Shown here one piece after another: positions 1 to 60,741 of a stretch of 60,741 nt of DNA; within the stretch, counting starts at the first letter, position 1, and every line of letters begins with the position of its first letter. The translations under genes were made by a program, and so were the position numbers. The notes below the pieces were generated by a model. It was not told the DNA's origin and ran no database searches. It worked only from the letters and a program-made list of their open reading frames with translations. The stretch is from NCBI GenBank assembly GCA_938010045.1, contig CALLFZ010000005.1, positions 1 through 60,741 on the forward strand. The letters are read 5' to 3'. Source of the stretch: an uncultured bacterium (GTDB lineage: Bacteria > Verrucomicrobiota > Kiritimatiellia > PWTM01).

Positions 1-236
1 GGAGTCTGATGGGGACAGGCACGTTGATGGGCAGTTGGGAGGCGGTTCCCAGGAGCCCGTCCCCGTTGGGGCACGGCCGCTCCTCGGTGCCTGTCCCCGG
101 TCTTCGTCCCCGGTCTTCGATTGGGGACAGGCACAAGCGCAATCCAATCCACAGCGCAATCGGCTTTTCACCGGCCGGACCTTGGGTCTTGGCCGAATGG
201 GGGCGCTTGAGGGGGCGCGCGGGGCTTTGTAGTGTG
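1..236. repeat. Intergenic repeat cluster at left edge
   Basis: No convincing gene. The stretch carries exact copies of the 12-mer GGGGACAGGCAC at 11-22 and 123-134 and its reverse complement at 87-98. A 34-base block at 108-141 recurs with one substitution at 35330-35363. A module reading CCACAGCGCAATCGGC near 151-168 recurs in variant form near 21968, 24707 and 35420. This is one of five intergenic clusters of the same composite repeat family in the window. Confidence 0.8.
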
Positions 237-602
237 ATGGCGATGAACGAGGAGCTGGTCAAGGCTATCCAGCCGACGCTGTGGCCGGTGCGGACACAGA
301 TGCGCGAGGCCATTGGGCCTCTGCCAGCCGAGATCATGGTGATCCATGGCCAGCTCGACGAGTTCGCGCGCCGTTTGGCGCCGATTGACCCGCGAGGGGA
401 TCTGGTGCAACGAGCGATTCGACGGCGTCCCCCGCGGTTTCACGAAATCGATCGGCGCTTTGATCCGTTGAACATGCGTTGTGAACGGGTTCACAGGCGG
501 TTCGAGGGGATCGTCGCTCGGGGGAGGGAGTCTCGCGACGAGGTGCGCGAGTTACCCCAGCGCCTTCCGCCACAACCATACGCGGGCGCTGGCTGGTCGT
601 GA
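237..602 (+). CDS. Hypothetical small protein (doubtful)
   Basis: I do not recognise this gene. The open frame could start at ATG 237 or ATG 243 and encodes about 120 residues rich in Arg and Glu, with a first half (MNEELVKAIQPTLWPVRTQM) that looks like an amphipathic helix. No signal peptide, membrane segment or known motif is visible. The frame is open upstream into repeat DNA, which weakens the case for coding. No clear ribosome binding site precedes either ATG. The next gene starts 82 bases downstream on the same strand. It may be a real small helical protein or a chance frame in a GC-rich region. Confidence 0.3.
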   Translation: MAMNEELVKAIQPTLWPVRTQMREAIGPLPAEIMVIHGQLDEFARRLAPIDPRGDLVQRAIRRRPPRFHEIDRRFDPLNMRCERVHRRFEGIVARGRESRDEVRELPQRLPPQPYAGAGWS

Positions 603-684
603 AGGAACCGTCGACGATTCGCCCGTTCGGGGGCGATCTCATGAGTGATCCCATGCGTGAACGCAGGGGGAGGGAATACCCGGA

Positions 685-1887
685 GTGAATGGCTCTGACG
701 CGCCCGAGAGTTTACCTTCGCGGCCTTCGTTGAAGATTCTTTATCTGACTTGGAATTATCCGCCCGTCCGCGGCGGTATCGAGGACATGGTGTGGCACCT
801 TCACACCGGCCTCCGTGAGCGGGGCCATCAGGTCCATGTGCTCACGAGCTGGTATCCGTATCCCCTCGCGGACGATCCGCCGGAGGTGGAGCGGGCATCG
901 CGTCCGGGACTGGCCGCTTTCGAGATCGAGGCGCTGCGACGCGGCATGCGGTGGATACGGCGGCAGGGCGCGGATGTCATTCTCTGCGGAAGCATTGCGG
1001 CGGCGCCCGCTGCGTGGGTGCTACGCCGTGTCTCGGGTGTGCCGTACGTGGTGCCGGCCTACGGGAGCGAACTGGTGCTGCAAGGGTGGCTGTATTCGCG
1101 GATGACCGCATGGTGGTTTCGTCGCGCGGCGCGAGTGCTGCCGATCAGCCGGGCCACGGCGCAACGATTGGGACAAGCCGGCATCTCGCCCCCACACTGC
1201 ACGATCATTCCGCCCGGCGTGGACGTGGAGAAGTTCGAGCGATCGTTCGCCTTGTCGCCCCGGGATGATCGCTGGCCCGGTCGTGAGGTCCTCTTGACGG
1301 TCGGCCGGCTTGTGCGCCGCAAGGGGGTACTCGAGTTCATCGAGCACGTTCTTCCCCGTCTGGTGCAGCGGCGCCCGTCCCTGTTGCTGGCCATCGTCGG
1401 GGAGGACGCCCGCCACTCGTTGGTGCACGCACAGGAAGGCATGCGCTCGCGCATTGAGGAGGCGACCGGGCGGCTCGGCTTACAGAACCATGTGGCACTC
1501 CTCGGTGCCGTTCCGGACCATGTGCTGGCCGCCCTTTACCGGCGGGCCGAGCTATTCGTGCTGCCGGCGCTCGATCTGCCGAACGATGTCGAAGGGTTCG
1601 GCATCGTGTTTCTCGAGGCCGCGCTGGCCTCAGTGCCGGCCGTCTCCACACGGGTCGGTGGCATTCCAGACGCCGTGGAGGACGGGATCACCGGCGTGCT
1701 TGTGAATCCAGGCGACTGGACGGCGATGGCGGATCGCATTGCGGAGTTGCTCGAGGATCGTGACCGGCTCTCGCGACTCGGCCGGGCGGCCGCGGAACGG
1801 GCACGGCGCCAGTTCGCATGGCCGATGATCATCGAGCGCTACGAGCGTATTCTGCTCGACACCGCTGGGGCGGTCGCGCGGGCGTGA
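685..1887 (+). CDS. Glycosyltransferase family 4 (GT-B fold)
   Basis: A 400-residue retaining glycosyltransferase of the GT4/RfaB type, transferring a sugar from a nucleotide donor onto a glycan or lipid acceptor at the cytoplasmic face of the membrane. The N-terminal domain begins after about 16 residues with LYLTWNYPPVRGGIEDMVWHL, the Gly-rich acceptor-side loop of the family. PAYGSELV and PPGVDVEKF precede the domain junction. The C-terminal donor domain has VGRLVRRKGVLEF and the E-x7-E motif in EGFGIVFLEAALAS, followed by TRVGGIPDAVEDGITG. The start is GTG 685, with a GGAG overlapping just upstream. It stands alone, 91 bases before the next operon, and the acceptor cannot be predicted. 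Confidence 0.93.
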   Translation: MNGSDAPESLPSRPSLKILYLTWNYPPVRGGIEDMVWHLHTGLRERGHQVHVLTSWYPYPLADDPPEVERASRPGLAAFEIEALRRGMRWIRRQGADVILCGSIAAAPAAWVLRRVSGVPYVVPAYGSELVLQGWLYSRMTAWWFRRAARVLPISRATAQRLGQAGISPPHCTIIPPGVDVEKFERSFALSPRDDRWPGREVLLTVGRLVRRKGVLEFIEHVLPRLVQRRPSLLLAIVGEDARHSLVHAQEGMRSRIEEATGRLGLQNHVALLGAVPDHVLAALYRRAELFVLPALDLPNDVEGFGIVFLEAALASVPAVSTRVGGIPDAVEDGITGVLVNPGDWTAMADRIAELLEDRDRLSRLGRAAAERARRQFAWPMIIERYERILLDTAGAVARA

Positions 1888-1926
1888 GAGGTGCCCTTGG
1901 GCCTCGGTGTGGCACTCGCCGGCTCA

Positions 1927-1947
1927 CAGATCTTGCGCTAGGATCTG
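1927..1947. promoter_or_regulatory. Inverted repeat upstream of the FHA-MoxR operon
   Basis: CAGATC at 1927-1932 and GATCTG at 1942-1947 form a 6-bp inverted repeat around a 9-base centre, in the short gap before the operon. It lies 18 bases before the strong Shine-Dalgarno AAAGGAGG at 1965-1972. It could be an operator or a small mRNA hairpin, or chance. Confidence 0.25.
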
Positions 1948-1978
1948 AGTCGGACGCGAACCTCAAAGGAGGCGCCGA

Positions 1979-2668
1979 ATGAGGGTAGCGTGGCTTCGGC
2001 GTTGGTTGATTGGCCTCACCGCGTTCGCCGCGCACGGCGTCGGCGCGCGGACAAATCTGGTGGTCAATGGCGGCTTCGACGCCCCCGGCGAACCGCTGAA
2101 GGGCTGGCGCACGCACTACGATCTGCCAGGCGAGAGTTGGTATGCGGAGAACCGGGATCTCGTTTCGGTGATCGCGGAGGAGAGCGGACGCCGCAACGTG
2201 CTCCGCCTCCATGTGAAGACCCGGGATCTCGCGATCAATCAGGGCGTGAAGGCGGATAGCGAGCCGATTCCTTTTGATCCGAACCTGCGGTATCGGTTTT
2301 CCGCGTCTGCGCGTTCAACGGGGCCCGACTGCCGCATCCTTCTTGAAGGCTACCGCTGGAAACCCGGGATCCGTCCGCACGAGAGGCCGGAGTTTCACGA
2401 GCTCCGCAAGTGCTACAAGTTTACGCAGCTCTATTTCGGCTCCCAGAAGGCGGGCGACATGGGCGGTGTCGGGCGGGCGTGGTCCTCGGCAAGCATGGAG
2501 ATCCCCGGGGAATTGAAGTCCGATGTGCAACGCGACATCTACTCGACGATCCGTTTCGTGATCGTTCATGTGGTGGCGATTGGCGGGCGCGAGGGCGATC
2601 TGTACGTGGATGATGTGGTACTTGAACCCCTCGGCCCTGTCCGCGGCTCGGCGGGAAAACGGCCATGA
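1979..2668 (+). CDS. Secreted protein with carbohydrate-binding-like module
   Basis: A 229-residue exported protein of unknown function, first gene of a six-gene operon. A signal peptide (MRVAWLRRWLIGLTAFAAHG, cleavage near residue 23) is followed by TNLVVNGGFDAPGEPLKGWR. That segment is the typical opening of a CBM4/9-like beta-sandwich, and the domain seems to fill the rest of the protein, ending in a strand GDLYVDDVVLEPLG that is usual for the last strand of such modules. The start is supported by AAAGGAGG six bases before ATG 1979. It overlaps the next gene by four bases (ATGA at 2665-2668), which implies translational coupling. Sugar binding is inferred from fold resemblance only. Confidence 0.75.
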   Translation: MRVAWLRRWLIGLTAFAAHGVGARTNLVVNGGFDAPGEPLKGWRTHYDLPGESWYAENRDLVSVIAEESGRRNVLRLHVKTRDLAINQGVKADSEPIPFDPNLRYRFSASARSTGPDCRILLEGYRWKPGIRPHERPEFHELRKCYKFTQLYFGSQKAGDMGGVGRAWSSASMEIPGELKSDVQRDIYSTIRFVIVHVVAIGGREGDLYVDDVVLEPLGPVRGSAGKRP

Positions 2669-5600
2669 GCCCGACGCCGCCCTTCGTGCACGAGCTGCTC
2701 GCCCTCGGTCGCCGTGTGCGCGCGCGGGCCGCGGTACGACTCGGCGCGTTGTTGGGTGGCGTCGGCCTCCTCCTGCTGGCCGTCCTCGCGGCGGGCGATC
2801 TCGGATTCCGCTATGGTCCGGTCGGTCGTTGGAGCGGGTTCGGGCTTCTCGCGGCCGTCGGTGCGGCGGCGGTGATGTGGGTTGCTCGGCGGCTCTCCGT
2901 TCCACTTTCTCCCGATGCGATCGCCGCTCGCATCGAGCGGGCTCTGCCGGATCTCGACAACCGGCTCATCAACCGTATTCAGCTGGCGCGGCTCGAGCCG
3001 GCCGACGCGATGATCGCCGCCTACCTGCGGGAACCGCCACCGGCGATGGACGGGATTTCGCTCCGCCAACTGGGCGATCGCCGCGAGTTCCGCATGGCCG
3101 CGGCCGTTCTCGCGCTGGCTCTGCTGGCGATCGCCGCGGGACGTTGGTGGGCGGGGCCGGCGTGGTCGAACGCGATACTTCGTGTGCTCAGCCCATGGGC
3201 TGGCCGGCCGGCGTCCACATTGGCCGTGATCACGGAGGTTTCTCCGGGCGATGCGCGTGCGCTGCTCGGCGAACCCGTGCGGCTGCGGGTACGAGTTCAG
3301 GGACGCGCCGGCGTGCCCGTACGGCTCGAGCTGTGGCCGGCCGATGACGCACGACGCCGCGTCGAACTGGGTCGGCTTCCGCCCTCCCGGGATGCCGTCT
3401 TCGAACACGTGATTCCGCGGCTCACCGGTCGTCTCGCCTACCGGTTCACCGCCGGCGACGCTGTCAGTCGCCGCTTCCAGCTGGCCGGTGTTCCTCGGCC
3501 GGCGTTTGCGCAGCTCACGGTGCGAGCCGATCCGCCGCCGTGGCGCCGGGTCGAAGCGAAGACGTTCAACGCGTTGTCCGAGCGCATCGTCGCGCCGGAA
3601 GGTGCGTCGTTGGTGCTCGCCGCCGAGGTAAACCGGCCGGTCGTCGCGGCTCAGGTGGCGGCACCGACGGTGACCAACGCCATGCAACGTCTCGACGACG
3701 GGCGGCGTTGGTCGGGCATCGCGCCCGCCGCGGGACCGCTGACGGTCGAGATTCGCGATGAACACGGTGTCACGGCCACAGCGGTGGTGACGGTGGACGT
3801 GCAGCCCGATCCCCCCCCCGTGATCGAGTTGATCGCGCCGACCGGCCGCGTGCGGTTGGAACCCGGCGGGCAACCTCGCGTTGAGTTCCGTGTGCGCGAC
3901 GACAGCGGCGTGAACCGGGTCCTCGTGGAGCAGTGGCTCGGCCTCGGAACCGACGCGGTGCCGCGCGTGGTGGCGGAGTGGACCCCCGGCGGTGTGGCGG
4001 AGTTCACGCAGACCTGGACGCATGCCGAGGCGCCACGGCCTGCGCCGGGGAAGCCGCTCGTCTACCGCGTGGCCGCGTGGGATACGCACCCCGACTCCGG
4101 CGACCGGCCACGCGTCGTCTCCGCACCGATTGTGTTCGATGCGGCCCTCGCGCCGTCGGGCGCCGTGGCGGCGTCGACGGGGACCTTGACCGTCGCGTCC
4201 GCCTCGCTCTCGCGCATGGTCGAGTTGCAGCGCGGCAATCTCGAGACCACGCGAGCGCTCGCGCGCACGGCGGAGTCGGCTTCGTTGGCCTGGTCGCGGG
4301 TGGAGTCGGTCCAGACCGAGATCTTTCGTCTCGCGGAGTCCCTGCTCACCGACCCGTCCCGGCCGTTGGGCGCGATGGTGGCCATCGTGCGTGATCTTCA
4401 CGCGGGGCCGATGCGGGAGGCGATCGCGCTGGCCGCGCGCATACCGCGCGCCGCGGACGGCGAGCGGCCCCGCCTGGCCGAGCGTGCCGTGGTGGTCCAA
4501 AGCGCGATCCTGCGCGCGCTCACGGCCGCCGAGCAGGGAGTCGAGCGCGTCGCCGCCCACCGCGCCGCAACGGGTCTCCTTTCGATGCTCGACGCGCTCG
4601 TGCGTGGCCAGCAGGACGTCCTCGAGGGCACCCGCCGCTGGGAGGGTGGCGCGGCGCCGCGTCCGCTCGTGGCGCGGCAGGATCGTCTCGCCGAGGACAC
4701 CGGCGAGTTCGCGCGCTTGGCGCGGCGCGAGGCGGGGGGACTCGAGAACATTGATGCTGAGTTTGCCCGTCGCCTCGCGCAGGTGGCCACCGAATGCGAC
4801 CGCCGCCAGGTGCCTCGCACGATGATGGCCGCCGCCGGCCATCTCGAGGCCAACGCTCCCACTGCGGCGCTCCCGCTTCAGGAGCAGGCGCTGGGCCACC
4901 TCAAAGAGTTCCAAGCGATGCTCAACCAATGGCGAACCGAGCAGGCCCAGGAACGCGAAACGGCGTTGCGCGAGGCCGTCGAATCCGCACGGGAGACGAT
5001 GCAACGGCTCACCGAACTCCAGGGCAAAGTGGTCGACGCGATTCGCCAGACCGAGCAGCAGACGGACAAGGCGGATCGCGAGATGGAGGAATTTCTCGAG
5101 GAACTGGGGGAACTCAAGGCGAATATGGCCGACGCGCTGCTCAACATCGCGACAGATCTGCACATCTTTCCCGAACTGCCGGTCGGTAATGACCTGGTCG
5201 CCGACGTCTACCAGATCTACGAGGAGGTCGCGCAGGTGCCCGGCTCCGAATCCACGCCCGCGACGGAACTCGGTCTGCAGAAAGAGGACTGGATCCTCGA
5301 GGCGCTCGAAACCGCGACCGAGCGGCTGGACGACATGGAAATGTGGCTAGTTTCGCAGCCAGACGCGGTGAAACGCAACACCGAAAATTTCGACCAGCAG
5401 GAGCTGCCCCAGATACCGGTCATTCCTCTGGCTAGCGAGATCGAGGACATCATCGGCGACCTGCTCGAGCAACAGGAGGAGGTCATGAACGCGGCAGACG
5501 ACTCGGCGACGAACCAAGGCTCGGCCGACATGCCCGCGGGCTGGGGCATTGCGGAGGGCGAATTTGCGAACTTCAGCGCAAAAGGAAAATCCGGCAATGA

Positions 5601-6234
5601 ACGACCCGAGCACAAGGATCAGGATGGGCGTTCCATTGTGGGCCGGCAGGGCATGTCCGATGGCGAGACCGTCGCCGGTTCGGGCAAGATCAACGAGGGC
5701 GACCCGAACATTGAGGCCCGGCGCACCCAGGATTCCCCGCAGGCGGGCCAGGTGCAGGAGGAGGGCCATGCGGAAGCCAAGGCGACCGGCGGCGGCAAGG
5801 GCTCGGGCTATAGCGATCGCCTCGGCATGGCCGGGACCGGCCGCCGTGAGGACGCGAAGACGGGGGCGCGTTCGGAGCTCGGTCTGCAAGCCCTGCTGCG
5901 CCGGCAAGCCGAGGCGCTGTATGCGCGGGCCTCAATGGCGCATATCCGCACGGGCTCGCTCGAGGACGCGGTGCGCGCGATGCAGCAGGCCGAGGAGGCG
6001 ATCCGGCGCGGAATGCCCATTCGAGAGGTGCGCGAGTTCCAGCGCCGCGCCGTTGAGGCGTTGGCGCGCACGCGCGCTGAGCTGGACGCCGGCCTCTACA
6101 CGCCGGTGCCGCCGACCGGTGCCGCGCCACCCCCGATTGGCGCCGACGAGGCCGCACCCGCCGAGGCCGCGCCGCCCGCGTATCGCGATCTCGTCGCGGA
6201 GTATTTTCGTTCTCTCAGCGAGGCCGTCCCGTGA
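2665..6234 (+). CDS. Large membrane protein, DUF4175-like
   Basis: A 1189-residue protein with the layout of the DUF4175/TIGR02302 family. Two N-terminal membrane segments (about residues 25-43 and 55-74) and a third near 143-163 are followed by a long extracytoplasmic region. Residues about 170-480 look like Ig-like beta domains (LAVITEVSPGDARALLGEPV, LTVEIRDEHGVTATAVVTVD). Residues about 480-830 are helical with a strong coiled coil (LTELQGKVVDAIRQTEQQTD). The C-terminal part is Gly/Gln/Glu-rich and low in structure, then a helical end. The function is unknown. In PVC genomes such proteins accompany MoxR ATPases, as here. The gene is coupled by 4-base overlaps on both sides (ATGA upstream, GTGA downstream). 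The family call rests on architecture, not on a profile search. Confidence 0.75.
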   Translation: MSPTPPFVHELLALGRRVRARAAVRLGALLGGVGLLLLAVLAAGDLGFRYGPVGRWSGFGLLAAVGAAAVMWVARRLSVPLSPDAIAARIERALPDLDNRLINRIQLARLEPADAMIAAYLREPPPAMDGISLRQLGDRREFRMAAAVLALALLAIAAGRWWAGPAWSNAILRVLSPWAGRPASTLAVITEVSPGDARALLGEPVRLRVRVQGRAGVPVRLELWPADDARRRVELGRLPPSRDAVFEHVIPRLTGRLAYRFTAGDAVSRRFQLAGVPRPAFAQLTVRADPPPWRRVEAKTFNALSERIVAPEGASLVLAAEVNRPVVAAQVAAPTVTNAMQRLDDGRRWSGIAPAAGPLTVEIRDEHGVTATAVVTVDVQPDPPPVIELIAPTGRVRLEPGGQPRVEFRVRDDSGVNRVLVEQWLGLGTDAVPRVVAEWTPGGVAEFTQTWTHAEAPRPAPGKPLVYRVAAWDTHPDSGDRPRVVSAPIVFDAALAPSGAVAASTGTLTVASASLSRMVELQRGNLETTRALARTAESASLAWSRVESVQTEIFRLAESLLTDPSRPLGAMVAIVRDLHAGPMREAIALAARIPRAADGERPRLAERAVVVQSAILRALTAAEQGVERVAAHRAATGLLSMLDALVRGQQDVLEGTRRWEGGAAPRPLVARQDRLAEDTGEFARLARREAGGLENIDAEFARRLAQVATECDRRQVPRTMMAAAGHLEANAPTAALPLQEQALGHLKEFQAMLNQWRTEQAQERETALREAVESARETMQRLTELQGKVVDAIRQTEQQTDKADREMEEFLEELGELKANMADALLNIATDLHIFPELPVGNDLVADVYQIYEEVAQVPGSESTPATELGLQKEDWILEALETATERLDDMEMWLVSQPDAVKRNTENFDQQELPQIPVIPLASEIEDIIGDLLEQQEEVMNAADDSATNQGSADMPAGWGIAEGEFANFSAKGKSGNERPEHKDQDGRSIVGRQGMSDGETVAGSGKINEGDPNIEARRTQDSPQAGQVQEEGHAEAKATGGGKGSGYSDRLGMAGTGRREDAKTGARSELGLQALLRRQAEALYARASMAHIRTGSLEDAVRAMQQAEEAIRRGMPIREVREFQRRAVEALARTRAELDAGLYTPVPPTGAAPPPIGADEAAPAEAAPPAYRDLVAEYFRSLSEAVP

Positions 6235-8456
6235 ACCGACGGTGTGGGCCAGCCGCGGATTCGCTGCGGTGTGTGGTGGGCGTGCTGGCCGTGAAGGCGA
6301 TGCTGATCGCTCGCGCGAACGCAGACATCCCTTGGGCCGTGAGCGGCGCGACGCACCGAATTCGCCTTGACATCGTTCAGGCGCCGTCCAAGCCTGAGGC
6401 GGGCGTCATTGCCATCATCCCCGATGGTGGACTGATGCCCGGTCCCGCGGTCCGCGTCGAAGCCCGCGATGCGGCGGGGCATCCCCTGACGGCCGGTGTG
6501 ATCTGGCACAACCCGCGCGAGGGATTGGGGGTTGTGTTCGAGGCGCCCGCGGCTGGGAGCGGTCCTGTGAGTCTCTACCTACAGGGCGCCCCGAAGGCGG
6601 AATCCTTTGCCGCTGCGGTGCGCCACTTGAAACCCTCCCTGCTGATGTACACCGCTCCCGGTGGCGCCTCGCCATCCCTCACGGATGCGGAGGCCATCGG
6701 CCGCGAGTCTCCGCCGGGCCGCCGTGCGCGCATGGCGCAGGTCTCCATTCTCGGGCAGGCGGAAAACCGGCTCGGGCCGGACGACCACTACGTCTCCTGG
6801 TACACGGGGTGGCTCGACATCGAAACGCCGGGTCGCTACCGGCTGTGCAGCGTGTTCGACGAGGGCTGCGAAGTGCGCCTGAATGGCCGAACCCTCGTGA
6901 AGGTGACCGGCCGGCACCACCGTCGCGAAAGCGCAAAGGGCGAGGTCGGCGAATGGGTACAGCTCGAGCGCGGGCTCCACTCCATCGAATACCTCCACTA
7001 TGAGATTGACGGTCCGCAAGAGGCGCATCTCTGCTGGCGGACGCCCGGCTCCTCAGAGAATGAGCTGCCGGTCACGATTCCCGCTTCCGCCTGGCTTCGC
7101 TCCGGCACCGCACGTGTGCTCGACGGCTCCCTGAACGACGGCACGCCGTTGGCGCTCTGGGAAGTTGAGCCCGTGGCGTACGTCTGGACCGCAGAAAAAC
7201 CGGTCAACATCTTCCGGTTCCGTGCGCTGCTGCCGGACCCGCGTCGAGCCGGCGTGGACCTCGAATGGACCTTTGACGGTCGGGCGACGTCCTCCGAACC
7301 TTCCCCGTGGTGGTTTTGGGAGGACGAGGATGCACACAAGGTGGCGCTACGCGTTGCGCGCGGTCGCTCGGTGACAGCCGCGACGCGCGAGGTAGTGCTA
7401 CCCTGGTATCCCCGCAGGCTCTCGATGAATGTGGCGGCGGATCGCCAACTCGTGCGGGACGCATGGGAAAGCCGGCTGCGCTCGGGTCCGGCCGGCCGCC
7501 GCCCCTGTGCGGACTGGACGCCGAACCTCTGGGCGACGCTCCACGAGGCGCTGGAGCGCTTCGCGCCCACGCCAGTGCCGGAGTTGATCGTCACGCGTTC
7601 GCGCCCCGACTTGCTGCGTCAGCCTCCCGAGCGCCGATGGCGGATCGAGGACCTGTACGTCGAATCGTTGCGACGGACCAACGCCGCAGCCGCGCTGGTT
7701 TGGATGGAGCAGACCGGCCGCGAGGAGACGCTCGCTGCGCGACGCATTCACTGGATGATCGAGCGCGCCCGCGTGCTCGCGCTGGATCTGGGCCGCCTCG
7801 ATGAGGCGCGCGCACTGGCGCGTGAGGCTACGGCGTTGCCGCTGGACCCAGAGATGGCCGTTCGCGTCGCAGTTCTCGCCGGCGACGTCGAGCGGCTCGC
7901 GCTGAACCGCGATGAGGCCGCCCGCGCCTACGCGCTTGCGCAGGACCGCTACCGTGCGCTGCAGAAGACCGCCGCGCAACTCGCGACGGTGCGCCGTGAA
8001 GCCGAAACCAACCGTACGCTCGCCGCGCGCCTCGGCGGCGACTGGCGCATTGCCGCCGTCCGCGAAGGACAAAACCTCGTGACGGTGGAGAACCTGATCC
8101 GTCAGTCCGCCTGGGACGAGGCATGGGAGGTGCTGCGGCAGTGGGAGATCGAATTTCCATTGAGCCGGCTGGACGGCGACCAGCCCCTCGCCGAAGCCGC
8201 CTTCTGGATGGCCGTGGGCGATACGGGCCGCGCGTTGCGGATTCTCCGGGCCTACCGTCAACTCGTCGACATGAACAGTCAGCTCTGGCGCGCCATGGAG
8301 ATGGAGCGGCAGTGTCTGATTCGTCTCGACCGGCGGACCGAACTGGATGAGCTCGCGCGGGAGATCGAGCGGCGTTTTCCGGGGGCATCCTCCGCGGTGC
8401 GCGCCTCGCCCGCGCCGCCGGCGCCTTCTGCGCGTCCGCGGGAGCGAGGGCCATGA
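6231..8456 (+). CDS. Exported protein with PA14-like and TPR-like regions
   Basis: A 741-residue protein starting at GTG 6231 inside the GTGA overlap with the preceding stop. An N-terminal hydrophobic stretch (VVGVLAVKAMLIARANA) looks like a signal peptide. Residues about 150-270 resemble a PA14/GLEYA carbohydrate-binding fold: DDHYVSWYTGWLDIETPGRY, CEVRLNGRTLVKVTG and GLHSIEYLHYE follow its strand order. Residues about 300-400 may be another beta domain. From about 450 the protein is helical, with TPR-like repeats (LDEARALAREATALPLDPEM, SAWDEAWEVLRQWEIEFPLS, GDTGRALRILRAYRQLVD). The C-terminus is Pro/Ala-rich. Function unknown. It is likely to work in the envelope with the neighbouring DUF4175-like protein. 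Confidence 0.75.
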   Translation: MNRRCGPAADSLRCVVGVLAVKAMLIARANADIPWAVSGATHRIRLDIVQAPSKPEAGVIAIIPDGGLMPGPAVRVEARDAAGHPLTAGVIWHNPREGLGVVFEAPAAGSGPVSLYLQGAPKAESFAAAVRHLKPSLLMYTAPGGASPSLTDAEAIGRESPPGRRARMAQVSILGQAENRLGPDDHYVSWYTGWLDIETPGRYRLCSVFDEGCEVRLNGRTLVKVTGRHHRRESAKGEVGEWVQLERGLHSIEYLHYEIDGPQEAHLCWRTPGSSENELPVTIPASAWLRSGTARVLDGSLNDGTPLALWEVEPVAYVWTAEKPVNIFRFRALLPDPRRAGVDLEWTFDGRATSSEPSPWWFWEDEDAHKVALRVARGRSVTAATREVVLPWYPRRLSMNVAADRQLVRDAWESRLRSGPAGRRPCADWTPNLWATLHEALERFAPTPVPELIVTRSRPDLLRQPPERRWRIEDLYVESLRRTNAAAALVWMEQTGREETLAARRIHWMIERARVLALDLGRLDEARALAREATALPLDPEMAVRVAVLAGDVERLALNRDEAARAYALAQDRYRALQKTAAQLATVRREAETNRTLAARLGGDWRIAAVREGQNLVTVENLIRQSAWDEAWEVLRQWEIEFPLSRLDGDQPLAEAAFWMAVGDTGRALRILRAYRQLVDMNSQLWRAMEMERQCLIRLDRRTELDELAREIERRFPGASSAVRASPAPPAPSARPRERGP

Positions 8457-9187
8457 GGGGGCACCGAACGATCGGCCGCCTGGCGTTCATGGCGGTGGCC
8501 GGCGTGGCCGCCGCCGGACCCGTCACCGGCACGAAGCAGTCCACGCGGCTCTACACGGCGCCCGATCCGTCGGCGCGGGGCGGTATTTCGCTGCGCCTGC
8601 CCGCCTCGGCGCCCGCCCTCGTCGCCGCCGTCGCCGTGCCCGCGCTCTCGCGCGAGCAGGCCTACCTTGGCCGCCTCGCCCCGGATGGCCGTTCCGTTGA
8701 GTTCACGGGTTTGCCCACCGACCGTTACGACCTGTTGTTGGTCTTCGACGACTGGTTCGCCGAAGGGTTTCTCCTCTCCCGCGATCCGAATACACTGGGC
8801 GAAAACGACCGGCGGGCCATTCGCGAGACGGTGGAGCGCTCCGTCCCCTTCTTCGACACCAAGGTCATCCATCGCTGTGAGGGCCTCGGCGGACGCGATG
8901 GTCGCGCCGCGGCCGTGCTGCAGGAAGTGCGCACACGCCCGATCACGCTGCAGGACGCCAGCGTCCGCACCGACATCCAGGTCCGCAGCCTCAAGCTCGC
9001 CTTCTTCGAGGAGGTCGGCCCCGGCTGGCATCTGGTGCGTACGCGCGAGCTGCTGCGGCAGGAGGTCGGCCCGGGCCAGACGAAGGGGGTCCTTCGGCAC
9101 GTGTTCGCGCCGTCGCTGCAGGGCGTCCGAGTGATGGACACGACGCGCGATCTCGGCGAGATTGAGCTGCCGCTGAACCGAAGGTAG
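8453..9187 (+). CDS. Small secreted protein, unknown family
   Basis: A 244-residue protein that begins within the previous stop (ATGA 8453-8456). It has a probable signal peptide ([22 protein letters not shown]) and then a mixed alpha/beta domain. I do not recognise the family. Phrases such as [20 protein letters not shown] resemble a prealbumin/SD-repeat-like beta domain, in which a small domain is followed by a G-L-P-x-G/D-x-Y turn. The second half ([20 protein letters not shown]) is basic and may be a second beta domain. It is embedded between the PA14-like gene and the FHA-MoxR gene, eight bases before the latter's start, so it surely belongs to the operon. Confidence 0.7.
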
Positions 9188-9194
9188 GTACGCG

Positions 9195-10596
<1,402 letters not shown>

Positions 10597-10616
<20 letters not shown>

Positions 10617-11550
10617 GATGTGCCGCTCCGCTGTACGTCTTCTAGCACTGGCCGCCCTCACGAACGCCGCGGCGTGGACCTGGCAGGAGGACGCGGGACG
10701 CCTCGAGCTCCGCACATCGGCCGGCGCGCCGCTCTGGGCGTTCCATTGGGGCTCCGAAGCCACCAAACCCTACGTACATCCTCTCACCGTCGGAGGCGGC
10801 CCATCGCTCACCGTTGTGCGGCCCGCGGATCACCCTTGGCATCTCGGGCTCTGGTTCTCGTGGAAGTTCATCAACGGCGTGAACTACTGGGAGGAAGACC
10901 GTGTTACCGGCCGCCCAGCCGGCCTCACGACCTGGACCAACGTCGTGATCGAGCGCTTCGCCGATGGCGCGGCCACCATCGCGCTCGATCTCGCCTACCG
11001 GCCCTCCACGGATCCTCATGCCGTGCTGCATGAGCACCGCTGTCTCCGGTTCTCCGCGCCCACAGCGGAGGGCGGCTGGACGCTGGATTGGGATGCCGAA
11101 TTCACGGTTGCTTCGGCCCGGATTGAACTGGCCGCGTCGCCGGTCAATCCCGCCCGCACGTCCGGCGGCTACGCGGGGCTTCTCTGCCGCGTGTCTACGA
11201 ATCTTACCGACTGGCGCGCCGTGGATGATCGGGGCCGCGTGGATCTCGCGATCCATGGCGAGCCCGCCGGGGCGGTCGATGTTCAGGGTCGGGTCGCCGG
11301 CCGCGACGTGGGCATCGCGATCCTCGATCATCCGGACAACCCGGGTTCGCCGTGTCCGTGGTTTTTGCGGCTCGATCGCGCCAAGGCCTATGCGCTGAGC
11401 GGCCCCGGCATCCTGTTCTCCGGTCCGCGGACCTACGAGGCCGGCGCGCGATGGCGCCTGCGGTATCGCGTGATCGCGCATCCCGGCGCGTGGACCGCCG
11501 AACGCCTGCGCACGGAATGGGAAACCTTCCGCGCCGCCGCTGCTCCTTGA
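10597..11550 (+). CDS. PmoA-like secreted protein (DUF6807)
   Basis: A 317-residue exported protein of the family annotated as methane oxygenase PmoA or DUF6807, which is common near carbohydrate enzymes in PVC bacteria and unrelated to methane oxidation in practice. An N-terminal signal peptide ([19 protein letters not shown]) is followed by the family hallmarks: [40 protein letters not shown] and GVNYWEEDR. Starts at ATG 10597 or ATG 10612 are both possible, and the first overlaps the FHA-MoxR gene. The overlap places it last in the operon, although its role may be separate from MoxR. The fold resembles a galactose-mutarotase-like beta-sandwich. Substrate unknown. Confidence 0.85.
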
Positions 11551-11565
11551 CGTGGCCGGAACTGG

Positions 11566-12890
11566 TCATTCCAGCGGTGGCATACCCGCGTCCATCCCTC
11601 GGAGAATGCGTCGGGCCATCCGTGAATGGTGGACGTCCAACGCGTTGGCTCCCCCGCGGCCGTTCTGCATCGCGCGCAGCTCGGCGTTGGCCTCGTCCAC
11701 CGCCGGTCACCGCGCGAACGTCGGAGGTGGGCGGGCGATCGTCATCAACGGCCCCATCGTCGCGATGTCGCGCGCGTCGTCCCCTCCCTGCCAGTGGCCC
11801 TCCCACAGCGTGATCCGCATCGGTGCGCCATCAGGTTCGCTGCGATTCATGAACACCATATGGAGACTGTCGAGATCGGCCCAGGGATTGCGCCGCCAGC
11901 GCTGAGACATCCACGCGATGAACGCCCCAGTCGTCGCTGCGCCGAAATCCCAACCCATCCGTCGTGTGCGTCCCGTCCTTGGCGTGTGGATGGTCTCGCC
12001 GACCACATAAGTAGTTGGTGCCTCGTTCGTGATCGGCGCGAATCGGCGCGGGCGGCACGTTGAACGCTCGTTCGCATCACACGTCCACCCGCGGCCGTAC
12101 TGGCTCAATGACCTCGAGGGTCGAGTCGGCGGTGACATCGGTACGCACGCCGGCGGCCTCGGATGCGTGCAGCACCGCCGCCGTGAACCCACCGTGGCCG
12201 GCTCGGTGGAGGGCTCATCCATTCGGTCGTACCGCAGTTCGGGCCAGCCACGCTGGCGGCGCCGGGCGTCCTGCGCCCGGACCATCGCGGTGATCTCCTC
12301 CGAGAACGACGCCGGCAACGGATCCGCCGGCCAACGGTCGCGTTCCTGCGGCGCAACCCGAATGTCCCTTATCGCCGGCGGGCCAGAGCAGCACCGCATG
12401 GGCAATCCAGCGGTTCCGCGGGAGGAACCGCAGATCCAGCGCGTACGGCTCTGTCCGCGCAGAACGGCGGATGAACCCGTGATGGAAAGAGTACTTGTCA
12501 GGTGCGCGCACGCGAGCGACGGTGGCGTCCGACGGCCACCGGTCGCGGGAACTGTCCGCCTGTTCTTGCCGGGCAAGCGGCGGCCACGGCGACGAGTCCT
12601 ACCTGCCATCGAGCGAACGCAGTCCAAACCGCGGCAGCCCACCGGGTGCGTAGATTCGCTGGCGACATGCGCAACGGCCAGCTTCCAGTGCCGCGCCGAT
12701 GGACGAGCCGGCGCCCGCGAGTCCAGCCCCACGCTCGACTCGGCGGCCTACGAGTGGCGGAGGAGCCACTCGAGCGGACGACTCCGCCGCGGCAACGCGC
12801 GTTCGCGCTGAGCGGCGGACGCTGCGTCGGAACCGTGAGCCAGGCGACCGCCATCGCGATTCCACTTCGGCGCGCGAAACCGACGCGCGC
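11566..12890 (-). pseudogene. Decayed glycosidase-like gene (DUF4091/GH123-like C-terminus)
   Basis: Read on the minus strand, family-like segments appear in order but in different frames. FSEEITAMVRAQDARRRQRG and then WPELRYDRMDEPSTEP lie near 12210-12300. VLHASEAAGVRTDVTADSTL follows in a second frame near 12110-12175. APTTYVVGETIHT, WDFGAATTGAFIAWMSQRW, NPWADLDSLHMVF and MRITLWEGHWQGGDDARDI (11760-12010) are back in the first frame. A final piece ending GMDAGMPPLE before a stop at 11566-11568 is in another frame. The D-E-P motif, the W-x-F-x-A-T-G-A turn and the T-L-W-E-x-x-x-x-G-x-D-D-A-R end are those of DUF4091-type glycoside-hydrolase-like proteins. At least three frame changes make it a dead gene. 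Its 5' part is not recognisable. Confidence 0.7.
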
Positions 12891-12892
12891 AC

Positions 12893-13321
12893 TCATTCGT
12901 GCTCGTCCCGCGGCGCGCGGCGTTCCGCTTTCTGTCGTGAGCGCCGCCGTTTCTGCTCCAACCGCTGCTGCTGCGCGCGCGCCGGCGGTCGGCGCGTCTG
13001 CCGGCGGATGCGTTCGATCGCGGCGCGCATCGCCGAGGCGGATTCCTGCCGCATCTGGCGGACACGCTCGCAGAGCTCGAGCCGGGCGAGCCGGCGGTTC
13101 ATGGCCAACGAGCGCTCGCGGCCGCATCGCACCTCGATGCCGGTGGGGCGATGGCGCAGGACGACGCAGGACGAGGTTTTGTTGATCTTCTGGCCGCCCG
13201 GCCCTCCGCCCCGCACAAAGCGTTCGGCGATATCCTCCTCGCGGATGCCGACTGCCCTCATCCGGCGCTCGACGGCGGCCGAGCGAATGGGCCGATCCAC
13301 CGAGGTGTCGCCAGGACTCAT
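12893..13321 (-). CDS. Release-factor-like peptidyl-tRNA hydrolase (GGQ protein)
   Basis: A 142-residue protein with only the catalytic domain of class I release factors: RGGGPGGQKINKT places the GGQ tripeptide at residues 42-44. It lacks the stop-codon recognition domains, and its C-terminus is a long basic helix (RRQTRRPPARAQQQRLEQKR). This resembles ArfB/YaeJ and PrfH-type proteins, which insert a basic tail into the mRNA channel of stalled ribosomes and hydrolyse peptidyl-tRNA. A ribosome rescue role is the likely function. The start codon ATG 13321 lies in an ATGA overlap with the stop of the upstream lipoprotein gene, so it is translated from the lpoB operon. Confidence 0.88.
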   Translation of the reverse strand: MSPGDTSVDRPIRSAAVERRMRAVGIREEDIAERFVRGGGPGGQKINKTSSCVVLRHRPTGIEVRCGRERSLAMNRRLARLELCERVRQMRQESASAMRAAIERIRRQTRRPPARAQQQRLEQKRRRSRQKAERRAPRDEHE

Positions 13322-14529
13322 GGGACATCATCGTCGTGGACGATGAGCACGAACCGGTTCCGGCGCCGCGGCGGCGGATCGGTGACCGTCAACGTGCGCA
13401 GTGCCGCGCCATGGGCGGCGCGGAAGACCACCTCGACGGGTTCCCATTGCGGGGGACAGTTCACGCGCGCCACCTGCAGCGAACGTGGCAGGGTCTCCCA
13501 CTGGCGCACATCTGGGCGTTCCAGCAGGCCGATCAACACCAGCCAAGCGAGCGCGCCGAGCCCCGACTCGCCGGTACTGCGATCAATGGCTTCGGCCAGC
13601 GCATCCTTCAACACCACCCGCGCGACGGTCTTGGTGGCGCGCCACGCGGCCAGTCGCTGCTCGGTGAGCGCGGAGAGCGTCGCGACATCTGCCAGTGGCC
13701 AGCTTCGGCCGACCGTGCGGCCGCGGATACGAATCTCGATGTTTCGCACAGGGCTGGGACGGGCATAGCCGGTGGGCGACGGCCGGTGGCCCAGGAGCGC
13801 GAAGCAGATCAATTCACCGGTCCAGCCCGGCACCGCCGGTGCACTGTCGACCACGGACGGGGTGTTCGTCGAGGTCGGACGCGGCGCGAGACGGCCGGTG
13901 GCGGGGTCCAGGGCGACACCGGCCGGTAGGGCTTCGGCGGCGCGCCGGTAGAGCAGTTGTGCGTTCGAGGGATCGTCGAGCAGGTCCAGCGCGGTGCCCG
14001 CGACGTAGGCGGAAAAGGCGTCCGGCGGGAAACCGTCGCGCTCTGCGGCGTCGAGCGCTTCGATGGTGCGGCGCGCCTCGACGCCGGCGTCGTCCCAGCG
14101 GCCGAGCGCAAAGTGGTTGAGCGCCGTCAGCGAGTGCAGCAGCGTACGCTCGAACGGCGCGCCGCGGTAGGAGTGGACCGTGTCGTTGACCACCCAGCTT
14201 GCGGCGCCGCGGCTCAGGCTATAGGTCTCGAGCTGGGCGCTGCGTTCGGCGGCGGCGATCCAGTCGCGGCTGCTCTCTTCATAGCGACCCGCGCGGTGGC
14301 GGATCATCCCGCGTTCCATTAGCACGAGCACGCGGTCGCGGTCGCCTTCGCCCGGATCAGATTCCAGCGCCTTCTCCGCGCGCTCGTAGCGGCCGAGCCG
14401 ATAGTTCTCGCGAGCGGCTTCGAGTGGTGGAGTCGCACAGCCACCCACCAGCAGCGTCGCGGCGGCGGCGATCGCCCACCCCCGCGCGATTGCGCCCGCC
14501 TGCATTGCCGCGCCCCGCGCCCCGCGCAT
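13318..14529 (-). CDS. COG3014-type lipoprotein (LpoB partner)
   Basis: A 403-residue lipoprotein. The signal ends in a lipobox LVGGC, and ATG at 14505 is an equally good start to ATG 14529. The first half is built of TPR-like helices (RENYRLGRYERAEKALES, HSLTALNHFALGRWDDAGVE). The second half is beta-rich (RNIEIRIRGRTVGRSWPLAD) and ends VLIVHDDDVP. This matches the COG3014 family, whose genes typically sit beside lpoB, as here (13 bases downstream of it). The job is probably outer-membrane-anchored support of peptidoglycan synthase activation, which is inference from context. It overlaps the downstream GGQ gene by four bases. Confidence 0.8.
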   Translation of the reverse strand: MRGARGAAMQAGAIARGWAIAAAATLLVGGCATPPLEAARENYRLGRYERAEKALESDPGEGDRDRVLVLMERGMIRHRAGRYEESSRDWIAAAERSAQLETYSLSRGAASWVVNDTVHSYRGAPFERTLLHSLTALNHFALGRWDDAGVEARRTIEALDAAERDGFPPDAFSAYVAGTALDLLDDPSNAQLLYRRAAEALPAGVALDPATGRLAPRPTSTNTPSVVDSAPAVPGWTGELICFALLGHRPSPTGYARPSPVRNIEIRIRGRTVGRSWPLADVATLSALTEQRLAAWRATKTVARVVLKDALAEAIDRSTGESGLGALAWLVLIGLLERPDVRQWETLPRSLQVARVNCPPQWEPVEVVFRAAHGAALRTLTVTDPPPRRRNRFVLIVHDDDVP

Positions 14530-14542
14530 CGGCCGCCCGGCC

Positions 14543-15154
14543 CTACCACCCGATCAGCGGCAGCCGCGCTTCGCGCGCGAACTCCTCCTCGTGAATCCAC
14601 TTGATCTCGGCGGTCTCGAGATCGGTCACCTCGAAGGTCAGCTTGTAGTAGTTGACTTTCGTTTTTGAGACGCGGACTTGCCGAGGCGACTCGTCCTTCA
14701 TCTCCGTGAGTGAGCCGCTGACCATGTAGCGCGCGCCGAGCTGCCGGCCAATCGCGACCTGGGTCTCGGGCGTCGCGTTCGCGGCGCTGTACCCTTGTTC
14801 CTTCAAAAGGTCCTCCCGCCGTGCCTCGTTCACGAACCGCGCCTTGCCGCTCTGGATCAAGAGCGTGCGCACGCGGTCGGTCAGGTTCTTCGTGTCCACG
14901 TACTGACTGGTGCGGTTCTGCACGCCGGCGATCATCAGGACCGGCGGTTCGCGGTGTTGGGCGAGAAACTCATTCACCATCGCGGCGGTCACGCGCTGCG
15001 AGATCGCCCGCATGTCGCTGTAGTCGTAGCGCGCGCTCATATGGCGCGTGTGCTCGACGTCCACCTCGCTGATCTTCGCGCGGAACGCCGCACAGCCACT
15101 GCCCAGTGTGGCCGCCACCGCTCCGAGAAGCCACCCTCGAATCGTGCGATTCAT
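14543..15154 (-). CDS. lpoB: Penicillin-binding protein activator LpoB
   Basis: A 203-residue outer-membrane lipoprotein. The signal peptide MNRTIRGWLLGAVAATLG leads to the lipobox residue in GSGC at about residue 21. The mature part follows the LpoB/FlgT-type fold: MSARYDYSDMRAISQRVTAAM, PPVLMIAGVQNRTSQYVDTK, NLTDRVRTLLIQSGKARFVN and MVSGSLTEMKDESPRQVRVS. In enterobacteria LpoB reaches through the peptidoglycan to stimulate PBP1b. The partner synthase is not in this window. It heads a three-gene minus-strand operon with the COG3014 lipoprotein and the GGQ protein. No clear promoter was identified in the preceding gap. Confidence 0.9.
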   Translation of the reverse strand: MNRTIRGWLLGAVAATLGSGCAAFRAKISEVDVEHTRHMSARYDYSDMRAISQRVTAAMVNEFLAQHREPPVLMIAGVQNRTSQYVDTKNLTDRVRTLLIQSGKARFVNEARREDLLKEQGYSAANATPETQVAIGRQLGARYMVSGSLTEMKDESPRQVRVSKTKVNYYKLTFEVTDLETAEIKWIHEEEFAREARLPLIGW

Positions 15155-15611
15155 CCTATCGCTCCCGGCACCCCGCGAGGGCGCCTTTGATCACATCGAC
15201 GTATGACCGCGCCGGGTATTCAACCACCCGCTCGGCCGCCGCGCAACCCAGGGCTGTTCGCAGGCGCCCACCGTGCCTGTGCGAAGATCGGCTCCGGCTC
15301 ACAGTGGGTTGGAGGCGGATCGTCAACGCGCAGGGGCCACCGCGGATGGGGCCAACACCCGACGGGGGCCGGCGGTTGGTTGGACTGAGCCGCGCCGCCC
15401 CCAGTCGCGGAGCCGCATCATTCTCGAACTTGTTCGGCCGCGTCACGACCAGCCCCGCCGGTGTCGTGCTTCGCGCAGCATTGCACGGTACCCATCACGT
15501 TGGGCGCGCGGGGCGGCGTCCAAGCATTGGACCGACCCGGAGTTGTGCGTTCCAAACATTGGACGACGCACCAGCGGGTGACGGGCCGCCGTGCGGGTGC
15601 ACGGACGCCGA
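15155..15611. other. Gap between ileS and lpoB
   Basis: Some 457 bases separate the ileS stop from the lpoB start on the minus strand. A 96-codon minus frame at 15156-15446 has no family resemblance and is not accepted as a gene. The only structured signal I see is the double palindrome at 15519-15563. Confidence 0.6.
15519..15563. repeat. Double palindrome TCCAA-N3-TTGGA, copy 1
   Basis: TCCAAGCATTGGA at 15519-15531 and TCCAAACATTGGA at 15551-15563 are two short palindromes whose starts are exactly 32 bases apart with a 19-base spacer. The first extends to a 6-bp arm (GTCCAA/TTGGAC). The pair lies 48 bases beyond the ileS stop codon. The same arrangement recurs at 40007-40051 and 51170-51214. 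Confidence 0.85.
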
Positions 15612-18600
15612 TCAGGTCTCGACCGCTTCGATGACGATCCGGCAGGGGTGCCCGTTCAGCTCCTCCGCGGTGCCGTCACCGAGACTGTCGGCCGACTCCA
15701 GCTCCACCGCGAGCGTTTCGGCGCGAATGTAGTCCGAATGGCGCTCGATCGCCTCGCGGAGGGCCGCGTCGGTCGAGTACCGCACACGGATGCGCTGAGC
15801 GACGTCGAGATCGGCGTCCTTGCGCAGATTTTGCACTCGGTTCACGAACTCGCGCGCGAGCCCCTCGGCGATGAGCGCCGGGGTGAGGCGCGGATCGAGC
15901 GCGACGACCCAGTCGCCTTCGGCCGCGACGGCCATGCCCGGCCGTGGGATCCGCTCGATCTGAATGTCCTGTGCGGTCAGATCCACCGGCCCGCGAGACG
16001 TCTCGACCTGCAGTGACCCGCCTTGGCTAAGATGCTCGATCGTCGCGTCATCGAGGTTGCGCAGAATCTCCGCGATGCGGGGCAGGTCGGGACCGAGTCG
16101 AGGTCCGAGCAGGCGGAAGTTCGGCTTCGCGCGCAGCCGCGCAAGCTGTCGGGCATCGGATTCGAAATGGATCTGGTCCACGTTGAGTTCATCCGCGATG
16201 AGGTCCTGGACCTCGCGCAGGTCGGCCAGGCGCTCCGGATCGCCGCCTGCAATGTGCATGGCCGCCAGGGGCTGGCGCACCTTGAGATCGTGCTGGCGGC
16301 GGATCTGCCGGCCGAGCGAGACCACCGCCATCGCGTCGTCCATTTGGCGTTCGAGTCGCAGATCGCGCCGCGAGCCGTCGCTGAGGGGGTAGTCGGTGAG
16401 GTGGACCGATTCGGGCAGGTCGTCCGAGCGCAGGTTCCGCCAGATCGCCTCGCTCGTGAACGGAATGAAGGGGGCGGCGATGCGGCTGAAGGTGAGGAGC
16501 ACCTCATAGAGCGTTGCGTAGGCGGCGCGCTTGTCGGCGTCATCGGCGGACTTCCAGAAGCGCCGCCGGCTGCGGCGGATGTACCAGTTGGTGAGCTCGT
16601 CGGTGAAGCGCAGGAAGGGCCGCACCGCGCCCTGCAGGTCGTACTGATCCATCGCGGCGACGACTTGTTCGGTGAGCCGGTCGAGCGCGCTGAGGATCCA
16701 GCGGTCGAGCCGAGAGCGCGGCACCGTGGCGTCGGCGGCCGAGGGGCGCCAGCCGTCCACCCGCGCGTAGGTCGTCAGAAACGCGAGCGCATTCCAGATC
16801 GGGATCAACAGCTCGCGCAAGGCGTGCCGCACGCCCTGTTCGGAGAAGCACAGGTCCTCGGCATGGACGACGGGCGAGGAAATGAGGTAGAGGCGCAGCG
16901 CGTCGGCCCCATAGGTGTCCATGATGTAGGTGGGATCCGGGTAGTTTTTAAGCCGTTTGCTCATCTTTCGGCCGTCCTCGGCGAGGATCAGGCCGTTGAC
17001 GATGACGTGGCGGTAGGCGCTGCATCCAAACAGCGCGGTCGAGAGCACCAGCAGCGTGTAGAACCAGCCGCGGGTCTGGTCGAGCCCCTCGGCGATGAAT
17101 TCGGCGGGGAAAAAGCGGTGAAGCTCGTCCGCGCGCTCAAAAGGATAGTGCTGCTGGGCCCAGGGCATCGCGCCGGACTCGAACCAGCAATCGAGCACTT
17201 CAGGCGTACGGCGGTAGAGCTTCCCGTTGCGTACGAAAGTGACCCTGTCCACATGGTGCTTGTGCAGGTCGGTCAGCCGTACGCCGGAGAGCGCTTCGAG
17301 CTCAGCGATCGAGCCGACGCAGATCGCGTCGGAGCCGTCCTCTGCGATCCAGACGGGGATGCAGGAGCCCCAGAAGCGGTTCCGGCTGATGTTCCAGTCT
17401 TTGGCGTCGCGCAGCCAGTTGCCGAAGCGTTTCTCGCCCACCGCGGCGGGCACCCAGTGGACGCCGGCGTTGTTGGCGACAAGCCGGTCGCGCAGATCCT
17501 CGACGCGCACGTACCAGGCCTCGATGGCGCGATAGATCAGCGGCGTGTCGGTGCGTTCGCAGAACGGGTAGCTGTGCACGACCGTGCTCTGATGCACGAG
17601 TTTCCCCTCGCGCTTGAGGCGCCGGATGATGTCCGCATCGGCGTCCTTGCAAAACCGGCCGGCGTAGTCGGGGACGGCGGAGGTAAAGCGGCATTCCGCA
17701 TCGAGCACGTCCACCAGCTCGATGCCCGCGGCGCGGCACACGCGGAAGTCATCCTCGCCGTAGGCGGGCGCCAGATGAACGATGCCGGTGCCATCCTCGG
17801 TGGAGACGAAACCGTCGGTCAGCACGCGGAACGCGCCGGGGCGGCCTTCGAAGTATGGGAACAGCGGTTCGTAGGTCCAGCCCGCCAGCTCGTGGCCGCG
17901 GAACCGTGCAAGAACGCGATACTCCTCCACCGAACGGTAGTAGGTGCTGAGCCGGGCTTCGGCCAGCACATAGACGACGCCCTCCTGGCGATCGAGGACG
18001 GCCACGTAGTCGATGTTGGGCCCCGCACAGACCGCGAGGTTCGCGGGCAGCGTCCAAGGGGTCGTCGTCCAGATCAGCAGATACACCGGCGCGCCGGCGG
18101 CCTCGGCGGGCGGCGTCCAGCCGGAGCGCAGCCGCAGGCGTACGGTGATCGAGGGGTCCTGCACGTTCCGGTAGTTGCGGCCGGCCTCGAAGTTCGACAG
18201 CGGCGTCGAGAGCTTCCACGAGTACGGCATGATCCGGTAAGAGCGGTAGATGCGGCCCCGGTCCCAGAGCTGCTTGAAGACCCACCAGACCGTCTCCATG
18301 AACGGAAGGTCCATGGTCTTGTAGTCGTTGTCGAAGTCCACCCAGCGGCCCATGCGGGTGACGATCTGCCGCCACTGCTGGGTGTAGGTGAGCACCATCG
18401 AGCGGCAGGTTTCGTTGAAGACATCCACGCCGCGCTCGGCGATCTCGCGCGCGCCGGAGAGTCCGAGCCGCTCCTGCGCGAGTGCCTCGATGGGAAGACC
18501 GTGGCAGTCCCAGCCGAACCGGCGCTCGACGTAACGCCCGCGCATCGTGTGGTAGCGCGGCACGATGTCCTTGATCGTGCCCGCGAGTAGATGGCCGTAG

Positions 18601-18764
18601 TGGGGCAGGCCCGTCGCAAACGGCGGCCCGTCGTAAAAGACATATTCGGGCGCGCCGCGACGCTGCTCGAGCGAGCGGCGAAAGATGTCGGCCTCCGCCC
18701 ACCAGCGCAGGATGTCCTCCTCGAGGCGCGGAAACGAAATCTTGTTGGAAACCGGATCGAGCAT
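15612..18764 (-). CDS. ileS: Isoleucyl-tRNA synthetase
   Basis: A 1050-residue class I aminoacyl-tRNA synthetase charging tRNA-Ile. The HIGH motif is HYGH at residues 55-58 within FATGLPHYGHLLAGTIKDIV, and KMSKR occurs near residue 600 followed by LKNYPDPTYIMDTYGADALR. The editing (CP1) domain lies between them (YLLIWTTTPWTLPANLAVCA, TEDGTGIVHLAPAYGEDDF). The C-terminal anticodon-binding helices start near residue 690. The wording around HIGH, the length and the lack of a terminal zinc finger fit the eukaryote-like IleRS2 branch, which is often mupirocin-tolerant. The gene is monocistronic on the minus strand and diverges from the PHP gene. Confidence 0.97.
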   Translation of the reverse strand: MLDPVSNKISFPRLEEDILRWWAEADIFRRSLEQRRGAPEYVFYDGPPFATGLPHYGHLLAGTIKDIVPRYHTMRGRYVERRFGWDCHGLPIEALAQERLGLSGAREIAERGVDVFNETCRSMVLTYTQQWRQIVTRMGRWVDFDNDYKTMDLPFMETVWWVFKQLWDRGRIYRSYRIMPYSWKLSTPLSNFEAGRNYRNVQDPSITVRLRLRSGWTPPAEAAGAPVYLLIWTTTPWTLPANLAVCAGPNIDYVAVLDRQEGVVYVLAEARLSTYYRSVEEYRVLARFRGHELAGWTYEPLFPYFEGRPGAFRVLTDGFVSTEDGTGIVHLAPAYGEDDFRVCRAAGIELVDVLDAECRFTSAVPDYAGRFCKDADADIIRRLKREGKLVHQSTVVHSYPFCERTDTPLIYRAIEAWYVRVEDLRDRLVANNAGVHWVPAAVGEKRFGNWLRDAKDWNISRNRFWGSCIPVWIAEDGSDAICVGSIAELEALSGVRLTDLHKHHVDRVTFVRNGKLYRRTPEVLDCWFESGAMPWAQQHYPFERADELHRFFPAEFIAEGLDQTRGWFYTLLVLSTALFGCSAYRHVIVNGLILAEDGRKMSKRLKNYPDPTYIMDTYGADALRLYLISSPVVHAEDLCFSEQGVRHALRELLIPIWNALAFLTTYARVDGWRPSAADATVPRSRLDRWILSALDRLTEQVVAAMDQYDLQGAVRPFLRFTDELTNWYIRRSRRRFWKSADDADKRAAYATLYEVLLTFSRIAAPFIPFTSEAIWRNLRSDDLPESVHLTDYPLSDGSRRDLRLERQMDDAMAVVSLGRQIRRQHDLKVRQPLAAMHIAGGDPERLADLREVQDLIADELNVDQIHFESDARQLARLRAKPNFRLLGPRLGPDLPRIAEILRNLDDATIEHLSQGGSLQVETSRGPVDLTAQDIQIERIPRPGMAVAAEGDWVVALDPRLTPALIAEGLAREFVNRVQNLRKDADLDVAQRIRVRYSTDAALREAIERHSDYIRAETLAVELESADSLGDGTAEELNGHPCRIVIEAVET

Positions 18765-18809
18765 CGCAGGGTCCTCGGTTCGGGTGAACCCCCGAAGAAA
18801 TCAGCCTAG

Positions 18810-18838
18810 TTTTCATGGCCGTCCGTTTCAAGTACAAT
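18810..18838 (+). promoter_or_regulatory. Putative sigma-70-type promoter of PHP gene
   Basis: TTTTCA at 18810-18815 and TACAAT at 18833-18838 are separated by 17 bases in the short gap between divergent ileS and the PHP gene. The -10 box differs from TATAAT at one position, in a region otherwise very GC-rich. A transcript would start about 17 bases before ATG 18862. Confidence 0.4.
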
Positions 18839-18861
18839 CCAGCGCTCTGGAACTTGCCCGA

Positions 18862-20253
18862 ATGAACCGAACCGATGATTCGACACAGGGTGCGGTGGCA
18901 TCGGATCCGGGGGTGGCGGCCTTGGGCGACCCCGATCCGACGCGCCGGCGGGCCGCGCTCGAGCGTCTGGGCGCCGAGCTGGCCGCCGGCCGCCGCGCGC
19001 GGCCAGCGGACACCGGCTGGGTGAACCTGCACTACCACACCTGCTATTCCTACAACCCGAACGGCTGGACGCCCGCGCAGATCGCGTGGCTCGCGCTGCA
19101 ACGTGGATTGCACGCGGCCGGGATTGTGGACTTTGACGTGCTCGACGGCGTGGATGAGATCCTCGCGGCTGGGGCCGCGCTGAACCTGCGCACGACCGCC
19201 GGCCTCGAGTGCCGCGTGTTCGTGGCGGAGCTGGCCGAGCATGAGATCAATTCGCCCGGCGAGCCCGGCATTGCCTACCACATGGGGATCGGCTTCGCCT
19301 CCTCGAAGGTGGCGCCGCCGCTGCGGCCGTTCCTGCGGCGACTGCGCGAGATCTCGGAGCGTCGGAACCGCGAACTCGTGCGGCGCGTGAACGCCTACCT
19401 CGCGCCCGTCGAGCTCGACTACGACCGCGACGTCGTGCCGTTGACCCCCGCGGGCAATGCGACCGAGCGGCACATCTGCCTCGCCTATGCGCGCAAGGCC
19501 CGCCACCTGTTCGGCGGCGAGACGTCCCTGATCGCGTTCTGGAGCGAAAAGCTCCGCTGCGACGCCGCCGAACTCGATCCCCCCGAGGGCGTCGCGCTGC
19601 AAAACCGCATTCGGGCCATCACGATGAAGGCCGGCGGCGTCGGCTATGTGAAGCCCGATAGCGGCTCGTTCCCGCCGATCGCCGAGACGAACCGCTTTTT
19701 CCTTGACGCGGGCGCCATCCCGCTCGTCACCTGGCTCGACGGTACCTCGTCGGGCGAACGGCCGGCCGAGAACCTGCTCCAACTCCACCTCGCCGGCGGC
19801 GCGGAGGGCGTCAACATCATCCCCGATCGCAATTACCGCGCCGGCGTGAAGGACGAAAAACTCCGGAACCTGCAGCGCATCGTCGAGGCGGCGGTCGCGT
19901 GCGAAATGTTCCTGGTCTGTGGCACCGAAATGAACAGCCCGGGTAACAAGTTCGTGGACGACTTCCAGACCGAGGAGCTTCGACCCCTGCTGCCCCACTT
20001 CGTGCGCGGCGCGCACATCGTGTACGGTCACACGGCGCTGCTGCAGCATGCCGGGCTGGGCTACGTCGGGGAGTGGTCGCGGCGTGGGTTTGCGACGCGC
20101 GCCGACCGGAACAACTTCTACGAGACCGTGGGGCGGCTCGTGCCGCCCGCGCGCGCCGCGGAGCTGCTGCGCGATCTGCCCGCCGACCGCGGCCCCGGCG
20201 CGGTGCTCGACACGATTCTTTCAAAGCTCGGCGGCGGCGTCGGAGCCGTCTGA
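18862..20253 (+). CDS. PHP-domain metal-dependent protein
   Basis: A 463-residue protein with a PHP domain. WVNLHYHTCYSYNPNGWTPA (from about residue 53) supplies the H-x-H metal motif, and GIVDFDVLDGVDEILAAGA and TTAGLECRVF give the next metal-binding strands. CGTEMNSPGNKFVDDF and GAHIVYGHTALLQ give the later ones. PHP proteins are phosphoesterases, for example histidinol phosphatase and polymerase-associated domains. This long stand-alone form is found in PVC genomes with unassigned substrate. The start ATG 18862 is chosen because the upstream open frame runs into the ileS 5' region and the conserved protein begins soon after. It converges with sppA, with 19 bases between stops. Confidence 0.85.
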   Translation: MNRTDDSTQGAVASDPGVAALGDPDPTRRRAALERLGAELAAGRRARPADTGWVNLHYHTCYSYNPNGWTPAQIAWLALQRGLHAAGIVDFDVLDGVDEILAAGAALNLRTTAGLECRVFVAELAEHEINSPGEPGIAYHMGIGFASSKVAPPLRPFLRRLREISERRNRELVRRVNAYLAPVELDYDRDVVPLTPAGNATERHICLAYARKARHLFGGETSLIAFWSEKLRCDAAELDPPEGVALQNRIRAITMKAGGVGYVKPDSGSFPPIAETNRFFLDAGAIPLVTWLDGTSSGERPAENLLQLHLAGGAEGVNIIPDRNYRAGVKDEKLRNLQRIVEAAVACEMFLVCGTEMNSPGNKFVDDFQTEELRPLLPHFVRGAHIVYGHTALLQHAGLGYVGEWSRRGFATRADRNNFYETVGRLVPPARAAELLRDLPADRGPGAVLDTILSKLGGGVGAV

Positions 20254-20272
20254 GTGGGCGGCCCCTCGCCCC

Positions 20273-21349
20273 TCAGGGCGCCCAAATCATCAGCAACTGC
20301 GGGCCGGTGTGCGACGCCAGCCGCCGCGCCGCGACGGACACATCGGCGCCGAGCAGCTCCTGGAGTAGCCGCGGCCGGTCTTCGTAGCGTACCACCCTCA
20401 CCGTCTTGACCCCGAGCTGCTGGGCGGTCGTTTGAACCGCGTCTTCCCAAAAGCCGATCGCGTCAATCATCTTCCGATTGAGCGCCTCAGCGGCGGTGAA
20501 CACGGTGCCGTCGGCCAACTCCCGTACCTGGTCTGTCCCAAGATTCCGTCCCTTCGCGACCAACTCGCAAAACTGGTCGTGGACGTTGTCCACAATACGC
20601 TTCAGAATCTCGACGTGGTTGCTGTTCACTGGCCGGAATGGGTTCATCAGGTCTTTGTTGTCGCCCGACTTTATGACCGGCGCGTCCACGCCAATCTTGC
20701 TGGCGAGCTGGTGCCAATTGAGGCTTTGGAAGATCACGCCGATTGAACCCACCATCGCGGTCGGCTCCGCGAGGATGTGGTCGGCGGCGACGGCGATGTA
20801 GTAGCCGCCCGAGGCGGCGAGGTCGCGGACGAACGCAATGACGCGGCGGTCCTCCCGCGACTCGCGAAACCGTCGCAGTGCGGCGTGAATCTCATCGCAG
20901 GGGGTCACCGCGCCCCCTGGGGAGCTGAGGTCCAGCAGAATGGCCCGTACATCTTGGTCGTTCGTGGCCACGCGGATCTGGCGCAAGACCGATTCGACCA
21001 TGTCGCCCGTCGAAAAAAACCCCGCCGAGCCGCGGAAAATGGGCCCTTCGAGCGCGATCCGAACCACCTTGGTTGTGCCACTGCCCGAGGACCAGCGTTC
21101 GCGCAGGCGTGGAAACTCGTCCTCACCGCCGCGCTGTCGGAGCGACCATACCGCGCCGGATGAGCCCGCCTCAATTCCTTGCTGGCGGGCCCACATGAAC
21201 AGCGCAATCGCAACTGCGCACGCCGCGATGAGCCACGGCCATCGGCAACGGCGTTGCCGGGGCAGAGGCGGTGGGCGGACCCCGACCTCCGGCGGCGGGA
21301 CCGAAGGAGGCGATGCCGGTGAGGTAGATGACGACGGATCCATGTTCAT
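20273..21349 (-). CDS. sppA: Signal peptide peptidase SppA
   Basis: A 358-residue membrane serine protease that degrades cleaved signal peptides. A Pro-rich cytoplasmic N-terminus (about 35 residues) leads to one membrane segment at about 38-54 (WPWLIAACAVAIALFMW). The ClpP-like protease domain follows, with LSSPGGAVTPCDEIHAALRR and the nucleophile Ser180 in DLAASGGYYIAVAADHI. AMVGSIGVIFQ and the lysine-bearing IKSGDNKDLMNPFRP follow, consistent with a Ser/Lys dyad. The length fits the single-domain bacterial form rather than the 600-residue E. coli form. It ends 19 bases from the convergent PHP gene. A long repeat-rich gap lies upstream. Confidence 0.95.
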   Translation of the reverse strand: MNMDPSSSTSPASPPSVPPPEVGVRPPPLPRQRRCRWPWLIAACAVAIALFMWARQQGIEAGSSGAVWSLRQRGGEDEFPRLRERWSSGSGTTKVVRIALEGPIFRGSAGFFSTGDMVESVLRQIRVATNDQDVRAILLDLSSPGGAVTPCDEIHAALRRFRESREDRRVIAFVRDLAASGGYYIAVAADHILAEPTAMVGSIGVIFQSLNWHQLASKIGVDAPVIKSGDNKDLMNPFRPVNSNHVEILKRIVDNVHDQFCELVAKGRNLGTDQVRELADGTVFTAAEALNRKMIDAIGFWEDAVQTTAQQLGVKTVRVVRYEDRPRLLQELLGADVSVAARRLASHTGPQLLMIWAP

Positions 21350-22062
21350 GGCAACCGCATAATGCGGTGCCGCTCTGCTCCGCGCAATCCCGTTTCAGTA
21401 GCCGATTGCACTGTTGGGGTGTACGCGGCCCATACAGGCATCGGCGAAGGAAAGCGAACATCGTTGACCCCAACGACCCCGCGCCATTCGCCGGTGTTTC
21501 TCGCCGCTCCCTCAAACAACACATCTGTTTGAACCATCCAGCCCTCCGCCCTCCCTCGGGACAGGCACGTCGCGGGCCGGCCGTTGGGGACAGGCACGCC
21601 AAGGTGATCGGGAGAGGCACGGACTGTCGGCCCAGCACTCGGGGATAGTCGCCTCGCGTCAGCCGCCACGGGGACAGCACCTTTGTTCGGCGAAGTGGGC
21701 GCAATGAATCCAAAGGGGCAGCCAGGTGCCCGTCCACGGCCTTCGATCGGGGACCGGCGCAAAACCGCGGGGGTCAACCGGAGCGACCGGCGCGCAGGCC
21801 ATGGTACAACGCGAAGGCCCGCCGCCGCCATGAAGGGCGGCTCATACCGCCATCCGAGCGGGGGCCACCCTCGCCAGACAAAAACATGTGAATGCGACCA
21901 CACATGTGTTCTGGAAAGACAGGGATATGCGCATTCAGATCCATCGTCTCACACCTCCCAACGATCCACAGCGCCATCGGCTCTCCGATCAGCGCTGTCG
22001 TTCACGCCCCGACCTGCGCTATAGTGCAACATGACGCACATGCGGCGACACGGAGTTTGACC
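21350..22062. repeat. Repeat-rich gap between sppA and hydrolase
   Basis: No gene is supported in these 713 bases. They hold an exact GGGGACAGGCAC at 21586-21597 and near copies at 21557-21568 (one mismatch) and near 21670. A module resembling CACAGCGCCATCGGC sits near 21968, and the 108-base repeat at 21432-21539 is listed separately. CGGCCTTCGATCGGGGACCG near 21738 is a variant of the block at 108-141. The final bases before 22063 hold the Shine-Dalgarno of the next gene. Confidence 0.75.
21432..21539. repeat. 108-base dispersed repeat, copy A
   Basis: Aligns without gaps to 60124-60231. By hand I count 85 identical positions of 108, including an unbroken run ATTCGCCGGTGTTTCTCGCC in both. 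Both copies lie just upstream, on the minus-strand reading, of a minus-strand gene (sppA here, the TPR-deacetylase there). Confidence 0.85.
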
Positions 22063-23118
22063 ATGGCGGTCGGGAAATGGATCGGCGGTGTCGGTGCGTT
22101 CTTGGGAATGGCCGTCATCGGGTGGGCGGCGGCCGGAAGGTCCGAGCCCCTCTCCTCCGGTTCCCTGACCCGCGAGGAAAACTCGGCCCCCCGGGCGGGG
22201 CGCCCCGCGCGTAGGCGGGTGGAGGTTTCCGCTCCGTGGCGCGTGGCCGTCCCTTATGGAGAGCACCCACGGCAGGTGCTCGACGTGTACCGTCCTGCGG
22301 CCATCGGTCCGTGCCCCGTCGTGTACTTCGTTCACGGCGGCGGCTGGAACGCGCGCAGCCGCACGAACGTCCATGACTTCCTCGACGTGCCGAACCTACT
22401 TTCGAACGGAATCGCGGTGGTCGCCCCGGATTATCGCTTGGTCAATGACGCGAAGGCCGCCGGCGTCGCGCCGCCCGTACGATGGCCGCTCGAGGATGCT
22501 GCGCGTGCGCTACAGTTCACGCGCGCCCACGCCGCGGAGTGGGGCCTCGACAAGACCCGCATCGCCGGCAGCGGTGGCTCGGCCGGCGGCTGCAGCGTAC
22601 TGTGGTTGGCGCTGCATGACGACATGGCCCGCCCAGACTCGTCCGACGCCGTGGCGCGGGAGAGCACGCGCCTGTGTTTCGTCGCGGCCGTCGGCGCACA
22701 AACCTCCCTCGATCCGGTGCAGATGCGCGAGTGGATGCCGAACATCACTTACGGCGCTCACGCCTTCGGGTGGTCCGTCGCGCGTGCGGACGAGCGGGCC
22801 GCCGCCTTCGAGAGCTTTCTCGCAGCACGCGAGCGCCTGTGGCCGGTGATTCGTGAATACTCGCCGATCGAACACGCCAGCGCGGACGACCCTCCCTTGT
22901 GGCTCTACTACGGGGACAGAACGCCGGTGACGAAAGGTGATGCGCCGCGCGATCCCACCCACAGCGCGCTGTTTGGCCTCATGCTCCGGGAGCGGCTTGC
23001 GCCGCTCGGGGTTCCGGTCGTGGTCACTACCCCGGCGCGCCCCGAGGGGCCCCACGCCACGGTCACCGAGGCTCTGATCGCCGCACTCACACCGCCACCG
23101 CAGGGTTCAACACGATGA
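22063..23118 (+). CDS. Secreted alpha/beta hydrolase (esterase/lipase-like)
   Basis: A 351-residue exported hydrolase. The signal peptide MAVGKWIGGVGAFLGMAVIG precedes a linker and an alpha/beta-hydrolase domain of the COG0657 type. It shows the oxyanion HGGGW in VVYFVHGGGWNARSR, the nucleophile elbow GSGGSAGGCSVLW, an acid probably in DDPPLWLYYGDRTPVTKGD, and the late His in RPEGPHATVTEAL. Carbohydrate esterase or peptidase-like activity is possible. ATG 22063 is chosen because GGAG lies 8 bases before it and a signal peptide follows. It overlaps the BNR gene by four bases (ATGA), so the two are co-translated, which suggests joint action on a glycan. Confidence 0.88.
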   Translation: MAVGKWIGGVGAFLGMAVIGWAAAGRSEPLSSGSLTREENSAPRAGRPARRRVEVSAPWRVAVPYGEHPRQVLDVYRPAAIGPCPVVYFVHGGGWNARSRTNVHDFLDVPNLLSNGIAVVAPDYRLVNDAKAAGVAPPVRWPLEDAARALQFTRAHAAEWGLDKTRIAGSGGSAGGCSVLWLALHDDMARPDSSDAVARESTRLCFVAAVGAQTSLDPVQMREWMPNITYGAHAFGWSVARADERAAAFESFLAARERLWPVIREYSPIEHASADDPPLWLYYGDRTPVTKGDAPRDPTHSALFGLMLRERLAPLGVPVVVTTPARPEGPHATVTEALIAALTPPPQGSTR

Positions 23119-24581
23119 TCCGCTCCGCACTTGCCCTTCGCGTCACCATCTCCCTTTTAGCGCTGGGTGCCGCCACGCCGCCGCGTTCCGCGCCTCTCCC
23201 CCGCGACGACGGCTACCGCGGCATCTGGTACTTTAACCAGCCAACGAAGGACGAATACCGCTACAAGTACAGCGGCGGGATGGCGACCTACCCACAGCAG
23301 CATATCCCGATCGCGATCTATTCCGAACGGGCCCGCAAAACCTTTTTCGTCTATGGCGGCACAACCGCGCGCGGCCCCGGCGACCGGCAGGAACTGCTGC
23401 ACATCGTTTCGTACTATGACCACGAGACCGGCCGCGTGCCGCGCCCCGTCATCCTGCTCAACAAGCGTACCGATGACGCGCACGACAACCCCGTGCTCTC
23501 GATCGACTCGATCGGCCACCTGTGGGTCTTCTCCGCCGCGCACGGCACCGCCCGTCCGGCCTTCATCCACCGGAGCGTCCGTCCGTATTCGATCGACGAG
23601 TTCGAGCTCGTCGCGACGACCAATTTTTCGTACCCGCAGCCATGGTACGTGCCGGAGAACGGCTTCCTCTTCCTCCACACGCGCTACGGCGGGCCGCGCA
23701 CTCTTGGCCTTCAAGCCATCCGCGGGCTGTATTGGAGCACGAGCGCTGACGGCCGCACATGGGAGGGGCCGCACCTGCTGGCCTCGATCGAACAGGGCGA
23801 CTATCAGATCAGTTGGTGCGATGGCCGACGGATCGCCACCGCGTTCGACCACCACCCCCCGCCGCTCGGCCTCAATGCGCGGGCCAACATCTACTATCTC
23901 GAAACGGAGGACGTCGGTCGCACGTGGCGCACCGCCGACGGCCGCCCCGTGAACGTCCCGCTCACCACCGTCGACAACCCTGCGCTCGTCTTCGACTCAC
24001 GCACGCGAGGTCTGCTCGTCTACCTGAAGGACCTCGCGTTCGACGCCGAGGGCCGCCCTGTGATCCTCTTCCTGACAAGCCGCGGTTTTGAGCCCGGCCC
24101 GGAGAACGGACCGCGGCAGTGGATGACCGCCCGGTGGACCGGCCGCGAGTGGGAGGTGCGCCCCATCACCACCTCGCTCAACAACTACGACCACGGTTCG
24201 CTCTACATCGAGTCCGATGGCGCCTGGCGCATCATCGGCCCCACCGAGCCCGGTCCGCAGCCCTACAATCCCGGCGGCGAGATGGCCATGTGGCTGAGCC
24301 ACGACCGGGGCGCTTCGTGGCGTAAGATCCGACAACTCACCCTCCACAGCCCGCGCAATCACAACTACGCGCGCCGTCCGCTCAACGCCCACCCCGATTT
24401 CTATGCGATCTGGGCCGACGGCCACGGCCGCCAACCCTCCGAATCGGCGCTCTACTTCGTCAACCGCAATGGCGACCGCGTGCGACGTCTCCCGATGATG
24501 ATGAAAGGCGACGAGGCCGAACCCGAGCCGGTGGAGAATGGCACGCCGTCCGTCCAAGGTTGGGACGGACACCGCGGGTGA
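23115..24581 (+). CDS. Secreted BNR_4-family protein
   Basis: A 488-residue exported protein of the BNR_4 repeat family (six-bladed propeller related to sialidase folds), frequent in polysaccharide-degrading bacteria. After a signal peptide (ALRVTISLLALGAATPPRSA) the domain opens with DDGYRGIWYFNQPTKDEYRY and KYSGGMATYPQQHIPIAIYS. Asp-box-like turns occur at SADGRTWEGPHLL, VGRTWRTADGRPV and HDRGASWRKIRQL. Some members act as ulvan or rhamnogalacturonan-related lyases or glycosidases, but the substrate here cannot be told. The start lies in the stop of the hydrolase gene. A gap of 664 bases with repeats follows. Confidence 0.88.
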   Translation: MIRSALALRVTISLLALGAATPPRSAPLPRDDGYRGIWYFNQPTKDEYRYKYSGGMATYPQQHIPIAIYSERARKTFFVYGGTTARGPGDRQELLHIVSYYDHETGRVPRPVILLNKRTDDAHDNPVLSIDSIGHLWVFSAAHGTARPAFIHRSVRPYSIDEFELVATTNFSYPQPWYVPENGFLFLHTRYGGPRTLGLQAIRGLYWSTSADGRTWEGPHLLASIEQGDYQISWCDGRRIATAFDHHPPPLGLNARANIYYLETEDVGRTWRTADGRPVNVPLTTVDNPALVFDSRTRGLLVYLKDLAFDAEGRPVILFLTSRGFEPGPENGPRQWMTARWTGREWEVRPITTSLNNYDHGSLYIESDGAWRIIGPTEPGPQPYNPGGEMAMWLSHDRGASWRKIRQLTLHSPRNHNYARRPLNAHPDFYAIWADGHGRQPSESALYFVNRNGDRVRRLPMMMKGDEAEPEPVENGTPSVQGWDGHRG

Positions 24582-25245
24582 GCTGCCCACTCTTGGAAGA
24601 AAACGCCGTCGGAATGCGATGAACGCCACGACAGCGACGAGGAGGGGGGAGTTGTGGCGTGCAGTCTGCTTGCCACCGCCGCGCGCGTAAACTCGCCCTC
24701 CGTCCGGCCGATTGCGCTGTGGATTGTTTAGAGGGGTAAGACGAGGGATCGGAATGCGGGAACAAGCAAACATCTTCAGAATGCGACCGAACAAACTCGG
24801 TTTCCGCCATCTCAGCCAGGCGAGGGAGAGACGCTGCGACGTTAGGCGACGCTGGGGACAGAGGCTGGGGACAGGCACACGCCAGCCCACGGCCGCTGTA
24901 GTTCCGCCGGTCCCCCGGCGGAAGATCTGGGGCGAGAAAGCTCCGGCGACAGAAAAGGCCGGTGCCTGTCCCCATTTGACCCGCCATGGTCTGTTCGTGC
25001 GACTACCCTGCCCGGGTTTGACTCGGCCTCTCAATTCTCACATTTTTGATGCGACCCCGACATTCGCGGGAACTGACCAACTGGCCCTGGGACGCACAGG
25101 CAGTGCACAAGAAACCGGCAGCGGGGGCAATTCACGGCGCCGATGAAATGGGAGGGCCGGCGTGCGCCGATCTCCCGTTCGGCGTGGCTCGGAGCGTACC
25201 GCTTCACGGTCAAAGACAACGGCTTTTCGCCGGGAGATGGCGACG
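24582..25245. repeat. Repeat-rich gap between BNR_4 gene and amidohydrolase
   Basis: No gene is supported. Exact GGGGACAGGCAC lies at 24867-24878 and its reverse complement at 24962-24973. Between them is a hairpin TTCCGCC-N8-GGCGGAA at 24902-24923, preceded by CGGCCGCTGTAGTTCCG. The same prefix and a longer hairpin occur at 35045-35077. GGCCGATTGCGCTGTGGATTG near 24703 is the inverted form of the module at 151-168. The last ten bases hold the Shine-Dalgarno GGGAG for the amidohydrolase. Confidence 0.75.
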
Positions 25246-26172
25246 ATGATTCGACGACGCGCGTTCCTCGTCGGCGCGCTCGCCGCGGCCGGATGCCGCG
25301 CGCCAGCCCCGACCGCACCGGTCGGGATCGTGGACGCTCATGTGCACTTCTATGATCCATCGCGTCCCGGCGGCGTGCCATGGCCCCCCGCCAACAACGC
25401 TGTGCTGTATCGGACGGTTTTGCCCGAGCACCTTCGTGTGCTCGCTGTGCCGCTCGGCGTGGCTGGCGCGATCGCGATCGAGGCCAGTCCGGTCGAGCAG
25501 GACAACCACTGGCTACTCGGATGGGCGGATCGCGACCCGTTCGTTCTGGGCGTGGTCGGTCACCTGAAGCCCGGCCGCTCGGGGTTTGCGGACGAACTGG
25601 ATCGTCTTGCGGCGCATCCCCGTTTTCTCGGCATACGGACGGGGCTCTGGAATGTCGAACCCTCGCTCGATGAAGCGGTGCTGGCGGATCTGCGTCGCGT
25701 TGCTTCCCGGGGCTTGTCGCTTGATCTCGGCCAGGGCGCTTCTCGCCTCGCCATGGTGCCAGCGCTCGCGCGCGCGCTGCCGGACGTGCGCATCATCGTC
25801 AATCATCTTGGCGGGCCGGTGATCCGCGCGGGCGGCGAGCCGCCCGTGGAATGGCGGCAGGCCGTCCGCGCGGCCGGGGCGCAGCGCAATGTGGCGATGA
25901 AGATCTCCGGTTTCGTCGAGGCGCTCGGCCGGGGCGCGGGTGGCGGCCAGGTGACGCCGGATCCGGACGCCGTGCGCCCTTGGTTTGGGGAGTTACTGGA
26001 TGCGTTCGGGCCGGAGCGCCTCATCTTCGGCACCAACTGGCCGGTGTGTGAACAGCAGGCGAGCTACGCCCAGGTCGTCGAATTGGCGCTCGGGCTGACG
26101 AGCGGTCTGTCCGAGGCCGAGCGTGAAAGCGTTCTTCGCACCTCGGCGCTGCGCTGGTACCGGCGCGGCTAA
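25246..26172 (+). CDS. Amidohydrolase-2 family lipoprotein
   Basis: A 308-residue TIM-barrel metal hydrolase of the amidohydrolase-2 / L-fuconolactonase-like group. MIRRRAFLVGALAAAGC is a twin-arginine-like or lipoprotein signal with Cys at residue 17, so the enzyme is exported and probably lipidated. The metal motif DAHVHFYDP opens the barrel. Later strands show RIIVNHLGGPV and NVAMKISGF, and RLIFGTNWPVCEQQASYAQV carries the typical G-T/S-N/D-W-P signature. ATG 25246 is preferred to ATG 25237 because GGAG at 25233-25236 is then nine bases away. Lactone hydrolysis of a sugar acid would fit the nearby glycan genes, but the substrate is inferred. Confidence 0.87.
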   Translation: MIRRRAFLVGALAAAGCRAPAPTAPVGIVDAHVHFYDPSRPGGVPWPPANNAVLYRTVLPEHLRVLAVPLGVAGAIAIEASPVEQDNHWLLGWADRDPFVLGVVGHLKPGRSGFADELDRLAAHPRFLGIRTGLWNVEPSLDEAVLADLRRVASRGLSLDLGQGASRLAMVPALARALPDVRIIVNHLGGPVIRAGGEPPVEWRQAVRAAGAQRNVAMKISGFVEALGRGAGGGQVTPDPDAVRPWFGELLDAFGPERLIFGTNWPVCEQQASYAQVVELALGLTSGLSEAERESVLRTSALRWYRRG

Positions 26173-26241
26173 GGGGGAGGGCGGCCCCTGGTTTGAGGCT
26201 GGCGCGTTCCGGCGCGCTCCGTTATTGTGCGGGCGGTGCGA

Positions 26242-27840
26242 ATGCCGATGGACCCGCCACTGTACCGCCGTCCGGCCTTGGCGATCCTGCTGGTGACGGC
26301 GGGGCTCGGCGTCGTCTTGGCGTTGGCTGCGGCGCGTCTGCCCGTGTGCCGTGAGCAGGAGCTTCGGGTAGTTCTCACCGCGCGAACGATGGCGGATCGC
26401 GGCGAATGGTTCCGGCCCACCTATCGTGGCGCGCCCCGCTATCAGAAGCCGCCCACAATGTACTGGCTGACGGCGCTCGCGTACCGGACGTGGGGCACGT
26501 CGAACTCGGCGGCGGTGGCGCGTCTGCCCGGCCTCGCGTTTGCGCTCGGGCTGGTGGCCGTGACGTATGCAGGGGGGCGGGGTCTCGTGGGCCGTCGCGG
26601 CGCGGTGATGGGGGCCACCTTTGCGGCCGCCTCGTATGCGATGCTTCGGTTCGGGTTCCGTGCTGAGACGGACATCGCGCAATCGTTTTGGACGACGGTG
26701 GCGGTGCTGGCCGCGTGGGCTGCGCTGCGCGCGCGCCGCGGCGCGGCCCTGGGGTGGCTAGCGGCGGGGCTGGCGGCGGGGACCGGTGTGATGACGAAGA
26801 GCCCCGCGCCGGCGCTGATTGTGCTGCTCACGGTGGCCATCGCTGCGGTGATCTGTCCCGCACTTCGCCGTCCGGCGCGCGGGGTGGGCCTCGCGGCGCT
26901 CGCCGCGGCGGCGGTGGCGATGCCGTGGTATGTGGTTTCGATGATCAGCGCCGTGCGTGGGGCGGCGGGCGAGGCGGTCTCGCACGAGCTCAATGTGCTG
27001 CTGCGCCGCCCGACGCACCCCGGCCCGTGGTTCTACTATGCGTATGCGTTGCCGGCGGCGATCGCACCCTGGAGCCTCGTGCTGCCGCCCGCGCTCCTGC
27101 GGCTGGTCCGGCGGGTCCGGGGTCGCGCGCGCGACTCTTTCCTCACGGCCTGGCTGGCCGCCGGCGTGCTGCTGCTTTCGGTGCTCGGCAACAAGCAGAT
27201 TCACTATACGACGCTGTTGGTGCCGCCGGCCGCGCTGGCGATGGGCGCGTGGACCGCGCGTCTGCGTACGCGGCGCGGCGCGCGGCTGATGACGCTCTAT
27301 GGCCGTGCGCTTGCGCTCGCGCTCGGCGCTGGCGGTCTGGCCGCGGCGATCGCGGCTCCGGCGCTTCGGATCGAGGCGTGGCCTTGGGGGGTCGGGCTTG
27401 GCCTCGCGCTGGCCGCCGCCGGTGTCGCGGCCTGGCGGCAGGCGGAGGCATGGCCCCACGTGCCGGCGCCCGCCGCACTGCTGGGCCTAGCGCTGGCCGC
27501 GCTGTCGCTCAGCGGACCGTGGGCACCTTGGATTGAAGACGAACAGGTGATCGTCCCGTTCGCGCGACACCTTCGCGACCGCCTGCCTTCGACCACGGCG
27601 GTGTGGACGGTGGGGGATGACGACGGCGCGTTGGAGTTCCATCTTGGGCGCGCGGTGATCGAAGCGCCATCGTTCGAGTGGGCCTGGGCGCACAGCCGTA
27701 CCAACGACGTCGTCATCGTGGCGGCGACGGACCATCAGTTCGCGTTTCCCGAGGTGCCGCCGCCCGTGTATGAAGTGCGCCACCGCTCCGATCGGATCGC
27801 CGCGTACGCCCGACCGCCGCTCGCCGACGCGCTCCGCTGA
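26242..27840 (+). CDS. Membrane glycosyltransferase, GT39/ArnT-like
   Basis: A roughly 532-residue polytopic membrane protein of the PMT/ArnT family, using polyprenyl-phosphate sugars on the periplasmic side. The first segment (LAILLVTAGLGVVLALAAA) is followed by the large first loop with CREQELRVVLTARTMADRGE and RGAPRYQKPPTMYWLTALAY. The R-Y-x-K-P-P signature and the acidic residue before it are family hallmarks. About ten further hydrophobic segments follow, then a soluble C-terminal domain (LPSTTAVWTVGDDDGALEFH). In-frame GTG codons at 26227 and 26236 and ATG at 26242 and 26248 compete as starts, and no clear Shine-Dalgarno decides. The acceptor (lipid A or protein) is unknown. Confidence 0.88.
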   Translation: MPMDPPLYRRPALAILLVTAGLGVVLALAAARLPVCREQELRVVLTARTMADRGEWFRPTYRGAPRYQKPPTMYWLTALAYRTWGTSNSAAVARLPGLAFALGLVAVTYAGGRGLVGRRGAVMGATFAAASYAMLRFGFRAETDIAQSFWTTVAVLAAWAALRARRGAALGWLAAGLAAGTGVMTKSPAPALIVLLTVAIAAVICPALRRPARGVGLAALAAAAVAMPWYVVSMISAVRGAAGEAVSHELNVLLRRPTHPGPWFYYAYALPAAIAPWSLVLPPALLRLVRRVRGRARDSFLTAWLAAGVLLLSVLGNKQIHYTTLLVPPAALAMGAWTARLRTRRGARLMTLYGRALALALGAGGLAAAIAAPALRIEAWPWGVGLGLALAAAGVAAWRQAEAWPHVPAPAALLGLALAALSLSGPWAPWIEDEQVIVPFARHLRDRLPSTTAVWTVGDDDGALEFHLGRAVIEAPSFEWAWAHSRTNDVVIVAATDHQFAFPEVPPPVYEVRHRSDRIAAYARPPLADALR

Positions 27841-27923
27841 GGAGAGGCGGCCGGAGGATTCGTCATGGGCTGCCGCGTCGCGTATCGTGTCGGGTTTGGT
27901 ATTGGCGAACGGAGTCGGTGCAC

Positions 27924-29150
27924 ATGTTTGATCTTCCATCGAGATTTGCGCAACGGATCGGGGGGCCTTCCTTCGGCACCTCGAATGCGATCTACAAGTT
28001 TGAAAAGATCAAGCGCGCGAAGGCCGCCGCGCTGGCCGCGCGTCCCGAAGTCGAGCTGCTCGACTTCGGGGTGGGGGAGCCGGATCAGATGGCGCCCGCG
28101 CCGATTCGCGAGGCGCTGAAGCGCGCGGTGGACGATCCCGCCAACCGCGGCTATGCGGACAATGGCATCCGCGAGTTCCGCCTCGCGGCGGCGCGGTACA
28201 TGGCCGAGTTCTTCGGCGTACGCGACCTCGACCCGGACCGCCACATCAACCACAGCATCGGCTCGAAGTCCGCGCTCGCGATGCTGCCGCTTTGCTTCGT
28301 GGACCCGGGCGATGTCGTGCTGACCACCGTGCCAGGCTACCCGGTGCTCGCCACCCACGCGCGATATCTGGGCGCGCGCATCGTGCCGGTGCCTCTGCGC
28401 GAATCAAACGGTTTCCATCCCGATCTCGACGCGATCCCGGCGGCCGAGGCCGACGCGGCGAAGCTCTTCTATGTGAACTATCCGAATAACCCGACCGGTG
28501 CGGCGGCAACCGAGGAGCTCTTCGACCGGCTGATCGAGTTTGCGCAGCGCCACAACGTGTTGATCGTGCACGACGCGGCCTACGCGACGCTGGTCTTTGA
28601 CCGCCCCCGACTCTCCATCCTCGCTCGGCCCGGCGGGATCGAGTGCGCTGTCGAACTGCACTCGATGAGCAAGTCCTACAACATGACGGGCTGGCGTCTG
28701 GGCTTCGTGGTGGGGCCGCCCCGCGCGGTGCAAGCATTCGCCGAGGTGAAGGACAACACGGACTCTGGCCAGTTCAAGGCGATCCAGCGCGCCGCGTGCG
28801 CCGGCATCGCCGACCTCTCGCTTTCCGAGGCGATCCGTGAACACTACCGCCGCCGACTCGTGCGTCTGGTCGAGGTGCTGCGCGACGTCGGGTTCGACGC
28901 GCGCATGCCGGGCGGCACGTTCTACCTCTACGTGCGCGCGCCGCGTGGCGCGGCCGACACCCATTTCGTGTCGGCGGAGGAGGCCTCGCAGTACCTGATC
29001 CGCGAGTGTTCGGTTTCGACTGTGCCGTGGGACGATGTGGGCGCCTACCTTCGCTTCTCCGCGACCTTTGAGGCGCGCGACGAGGCCGACGAGGCCCGCG
29101 TCTTGGACGAGCTGGGCCGCCGTCTTCACGCGGCGCGGCTGCGGTTCTGA
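27924..29150 (+). CDS. dapL: LL-diaminopimelate aminotransferase
   Basis: A 408-residue PLP-dependent class I aminotransferase that converts tetrahydrodipicolinate directly to LL-diaminopimelate, for lysine and peptidoglycan. It has LLDFGVGEPDQMAPAPIREA, YADNGIREFRLAAARYMAEF, SIGSKSALAMLPLCFVDPGD, YVNYPNNPTGAAATEELFD and the Schiff-base lysine in MSKSYNMTGWRLGFVVG. The wording resembles the DapL2 branch. ATG 27924 is chosen over GTG 27918 because GGAG lies nine bases before it. DapL replaces the succinylase route and is widespread in the PVC group. It is followed after nine bases by the Rsm22-like gene. Confidence 0.9.
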   Translation: MFDLPSRFAQRIGGPSFGTSNAIYKFEKIKRAKAAALAARPEVELLDFGVGEPDQMAPAPIREALKRAVDDPANRGYADNGIREFRLAAARYMAEFFGVRDLDPDRHINHSIGSKSALAMLPLCFVDPGDVVLTTVPGYPVLATHARYLGARIVPVPLRESNGFHPDLDAIPAAEADAAKLFYVNYPNNPTGAAATEELFDRLIEFAQRHNVLIVHDAAYATLVFDRPRLSILARPGGIECAVELHSMSKSYNMTGWRLGFVVGPPRAVQAFAEVKDNTDSGQFKAIQRAACAGIADLSLSEAIREHYRRRLVRLVEVLRDVGFDARMPGGTFYLYVRAPRGAADTHFVSAEEASQYLIRECSVSTVPWDDVGAYLRFSATFEARDEADEARVLDELGRRLHAARLRF

Positions 29151-29159
29151 GGCCCGGCG

Positions 29160-30344
29160 GTGGCGACGTACTCCCTGGGTTATCCGGAGGCCCTCGAACG
29201 GGCGTGGCTCCGCCACGCGATGCGCGCCACTGGGGCGACCACCCCCGAGGACGCGTGCGACCGGCTCTCCCGCGCCGTGGCCGAACTTTCCGACCGGTTC
29301 ACCACCGAGCGCGCACCCGGTTTGGGCGGCTATGCCGGCGATGCGCGGCTCACCGCGGCCTATGGCCTCTTTTTCTTTCCCCAAACGCACGTCCGGGCGC
29401 GGCTGGTCCTCGCCGAGTGCGCCGCTTTCGCATCCGAGCCAACCTGGTTTCGCCTGCGCCGGCCGGATGTGCTCATCGCGGACATCGGCGCCGGAACGGG
29501 GGCGGCGGGGTTGGCGGCGGTTGACCTTGCGCGCCGGTTGCGGCCTCGCGCGCGATGCCGTCTGTACGCCTGCGAACGGCACCGCGCATCGCTTGATCGG
29601 CTCGCCGGTCTTGCGCGCGAGGTCGGCACGCGCCGAAACCCCGAAGTGGTCCGCGCCGTCGCCGACGCGCTCGTGTGGCTGCCGCCCGAGCCGGTCGACA
29701 TCGCGATCGCCAGCTTTTCACTCAACGAAATGTTTGAGTCCGCCTCCGACGCCGCTGTGCTCGAGTGGGTGCAACGTCGGCTTGAGTTGCTGCGGCCGGG
29801 TGGATGGCTCGTGCTGATCGAGCCGGCCACCCGCCCCTGTTCGCTGCGGCTGGAGCGCCTCCGCGATGCGCTCGCGCTTCGAGGAAATGTGCGCATCCTC
29901 GCCCCCTGTCCGCATCACCGGCCCTGTCCGATTCTCGCGATGGGCCGCTCGAACGTCTGGTGCCACGAGGTGCGGCGGTGGGCCGTGCCGCCCAGCCTGC
30001 GCTGGATCAACCGGCGGCTGCATCGCGACGTCGGAGTGCTGTCGTTCTCTGTTCTCGCCCTTGAACGCGCTCGCCCGCCCGCGGCCTCGTCGGACCCGAC
30101 GATGGGGCGGCTCGTCGGCCCGGTGCGCCACACGGGTGGGAGGATCCAATCGTGGCTCTGCGCGACGGACGGCTCAATGCGATCCTGTGAAGTGCTCACG
30201 CGGCACCTGGAGCGCGAGCGTGTCCAATACCTGCTCGAGGAGTTGCAGCGCGGCGACCGGGTCCGTTGGAGCGACGCCGAGCTGATCGCGGACGGCCGAA
30301 TTTTGCGCGGGCGCGACGTCGAACCGCTTGAGGCGTCGGACTAG
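29160..30344 (+). CDS. Rsm22-like SAM-dependent methyltransferase
   Basis: A 394-residue protein of the Rsm22/COG5459 family, associated with the small ribosomal subunit. The SAM-binding motif is VLIADIGAGTGAAGLAAVDL at about residue 103, followed by SFSLNEMFE. The C-terminal half has the cysteine cluster LAPCPHHRPCPILAMGRSNV and then WCHEVRRW, which in this family binds an iron-sulfur cluster. A further beta-rich tail (VGPVRHTGGRIQSWLC) is an SH3/OB-like extension. GTG 29160 follows the dapL stop by nine bases, so the two are likely co-transcribed. A role in ribosome assembly is inferred from the family. Confidence 0.85.
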   Translation: MATYSLGYPEALERAWLRHAMRATGATTPEDACDRLSRAVAELSDRFTTERAPGLGGYAGDARLTAAYGLFFFPQTHVRARLVLAECAAFASEPTWFRLRRPDVLIADIGAGTGAAGLAAVDLARRLRPRARCRLYACERHRASLDRLAGLAREVGTRRNPEVVRAVADALVWLPPEPVDIAIASFSLNEMFESASDAAVLEWVQRRLELLRPGGWLVLIEPATRPCSLRLERLRDALALRGNVRILAPCPHHRPCPILAMGRSNVWCHEVRRWAVPPSLRWINRRLHRDVGVLSFSVLALERARPPAASSDPTMGRLVGPVRHTGGRIQSWLCATDGSMRSCEVLTRHLERERVQYLLEELQRGDRVRWSDAELIADGRILRGRDVEPLEASD

Positions 30345-30358
30345 GGGCTGCGCCCCTT
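30343..30358 (+). terminator. Short hairpin at the Rsm22-like stop codon
   Basis: AGGGGC-TGC-GCCCCT forms a 6-bp GC stem with a 3-base loop directly overlapping the TAG stop. Only TCG follows rather than a T run, so it would be a weak or imperfect terminator. Confidence 0.3.
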
Positions 30359-31346
30359 CGACGCTGGCCCGAGCGATGCCGCACTCCACCTCGCCTCGCA
30401 CTCCAACTCCCCGCGTTCACCGCGCGCGGCAGCAGCCCACGTCGCACGCGCGAGCACATCACGGCCCGCAAGGGCCGAGGCGAAGTGCGATCGTGGTTTA
30501 CGCGGGCGAGTGAGCCGCCCGCGACACGGGCGGCGGCACCCAACGCACACGCCGGCCGACTCGATCCCACATGAGGGCAGGAGGAGTGTCCGCCATTAAC
30601 GAGGACCATGATTGGGCGCGCGGACAGCAAGCGACTCGCACGCCTGACGGGCGAGGTCGAGGGCGCGACGCGAGCCGTGCACTTCGGTTCTCACACCGGC
30701 GCGTGCTCCACGGCGGACCGCCATGTGGATTTGTCGGCCGTTGCGGACCGCGAATGGCCCGTCACAAGCCGAGCCGTGAGATTGATCGTCGTCTTCGGCC
30801 CCTCCGCATTCCTGTGGGCATCATGGCGGTCGCGCCGGCCGAGGCAGAGATGACGTGGCCAACGCCGGTTTGGCGGGTCGATCGAGTGCGGGGCGAGGGG
30901 AAAACCCGCGATGCGCGGTCAGATCGCCCGCGCTCGCCCATGAGGCGTGAGGGCGCAAAACCACCTTTCGGATGCTCGCAGCAATCTCGTCTCTCCCCCT
31001 AGGCCAACCGACGTGGCGAGCTACCGACGGCGCCTGCGCGATTCGCGCGCTCTGTGCCCTCGCGCGCGTTCACGCGACCAGTTGGCGTGCGAGCCGCCAT
31101 TCAGCGACGGCGCGCGCGAGATGTATCGCGGCGCCGAGGAAGTCGTCCAGTGGCCGTGCCGCGAGTACTCAGAGTTGCGGGTGGACGATGCTGAACCCCG
31201 CTCGAGTTTTCTCGGAGAATCGTGGACAGATCCAACGCCGAACGACCAGCAGCTGAGAGGGCGGGGGCGTCGTTGAAGGCTGGTCATGCCCGCGGGGGGC
31301 TGGTACATTGTCGTTCGGCGATGCCCATCGTCGGAGGTGAACTGCG
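30345..31346. other. One-kilobase gap without recognisable gene
   Basis: I see no supported gene here. Several open frames exist on both strands, but their translations are low-complexity Arg/Ala/Pro sequence without family features. On minus, a stretch near 31075-31160 reads LDDFLGAAIHLARAVAEWRL, helix-like and ending soon in a stop. It might be the remnant of a lost gene, but the frame breaks upstream. Unlike the other large gaps, it holds no GGGGACAGGCAC copy. The last bases contain GGAGGTGAACTGCG, the ribosome binding site of the next gene. Confidence 0.6.
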
Positions 31347-33362
31347 ATGACGCCGTGCCATGTTGCAGCGGTCGGGCTGGCCGTTGCCTTCGGTATCCGC
31401 GGGGTTCCAGGCGCGACGAACGGTCTGGCCGCGCCGCGGCCCTGGTCGCGGTACGAGGTCATTCTCTGGGTCGGCGACACGGTGCACCGTCACCCGGATC
31501 GCTGGGATCTCTTCCTCCGGCGCTTGCGCGAGCTGGGGGCGACCGCGGGCATGGTTCACGGCGGCGCGGAACCGGACCGCTGGGTGGCCGCGGGCGTGCC
31601 GTACTATGTCGAGAACGTCGTCAACCGCGGCCTCTGCCTGAAGTGGAACTCGCGCGTGCGCGACTGGAGCCGGTTCATCAACGAATGGATGAGCACACGC
31701 GATCCGGCCGCCTTCGTGCGCGAGTATGGCTTATGGGATGTGGAGTGGCGCGACTGGGCCCGTCGTGAAGCGCGCGAGAGCGCCCGCCGGCACGCGCGGC
31801 ACGCGCCGCTCGCGTACAACTTGCGCGACGAGCTCTCCATCACCATCTCGGCCAACCCGTTCGACTACGACTTTTCGCCGCCCACGCTCGACGCGTTCCG
31901 CGCCTGGCTGCGTGATCGCCACGGCACCCTCGATGCGCTGAACCGCGCGTGGGACACTCGATTCGCTGACTGGGCCCAGGTGCGTCCGTTTTCGACGGAC
32001 GAGATCAAGCACCGCATGGTCTCCGGCGCCGATCATCCGCAGGGCGTCGTGGACTGGCCGGCGCTCTCGCGCCTCCAGTTCCGCGGCGAGGAGGCCCGCC
32101 GCTCTCCGCGGCGCTGGAATTTCGCCCCGTGGTGTGAGTTTCGGACGTTTCTCGACGAGACATGGGCCGGTATACTGGACGAACTTCGCCGCGAGATCCG
32201 CGCCGTGGATCCCGCGACGCCTGTCGGGATCGAAGGTACGCAAATGCCGCATGCGTTCGGCGGGTTCGACCTCTGGCGGCTCGCCCACGCGGTGGACTGG
32301 GTCGAGCCCTACGACATCGGCGCCGCGCGCGCGATCTTCGGCTCGTTCATGGGCGGCCGCCCCATCCTCAGCACGATCGGCGAGCACGACGAGACCGTTG
32401 CGCGGCGTCGCCTGTGGCGATTGCTGCTGGAGGGCGACCGCGGGTGCATCATCTGGTGGAGCGAGGATTGCATCCAGTGGACGTCGCCCGACTGGACGCT
32501 GACGCCGAAGGGCCGCGCGCTCGCCGCCGCGGTGCGCGCAGTGCGGACGCCCCTCGCGGATCTTTGGCTGCGCGCGGAGCCCGAAGCAGACCCGATTGCG
32601 ATCCACTACTCCCAGCCGAGCATCCAGGTGAATTGGTTACTGGAATCCACGGTGGACGGCCGCACGTGGCCGCGCCGGTTTTCGAGTTATGAGGCGCAGC
32701 ACAACCGTCAGGCGGCGCTCCGCGTGCGATGGCTGTCGGCGTTGCGCGCCGCGGGATGGAGCCCGCGGTTCGTCGCCGCACCTGAGATCGAACAGGGCGA
32801 GTTGCGCCGCGGCCGCTGGCGCGCGCTCGTGATGCCCGGTTCGTGGGCAATGTCCGACCGGGAGGTTGCCGCGGTGCGCGAATTCACCGCGGCGGGCGGG
32901 CTGCTGATCTATAACGGCGAGGCGGGCGCGTGGGACGAACGCGGGCGGCTTCGCGAAACCCCCGTGTTCGAACCCCAGCCGGACGAGGAACCGACCGACG
33001 TCGTCGGTCGCCTCGTTTCCCTGGGCCCGCCGCCCGTGCGGGTGACCGCGGACGTGCCGGTCGCGGTGTTTCGCCGGCGTCTCGGTGAGGTGCGTCTCGT
33101 GGCGCTCGCTCCGGAGACCGCCGTAACGATGGGCGAGGACCTGAAGGTCGTCGAACGTCAACCGGTCGGCAGGGTGGAGGTCGAGGTGGTGTTCGACCAA
33201 CCGGTGTGGACGGCCGACCTGAGGACCGGTCGGCATCACCCCTGTGCGGACCGATTGCGCGTTTGGCTCGATCCCGCCGAGCCGCCGGTGTTTGCGGTGA
33301 GCGATTCGCCGCTCCCGGAGGCGGCGGACCTTGTCGCGGCGTTGCTCGCTGTTCCGCGCTGA
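31347..33362 (+). CDS. Secreted GH42-like beta-galactosidase-type glycosidase
   Basis: A 671-residue exported protein. After a signal peptide (VAAVGLAVAFGIRGVPGATN) comes a TIM barrel with glycoside hydrolase family 42 hallmarks. These include APLAYNLRDELSITISANPF, a probable acid/base region; FSPPTLDAFRAWLRDRHGTL followed by DALNRAWDTRFADW; and PVGIEGTQMPHAFGGFDLWR, a possible nucleophile region. ILSTIGEHDE and IIWWSEDCIQW follow. From about residue 470 a glutamine-amidotransferase-like middle domain is visible (ALVMPGSWAMSDREVAAVRE) and then a beta C-domain. GGAGG lies eight bases before ATG 31347. It converges with the lipoprotein gene, with 13 bases between. Activity on beta-galactosides is the family default, not proven. 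Confidence 0.8.
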   Translation: MTPCHVAAVGLAVAFGIRGVPGATNGLAAPRPWSRYEVILWVGDTVHRHPDRWDLFLRRLRELGATAGMVHGGAEPDRWVAAGVPYYVENVVNRGLCLKWNSRVRDWSRFINEWMSTRDPAAFVREYGLWDVEWRDWARREARESARRHARHAPLAYNLRDELSITISANPFDYDFSPPTLDAFRAWLRDRHGTLDALNRAWDTRFADWAQVRPFSTDEIKHRMVSGADHPQGVVDWPALSRLQFRGEEARRSPRRWNFAPWCEFRTFLDETWAGILDELRREIRAVDPATPVGIEGTQMPHAFGGFDLWRLAHAVDWVEPYDIGAARAIFGSFMGGRPILSTIGEHDETVARRRLWRLLLEGDRGCIIWWSEDCIQWTSPDWTLTPKGRALAAAVRAVRTPLADLWLRAEPEADPIAIHYSQPSIQVNWLLESTVDGRTWPRRFSSYEAQHNRQAALRVRWLSALRAAGWSPRFVAAPEIEQGELRRGRWRALVMPGSWAMSDREVAAVREFTAAGGLLIYNGEAGAWDERGRLRETPVFEPQPDEEPTDVVGRLVSLGPPPVRVTADVPVAVFRRRLGEVRLVALAPETAVTMGEDLKVVERQPVGRVEVEVVFDQPVWTADLRTGRHHPCADRLRVWLDPAEPPVFAVSDSPLPEAADLVAALLAVPR

Positions 33363-33375
33363 ATGCGGACGCGTG

Positions 33376-33837
33376 TCAGTCGACTCGAGCCTGAGGGTCG
33401 GGCAACACGAACACAAAGTGCGTCTCAGCCGTGGTGCCGTCCGGCTGGGGTTCCCGCAGGGTGACGAGCACGTGAAGATGGTCGGGGTAGCTATGGATCG
33501 GCCGGGTGCCGTAGTAGCGCTCGCGGTTGCCGTGTTCGTTCGGCGTTACGCGGATCAGCGTGTCGTATAGCTCGCCCTCGGCGGTGTAGACCCGCACCTG
33601 GGCAATGCGCCCGCTGTACGGCGCCGGGAACACGATCTTGAGTGTTCTACGACTGTTCTCTGGGTTATTCACGAACCCACCCGGTCCATCTGAGAGGTTC
33701 CGCCGTTCCACATTGTGCAGGAAGTGGCCCGCGTTCTCGTCGGCTTCGGGCGGCACATTGCCCTGACCGGGCTCGAATTCGCAGCCCAGCAGCACTGGGA
33801 ATATCGTGAACAGCGCCGTTCGCAATGAAATGTTCAC
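33376..33837 (-). CDS. Hypothetical lipoprotein
   Basis: A 153-residue lipoprotein of unknown family. GTG 33837 is preceded by GGAGG at eight bases. The signal MNISLRTALFTIFPVLLGC ends in a lipobox with Cys at residue 19. The mature part has a Gly/Asn/Glu-rich start and a beta-sandwich-like domain with RTLKIVFPAPYSGRIAQVRV and LHVLVTLREPQPDGTTAETH. It follows the outer-membrane protein gene by 23 bases on the same strand, with the same strong Shine-Dalgarno, so the two form a two-gene operon and may interact at the outer membrane. I do not recognise any homologue. Confidence 0.75.
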   Translation of the reverse strand: MNISLRTALFTIFPVLLGCEFEPGQGNVPPEADENAGHFLHNVERRNLSDGPGGFVNNPENSRRTLKIVFPAPYSGRIAQVRVYTAEGELYDTLIRVTPNEHGNRERYYGTRPIHSYPDHLHVLVTLREPQPDGTTAETHFVFVLPDPQARVD

Positions 33838-33860
33838 AGGGATGTCCTCCGGGGCGTTCC

Positions 33861-34730
33861 TCAGTAGAGACCGCCGATCGTGAACTGCACGAACGGCGCT
33901 TCGTCCACGTCCAGCGGCGTGCCTGCGATTTTAAAGTTGATCTCGCGTGCGAACGCCACGCCGCCGATCAGCGACAACCGCACCGTGCGGGCGATGTCCC
34001 ACTCGAGCCCCGCCCAGGCGCGGGCCTCGCGAACCTGGAGGCGCTCGCGGGGATCGTCCGGCATGTCGTAGTCCGGCCAACGTCGGTACCACGCACCGGC
34101 GACGAACCGAAGCCCCTCAGCATCGCCAACCGAAACCTTCGTTTCAGGATAGCCCAGTTCGAGCCGCACGTGTGGGTTTGGCCGCCCGACGATCGCCGCC
34201 TGCGGATCCACGACGACGTCGAACCCCGGATAGGCGGTCGCGCCGAGGAGGATGGCCCACTGCGGCGACGGCGCCTGGATCAGCGTGAAGCCGGCGGGGC
34301 AGCCCAATGCGCCCGCGCTAATGCCGTCGAACGTGGTGTAGAGACCGGGCGACACGTGGACGATCGAACCGAACCCGCCAAGGTAGCGCTGCCGCCACGC
34401 GAGGTGCAGGTAGGCGCGGTGCAGTGCGTACAGCGAGGTTCCCCGCCCGTAGCCCTCGAGTGTCTGGAGCGCCCAGTGGCCGCTCAACAGAAGGTCAGCG
34501 CCCAGATCGTTCTCCCAGTACGCGAGATCACCGCCCACCTCGAACTCGGCCACCCCCATGTCTTTCGATCCTCGCTCAGAGAGCGCGGCGGGCCACACGT
34601 AGCCGGCCGAGCCGCGAATGAACTGCTCTGGCGGCACATCGAGAACCGGGCAGACCACATCGGCCGCGAACGCGGCCGCGGTTCGCACACCCAGGGCAGC
34701 CGCCATCCGATACATCCAGCGCTCGCTCAC
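33861..34730 (-). CDS. Predicted outer-membrane beta-barrel protein
   Basis: A 289-residue exported protein. GTG 34730 is preferred because GGAGGT lies ten bases before it and it yields a signal peptide (MYRMAAALGVRTAAAFAADV). The mature sequence alternates short amphipathic strands and turns (VAEFEVGGDLAYWENDLGAD, PHVRLELGYPETKVSVGDAE, RTVRLSLIGGVAFAREINFK) and ends in FTIGGLY. The terminal aromatic is the usual signal for the BAM machinery. No pore or enzyme family is recognised. It is the first gene of an operon with the lipoprotein. Its upstream side faces the repeat cluster at 34731-35596 and the divergent sulfatase. Confidence 0.75.
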   Translation of the reverse strand: MSERWMYRMAAALGVRTAAAFAADVVCPVLDVPPEQFIRGSAGYVWPAALSERGSKDMGVAEFEVGGDLAYWENDLGADLLLSGHWALQTLEGYGRGTSLYALHRAYLHLAWRQRYLGGFGSIVHVSPGLYTTFDGISAGALGCPAGFTLIQAPSPQWAILLGATAYPGFDVVVDPQAAIVGRPNPHVRLELGYPETKVSVGDAEGLRFVAGAWYRRWPDYDMPDDPRERLQVREARAWAGLEWDIARTVRLSLIGGVAFAREINFKIAGTPLDVDEAPFVQFTIGGLY

Positions 34731-35596
34731 CGTCGTTTGGACCTCCAACCCTACGCGCGCACTGCGCGGGGGTCGCGCGCATGATGCGCGCGCGGTGGGG
34801 GGGCGTCAAGTATCATGGCGCGGGCGTGAGCCGTTGCGCAGTGTTCGATTAGGGACATGCACAAGCACATACAACGCAACTTACTCACATTTCATCTACT
34901 GCGACTTCATGCTTGGTGCCTGTCCCCATCGTGCTTGGTGCCGGGCGTGTCTGGTACCTGTCCCCGGTTGGCGCCTCCGCGTCGAGGTCCGCGAGCAGCG
35001 AGGCCGCCGTTTGCGGCGCGCAGCTCTGGCGGATGGTCTTTCGGCCGCTGTAGTTCCGGCGCTCCGCCGCCGGAGCGAGGCCGTTGGGGACGGCCGATGG
35101 GGACAGGCACGTGCTCATACAACACAACAGACTCGCCTTAAATCTACTGCGACTTCATGCTTGGTGCCTGTCCCCATTTGGAGCCGTCAGGTTCCAAAGC
35201 CCGGCAAGACGAACGACTAATTCCTGCCGCGTCGCATTCTTGCCGCCGTTTTCGCATCGCACAACAAGACGGCCGACAAGCCTCGAGCCGAGGGCGGAGG
35301 TGGGGGGATGCTTCCGAGCCACTACCTATCCCCGGTCTTCGATTAGGGACAGGCACAAGCGCAGGCACAAGCGCACTCCTACCCGCATCCCGCCCGTTTC
35401 GCCTCACCCTTCAAAATACGTCACAGCGCCATCGGCTCCGCCGGCGTGATGTGAAGGCAGCGGCACGGTCCAGATCGCTGCGGTGGGACCGGGCGCGCCG
35501 GCTTCAGACGGCCGCGAACCGACCGTGCGGTTGTGTTCGCGCTTGAGACCCGATCCTCCGCACCCGTATCATGCCGGAGCAATGGAGGTAATGAGA
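34731..35596. repeat. Repeat cluster between outer-membrane protein and sulfatase
   Basis: No gene is supported. GGGGACAGGCAC occurs exactly at 35099-35110 and in reverse at 34916-34927 and 35164-35175, with a near copy at 35345-35356. A perfect 36-base direct repeat occupies 34894-34929 and 35142-35177. A hairpin TTCCGGCG-N6-CGCCGGAG lies at 35056-35077. The 34-base block 35330-35363 matches 108-141 with one change. A CACAGCGCCATCGGC module is near 35422. The last bases hold GGAGG (35584-35588), which selects the sulfatase start. Confidence 0.85.
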
Positions 35597-37033
35597 ATGA
35601 AGTTCAGTCGCGCGGCGGCTCTTGTCGGTGTGATCGCTGTCCACCTGCTCGGCAGGGGCGCAGAGGCCCAGACGCCCCGCCCGAATATTCTGTGGCTGAT
35701 CGCCGAGGATCTCGGCCCCGAGCTGGCCTGCTACGGTACGCGCGAGGTGTTCACGCCGAACCTCGACCGCCTCGCCGCCGAGGGCGTCCGCTACACGCAG
35801 TTCTTCAATGGGCACGTATGTTCGCCGAGCCGCTCCGCGTTCATGACGGGCATGTACGCGACCAGCATCGGCGCCCACAATCATCGCTCCCACCGCGACG
35901 ACGGCTGGCGGCTGCCCGACGGCGTGCGGCTGCTCACCCACTGGTTGCGCGACGCCGGCTATTTCACCGCCAACGTCCGCGAGCTGCCTCCGTACTGCAA
36001 ATTCCGCGGCACGGGCAAGACCGACTGGAACTTCACCGTGGAGGGCACGGCCTTCGATTCGGACCGATGGGACGACCTGCGCGCGCACACGCCCTTCTTT
36101 GCGCAGGTCAACTTCAACGAAACCCACCGCCCGTTTCGCGCGCCGAAACGCGCCGACCCGGCCAAAGTGGAGATTCCGCCGTACTATCCCGATCATCCTG
36201 TCACGCGCGAGGACTGGGCCGCCTATCTCGACGAGATCAGCGAACTCGACGGCAAAGTGGGGCTCGTACTCGAGGCGCTCGAGCGGGACGGGCTCGCCGA
36301 CACCACCGTTGTGGTCTTCTTCGGCGACAATGGGCAGGCACACGTCCGCGGAAAACAATTCTGCTACGACTCGGGCCTGCGCGTGCCGCTGATCATCCGC
36401 TGGGCTCGCCGCCTGCCGGCGCCCGCCCGCTTCACGCCCGGTACGGTGGACCACCGGCTGCTGCAGGGGATTGATCTGGCGCCCACCATGCTGGCGATCG
36501 CCGGCGCGCCGAAGCCGCCCAAGATGCAGGGTCGTATCTTTCTGGGCGACGGCGCCGAGCCTGACCGCGACTATGTCTTCGGCGCGCGCGACCGCTGTGA
36601 TGAAACCGTGATGCGCATCCGCACGGTGCGCGACCGGCGCTGGCGCTACATTCGGAACTTCACCCCCGAGGTGCCGCTGCTGGCGCCGAACGCCTACAAA
36701 GAGCGGCGGTATCCGGTTTGGAACCTGCTCCAAGAGCTGCACGCGCGCGGCGAGCTGACGCCCGTGCAGGCCGCGCTCTGCGCCCCGCGTATGCCGGAGG
36801 AGGAGCTATACGATCTTGAGCGCGATCCGTGGGAAACGCGCAACCTCGCCGGCTCCGAGGATCCCGATGCCCGCGCCGCGCTTGCGCGCCTGCGTGCGGC
36901 ACTCGACGAATGGATTCGCGAGACGGGCGACATGGGCACGACCCCTGAACCACCCGAGGTCATTGCGGCGGTCGCGGCGGCCGTCGCGCGCCGCAGTGCC
37001 GCCACCACCAACGAGCCGGCACGGCCACGGTGA
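35597..37033 (+). CDS. Secreted sulfatase, formylglycine type (S1 family)
   Basis: A 478-residue exported arylsulfatase-like enzyme removing sulfate esters, probably from a sulfated polysaccharide. The signal is MKFSRAAALVGVIAVHLLGR, with the mature protein from about residue 25. The catalytic Cys75, converted to formylglycine, lies in HVCSPSRSAFMTG, which fits C-x-P-S-R. Metal ligands include ED in NILWLIAEDLG and DN in VVFFGDNGQAHVRGK. FNETHRPF supplies a later His. GGAGG eight bases before ATG 35597 decides the start. It needs a formylglycine-generating enzyme, and the nearby candidate at 39.3-39.7 kb is frameshifted. It overlaps the oxidoreductase by four bases (GTGA). Confidence 0.95.
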   Translation: MKFSRAAALVGVIAVHLLGRGAEAQTPRPNILWLIAEDLGPELACYGTREVFTPNLDRLAAEGVRYTQFFNGHVCSPSRSAFMTGMYATSIGAHNHRSHRDDGWRLPDGVRLLTHWLRDAGYFTANVRELPPYCKFRGTGKTDWNFTVEGTAFDSDRWDDLRAHTPFFAQVNFNETHRPFRAPKRADPAKVEIPPYYPDHPVTREDWAAYLDEISELDGKVGLVLEALERDGLADTTVVVFFGDNGQAHVRGKQFCYDSGLRVPLIIRWARRLPAPARFTPGTVDHRLLQGIDLAPTMLAIAGAPKPPKMQGRIFLGDGAEPDRDYVFGARDRCDETVMRIRTVRDRRWRYIRNFTPEVPLLAPNAYKERRYPVWNLLQELHARGELTPVQAALCAPRMPEEELYDLERDPWETRNLAGSEDPDARAALARLRAALDEWIRETGDMGTTPEPPEVIAAVAAAVARRSAATTNEPARPR

Positions 37034-38412
37034 GCATTCGCCCAATGAACCGCTCATTCCACCTCCGCCGCCGCGAGTGCCTTCGCGCCGCCGCCACGTG
37101 GATGATTGTGCGTCCCTGGGTCGTTGGCCGCGGGGATGAACCGCCGCCCTCCCATCGCATCCGCATCGCCGGCATCGGCGCCGGCGGCAAGGGACTCAGC
37201 GACATCGAGGGCGTCGCACCAGGCAACGAGATCGTTGCGCTCTGCGATGCCGACCCCGCCCGCGCGGAGGCCGCCCGGAAAAAATTTCCGGCCGCGCGCT
37301 TCTTCACCGACTTCCGCCGCATGTTCGACGAGATGCGCGACTCGATCGACGCGGTCGTCGTTGCGACGCCGGACCATATGCATTTCCCGGCCGCGATCTG
37401 GGCGATCCGACGCGGCAAGCACGTGCTCGTTCAGAAACCCCTCACGCACTCGATCTGGGAAGCCCGGCAATTGACGCTGGCCGCTCGCGAGCGCCGCGTC
37501 GTCTCGAAAATGGGCAACCAGGGTCAGGCGTCGGAAGAGACCCGGCGCCTGGTCGAGATGGTCCGCGCCGGCGCGATTGGGGAGGTCCGCGAAATCCATA
37601 TTTGGACCGACCGGCCCATCTGGCTGCAGGGTGCGACCCGACCCGACGGCTCGGATACGCCGCCCCCTGGCTTCGACTGGGACAGCTGGCTGGGGCCGGC
37701 GCGCGCTCGGCCGTACGTTCATCGCTGGCCGGCCGGCCATCCTGCCCGGTCGTTGCGCACGTTCCGCGCGGAACAGGTGTACCACCCGTTCGTCTGGCGC
37801 GGCTGGTGGGAGTTTGGCACCGGCGCGCTCGGCGACATCGGCTGCCATGTGATCCATCCAATCTTCTGGGCGCTGGACGAACTGAAGGGGCCATGTTCGA
37901 TCGAAGCCGAGACCGGGCCGTTCACCGACGAGATGTACCCGGAATGGTCAATCGTAACCTACACGTTCCCGCGTCCGCCAGGCCGGCCGCCGTTGAAGCT
38001 TGTGTGGTATGACGGGGGCCGCAAACCGCCCCGGCCTGAGGCGCTCGAGCCGCATCGAAACTGGGACAATCTGACCAATGGCTCCCTCTACATCGGGGAC
38101 AACGGCATCATGCTCGGTAGCCGCCTGATTCCGGAGTCCAAGATGCAGGAGTACGCTCCGCACGCCCCACCCCCGACTCTACCGCGCTCGCCGGGCCACT
38201 ACGAGGAGTGGCTGGCCGCGATCCGTGGCGCGCCGCGCGTGGATCACTCGTTCGACGAGGCCGGCCCGCTGACCGAGCTGGTGCTCGCGGGCAACGTGGC
38301 GATCCGCATGCGGCAAAAACTGGATTGGGATCCGGCCGCGTTCCGCTTCGTGAATTGCGACGAGGCCAATCAGTATCTTCGACGCGAGTACCGGGATGGC
38401 TATGAACTCTGA
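37030..38412 (+). CDS. Gfo/Idh/MocA-family oxidoreductase
   Basis: A 460-residue NAD(P)-dependent oxidoreductase with a Rossmann motif RIAGIGAGGKGLSDI near residue 45 and the sugar-dehydrogenase motif as VLVQKPLTHS, a Q replacing the usual E of E-K-P. GALGDIGCHVIHPIF carries the conserved His/Asp. The N-terminus (SFHLRRRECLRAAATWM) looks like a twin-arginine signal, common in PVC members, so export is plausible. GTG 37030 lies in the GTGA overlap with the sulfatase, so the pair is co-translated. It probably processes sugars or sugar derivatives released by the sulfatase-linked pathway. Substrate unknown. Confidence 0.9.
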   Translation: MSIRPMNRSFHLRRRECLRAAATWMIVRPWVVGRGDEPPPSHRIRIAGIGAGGKGLSDIEGVAPGNEIVALCDADPARAEAARKKFPAARFFTDFRRMFDEMRDSIDAVVVATPDHMHFPAAIWAIRRGKHVLVQKPLTHSIWEARQLTLAARERRVVSKMGNQGQASEETRRLVEMVRAGAIGEVREIHIWTDRPIWLQGATRPDGSDTPPPGFDWDSWLGPARARPYVHRWPAGHPARSLRTFRAEQVYHPFVWRGWWEFGTGALGDIGCHVIHPIFWALDELKGPCSIEAETGPFTDEMYPEWSIVTYTFPRPPGRPPLKLVWYDGGRKPPRPEALEPHRNWDNLTNGSLYIGDNGIMLGSRLIPESKMQEYAPHAPPPTLPRSPGHYEEWLAAIRGAPRVDHSFDEAGPLTELVLAGNVAIRMRQKLDWDPAAFRFVNCDEANQYLRREYRDGYEL

Positions 38413-39238
38413 GGCGGACTCGAGCTCGATCGCGGAGGCGCTCGCGCGGTTGACGGGGGCCGTGCACGAACTGCGTGAGGCGGTCAAACTCGAGATCGAG
38501 GAGGGGGCACGCGAGGCGGATATCGCGGCGGAGACGCTTCAACGCCTCGCGGCTTCCGTGGGGGCTCTTCGCGCCGCGCCGCCTCTGGCCGCAGCCTCGC
38601 GCGCTCTGCCCGCTGCGGTGGTGGAGTCGCCGGAGACCCGCCTGGCCGACATTGCGCGGCGCATCGCCGTCTGCACTCGGTGCCCGCTCCACCGCACGCG
38701 CAACCGCACTGTGCCAGGACAGGGGTGCGCACAGCCGGAGCTGGTGTTCGTTGGCGAGGGGCCCGGCGCGGAAGAAGACCGGCAAGGGCTGGCGTTCGTG
38801 GGACCGGCGGGCCAGTTGCTGACGCGCCTCATCACGCGCATGGGATTCACGCGCGAGCAGGTCTTCATCGCGAACATCGTAAAGTGTCGGCCCACGGAGG
38901 ACGACGCCGGCGTGCGCGACCGCCCGCCGACGGAGGAGGAGATGGCCGCCTGTCTTCCGTATCTCGTCGAACAATTGCAAGTGCTCGCGCCGAAGGTGAT
39001 CGTATGCCTCGGCGGTACGGCGGTGCTCGGCCTGCTCGGCCTCAAGGGCATCACGAAGCTCCGCGGACGTTGGTTCGAGTATCGCGGCATTCCGGTGATG
39101 CCGACCTACCACCCTTCCTATCTGCTGCGCGCCGGCGGCGATCAAAAGGCCCGCTACTGGGAGGTGTGGGAGGACATGTGCCAGGTTCTTGAACGGCTGG
39201 GTCGCCCCATTCCGTCCGCTACGCGCCCGCCCAGCTAA
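38396..39238 (+). CDS. Uracil-DNA glycosylase, family 4
   Basis: A 280-residue iron-sulfur uracil-DNA glycosylase that removes uracil from DNA. An N-terminal helical extension of about 80 residues precedes the domain (RIAVCTRCPLHRTRNRTVPG), which carries the first two cluster cysteines. The uracil-binding motif is VFVGEGPGAEEDRQGLAFVG. Another cluster cysteine is in FIANIVKCRPTEDD, and MAACLPYLVEQL follows. The C-terminal motif is TYHPSYLLR. ATG 38396 overlaps the preceding gene by 17 bases, and ATG 38402 is an alternative. The extension is longer than in typical 200-residue members. Family 4 enzymes are common in thermophiles and PVC bacteria. Confidence 0.94.
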   Translation: MAMNSEADSSSIAEALARLTGAVHELREAVKLEIEEGAREADIAAETLQRLAASVGALRAAPPLAAASRALPAAVVESPETRLADIARRIAVCTRCPLHRTRNRTVPGQGCAQPELVFVGEGPGAEEDRQGLAFVGPAGQLLTRLITRMGFTREQVFIANIVKCRPTEDDAGVRDRPPTEEEMAACLPYLVEQLQVLAPKVIVCLGGTAVLGLLGLKGITKLRGRWFEYRGIPVMPTYHPSYLLRAGGDQKARYWEVWEDMCQVLERLGRPIPSATRPPS

Positions 39239-39254
39239 TGCCCCCGTGAGTCAC

Positions 39255-39740
39255 TCAACGGGACGCCCGAGCGTTCCGCTCGACCCCGACGACGCGAACG
39301 CCGACGTTGAACAGCCGTCGCCCGGCGGGATAGGCCGTGCGGACGGTCGGCCCCCACAGATGCGGCGGGTCCAAGAACGAGCCGCCCCGAACCACCCGTT
39401 CATCCGCCCACGATTCGTTGTTGCGGCCGTCACTCTCGCGGTAAGGGGTAGGGCGCGTATCGGCTCCGGGTCCACTCGGCCACATTGCCCACCATCTCGT
39501 GCCGCCCGAGCGAGTCGGGCACGAACGAGCCGACCGGTGTGGTGACCACGTCGCCGTCGTTCGCCATCTGGCAGAGCGGTCGCTCGCCATCGAGCAGACA
39601 ATGCTCGATTCCGCCGATGACCCGTGCGATGAGCGATGGGTGGCCGAGACCAAAGAAGGCGGCGTCGGCGGCAGGGAACGGAGCGGCCTTTGCGGACGGA
39701 ACCCTCGGCCAGCCGGCACGGCGCATCAAGCGCCGGCAGA
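39255..39740 (-). pseudogene. Frameshifted formylglycine-generating-enzyme-like gene
   Basis: On minus, the SUMF1/FGE-sulfatase domain is visible in two frames. The upstream frame reads VGSFVPDSLGRHEMVGNVAE then WTRSRYAPYPLPRE and hits a stop near 39430. The downstream frame carries on at that point with YRESDGRNNESWADERVVRG then GSFLDPPHLWG and ends GRRLFNVGVRVVGVE before the stop at 39255. G-N-V-x-E-W and V-R-G-G-S-F are hallmark motifs of the family. Part of the N-terminal half (CRRLMRRAGWPRVPSAKAAP) is also only loosely preserved. This could be a real pseudogene or a single-base assembly error near 39433, but the poor 5' half favours decay. Confidence 0.7.
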
Positions 39741-40061
39741 CGGTGCCGCCGCCACGGCTCGGGATGGACCCCCGGCGGAGGTCGTCCCGGCGATCGCGCC
39801 GGTCACCCGCAAGGTGACGGCGACCGGAGTCCAGATCACACCGCTTCCAGCGGGAGCGCGCACGTCCGTACCTCCGCATCACCACGGATCGCTCACCGCG
39901 TGCGGCCGGCCGCCCGCGGGCGTCCAGTCCACCGCCCGCCGCCGCGCCGGCCGTTCGACCGTCGGACCTGTGCTCTAGCTGAAGGTGTGCCGGAGCGCCG
40001 GAGTTCTCCAACGGTTGGACGACCATGGGCCGCCCGCGTCCAATGTTTGGAGCGTGCACCG
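39741..40061. other. Gap holding pseudogene remnants and a double palindrome
   Basis: No intact gene. The minus-strand frame stays open but carries no clear family motif. It is probably the eroded 5' end of the formylglycine-generating-enzyme-like gene. The double palindrome at 40007-40051 lies directly after the stop of the envelope protein gene. Confidence 0.5.
40007..40051. repeat. Double palindrome TCCAA-N3-TTGGA, copy 2
   Basis: TCCAACGGTTGGA at 40007-40019 and TCCAATGTTTGGA at 40039-40051, starts 32 bases apart with a 19-base spacer. It begins ten bases beyond the stop of the minus-strand envelope gene ending at 40062. The geometry is the same as at 15519-15563 and 51170-51214. Confidence 0.88.
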
Positions 40062-41054
40062 CTACAAGGAGCCGAAGAGCGCCTCGAACATGATCTGAAT
40101 TCGCGGGTCAGGCTCGAAGTCGCGAACCTCGCGGAATGCGAGGCCGGGAGCAATCTCAATCAACAGCCAGGGCGGGCCGATGCGACGGCGATCGGCGTAC
40201 TCGATGCCGTACGAGGCGAGTCCTCCCCGCGGCGTCTCGGGCCATTCCGCCTGCAGGGTGACGCGATGGCCATGGCCGTTCTGCGAGAGTGCCCGTATCC
40301 AATCAAAGGATTGAACCGGCGTGACGCCGTCCCGTTTTTCCTCCCACCGCAAACGGGTCGACGAGCGGAAGATCCATCCGTCCGACAACGCGCGGCTCCA
40401 ACGCATCTCGCTCGATGTGCCGAACCCGTCCGAGGTGTACCACTGCGCGGTCTGGGTGAGGCGTAGTTCCCAGGGGCCCAGGGGCAGGGCGTAGCGGAGA
40501 CGGAGGCGGCTGAATCCTTGGAGATCGCCGCCCAGCTTTGCGCCGAGATCGGTCGAGAGCCGCATGCGCGGCGTCTCGCGCGCGATGAAGCGCACAGCGG
40601 CGTCGGGGCGGGAGGCTTCGATCGTATCGTCGAGCGGGTTGCGGCCGCGGGGATCCGCGGTCTCCGTCAGGTTGTCGAGGACCAATTGCAGGCGCTGTTG
40701 GGTTTTCGGCAGATCGATGCGGCTGCGAACCCGGGTCTGCAGGGATTCCCCTTCCGCTCGATCCCATCGGACGCCGATGCCGAGGCGTAGATGCGAGCCC
40801 CGGACGTCGTCCTCGATGCGCTCGTCGCCGAAGAAACGATCGATGCGGTCGAGCAGATCGAAGAAGCGTTCTGAGACTCCGGCCTGGAACCGGTCAGCCG
40901 CATCCAGCTCGGCGGGAAGCCAGTCGCGAGGGGCGGCCGTTTCCGTCAGGGGCCGAGGACGCAGCTCTGGCGGGATCTCGTCGGTGGTGTCCGCGGCGTG
41001 GCAGGCCGCGACAGCGAGGGAACCCGCGGCCAGGGCGGCGGACCAGCTCCTCAT
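40062..41054 (-). CDS. Predicted envelope beta-barrel protein, unknown family
   Basis: A 330-residue exported protein coupled to nadA. The signal peptide is MRSWSAALAAGSLAVAACHA, which could also be a lipoprotein signal with Cys19. A helical segment follows (ERFFDLLDRIDRFFGDERIE), then a run of alternating strands typical of an outer-membrane barrel: GSHLRLGIGVRWDRAEGESL, MRLSTDLGAKLGGDLQGFSR, LRLRYALPLGPWELRLTQTA and GLASYGIEYADRR. It ends IQIMFEALFGSL. ATG 41054 overlaps the nadA stop (ATGA), which selects this start over longer frames inside nadA. I do not recognise the family. Confidence 0.78.
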   Translation of the reverse strand: MRSWSAALAAGSLAVAACHAADTTDEIPPELRPRPLTETAAPRDWLPAELDAADRFQAGVSERFFDLLDRIDRFFGDERIEDDVRGSHLRLGIGVRWDRAEGESLQTRVRSRIDLPKTQQRLQLVLDNLTETADPRGRNPLDDTIEASRPDAAVRFIARETPRMRLSTDLGAKLGGDLQGFSRLRLRYALPLGPWELRLTQTAQWYTSDGFGTSSEMRWSRALSDGWIFRSSTRLRWEEKRDGVTPVQSFDWIRALSQNGHGHRVTLQAEWPETPRGGLASYGIEYADRRRIGPPWLLIEIAPGLAFREVRDFEPDPRIQIMFEALFGSL

Positions 41055-42091
41055 CCGATCGCAAGCATGCGTTCGACGGCGCGGCGGGCGCGCGACCGCG
41101 TCGGTTCGGGCACGTCGACCTCGTACCGCAAGTAGTTGAGCGCGTCGCGCGTGTCCTCCATCGTGATCTCGTTCATGTGCGGGCAGCGGATGCTGCACAT
41201 GCGGACCAGTTCGCGATCGGGATGCGCGGCGGCGATGTTATCGCCCATCGCGCACTCGGTGAGCACGAGGTACCTCGGCGCGGGATGCTCGGCGACATAG
41301 CGGATCATCGCGTTCGTGCTGCCGGAGAAGTCCGCGGCGGCGACGACCTCCGGGCTGCACTCCGGATGCGCGAGCACGACGACGTCCGGAAACTGGCGTC
41401 GGGCGTTTTCGACGTCGGCGACGGTGAACCGCTCGTGCACTTCGCAGCGGCCGGTCCAGCCGATGATCTGTACGTCGAGCAGGCCGTCCGCGCCGCTCAC
41501 CGGCGTCTTTGAAGGAAAGATGATGTGGCGGCCGGTCTCGCGAGCAACGTTCATGGCAAGGTACTGGTCGGGTAGAAAGATCACGGTGGGCGCATGGAGC
41601 GACTCCACCACCGCGGCCGCGTTGCTCGAGGTGCAGCAGATGTCCGACTCGGCCTTCACGTCCGCATAGGTGTTGACATAGCTGACTACCGGCACTCCGG
41701 GGAACCGCGCGCGCAAGTCGCGGACCTGCTCGGCGGTGATACTTTCGGCCAGCGAGCATCCCGCGCGCGGTGAAGGAATCAAGACCGTTTTCGACGGGTT
41801 CAGAATCTTCGCTGTCTCGGCCATGAAGCGCACGCCGCAGAAGACGATCACGTCCGCATCGGTCTGCGCGGCCTTGCGGCTCAGATCGAGCGAGTCGCCC
41901 TGATGGTCGGGCACCGAGTAGAACAGCGCCGGCTCCATGTAGTTGTGCGCGAGGATCACGGCGTTCCGCTCGGCTTTGAGACGCAGAATCTCCTCTGCGA
42001 TCTCGGCCTTGCGGCGAATTTCGAAGTCCGGCAACACGCGGCCCAGCCGCTCGCGCAACCGTTCGTACATGGATGGAGAGGTCTCGTCCAT
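41051..42091 (-). CDS. nadA: Quinolinate synthase
   Basis: A 346-residue [4Fe-4S] enzyme condensing iminoaspartate with dihydroxyacetone phosphate to quinolinate in NAD synthesis. Three pseudo-symmetric domains are visible, with cluster cysteines in ADVIVFCGVRFMAETAKIL, ESDICCTSSNAAAVVES and YLVLTECAMGDNIAAAHPD. NAVILAHNYMEPALFYSVPD and HPECSPEVVAAADFSGSTNA are further signatures. ATG 42091 is used, and ATG 42070 (MYERLRERLG) is a shorter alternative. nadB and nadC are not in the window. Its stop overlaps the start of a barrel-like protein gene, an unusual partner for NAD biosynthesis. Confidence 0.96.
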   Translation of the reverse strand: MDETSPSMYERLRERLGRVLPDFEIRRKAEIAEEILRLKAERNAVILAHNYMEPALFYSVPDHQGDSLDLSRKAAQTDADVIVFCGVRFMAETAKILNPSKTVLIPSPRAGCSLAESITAEQVRDLRARFPGVPVVSYVNTYADVKAESDICCTSSNAAAVVESLHAPTVIFLPDQYLAMNVARETGRHIIFPSKTPVSGADGLLDVQIIGWTGRCEVHERFTVADVENARRQFPDVVVLAHPECSPEVVAAADFSGSTNAMIRYVAEHPAPRYLVLTECAMGDNIAAAHPDRELVRMCSIRCPHMNEITMEDTRDALNYLRYEVDVPEPTRSRARRAVERMLAIG

Positions 42092-42432
42092 CGCAGGGCA
42101 ACATACGGTCTCCCTGAGCTCTACGCAATGCCCTTACCCAGGACGGAACGGCCAGCGAGGGGCGATTGGACAAACACAGACGAGGCGAGAGGGCCGGCCT
42201 CAGTGGTCCGGCAGCAGAGTGCCCGTGCGGTGGCGGCCCTGCCCGAGCCCAGGCGCTCCCGGCTGTGTGCGGTTTTGCGTCATTCCGGCGGGTCGGCCGC
42301 GGCCAGCCCAAGCGGTCACACACGAGATTGGGTCCCGCACAGCCAACGCCCGGCTCGCGGCCCGGGCGCCATCGGCGGGGGGCGGGTGTGCCGGATTGCG
42401 GCGCTCGTGGCGCTGGATACGGATCGCGCGAG
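42092..42432. other. Gap between murC and nadA
   Basis: Some 341 bases between two minus-strand genes. No gene is supported. Apart from a possible nadA promoter at its right side, I see no repeats and no terminator hairpin. Confidence 0.6.
42100..42128 (-). promoter_or_regulatory. Putative nadA promoter
   Basis: On the minus strand TTGCGT (42128-42123) and TATGTT (42105-42100) are 17 bases apart. The implied transcript would start at or almost at ATG 42091, so translation would be leaderless, or would use ATG 42070. Confidence 0.3.
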
Positions 42433-43875
42433 CTACATCCACCCGCTGCCCGGTTCTGTGCCGTGGCTGGGCGAGGTGTCCCATTCGCGCGCGGCGCGGT
42501 CGGCCACCGCTTCGATGTCGCCAGCGCCGATGAGCAGAACAAGGTCGCCGGGGCGTCGCTCGCGCTCAAGAGCCGCCCAGAGGTCCTCGAGATCGGCGGC
42601 CAGTCGCACGTCGGTTCGGCCCTGGCGGCGGAACTCCGCCAGCAGATCGCTCGCCGTGCCGCCGGCGAGGGGCTCCTCCGATGCCGCATACACCGGTGCC
42701 AGCCAAAGCCGCGCGACGCCGTCAAACGCCGGCGGAAACTCGCGGCACAGGGCGAGGGTGCGCGTGTAGCGGTGGGGCTGAAAGGCGGCTAGCAACGGGC
42801 GGCCGGGCCACGTCTCTCGTACGGCGGCGAGCAGCGCGCGGATTTCGGCGGGATGGTGGGCGTAGTCGGAGACGAGGAGCACGTCCGGCCGATCCAAGCG
42901 CACCTCCATGCGCCGGCGTGCCGGCCGGAATCGCGCGAGGGCTTTCAGGGCGGGCTCGAGCGGTACCCCGGCGGCGCGGGCGGCGCTGAGTGCGCCGAGC
43001 GCGTTGCGCAGGTTGTGCACGCCGGGAACGGGCAGTTCGAGTTCGGCCGCGCGACGTCCACCAATCCAGAGCTCGGCCCACTGACGCCCCCGCTCCGCGC
43101 GCCGGCGTGCGGCGCGCACCTCGGCTCGATCCGATAGCCCGAAGAGCACTGGCGCTCGGGCCGCCCGCGCGAGTGCGGCCGCGGCGGGGTCGTCGGCGCC
43201 GAGGCACACGACACCGCCCGTCTGCCGCGCGACCGCCTCGAAGACGCCCCGGAATTCGTCGAGATCGCGGAAGTGTTCGAGATGGTCCAGGTCCACATTC
43301 GTGATCACGGTGATGCAGGGGCGATAGAGCGCGAGCGTGCCATCGCTCTCGTCGGCTTCGACGATGAGCCAGTCCGAACGGCCGGCGCTCGCGACGCCGC
43401 CGAGCGCCTCCACCTCCGCGCCGATGGCAAAGGATGGATCCGAGCCCGCGGCGCGGAAGATCTGCACCAGCATCGTGGTGGTGGTGGTTTTGCCGTGCGT
43501 GCCGGCGACGGCCAGGGCGCGGGCGCGCGCGACGAGAGCGGCGAGGGCCTCGCCCCGCCGAGAAACGGGAATGCCGGCGGCGTGCGCGGCGCGCACCTCG
43601 GGATGATCGGCTGGGACGGCGCTGGAACGGATGAGCCAGTCGGGCGGTGGGCGGAGGTGATCGGTGGAATGCGCGGGCGCGACGGGAATGCCGTCGGCCT
43701 CCAGAGCGCGGGTCAGGCGATGGGGCGCGGGGTCACAGCCGGACACCGCGAATCGGCGCGCGGCCAGGAGTCGCGCGAGTCCGGCGACGCCGACGCCGCC
43801 GATGCCCATGAGGTGGGCGTGGCCGCCGGCGTCGAGCCGCGCGAGTGCGGTTTCAAGCGGATCGCCGGTGGTCAT
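42433..43875 (-). CDS. murC: UDP-N-acetylmuramate-L-alanine ligase
   Basis: A 480-residue cytoplasmic Mur ligase adding L-Ala to UDP-MurNAc. The N-terminal domain has HLMGIGGVGVAGLARLLAAR, and the ATP P-loop is AVAGTHGKTTTTTMLVQIF. ESDGTLALYRPCITVITNVD and LDHLEHF form the central domain, VPGVHNLRNALGALSAARA the substrate region, and SDYAHHPAEIRALLAAVRE with AAFQPHRYTRT the C-domain. ATG 43875 is chosen because the conserved protein starts there. It overlaps murG by 23 bases. It is the last gene of comF-accD-folC-murG-murC. murB, ddl and ftsQ, common neighbours elsewhere, are absent. Confidence 0.96.
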   Translation of the reverse strand: MTTGDPLETALARLDAGGHAHLMGIGGVGVAGLARLLAARRFAVSGCDPAPHRLTRALEADGIPVAPAHSTDHLRPPPDWLIRSSAVPADHPEVRAAHAAGIPVSRRGEALAALVARARALAVAGTHGKTTTTTMLVQIFRAAGSDPSFAIGAEVEALGGVASAGRSDWLIVEADESDGTLALYRPCITVITNVDLDHLEHFRDLDEFRGVFEAVARQTGGVVCLGADDPAAAALARAARAPVLFGLSDRAEVRAARRRAERGRQWAELWIGGRRAAELELPVPGVHNLRNALGALSAARAAGVPLEPALKALARFRPARRRMEVRLDRPDVLLVSDYAHHPAEIRALLAAVRETWPGRPLLAAFQPHRYTRTLALCREFPPAFDGVARLWLAPVYAASEEPLAGGTASDLLAEFRRQGRTDVRLAADLEDLWAALERERRPGDLVLLIGAGDIEAVADRAAREWDTSPSHGTEPGSGWM

Positions 43876-44959
43876 AGGCGACCGATTCAACGAGGTCCGC
43901 GAGCCGTTCGGCGGCGTCGGCGCGCGCGAGCCGGCGCAGAGCGGCGCGCATGCGCGCACGTCGTTCGGGTGCGCGGGCCATGCCGGCGATGTAGTCGGCC
44001 AGCCAGACGCTGTCGAGGTCGCGTTCCTCGACCAGATGGGCGCCGTTATGGCGCGCGAGCGCACGGGCGTTGGCGAGCTGGTGGTTGCGCGCCGCGTACG
44101 GGTAGGGGACGAGCAGCGCGGGCGTGCCGAAGAGCGCCAGCTCGGCGCACGTGGCGGCGCCGGCGCGGCAAATCGCGAGGTCGGCGGCGGCGTAGAGGTC
44201 GGCGATGTCGAGCGTGAAGGCGCGCGTCTGATGGTCGAGACCGAGGCGGTCGTAGGCCTCGCGCACGCTGGCCTCATCGTCGCGGCCCGTGAGGTGGAAG
44301 AACCGCATCGCACGGGCTCGGGGGCCGAGTCGGCGCACGGCGGCGACCATGACTTCGTTGAGCCGGTGCGCGCCGCGGCTGCCGCCCATCACGAGTAGGG
44401 TGAAGGGTGCGGAGGGACGCGGGCGGCGTTCGAGTTCGATCGCGCGGTGGATGATGTCGCGGCGTAGCGGCAAGCCGGTGACGGTAATCTCGATCCGGCG
44501 CAGGTAGTAGCGGGTTTCCTCGAACGAGGCCGCGACGGCCGTGGCCCTGCGCGAGAGCCACATGACCGCGCGGCCGGGCACTACATTGGCTTCGTGCAGG
44601 ACGGTGGGGCGACCGAGGCGCGCCGCGGCGCGCGCGGGCGGGACGCACGCGTAGCTGCCCATCGCCAGCAGCACATTCGGCGGAGTTTCACTCATCCGGC
44701 GGCGGCAGCGGCGCGCCGCCAGCAACAGCCGCAGAGAGGCGCGAATGCTGCGCCAGTCGAGCAATCGCCGCGGATAGCCTTCGGCGGGGACGGAGAGCAC
44801 CGGACCCGTCCATCCCTCGACCGCTGCGGCCTCGATATCTTTCCCGGCAAGCCAGAGGGTGACGTCGTGTCCGCGTTCGCGCAGAACGGTCGCGGTGGCA
44901 ATGCCGGGAAAGATGTGGCCGCCGGTTCCGCCGCAGGCGATCTGGATACGAAGGGTCAT
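43853..44959 (-). CDS. murG: UDP-GlcNAc:lipid I N-acetylglucosaminyltransferase
   Basis: A 368-residue peripheral GT-B enzyme that forms lipid II. It has the Gly-rich loop IACGGTGGHIFPGIATATVL at the N-terminus, the second Gly loop MGSYACVPPARAAARLGRP, HEANVVPGRAVMWLSRRATA, LLVMGGSRGAHRLNEVM, and the donor site CRAGAATCAELALFGTPALL with YPYAARNHQLANARALA. It starts inside the folC stop (ATGA) and overlaps murC by 23 bases, so the three are co-translated. Confidence 0.96.
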   Translation of the reverse strand: MTLRIQIACGGTGGHIFPGIATATVLRERGHDVTLWLAGKDIEAAAVEGWTGPVLSVPAEGYPRRLLDWRSIRASLRLLLAARRCRRRMSETPPNVLLAMGSYACVPPARAAARLGRPTVLHEANVVPGRAVMWLSRRATAVAASFEETRYYLRRIEITVTGLPLRRDIIHRAIELERRPRPSAPFTLLVMGGSRGAHRLNEVMVAAVRRLGPRARAMRFFHLTGRDDEASVREAYDRLGLDHQTRAFTLDIADLYAAADLAICRAGAATCAELALFGTPALLVPYPYAARNHQLANARALARHNGAHLVEERDLDSVWLADYIAGMARAPERRARMRAALRRLARADAAERLADLVESVAYDHRRSA

Positions 44960-46374
44960 GCGAGATCGTCCAGGGCTTCAAAAAGGCGTTCGCTGCCGCG
45001 CCGGGCTAGCACCTCGCCGGCCAGATAGAGCGATCCGGCGATGAGGACGCGGCCATGGCGGGCGGCGGCCCAATTCATGGCCGCGGTGATTGCCTCGTCC
45101 ACCGAGGACGCGGTGGCGACGCCGATGCCTGCGGCAGCGGCCTGTTGCGCAAGAGCCTCGGGCGCGGCCGCGCGTTCATTGGCGATCGGGACGGTCCATG
45201 CGCGGGCGATCCGGGGTGCGAGGGCGCGGAAGAAACCGGCGGCGTCCTTGTCGGCCATCATGCCCACGACCAGTGCGGTCGGCCGGGCGCCGAGGTCGGC
45301 GAGTGTCGCGGCAAGCACTGCGGCGGCCTGCGGATTGTGCGCGCCGTCGAGCCACACCTCGGGGTCGGCGGAGAGACGCTGCATGCGACCGGGCCAGGCG
45401 ACGCGTTCGAGCGCGCGGCGGATGGCGGCGGGGTCGGGGCGTGCCGGCCAGCCGGGCGGCCCGCCGCCTTCGCGGGCGAAACGTTCGAGCACCCGCTGGA
45501 ATGCCACCAGGGCGATGGTGACATTGTCCACCTGATGGGGGCCCAGCAGCGGCAGGCGCACCTCCAGGGTGTGCGGGTCCTCCGCCGTGACGATTTCGAG
45601 GAGCTGCCCGGCCGGACCGCTGTGGAGTCGGCGGACGCGCACGAGGTCGGCCGCGACATGCAGCGGTGCGCCGCGCTCGGTGGCGATCTGCTCGACGACC
45701 TCGCGGGCGTCGGGTGGCAGCGGCCCGATCACGACCGGCGCGCCGGGCTTGATGATGCCGGCTTTTTCGCGCGCGATCTCGGCGCGCGTGGTGCCGAGAT
45801 ACTGCATGTGGTCGAGATCCACGCCGGTGATCACCGCGACGGTCGGTTCGACGACGTTCGTCGCGTCGAGCGCGCCGCCCATGCCGACCTCGATCACGCG
45901 AAACGCGGCTCCCGCGAGGTCGAAGTGCCGGAACGCAACGACCGTGGCAAGTTCGAAGAACGTGGGGGCGTCGTCCGGATGCGGACAGAGGCGGTCGGCG
46001 AGGTCCTCGACTTCGGCGAGGCGGTGCGCGAGCTCGGCGTCGGCGATTGGCCGGCCGGCCACCCGAATCCGTTCCTGGAAGCGGATGAGGTGGGGCGAGG
46101 TATAGAGGGCGGTCCGCAGCCCGTGCGCGCGTGCGAGGGCCTCGATCATCGCGCAGACCGATCCTTTGCCATTGGTGCCCGTCACGTGCGCGATCGCCAG
46201 CGGCGGATCGTGGCGGTGGCGGATCGCCGCACCGAGGTGCTCGAGCAACCGGGCGACGCGGCCGATGCCGGGGCGAATGCCGAACGTTGCGCGGCGGTAG
46301 AGGCGTTCGAGTGCGCGCTCGATCGAGCGGCCGCTGTCGGTGGCCGCCGGTTCGGTCGGACCGCTGCGGTTCAT
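44956..46374 (-). CDS. folC: Folylpolyglutamate/dihydrofolate synthase
   Basis: A 472-residue Mur-ligase-fold enzyme adding glutamate to folates and possibly dihydropteroate. The P-loop is IAHVTGTNGKGSVCAMIEAL, with LYTSPHLIRFQERIRVAGRP, FFELATVVAFRHF, VIEVGMGGALDATNVVEPTV, and the metal/ATP segment ITGVDLDHMQYLGTTRAEIA then REKAGIIKPGAPVVIG. The C-domain has WLDGAHNPQAAAVLAATL. An Arg-rich leader of about 25 residues precedes the usual start. It overlaps accD upstream and murG downstream by four bases each. The accD-folC pair is a conserved neighbourhood in many bacteria. Confidence 0.95.
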   Translation of the reverse strand: MNRSGPTEPAATDSGRSIERALERLYRRATFGIRPGIGRVARLLEHLGAAIRHRHDPPLAIAHVTGTNGKGSVCAMIEALARAHGLRTALYTSPHLIRFQERIRVAGRPIADAELAHRLAEVEDLADRLCPHPDDAPTFFELATVVAFRHFDLAGAAFRVIEVGMGGALDATNVVEPTVAVITGVDLDHMQYLGTTRAEIAREKAGIIKPGAPVVIGPLPPDAREVVEQIATERGAPLHVAADLVRVRRLHSGPAGQLLEIVTAEDPHTLEVRLPLLGPHQVDNVTIALVAFQRVLERFAREGGGPPGWPARPDPAAIRRALERVAWPGRMQRLSADPEVWLDGAHNPQAAAVLAATLADLGARPTALVVGMMADKDAAGFFRALAPRIARAWTVPIANERAAAPEALAQQAAAAGIGVATASSVDEAITAAMNWAAARHGRVLIAGSLYLAGEVLARRGSERLFEALDDLA

Positions 46375-47243
46375 GGCGCCGGCGCCGGGACGGCCGCGCC
46401 CGCGGGAGCGAGATAGTCGAGCAGGCGGATGAGCACGGTCTTCAGGTCGCGGCGGTGCACCACCGCGTCGAGGAGGCCGTGGTCGAGCAGGAATTCGGCG
46501 GTCTGGAAGCCGGGGGGCAGTTCCTGCTGGGTGGTTTCGCGGATCACGCGCGGGCCGGCGAAGCCGATCAGCGCGCCGGGCTCGGCGATGATCACGTCGC
46601 CGAGCGTGGCGAAGCTCGCCATCACGCCGGCGGTGGTGGGGTTGGTCAACACGGCAATGTAGGGGAGCCCTGCGTCGCGGTGGCGGGCGCAGGCCGCGCT
46701 GGTCTTGGCCATTTGCATTAGGCTGAGCATGCCCTCATACATGCGCGCGCCGCCCGAGGCGCATACGATCACGACCGGCCGGCGCTCAGCGGTGGCACGC
46801 TCGATGAGCCGCGTGATCTTCTCGCCCACGACCGAGCCCATGCTGCCGCCGAGGAAGGCAAAGTCCATGACGCCCAGCGCGACCTCGTGCGGGCCGATCC
46901 GCGCTCCGCCGCAGCTGACGGCGTCCGGATGGCCGGTCGTACGGATGTTCTCCTCGAGCTTCTCGCGGTAGGAGGTGGCGCCGGTGAACTCGAGCGGGTC
47001 GGCGCTGCGCAGGTGGGCGTCCCATTCGCTCCAGGAGGCGGGTTCGGTGAGCAGCGCGATCCGCTCCGCGCGCGACATGGGAAAATGGTACTGGCACTTC
47101 GGGCAAACCTGCAGCGCCTCGGCCAGCGCGTTGCGGTAGACGATTTCTCCGCAGCCCGGGCATTTGACCCAGAGGCCGTCTGGAATGTCGCGTTTGCGGA
47201 CCGTGACGCTCGTGTAGCGGGTTTTCTTTCCGAACAGGGCCAT
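46371..47243 (-). CDS. accD: Acetyl-CoA carboxylase carboxyltransferase, beta subunit
   Basis: A 290-residue subunit that works with AccA to make malonyl-CoA. The N-terminal zinc ribbon is complete (WVKCPGCGEIVYRNALAEAL and VCPKCQYHF). The crotonase-like core shows GVMDFAFLGGSMGSVVGEKI, VIVCASGGARMYEGMLSLMQ, NPTTAGVMASFATLGDVIIA, EPGALIGFAGPRVIRETTQQ and QTAEFLLDHGLLDAVVHR. ATG 47243 is preferred, although GTG 47255 in the same frame is possible. It follows comF by about 40 bases and overlaps folC by four. The accA gene is not in the window. Confidence 0.96.
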   Translation of the reverse strand: MALFGKKTRYTSVTVRKRDIPDGLWVKCPGCGEIVYRNALAEALQVCPKCQYHFPMSRAERIALLTEPASWSEWDAHLRSADPLEFTGATSYREKLEENIRTTGHPDAVSCGGARIGPHEVALGVMDFAFLGGSMGSVVGEKITRLIERATAERRPVVIVCASGGARMYEGMLSLMQMAKTSAACARHRDAGLPYIAVLTNPTTAGVMASFATLGDVIIAEPGALIGFAGPRVIRETTQQELPPGFQTAEFLLDHGLLDAVVHRRDLKTVLIRLLDYLAPAGAAVPAPAP

Positions 47244-47283
47244 GGTGCTGTCCACACTCCCGGGCGCGGCGTCCGGCGGGCGC

Positions 47284-47991
47284 TCAGCCGCGCGAGACGG
47301 TGATGACTCCGACCGCGGCGGCGCCGCTCTCGCGCAGAGTCCGCGCGCAGGCGTGCGCCGTCGCGCCGGTGGTCATGACATCGTCCACCAGCAGAACGCG
47401 GGCGCCGCGCCAGCGGCCCGCGCGCACTGGCCGGAACGCATTGCGGACGTTAGCAGCGCGCTCGACGAGGGTCAACCGGGTCTGGGTGGCCGTGTGCCGA
47501 ACGCGGGCGGCCGTCGGCGCGGCGGGCAGGTGGAGCCGCGCGGCGAGGGCGAGGGCGAGCTCGGCGGCCTGGTTGAACCCGCGTTCGCGCCGGCGCGCCG
47601 GATGGAGCGGCACCCACGAGATGAGGTCGAAGGCGTCCGGAGAAAAATGGGTGCGCACGCCAGCCTCGAGCAGATCGGCGAGGTCCGGCACTAGCCACAG
47701 GTGGCCGTTGTATTTGAGGTCCCGGATCGCCTGGGCGACTGCCCCCTCGTGGCGGACGACGGAGCGGGCGATGTCGAAACCGCCCTCGCGTTCGGCGCAC
47801 AGCGGGCACAGGAACGGGCGATCCACCCGGCCGGCCACGGGGTCGCCGCAGCGCGTGCAGTAGGGCGGCTGGATGTAGGTGGCCGAGGCGCGGCAGTCCC
47901 AGCAGAGATGCCGGTCGGGCTCGGCAACGTCGCCGCCGCAGCCGGCGCAGAACCGCGGAAAGAGCCAGTCGAGCCACGCATGCGGTGCCAT
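47284..47991 (-). CDS. comF: ComF-family phosphoribosyltransferase-like protein
   Basis: A 235-residue ComF protein. Four zinc-binding pairs of Cys are present in FCAGCGG, LCWDCRAS, CTRCGDPVAG and CPLCAEREGG. The phosphoribosyltransferase domain has AVAQAIRDLKYNGH, WVPLHPARRRERGFNQAAEL and the PRPP loop VLLVDDVMTTGATAHACAR. ComF takes part in DNA uptake and processing in competent bacteria, but its presence is far wider than competence. ATG 47991 gives the standard N-terminus. It heads the accD-folC-murG-murC series and diverges from enolase across about 200 bases in which I see no strong promoter. Confidence 0.92.
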   Translation of the reverse strand: MAPHAWLDWLFPRFCAGCGGDVAEPDRHLCWDCRASATYIQPPYCTRCGDPVAGRVDRPFLCPLCAEREGGFDIARSVVRHEGAVAQAIRDLKYNGHLWLVPDLADLLEAGVRTHFSPDAFDLISWVPLHPARRRERGFNQAAELALALAARLHLPAAPTAARVRHTATQTRLTLVERAANVRNAFRPVRAGRWRGARVLLVDDVMTTGATAHACARTLRESGAAAVGVITVSRG

Positions 47992-48027
47992 GAGGGCCGC
48001 TCCTCCACCATTCTGGGGAACCCGTGA

Positions 48028-49485
<1,458 letters not shown>

Positions 49486-49540
49486 CCGGCTGGCTTGAAG
49501 CGGTCGTGGGGCCCGCATAGACTCCACCGGCTTTACAGGT

Positions 49541-49617
49541 CGGGGCGTAGCGCAGACTGGTAGCGCGTTTGGTTCGGGACCAAAAGGTCGTGGGTTCAAA
49601 TCCCACCGCCCCGACCA
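49541..49617 (+). tRNA. tRNA-Pro (anticodon CGG)
   Basis: A complete 77-base cloverleaf. The acceptor stem is CGGGGCG/CGCCCCG, the D arm GCGC/GCGC, and the anticodon stem TTTGG/CCAAA around loop TTCGGGA gives CGG at the anticodon. The T arm is GTGGG-TTCAAAT-CCCAC. The discriminator A is followed by an encoded CCA (49615-49617). It lies between eno and the EIIA gene. Confidence 0.97.
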
Positions 49618-49650
49618 TGGCCGACATGACGAAATGGGTGTCGTCCAATC

Positions 49651-50136
49651 ATGAATTTGCGGCGGATTCTGCCGGAAGAAACGATCCGCGTTGGCCTGCG
49701 GGGGCAGACGAAGGCGGAGATCATCGAGGAGCTACTCGACATTTTGGCCTCCTCGGGGGTTGTGTTGGACCGGGCCGCCGCCCTCAAGGCGCTCCGCGAG
49801 CGGGAGGCGCGAATGCCGACCGCGCTCCAGAATGGCATTGCGCTGCCCCATGCGAAGACCGATGCGGTGGATCGCCTGATCGCGGCGCTGGCGACGAAGC
49901 CGGAGGGGGTTGAGTTCGGCTCGATTGACGGCAAACCCACGACGATTTTCGTCATGACGCTGTCGCCGCTCAACCGCGCTGGCCCTCACATTCAGTTTCT
50001 CGCCGAGATTGGCCGGTTGCTGGGCGACGAACAGATTCGCACTCAGGTGCTGAACGCGCGCACGCCGGACGAGGTGGCGCGGATTCTGTACCAGGCCGGC
50101 GGGACGTCGGCGGACGATCGGAATGGCACCCTATAG
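49651..50136 (+). CDS. PTS EIIA-like protein (fructose/nitrogen type)
   Basis: A 161-residue EIIA domain of the fructose/mannitol or PtsN type. The phosphorylated His67 is in NGIALPHAKTDAVDRLIAAL, preceded by GQTKAEIIEELLDILASSGV. The C-terminal FVMTLSPLNRAGPHIQFLAE and IGRLLGDEQIRTQVL complete the fold. Without EIIB/EIIC partners nearby it is more likely regulatory (PtsN-like) than a transport component. It starts 34 bases after the tRNA and may be co-transcribed with it. No obvious Shine-Dalgarno precedes ATG 49651. The EamA transporter follows after 45 bases. Confidence 0.88.
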   Translation: MNLRRILPEETIRVGLRGQTKAEIIEELLDILASSGVVLDRAAALKALREREARMPTALQNGIALPHAKTDAVDRLIAALATKPEGVEFGSIDGKPTTIFVMTLSPLNRAGPHIQFLAEIGRLLGDEQIRTQVLNARTPDEVARILYQAGGTSADDRNGTL

Positions 50137-50181
50137 GCCGCGGGCGGGCCTCTCGCGCTGGCGGCGGCTCCCTGGACGGCT

Positions 50182-51069
50182 GTGAGCCACGGGGGGGAGT
50201 GGGCTGCGCTGCTGACCGCGGTCTGCTGGACGGTCAGCGCCATGTCGTTTTCGCTGGCCGGCGAGCGCATCGGCTCGATTCCCGTCAATGTGCTCCGCTT
50301 TGCCTTCGCACTGCCGCTCGTTCTCGGGGTAGTGGCCTGGCAAACGGGGGCGCCGTTGCCGCTGGACGCGCCGTTGCGGAGTTGGGTTCTGCTGATCGCC
50401 TCCGGCGTTGTGGGCTACTTCTTCGGCGATCTGTGCTTGTTTCGGGCGCTGGTCGAAATTGGGCCGCGGCGAAGCCTGTTGGTCATGTCGTTGGCACCTC
50501 CGATGACGGCTCTCCTGGCGGCGGTGCGGCTGGGCGAGCGCTTGACGATGGGGCAGTACGGCGCGATGGCTGTGACGCTTGCCGGGGTGACGACGGTGGT
50601 GGCCGAGCGCGGCGCGGCGGGCGGCGGGGGCCGGGCGACGGTGCGCGGCGATCTGCTGGCGTTCGGTGGCAGCGTGGGGCAGGCCGTCGGCATGGTGCTC
50701 GCCAAGGAGGGGCTGCCGGGCTTCGGTTCGGTGTGGGGGGCATCGGCGCTGCGGATTCTGGCCGGGGCCGTGTGCTTTGCGGTGCTGGCGGTGGTCCGCC
50801 GCGAGGGCGTGCGGCTACGTCGCGCGCTGTGGGATCGACGGGCCCTCGGTTGGGTCGCGCTGGGCGCGGTCATGGGACCATGTCTCGGTGTGACGCTCAT
50901 GCTGTTTGCGCTTGGCCGCATACCGGCCGGATTAGCGCAGACATTTGCCGCCACCACACCCGTTCTGATTCTGCCGGTCAGCCACGCGCTTGGGCGCGAT
51001 CGGATGACTGCGCGTGCGGCACTCGGCGCCGGGCTGGCGGTGCTCGGCGTGGCGCTGCTCTTCCGCTGA
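50182..51069 (+). CDS. EamA/DMT-family transporter
   Basis: A 295-residue inner-membrane protein of the drug/metabolite transporter superfamily. Ten hydrophobic segments form two five-helix EamA repeats, for example LLIASGVVGYFFGDLCLFRA in the first half and WVALGAVMGPCLGVTLMLFA in the second. SLLVMSLAPPMTALLAAVRL and TFAATTPVLILPVSHALG are the typical ends of each repeat. GTG 50182 is the only reasonable start. Substrate unknown. A double palindrome lies 100 bases past its stop. Confidence 0.88.
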   Translation: MSHGGEWAALLTAVCWTVSAMSFSLAGERIGSIPVNVLRFAFALPLVLGVVAWQTGAPLPLDAPLRSWVLLIASGVVGYFFGDLCLFRALVEIGPRRSLLVMSLAPPMTALLAAVRLGERLTMGQYGAMAVTLAGVTTVVAERGAAGGGGRATVRGDLLAFGGSVGQAVGMVLAKEGLPGFGSVWGASALRILAGAVCFAVLAVVRREGVRLRRALWDRRALGWVALGAVMGPCLGVTLMLFALGRIPAGLAQTFAATTPVLILPVSHALGRDRMTARAALGAGLAVLGVALLFR

Positions 51070-51169
51070 ACGCATCGCTGGCCGCTCCAGGCCCCGTAGC
51101 GGCAGCAAGGTCCATCGATCCGTTTGAGCCCCCAGCGGCGGGACCGGCGGTGGCATGGCGTGCAGGGTC

Positions 51170-51214
51170 TCCAAGACTCGGACAGCCACGGGCGGGTTCC
51201 ATCCAACCGTTGGA
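51170..51214. repeat. Double palindrome TCCAA-N3-TTGGA, copy 3
   Basis: TCCAAGACTCGGA at 51170-51182 (one arm mismatch) and TCCAACCGTTGGA at 51202-51214, starts 32 bases apart with a 19-base spacer. It lies 100 bases after the EamA gene and about 270 before the dnaK start. Confidence 0.75.
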
Positions 51215-51349
51215 TCAGTGATTCCGCCTGGTACGGCCTGCCCGACCTCGCGGAACGAGTCGGAGATCAAACGCGGCATTGCGTCACGGTCAGATCGAAA
51301 CTGCGCCAGAATGGCACACCGCAATATCCGGAGGCTTATTGTGAGGGGC

Positions 51350-51378
51350 TTACGTATCATACAGATCATCAGTATATA
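51350..51378 (+). promoter_or_regulatory. Putative sigma-70-type dnaK promoter
   Basis: TTACGT at 51350-51355 and TATATA at 51373-51378 are 17 bases apart in an AT-rich patch. Matches to consensus are 3/6 and 4/6, so the case is modest. Confidence 0.3.
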
Positions 51379-51409
51379 ACGGTTATGTTCGAGATCATTC
51401 TAATCAGAT

Positions 51410-51425
51410 TGGCATGCGCATTGCT
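51410..51425 (+). promoter_or_regulatory. Sigma-54-type (-24/-12) promoter upstream of dnaK
   Basis: TGGCATG-CGCA-TTGCT runs from 51410 to 51425. GG at 51411-51412 and GC at 51423-51424 are ten bases apart, the invariant spacing of sigma-54 promoters. Against TGGCACG-N4-TTGCT only one base differs. The transcript would begin about 51436, some 50 bases before the dnaK ATG. No activator gene lies in the window. Confidence 0.5.
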
Positions 51426-51485
51426 AAACGGAGGGTGCCTGCGTTGGAGCGGAAAGCGCGGGATACGCGGGCGGGAGATTTTGTT

Positions 51486-53432
51486 ATGTCGAAGGTACTG
51501 GGGATTGATTTAGGTACGACGAACTCGTGCATGGCGGTGATGGAGGGTGGCCAGCCCGTGGTCATTCCGAACGCCGAGGGTGGGCGAACGACGCCGTCGG
51601 TGGTCGCGTTCACGAAGAGTGGCGAGCGGCTGGTGGGTCAGGCGGCGCGCCGGCAGGCGGTGACGAATCCGAAGAACACGATTTTCTCGATCAAGCGGTT
51701 CATGGGGCGCCGTTATGACGAGGTGCAGCAGGAGATCAAGCTGGTGCCCTACGAGGTGGTGCGCGCGCCGAATGGCGACGCGCACGTGCGCGTGGGGGAC
51801 CGGGTGTACTCGCCGCCCGAAATTTCGGCGATGATCCTTCAGAAGCTGAAGGCCGATGCGGAAGCGTTTTTGGGCGAGAAAATCACGCAGGCGGTCATCA
51901 CGGTGCCCGCGTACTTCAACGACAGCCAGCGCCAGGCGACGAAGGACGCCGGCCGGATCGCGGGGCTCGAGGTGCTGCGGATCATCAACGAGCCGACCGC
52001 CGCCTCGCTCGCGTATGGTCTCGACAAGAAGAAGGACGAGACCATCGCCGTCTACGACTTGGGCGGCGGCACATTCGACATCTCGATCCTCGAGATCGGC
52101 GAGGGCGTGTTTGAGGTCAAGGCGACGAACGGCGACACGCATCTGGGCGGCGACGACTTTGACCAGGTGATCATCCAGTGGATGCTCCAGGAGTTCCGGC
52201 GCGAGCACGGGATCGACCTCTCGAAGGATCCGATGGCGCTGCAGCGCCTGAAGGACGCTGCGGAGAAGGCGAAGTGCGAACTGTCGACCTCGCTGCAGAC
52301 GGAGATCAACCTGCCGTTCATCGCGGCGGGCAGCGACGGCGAACCGAAGCACCTCAACATGACGCTGTCTCGTGCGAAGCTCGAACAGTTGGTGGATCAC
52401 CTGATCGAGCGTAGCGTGGGCCCGGTGCAGAACTGCCTGAAGGACGCGGGGCTCTCGTTCTCGGACATCGACGAGGTCGTGCTCGTCGGCGGCATGACGC
52501 GTATGCCGAAGGTGCAGGAGCGCGTGAAGGCGCTGTTCGGGCGCGACCCGCACAAGGGCGTGAACCCGGACGAGGTCGTCGCGATCGGCGCGGCGATTCA
52601 AGGCGGCGTGCTGAAGGGCGAGGTGAAGGATGTGTTGCTGCTCGACGTCACGCCGCTGACGCTCGGCATCGAGACGCTCGGCGGCGTGTTCACGCCGCTG
52701 ATCGAGCGTAACACAACGATCCCGACGCGAAAGAGCCAGATCTTTAGCACCGCGGCCGACGGGCAGACGACCGTCGAGATCCACGTGCTGCAGGGCGAGC
52801 GCAAAATGGCGGCCGACAACAAGACGATCGGCCGGTTCCTGCTCGATGGCATCCCGCCGGCCCCGCGCGGCGTGCCGCAGATCGAGGTCACGTTCGACAT
52901 TGACGCGAACGGCATCCTGAATGTGTCGGCGAAGGACCTCGGCACCGGTAAGGAGCAGAAGATTACGATCACCGCCTCGAGCGGTCTCGACAAGGCGGAG
53001 ATCGAGCGGCTCATTCGTGAGGCTGAGGCGCACGCGGCCGAGGACCAGCGCCGACGCGAGGAGGTCGAAACGCGCAACCAGGCCGATTCGCTCGCGTACT
53101 CGACGGAGAAAGCGCTCAAGGACTACGGTGACAAGATTTCGGCCGACGCCAAGCGCCGCGTCGAGGACGCGGTGACGAAGCTCCGCGAGGCGCTCGACCG
53201 TAAGGACGGCACCGACGGGCTGCGCCGCGCAATGGAGGAGGTGAACCGCGCGATGCAGGCGGCTTCGACCGAGCTCTACGCCCAGGCGCGCAAAAGCGGG
53301 GCGGGAGCGGCGGGCGGTGGGGGCGCGGGACCCGGCCCCGGAGCTGCCGGCAGCGGGAATGGCGGAGGCCGCCCGCGGGACGACGGCGTGATCGACGCGG
53401 ACTACACGATGGTGGACGACCAGAAGCGGTAG
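51486..53432 (+). CDS. dnaK: Chaperone DnaK (Hsp70)
   Basis: A 648-residue Hsp70 with a complete ATPase domain: [79 protein letters not shown] and [20 protein letters not shown]. The linker and substrate domain follow ([40 protein letters not shown]). The tail is Gly/Ala-rich and ends [19 protein letters not shown] 51486 follows GGGAG by eight bases. grpE and dnaJ are absent. groES lies 90 bases downstream, so this is a joint Hsp70/Hsp60 block. A sigma-54-type element lies upstream. Confidence 0.98.
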
Positions 53433-53522
53433 GACCGATTTCAGTAGGCGACGGGTCGGAATGGGGTCCGGGCCCGTTCGCCGCCGTGTAGGTGAGACCC
53501 CGAACGAGGAGAGTGAGAGCGC

Positions 53523-53813
53523 ATGAAGATCCAACCGCTGGCGGATCGAGTTCTGGTGGAACCGATCGAGGAGGCGGAACAGAAGAAGGGCGGGATCATC
53601 ATCCCGGACACCGCGAAGGAAAAGCCGACCACGGGCAAGGTCATTGCAATCGGAACCGGTAAGCTCGACGAGAAGGGCAACAAAATCCCCTTCAACGTCA
53701 AGGTCGGCGACAAGGTGCTCATGCCGAAGTACGGAGGCACCGAAGTGAAGTTGGACGACAAGGAGTACCAGATCATCCGCGAGGAGGATATCCTCGGGAT
53801 CGTGAAGGACTGA
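53523..53813 (+). CDS. groS: Co-chaperonin GroES
   Basis: A 96-residue Hsp10. [20 protein letters not shown] begins the barrel, [20 protein letters not shown] the mobile loop region, and [20 protein letters not shown] then [14 protein letters not shown] the end. GGAG lies about 14 bases before ATG 53523, within a purine-rich leader. No CIRCE element (HrcA operator) is visible before it. It is followed by groEL after 45 bases. Confidence 0.98.
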
Positions 53814-53858
53814 GGCTCCAACGGCGTCCACAAGTCCAACCCAGAAGGAGAGTTCAAC

Positions 53859-55475
53859 ATGGCAGCGAAGCAACTGAAGTATGATGCCGAAGCGCGTCAA
53901 GCGATTCTCAACGGCGTGCAGCAGCTCGCGCGCGCGGTCGCGGTGACGCTGGGGCCAAAGGGCCGGAACGTCATCCTCGACAAAAAGTTCGGTTCGCCGA
54001 CGGTCACGAAGGACGGCGTGACGGTCGCGAAGGAGATCGAGCTGAAGGATCCCTTCGAGAACATGGGCGCGCAGATGGTGCGCGAGGTCGCCAGTAAGAC
54101 CAGCGACGTGGCCGGCGACGGCACGACGACCGCCACCGTGCTGGCCGAGGCGATCTACCGCGAGGGTCTGAAGAACGTGACGGCCGGCGCGAACCCGATG
54201 TCGCTGAAGCGCGGCATCGATAAGGCGGTCGAGACGGTCGTGGCCGAGCTCAACAAGATGAGCAAGAAGGTCAAGGATCGTTCGGAGATCTGCCAGGTCG
54301 CGACAATTTCGGCCAACGGCGACACGACAATTGGCGAAATCATCGCCGACGCCATGGAGAAGGTCGGCAAGGACGGCACGATCACGGTCGAAGAGGCGAA
54401 GAGCATTGAGACCACGCTCGAGGTCGTCGAGGGCATGCAGTTCGACAAGGGCTATCAGTCGCCCTACTTCGTCACGAACAGCGACACAATGGAGTGCGTG
54501 CTCGAAGACGCCTACGTGCTCGTGTACGAGAAGAAGATCTCGAGCCTCAACGATTTCCTGCCGCTGCTGCAAAACGTGGCGAAGAGCGGCAAGCCACTGC
54601 TGGTGATCGCGGAGGAGGTCGAGGGTGAGGCGCTCGCGACGCTCGTCGTGAACCGGATTCGGGGCACGCTGCAGTGCTGCGCGGTGAAGGCGCCGGGCTT
54701 CGGCGACCGTCGCAAGGCGATGTGCGAGGACATTGCGATCCTGACCGGCGGCCGGTTCATCAGCGAGGACCTCGGTATCAAACTCGAGAACGTGCAGCTG
54801 TCGGACCTCGGCCGCGCGAAGCGGATCGTCGTGGACAAGGACACGACGACGATCGTCGAGGGCGCGGGCAAAACTTCGGAGATCAAGGCCCGCATCGAGC
54901 AGATCCGCAAGCAGATCGAGGAGACCACCTCGGACTATGACCGCGAGAAGCTGCAGGAACGGCTCGCGAAGCTGGCCGGCGGTGTTGCGGTGATCAGCGT
55001 GGGTGCGGCGACCGAGACCGAGATGAAGGAGAAGAAGGCGCGTGTCGAAGATGCGTTGCACGCGACCCGCGCCGCGGTCGAGGAAGGCATCGTGCCGGGC
55101 GGTGGCGTCGCGATGGTGCGCGCGGCGGCCGCGCTGGAGTCCCTGAAGGTCACGGGCGACGAAGCGGTCGGCGTCGAAATCGTCCGCAAGGCCTGCGATG
55201 CGCCGCTGCGGCAGCTCGTCGCGAATGCGGGCATCGAGGGCGCGGTGGTGCTCGAGGAAGTCCGCAAGGGCAAGGGCGCCTATGGCTACGACGTCGCGAA
55301 AGGCGAGTACGTGGACATGGTGAAGGCGGGCATCATCGACCCGACGAAAGTCGCGCGGACCGCGCTGCAAAACGCGTCGTCGATCGCGGGTCTGCTGCTC
55401 ACGACGGAGTGCATGGTGACCGAGATTCCGGAGAAGAAAGAGGCTCCGGCTTCCTCGGGCAGCATGGACTACTGA
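53859..55475 (+). CDS. groL: Chaperonin GroEL
   Basis: A 538-residue Hsp60. The ATP site is [20 protein letters not shown] and [20 protein letters not shown]. The apical domain includes [20 protein letters not shown] and [20 protein letters not shown]. The equatorial return is [20 protein letters not shown], then [20 protein letters not shown] with [18 protein letters not shown]. The tail ends SSGSMDY and lacks the usual GGM repeats, so the cavity tail differs from the E. coli type. AGAAGGAG lies about eight bases before ATG 53859. A strong terminator follows. Confidence 0.98.
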
Positions 55476-55496
55476 GCCGCGGTACGATTCGAGATG

Positions 55497-55530
55497 GAAC
55501 GGGCGCCCCACCGGGCGCCCGTTCTTGTTT
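55497..55530 (+). terminator. Rho-independent terminator of the chaperone operon
   Basis: GAACGGGCGCCC (55497-55508) pairs perfectly with GGGCGCCCGTTC (55513-55524) around a CACC loop, a 12-bp stem. It is followed by TTGTTT. It lies 21 bases after the groEL stop. Confidence 0.93.
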
Positions 55531-55569
55531 CGAGGACGAGTCGAGGGGATCATCGCGGCAGAACCTGTC

Positions 55570-57024
55570 ATGGGCCGGTCGCGCATAGTGTTGTCCACCA
55601 TCAACGCGGGTTACCCACACGCCTCGCTCGCGCTGCGGTGTCTTCGCGCCAATCTCGGGCGGTGGCGGGAGATCGCCGAGATCGTCGAGTTCGACGGGCG
55701 GGCGGCGCCGGAGGCGGTGGCCTCGGCGCTGGCGGCCCGTTCACCGGAGGTGCTCGCGTTCGGTCTATTCATCTGGAATGCGGCATACGCGCCGGAGGTG
55801 CTGCGCCAGTTTCGCGAGCGCTGTCCTACGGCGCGCATCGTGGTCGGAGGCCCCGAGCTGGTCCGAGGGATGGTCCCGCCGGCGGCGGCTCGGTGGGCGG
55901 ACTGCGTGATCGAGGGCGAGGGAGAGGCGGTGCTGGCCGAGCTCTGTAGTGTGGCACTCGCCGGTGGTCGTCTCCCGCCGCAGGTGGCAGCCGCACCCCC
56001 TGACCTCGGCGGAGTCGAGGGACCTGAAGAGGAATACACAGAGGCGGATCTCGCCCACCGAATCGTGTATCTCGAAAGCAGTCGCGGGTGCCCCAACGCG
56101 TGCGCCTACTGTTGTTCCGCGGTGGCACCGGGCGTTCGATGGCGGCCGCTGGAGGCGGTCGAAGTCGCATGGACGCGGCTGCTCCGCCGCGGCGCTCGCC
56201 GCGTGAAGATCGTGGACCGCACCTTCAACGCGGATGAAGAGCGGGCCGCCAGGCTCCTTCGGGTGGTGGCGGCCGCACGTCCGGCGGATGGATCGGTGCA
56301 AATCGAAATGACGCCGGAGCCGCCGGCGCCGGCCCTCGTCGCCGCGATGGCTCTTTTCCCGCCGGGTGCGCTCCGGGTCGAGGTTGGAATTCAAACGTTC
56401 GATCCGGCGGTGGCGCGCGCGATTGGTCGCCGGCCGTCCATGGATGTGGAGACGGCCCTGACGGCGCTGCGGCGCGCGGGGGCGGTGGTGCACGCGGATC
56501 TGATCGCGGGGTTGCCAGGCGAGACACCGGCGGGATTTGCGGCGGGGTTCGACCGGCTGGTTGCGATGGAGCCGGAGGAGCTGCAGGTGAATCTGCTGAA
56601 GCGGCTGCGCGGAACGCCGCTCGATGCGCGCGCCGCGGCGTGGACGATGAGGTTCGACTCTGAGCCGCCGTACACGGTGGTCGAAACGCCGACCTGGCCG
56701 GCGGCGGATTTGGTTGCGATGCGACGCTTTAGCCGCTATTGGGAGCTGATGTACAACCGGGGGCGCTTTCGCCACACGTTGCCACTCCTGTGGGCAGACG
56801 GGGGCTCGCCCTTCCGGGCGTTTCGCGAATTTGCCGACCGGCTGAACGAGAGGTTTGGGCGCTGTCATGGCATCGCGGCCGACGACCTCGCGTTGGCGCT
56901 CGTGGAGCACCTGACGGCGGGCGGACGCACCGGCCGCGAGATGGTGATGCGGCGGCTCGAACGGGACTATGCCGCTCGTGGCGCGAGGTTCCCCGCGCGG
57001 CGATTGGCGGCCTCCGCACGCTGA
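55570..57024 (+). CDS. B12-binding radical SAM protein (DUF4080-like)
   Basis: A 484-residue radical SAM enzyme. The N-terminal Rossmann-like cobalamin-binding domain shows STINAGYPHASLALRCLRAN, FGLFIWNAAYAPEVLRQFRE and VVGGPELVRGM. The [4Fe-4S] motif C-x3-C-x2-C is CPNACAYC in YLESSRGCPNACAYCCSAVA near residue 180. IVDRTFNADEERAARLLRVV, LRVEVGIQTFDPAVARAIGR and DLIAGLPGETPAGFAAGFDR complete the barrel. The C-terminal domain (LLKRLRGTPLDARAAAWTMR) resembles DUF4080. ATG 55570 gives the natural start. Known relatives catalyse methyl transfer or ring contractions, but the substrate here is unknown. Confidence 0.88.
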   Translation: MGRSRIVLSTINAGYPHASLALRCLRANLGRWREIAEIVEFDGRAAPEAVASALAARSPEVLAFGLFIWNAAYAPEVLRQFRERCPTARIVVGGPELVRGMVPPAAARWADCVIEGEGEAVLAELCSVALAGGRLPPQVAAAPPDLGGVEGPEEEYTEADLAHRIVYLESSRGCPNACAYCCSAVAPGVRWRPLEAVEVAWTRLLRRGARRVKIVDRTFNADEERAARLLRVVAAARPADGSVQIEMTPEPPAPALVAAMALFPPGALRVEVGIQTFDPAVARAIGRRPSMDVETALTALRRAGAVVHADLIAGLPGETPAGFAAGFDRLVAMEPEELQVNLLKRLRGTPLDARAAAWTMRFDSEPPYTVVETPTWPAADLVAMRRFSRYWELMYNRGRFRHTLPLLWADGGSPFRAFREFADRLNERFGRCHGIAADDLALALVEHLTAGGRTGREMVMRRLERDYAARGARFPARRLAASAR

Positions 57025-57514
57025 GGGCGGATGTCCGCGTCATCTGGCGCGGGTCATACGCCGCGGCGCCGTCTCAATCAAGAACGCCCGCCGGTTCGGT
57101 CCCATCGCGCAGCCGGGACCCCAGAATTATGGCGAGGCTGGCGGCCAGCATCCATCACGGCCAGGGCCGGCAAAAGGAATAATGGCCATTCGAATGGAAT
57201 GGCGGGCTTGATGTCGCGCGCGGGCATCCGCCCGAAGATCTCGAAAGCCACGACGCCCCTGTTCAACCGGTACACGCTAAGGAGCCGGCGCCGGAGAGGG
57301 CGGAACATTCACGGCGAGGGACCAGTCCCAAAGGATGGTTCAGACAACCGGCCGCTGGCGGATTGGTTCGAAGAGGAGCTGCCGACTGTGGTGCAGGGTG
57401 GCGGTGGCGAGAAAGGCGTGGACCACCGCAAGTGTCCGCTGAGCGGGCAAGGGCCGCCTTCAATGGCGGCGCCGGAGCGGATTCTGCGAGAGTATCACGA
57501 GGCGGCGAGCATGA
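57025..57514. other. Gap between radical SAM gene and TPR-deacetylase
   Basis: No gene is supported. A plus-strand frame (57031-57891) runs through it and into the Pro-rich C-terminal code of the deacetylase gene on minus, but its translation is low-complexity and has no family features. CCATTCGAATGG at 57186-57197 is a perfect 12-bp palindrome. No GGGGACAGGCAC copies occur. Confidence 0.6.
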
Positions 57515-60034
57515 TCAGAAGACTCGGTCGGTTTCCGCCCGTAGACCGCCCGGCGCATCGGCCTCGGGAGTGGGCGGGGCCGGCGCTGTGGGGGTGGGTG
57601 TTCGGGGTGCGGCGGACTCCTGCGGGGAGGCGGGCGCGCCGCGTGGGGGCGGTGGCGGCGGAGGCGACGGCGGCGCTTCGGGCACGTACGGAGGCGGCTC
57701 GGGCGGCAGCCATTCGATTAGCGAGCGCCCAAGATGTCGTTCTACGCGCGTCCGGACCTCCCGCCATCGGTCAACCGGATAGCCGTCGTTCGCGAGCTGA
57801 AGAAGCATGTCGCGGGCCAGGTACATCCGGCCAGCCATCGCGGCGACCTCGGCCTTCATCGCGCGCGCGAGCATCAGGGGATGCCGGGTGAGCAGGCGGG
57901 CGACGAGGTTCGAACCGTCTTCGTTGAATTCGGGCTCGGTGCGCTGATAGAGCAGGGGGTTGTCGCCCGCGACCGCGTAGCCGAAGGCGCTCTGCACGAA
58001 CCCCACCTTGTAGTAGAGCGCGGCGATCTCGAGGTTCAGGGCGGGAGCCTGCTCGACATTGCTGCGGCCGAGCTGGCCGATATCGCCAAACGGGTAGGCG
58101 ATCACCGACGCCTCCTCCGGGCGCCGAAGATGCGTGACCAAGGCCTGGCGGCTCTCGCGATATTCACGCACCAGCCGCTGCCGGTATTCCTCGATGGATT
58201 CAAGGCGACCCTGCGCGGCCATCCAAACTCGATTCGCAAGCGGTGAGCCGGTTATGCCCGACGCGTCGACCGCCGCGGGACGGTGCGCCTCGAGCGCATG
58301 ACTGCCAAAATGCCAACGACCATTGCGCTGCGCGAACTCCAAGGTGGGCCAATCTGCGATGAACGGATGGTGTTCGTTCACGAAACCAACCGGCACGTGC
58401 ATGGTCATGGTCACATCGAGTTGAACGGACAGCGGCGTGCCGTATCGGATCGCGTCGCGTCGGGCATCATCCCATGTGATGCACGCGATCCGCGGCATCC
58501 GCCCCTCGGCGGTCGCGCCGCCACCCTCGAGCAATGCGGGCAGCTCATGGGCAGCGACAAACCGGTAACCGGCTTCGCGCAGCGCGGCGATGTGGCGGGT
58601 CAGCATTGCGACAGAGGGCACTTCGCTCCACTCGCTCTCGCCCAGTCCATGGTAGAGCAAGACAGCGACCGCGCCGCGGCGGCCAGCTGCTTCCAGCCGA
58701 TCTAGCGCCGCGATCGCGTCGGTGTAGGATTCGGCGGCGATGTAACGGCGCGCCTCGTAGTAGGCGACGTAGGGATCGCGGGGATTGAACGCCGCGATCC
58801 GTGCGAGCCAGCGGCCGGCCTCCGCGGGCTGCTGGAGCCCCAGGTGGGCTTCGAACAGCACGCGCTGTGCGCGAAGATTCGCCCGATTATGGCGGTCCAG
58901 CACGGCGAGCGCGGCGTCGCGCGCCTCGGTGAACCGTCGCGCTTCGATGAGTGTCTCCGCCAGGAGCAGTTCGACGTCCGGATCCGGTCCGTCGCGCTCG
59001 AGTGATGCGCGCAGGATCGCGAGCGACTCGTCGTGACGGGCAGGGTTGCGTTCGCGCGCGGCCAAGGTCGAAAGGTACTCGACGCAGCGGAACGCGGCGC
59101 GTCGGCGGGCGTTCGCCGTGAGCTCAATGTCCATGAGGCGCCGCGTGACGCGCAGCGCTTCGACTGAGTCGCGGCGCCGCCGCGCCGCAAGCGCAAGGGT
59201 ACGGGCCGCCAGCAAGTGGTCGGGTTGTTGTTCCAGCCATGCGCGCAGTTCGGCGACGGCGGACTCGTCGCCCGTCGCATGGACACGGGCGCAAGCTGCT
59301 CGAATGGCGGTTTCTGGATCGTCGGGACGGTCGCGGCGGACCTCGCTCCAGAGGCGTGCGGCCTCGGCGTAGTCGCGGTGGGCGAAGAGCGCGGCGGCCA
59401 ATTCGCGGCGAAAGTCGGCGCGACCCGGGTGCTCGGCGCACAGCGCCCGGATCTCCTCGAGCGCCTCCTCCACCCGTCCCATCCACCGCGTGATCCGGAC
59501 TCGCTCGAAGCGCGCATCGAGGTCGTGCGGCGCGATCGCGAGCGCGCGCTCGTAGTGGGCAGCGGCTTCGGGTAGACGGCCGAGCGCCGCGGTCAGCTCG
59601 CCCAGCCACTTGTGCGGTTCCGGCCGGTCGCCGAAGACGCTCCGGCAGGTTTTCCAGATGGCCTCCGCCCGATCCGCGTGGCCTGCCTGCCAGTAAAGAA
59701 GACCGAGGATCTCCCACGCGCGCAGGTGTTCGGGGGAGGCGCGAACCTCCTCCTCCAGCCGCGCAATCGCGCCAGCCAGGTCGCCAGTCTCGGCATGGCG
59801 GATCGCCTCGCGAACCGGCGCCGGGTCGCCGGCTCGCGACCTGACGGGTCGGCTTGCCGGCGGTGGCGGCTCCGCCCCCACATCCGAGGCTGGCGCCATT
59901 CGAGCATACTCTTCGCCGGCGGCCGCCGTCGCGAAGACGAACCCCACAATCCAACCCAGTCGCCGCCACCCCCGCTGATGAAGCTGGGGCAGAGGTCGGG
60001 AGCGGCTCCTCCTGGGCTGAGTCCACAGGTTCAT
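57515..60034 (-). CDS. TPR protein with polysaccharide deacetylase domain (PgaB-like)
   Basis: An 839-residue exported protein. After a hydrophobic signal (LGWIVGFVFATAAAGEEYAR) comes about 400 residues of TPR/HEAT-like helices (GRLPEAAAHYERALAIAPHD, HAGHADRAEAIWK-type repeats). A NodB-type polysaccharide deacetylase domain follows with AVLLYHGLGESEWSEV, an acidic pair in IACITWDDARRDAIRYG (the family norm is F-D-D), the His pair in HFGSHALEAHRPA, and ASVIAYPFGDIG. A helical segment and a Pro-rich tail end the protein. The order TPR then deacetylase resembles proteins of poly-N-acetylglucosamine export systems. ATG 60034 is preceded by GTGAGG. Confidence 0.85.
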   Translation of the reverse strand: MNLWTQPRRSRSRPLPQLHQRGWRRLGWIVGFVFATAAAGEEYARMAPASDVGAEPPPPASRPVRSRAGDPAPVREAIRHAETGDLAGAIARLEEEVRASPEHLRAWEILGLLYWQAGHADRAEAIWKTCRSVFGDRPEPHKWLGELTAALGRLPEAAAHYERALAIAPHDLDARFERVRITRWMGRVEEALEEIRALCAEHPGRADFRRELAAALFAHRDYAEAARLWSEVRRDRPDDPETAIRAACARVHATGDESAVAELRAWLEQQPDHLLAARTLALAARRRRDSVEALRVTRRLMDIELTANARRRAAFRCVEYLSTLAARERNPARHDESLAILRASLERDGPDPDVELLLAETLIEARRFTEARDAALAVLDRHNRANLRAQRVLFEAHLGLQQPAEAGRWLARIAAFNPRDPYVAYYEARRYIAAESYTDAIAALDRLEAAGRRGAVAVLLYHGLGESEWSEVPSVAMLTRHIAALREAGYRFVAAHELPALLEGGGATAEGRMPRIACITWDDARRDAIRYGTPLSVQLDVTMTMHVPVGFVNEHHPFIADWPTLEFAQRNGRWHFGSHALEAHRPAAVDASGITGSPLANRVWMAAQGRLESIEEYRQRLVREYRESRQALVTHLRRPEEASVIAYPFGDIGQLGRSNVEQAPALNLEIAALYYKVGFVQSAFGYAVAGDNPLLYQRTEPEFNEDGSNLVARLLTRHPLMLARAMKAEVAAMAGRMYLARDMLLQLANDGYPVDRWREVRTRVERHLGRSLIEWLPPEPPPYVPEAPPSPPPPPPPRGAPASPQESAAPRTPTPTAPAPPTPEADAPGGLRAETDRVF

Positions 60035-60123
60035 CCTCACGGCTAGCCTACGCCGTCGGTTCAACACCGCAAGCCCGATCCTCAAGCAGCAAACCGCTGG
60101 CGGTCGTGGGGATTGAGCGGAAA

Positions 60124-60231
60124 ATACAGACTTCGGCAAAGGGAGGCGAACGTCGGTTACCCCAACGACCACGTGCGATTCGCCGGTGTTTCTCGCCTCT
60201 CCTCATAAAAGCGCGAATGTTTGGACCATCC
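60124..60231. repeat. 108-base dispersed repeat, copy B
   Basis: Partner of 21432-21539, aligned without gaps with 85 of 108 positions identical by my hand count. Confidence 0.85.
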
Positions 60232-60470
60232 GTTCCGGGACGCGGGTAAGGGATGCGGTGTATACGATCCGCATCAACGTCGACTGAGCCCCTCGCGCTT
60301 GGTTGGGATCGCCTCGGCGATTTTCCCGCCCCTGAAACCGCCCCACGCTACTTCCCGACCCTACGGGTCGAGAAGATCCCGAACGCGTTGAGGAACGGCT
60401 AATGGTGGTCTGTGCCCCACTGGGGACGCCCCATTGGGGACAGGCACACGCGTACTGTAGCTCCGGCGCT

Positions 60471-60741
60471 CCGCCGCCGGAGCGATTCGGCGGACCGAAC
60501 GGCAAAAAACGCTGGGCCGCCTCGCTGGGGCCAGACACCTGGGACGCCCCCTGGGGACAGGCACGCACTGCCCCTGGGACGACCACTGGGGACAGGCACG
60601 CACTGTCCTCCGCCGCCGGAGCGATTCGGCGAACCGAACGGCAAAAAACGCTGGGCCGCCTCGCCGGGGGCCAGACACCTGGGACGCCCCTTGGGACCAC
60701 TGGGGACAGGCACGCACTGCCCCTGGGACGACCCCTGGGGA
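60471..60741. repeat. Tandem repeat of about 139 bases, cut by window edge
   Basis: The block beginning CCGCCGCCGGAGCGATTCGG at 60471 recurs at 60610, offset 139. GGCAAAAAACGCTGGGCCGC and CCAGACACCTGGGACGCCCC recur at offsets of 139-140. Each unit carries GGGGACAGGCACGCACTG. The second copy runs into the end of the window. Confidence 0.88.

Follow-up and report, generated by a model that had tools for sequence, protein, structure and literature searches.

The dnaK, groES and groEL genes of this bacterium are preceded by a -24/-12 element that is conserved in position among its relatives, and we put at about 0.8 the probability that it belongs to a chaperone regulon transcribed by sigma-54 RNA polymerase with the help of an enhancer and a NifA-like activator of the GAF type. 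The predicted promoter, TGGCATG-CGCA-TTGCT (TGGCATGCGCATTGCT), starts 76 nt upstream of the dnaK ATG at 51486, has exact GG-N10-GC spacing and differs at one position from TGGCACGN4TTGCW; the spacing and the single mismatch to the consensus had been stated in an earlier sequence-only reading of this DNA. The features within the window, which is the whole 60,741-nt stretch of DNA analysed here, are as follows.

51302-51318, no strand: predicted enhancer (UAS), TGCGCCA-GAA-TGGCACA (TGCGCCAGAATGGCACA), an exact match to TGYGMCANNNTGKCRCA and a predicted binding site for a sigma-54 activator (bEBP)
51319-51409, no strand: spacer from enhancer to promoter, the second half of which is AT-rich; predicted DNA-bending or looping region
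51410-51425, plus strand: sigma-54 -24/-12 promoter, assigned from the sequence pattern and from conservation upstream of dnaK in 48/48 genomes
51436, plus strand: predicted transcription start, placed by sigma-54 promoter geometry, in which the transcript starts ~12 nt past the -12 GC
51486-53432, plus strand: dnaK, 648 aa (NCBIfam DnaK, 1047.2 bits)
53523-53813, plus strand: groES (NCBIfam GroES)
53859-55475, plus strand: groEL (NCBIfam GroEL)

Judging from their spacing, groES and groEL probably share the dnaK transcript, and 27 of 29 loci have a groES-like motif after dnaK, as detected with a crude regular expression. A longer reading frame beginning at the ATG at 51414 was rejected as the dnaK start, as it would overlap the -12 element of the promoter, and the DnaK matches in most relatives begin at the equivalent of the ATG at 51486. 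The dnaK leader contains no known RNA thermosensor or riboswitch according to Rfam at gathering thresholds, the sole match in the window being a tRNA.

Scoring the promoter by counts inside the window was uninformative and was abandoned. TGGCATGCGCATTGCT is the only perfect match to TGGCAYRN4TTGCW within the window, and at ≤2 mismatches 18 matches were found versus 16.4 expected, which is the chance level. In the host genome (3.2 Mb, 98% complete), three perfect matches were identified and the reversed-pattern control also returned three, and such a number is no evidence by itself. What decides is where the site lies and how well it is conserved, and on these grounds the promoter was accepted as real. 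dnaK was sought in 58 genomes of the same class, the host among them; 50 were matched and eight gave no match at E ≤ 1e-150. One match that began only at residue 168 (G004) was left out, which gave 49 upstream regions, and one region of only 13 nt (L032) was dropped, leaving 48 for the counts. A GG-N10-GC site with ≤3 mismatches to TGGCACGN4TTGCW and ≤200 nt from dnaK was present in all 48 genomes, host included (0 mismatches in 10, 1 in 15, 2 in 20 and 3 in 3), compared with 2/48 reversed regions, 46/960 shuffles and 0/210 windows of 200 nt taken from inside dnaK. By the DnaK tree, which places two genomes with the label Kiritimatiellae within the set of relatives and leaves Lentisphaeria and Verrucomicrobiae outside it, the class of the 58 genomes is probably Kiritimatiellia, the support for the whole group being modest (86/79). 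Taxon labels are uneven, the DnaK of G006 being identical to that of L051, which is labelled 'Lentisphaerae bacterium'.

Among genomes with names, 79 of 80 loci were scanned, one with 2 nt of upstream sequence (L121) being left out, and 53 of the 80 were used in the enhancer comparison described below. Sigma-54 sites with ≤3 mismatches and ≤160 nt from dnaK were found in 31 of 34 named Verrucomicrobiota-type loci (36 rows minus two duplicates, G006 and G021; L056 carries no phylum label) versus 1 of 17 other loci (L074, L082 and L103 without a phylum label). The sigma factor itself is encoded in the host genome, where rpoN scored 198.6 bits with PF04552 and 436.4 bits with TIGR02395 (cut-off 277.35), the whole model being covered. 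Two of the checks proposed in the sequence-only reading, for rpoN in the genome and for the element ahead of dnaK in relatives, came out in its favour.

HrcA/CIRCE and RpoH heat-shock control act on the same target genes, and HrcA, CIRCE and promoters of the sigma-70 and sigma-32 types were sought as well. HrcA was found in none of the 58 genomes, some of which are incomplete, and the same search was positive in 7 of 14 control genomes. The CIRCE element TTAGCACTC-N9-GAGTGCTAA had no match at ≤3 mismatches within the window. With scans confined to non-divergent promoter types, no sigma-70-type promoter was detected in 51000-54000, and 51151-51490 offered no sigma-32-like match with fewer than 4 mismatches. 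The locus differs from HrcA/CIRCE-controlled ones in that the repressor gene was found in none of the 58 genomes and the operator nowhere in the window. Together, the conservation of the site, the host rpoN and the HrcA and CIRCE results strongly support the predicted sigma-54 promoter before dnaK, and the earlier reading is supported in this part.

An inverted-repeat search upstream of the promoter revealed a palindrome, TGYGMCA-N3-TGKCRCA, that recurs in different families. The host copy starts at 51302, 108 nt upstream of the -24 element, and this predicted enhancer thus lies within the ~80-200 nt at which a UAS is looked for upstream of a sigma-54 promoter. The 3.2 Mb host genome has no other exact match (reversed pattern, 0), and among the 48 dnaK regions the palindrome occurs with 0 mismatches in 9, ≤1 in 18 and ≤2 in 35, versus ≤2 in 2/48 when reversed; these counts and the genome-wide scan are not independent of the consensus, which was first spotted by eye in the dnaK regions. 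In the 35 genomes UAS and promoter are 93-159 nt apart, and the distances show a periodicity near 10.5 bp (Rayleigh p ~0.0007; p 0.0034 under a jittered-position null), p-values that kinship among the genomes makes guides only. Such a periodicity is expected if DNA looping requires enhancer and promoter to be turned towards each other. The sequence-only reading had instead pointed to the direct repeats AGATCATC and AGATCATT as possible activator sites. AGATCAT is indeed present at 51363 and 51392, but in only 1 of 49 regions, that of the host, and these unconserved repeats were discarded in favour of the conserved palindrome further upstream.

Because the pattern was first seen in the same data, the enhancer was tested further on held-out material, namely the named loci, the clpB regions of other genomes and, less strictly, a split by family. 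A UAS with ≤2 mismatches was found in 25 of the 34 named Verrucomicrobiota-type loci versus 2/34 reversed, and in 1 of the 17 other named loci. In the family split, which is less strict in that the training sites were chosen with the consensus, a weight matrix from odd-numbered families reached p ≤ 0.01 in 21 of 22 even-family regions, and in the reverse direction in 20 of 26. UAS sites are weaker in loci with Verrucomicrobiae-type labels than in Kiritimatiellia, and one locus of the Lentisphaeraceae (L094) has the enhancer but lacks a sigma-54 site in the 160 nt before dnaK. In one genus (G016, G031, G042 and G053), the sigma-54 promoter is found without a canonical UAS (3-5 mismatches). Inspection by eye of its loci (L046-L049) showed, ahead of the dnaK promoter, TGTGCCA, TGGCAC and GTGCCA half-sites that are differently ordered and spaced, which hints at a possible re-arrangement of the enhancer. 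The single positive among the 17 other loci, L074, is placed with the outgroups by the DnaK tree; it carries a UAS-like palindrome (1 mismatch) ~140 nt upstream of dnaK and no sigma-54 site at the tested level.

Across the host genome, the UAS at ≤1 mismatch occurs at nine places, and the reversed control also gave nine, so this list is mostly chance. Sigma-54 sites (≤2 mismatches) in the 3-kb surroundings were found at two of the eight places other than dnaK, L164, where the site is ~1 kb from the palindrome, and L168, where the UAS sits between clpB and a three-gene hsp20 operon that are read in opposite directions. Towards hsp20 lies the sigma-54 site TGGCATGCGTGATGCT (2 mismatches) and towards clpB the site TGGCATTTAAGATGCT (3 mismatches). 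The better palindrome of L168 is 131 nt from the hsp20 promoter and 58 nt from the clpB promoter, and a second one (3 mismatches, our own reading) is 109 nt from the clpB promoter, compared with 108 nt at dnaK. This near-copy of the UAS with sigma-54 sites on both sides suggests that a predicted sigma-54 regulon extends to further chaperone genes.

The clpB genes of the relatives were then compared. clpB was matched in 54 of the 58 genomes, and 50 upstream regions (≤400 nt) were tested, including that of the host, from which the lead had come, and excluding those of G011, G050, G055 and G057. The UAS was present at ≤1 mismatch in 12/50 regions versus 0 reversed and at ≤2 mismatches in 18/50 versus 1 reversed, and the dnaK-derived UAS weight matrix reached p ≤ 0.01 in 22/50. 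Sigma-54 sites were found in 23/50 regions at ≤2 mismatches versus 0 reversed and in 31/50 at ≤3 mismatches versus 3 reversed, at least one of these matches overlapping the palindrome itself (L172). At these thresholds, 19 of the 50 clpB regions have no sigma-54 site (≤3 mismatches) and 32 no UAS (≤2 mismatches); some clpB genes may lie inside operons.

Three strong bEBP matches were obtained in the host genome, two of which begin, by eye, with a response-regulator-like domain and one of which carries a GAF domain. The last is the candidate activator.

Contig C34:47403-48968 (L134:901-2466): candidate activator, 522 aa (Pfam GAF, Sigma54_activat and HTH_8)

The protein combines a GAF domain, a sigma-54 AAA+ domain and a Fis-type HTH, and its GAFTGA motif is invariant in 16 aligned orthologs, which were chosen, not sampled, and from which L158 was left out. 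A GAF-type match starting within the first 20 residues was found in 51 of the 58 genomes, and 46 of the 51 matches reach at least residue 506; of the other five, two are cut short (G014 and G035) and three (G009, G028 and G050) end at residue 444-446. The remaining seven genomes comprise four without a match at E ≤ 1e-100, two with a match from ~residue 170 and one with a match from residue 62. The three matches that stop at 444-446 belong to family f2 and lie in ORFs of 774-790 aa, in which the DNA-binding end of the activator seems to have been replaced or extended. With the NifA equivalog TIGR01817 (cut-off 528.85 bits), the host protein scored 526.6 bits and the ortholog L142 511.5 bits, both under the cut-off, and nifH exceeded its cut-off in one of the 58 genomes (G037), which is not the host. 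NifA proper was therefore rejected as the identity of the activator, which we call NifA-like. The NifA site is TGT-N10-ACA; the enhancer, TGY-N11-RCA at its ends, resembles it and so fits a NifA-like activator. The gene of the GAF-type protein is the divergent neighbour of dnaK in G021 and G034, the dnaK enhancers of which are weak (3 mismatches) despite the adjoining activator. Overall, the GAF-type protein is the likely activator at the predicted dnaK enhancer. In the host, its gene follows, by eye, a frame resembling NAD synthetase (nadE; L134:2-900), and out-of-frame upstream residues that are alike in several relatives suggest that the nadE-activator pair may be conserved.

In the proposed mechanism, sigma-54 RNA polymerase would transcribe dnaK-groES-groEL from the -24/-12 element at 51410-51425, and a bEBP, most likely the NifA-like GAF-AAA+-HTH protein on contig C34, would bind the palindromic enhancer at 51302-51318, loop over the spacer and open the promoter using ATP. 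The same activator would also drive clpB and the three-gene hsp20 operon, and the whole would make up the chaperone regulon of the class, probably a heat-shock one, standing in for HrcA/CIRCE. The signal would be heat or unfolded protein, as the identities of the genes suggest. A wider version, to which we give somewhat less than even odds, is that Kiritimatiellia, Lentisphaeria and parts of Verrucomicrobiae run a heat-shock response without HrcA from sigma-54 promoters alone, with dnaK-groESL, clpB and hsp20 sharing a conserved and helically phased enhancer on which a dedicated activator of the NifA branch acts, the GAF domain of this activator being the stress sensor; for this version, the HrcA and activator searches covered the host's class and the dnaK upstream regions provide the data outside it.

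Three other explanations were weighed against this mechanism. That an AT-rich patch happens to resemble a -24/-12 element by accident would agree with the equal numbers of perfect genomic matches and reversed controls and with the chance-level relaxed matches in the window, yet the site is in place in all 48 genomes at a rate far from its three controls, and the phased enhancer and the copies at clpB and hsp20 would be left unaccounted for; owing to the conservation above all, we regard chance as vanishingly improbable. It is also unlikely, if far less remote, that promoter and enhancer are real and are served by a bEBP of the response-regulator type, with a signal other than heat (e.g. nitrogen or envelope stress). 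The other two host bEBPs have the response-regulator-like start, NifA-type proteins classically respond to nitrogen or redox status, and the genus of G016, G031, G042 and G053 keeps a GAF-type bEBP despite lacking the canonical enhancer. Against this, of the bEBPs in G018, G030 and G052 (two each at E ≤ 1e-40), the GAF type alone occurs in all three genomes, neither response-regulator type being shared by the three, a comparison made by eye in genomes that are 94, 91 and 89% complete, where the absence of a gene may be incompleteness. Moreover, nifH exceeds its cut-off in a single one of the 58 genomes, the GAF-type gene adjoins dnaK in two genomes, and both places in the host where a UAS has well-placed sigma-54 sites are at chaperone genes.

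The third explanation is that tandem promoters are present and that basal or heat expression of dnaK comes mainly from a promoter of the sigma-70 or sigma-32 type. Cells need basal DnaK, the AT-rich patch could hide a weak promoter, and the hrcA-grpE-dnaK operon of Chlamydia offers a precedent (PMC8762339). However, the sigma-70 and sigma-32 scans of non-divergent promoter types gave, as described above, no match and a match with 4 mismatches, and neither HrcA in the 58 genomes nor CIRCE in the window was found. We consider such an arrangement improbable here, and sigma-54 transcription driven from the palindromic enhancer is retained as the preferred reading.

DnaK, GroEL and ClpB are core chaperones, whose genes are usually under either a heat-shock sigma factor or a repressor that comes off the DNA while chaperones are occupied. 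A sigma-54 promoter gives no transcription unless an ATP-using activator is at work, so main chaperones placed on such promoters would follow a different logic, with little leak and obligatory sensing. If the wider version is true, bacteria would have, beside sigma-32, HrcA/CIRCE and HspR, another basic way of controlling the heat-shock response, one that is positive and driven by ATP. If such control held across a phylum that is mostly uncultured, a concrete promoter, enhancer and activator would be available to test, and what the GAF-type bEBP senses in protein-folding stress would become a defined experiment.

Sigma-54 control of chaperone genes is itself already predicted elsewhere. Bradyrhizobium japonicum groESL3 is under NifA/sigma-54 control with the enhancer TGT-N10-ACA. 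It resembles the present locus in that a NifA-type bEBP and sigma-54, here predicted, act at a chaperonin operon, and its TGT/ACA ends resemble TGY/RCA, although the palindrome here is 17 bp and the NifA enhancer 16 bp. Unlike the dnaK-groESL, clpB and hsp20 genes considered here, in a class where nifH passes its cut-off in one of 58 genomes, groESL3 is one accessory chaperonin copy tied to symbiosis. Chlamydia belongs to the same PVC superphylum as the host. The groESL3 genes are described as co-regulated with nitrogen-fixation genes (PMC6604987).

Carrera-Reyna et al. (2025) predicted a sigma-54 chaperone cluster (GroEL, GroES, GrpE, DnaJ, DnaK and IbpA) in Bacteroidota and Planctomycetota, and cite sigma-54 dependence of grpE in both Bacteroides and Flavobacterium and of groES in Bacteroides (PMC12316311). 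That cluster is like the present one in having -24/-12 promoters before core chaperone genes, predicted outside Proteobacteria; it differs in that the study states the chaperone enrichment for Bacteroidota and Planctomycetota, and the passages considered name no activator for the chaperone genes. In its main text, the strings Kiritimatiell-, Lentisphaer-, HrcA and 'upstream activat-' are absent, and 'verrucomicrobi' occurs three times, on motility, transport and rpoN autoregulation. The sequence-only reading had called sigma-54 control of the block unusual; the control stands as predicted, and its rarity has to be tempered, since it had already been predicted for genes of the dnaK, groEL and hsp20 type in these two phyla (PMC12316311).

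In Chlamydia, hrcA-grpE-dnaK has tandem sigma-66/sigma-54 promoters, and sigma-54 is lowered by heat (PMC8762339); the available text of a later study points to dnaK having no promoter of its own (PMC12282069). The dnaK operon there shares a sigma-54 promoter with the present one, but contains hrcA, CIRCE and a primary-sigma promoter, whereas here HrcA is found in none of the 58 genomes and groESL comes after dnaK. The clpB, groEL, dnaK and hsp20 genes of the planctomycete Rhodopirellula respond to heat by induction, and regulation of rpoH, rpoE and rpoN was not seen according to the available text of that study (PMC2754498). The main text of an older sigma-54 survey mentions no dnaK, groE or Verrucomicrobia (PMC3162934). 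Among the matches listed in open-licence PubMed Central, no report of such a regulon in Kiritimatiellia, Lentisphaeria or Verrucomicrobiae was found, which is a weak negative.

Some further observations concern sigma-54 in the host more generally. One of the perfect TGGCAYRN4TTGCW sites, at C17:6129 (L132:1501-1516, plus strand), has, by eye, no clear ORF of ≥90 aa downstream on the same strand and could drive a small RNA or a small protein. Two genes upstream of dnaK, at 49651-50136, a PTS EIIA protein of the FruA/PtsN kind is encoded; in Proteobacteria, genes of the PtsN type are often tied to rpoN. Another perfect site, at C20:15242 (L133:1501-1516, minus strand), lies beside two ORFs that appear by eye to be type IV pilin-like, and type IV pilin genes are a classic sigma-54 target.
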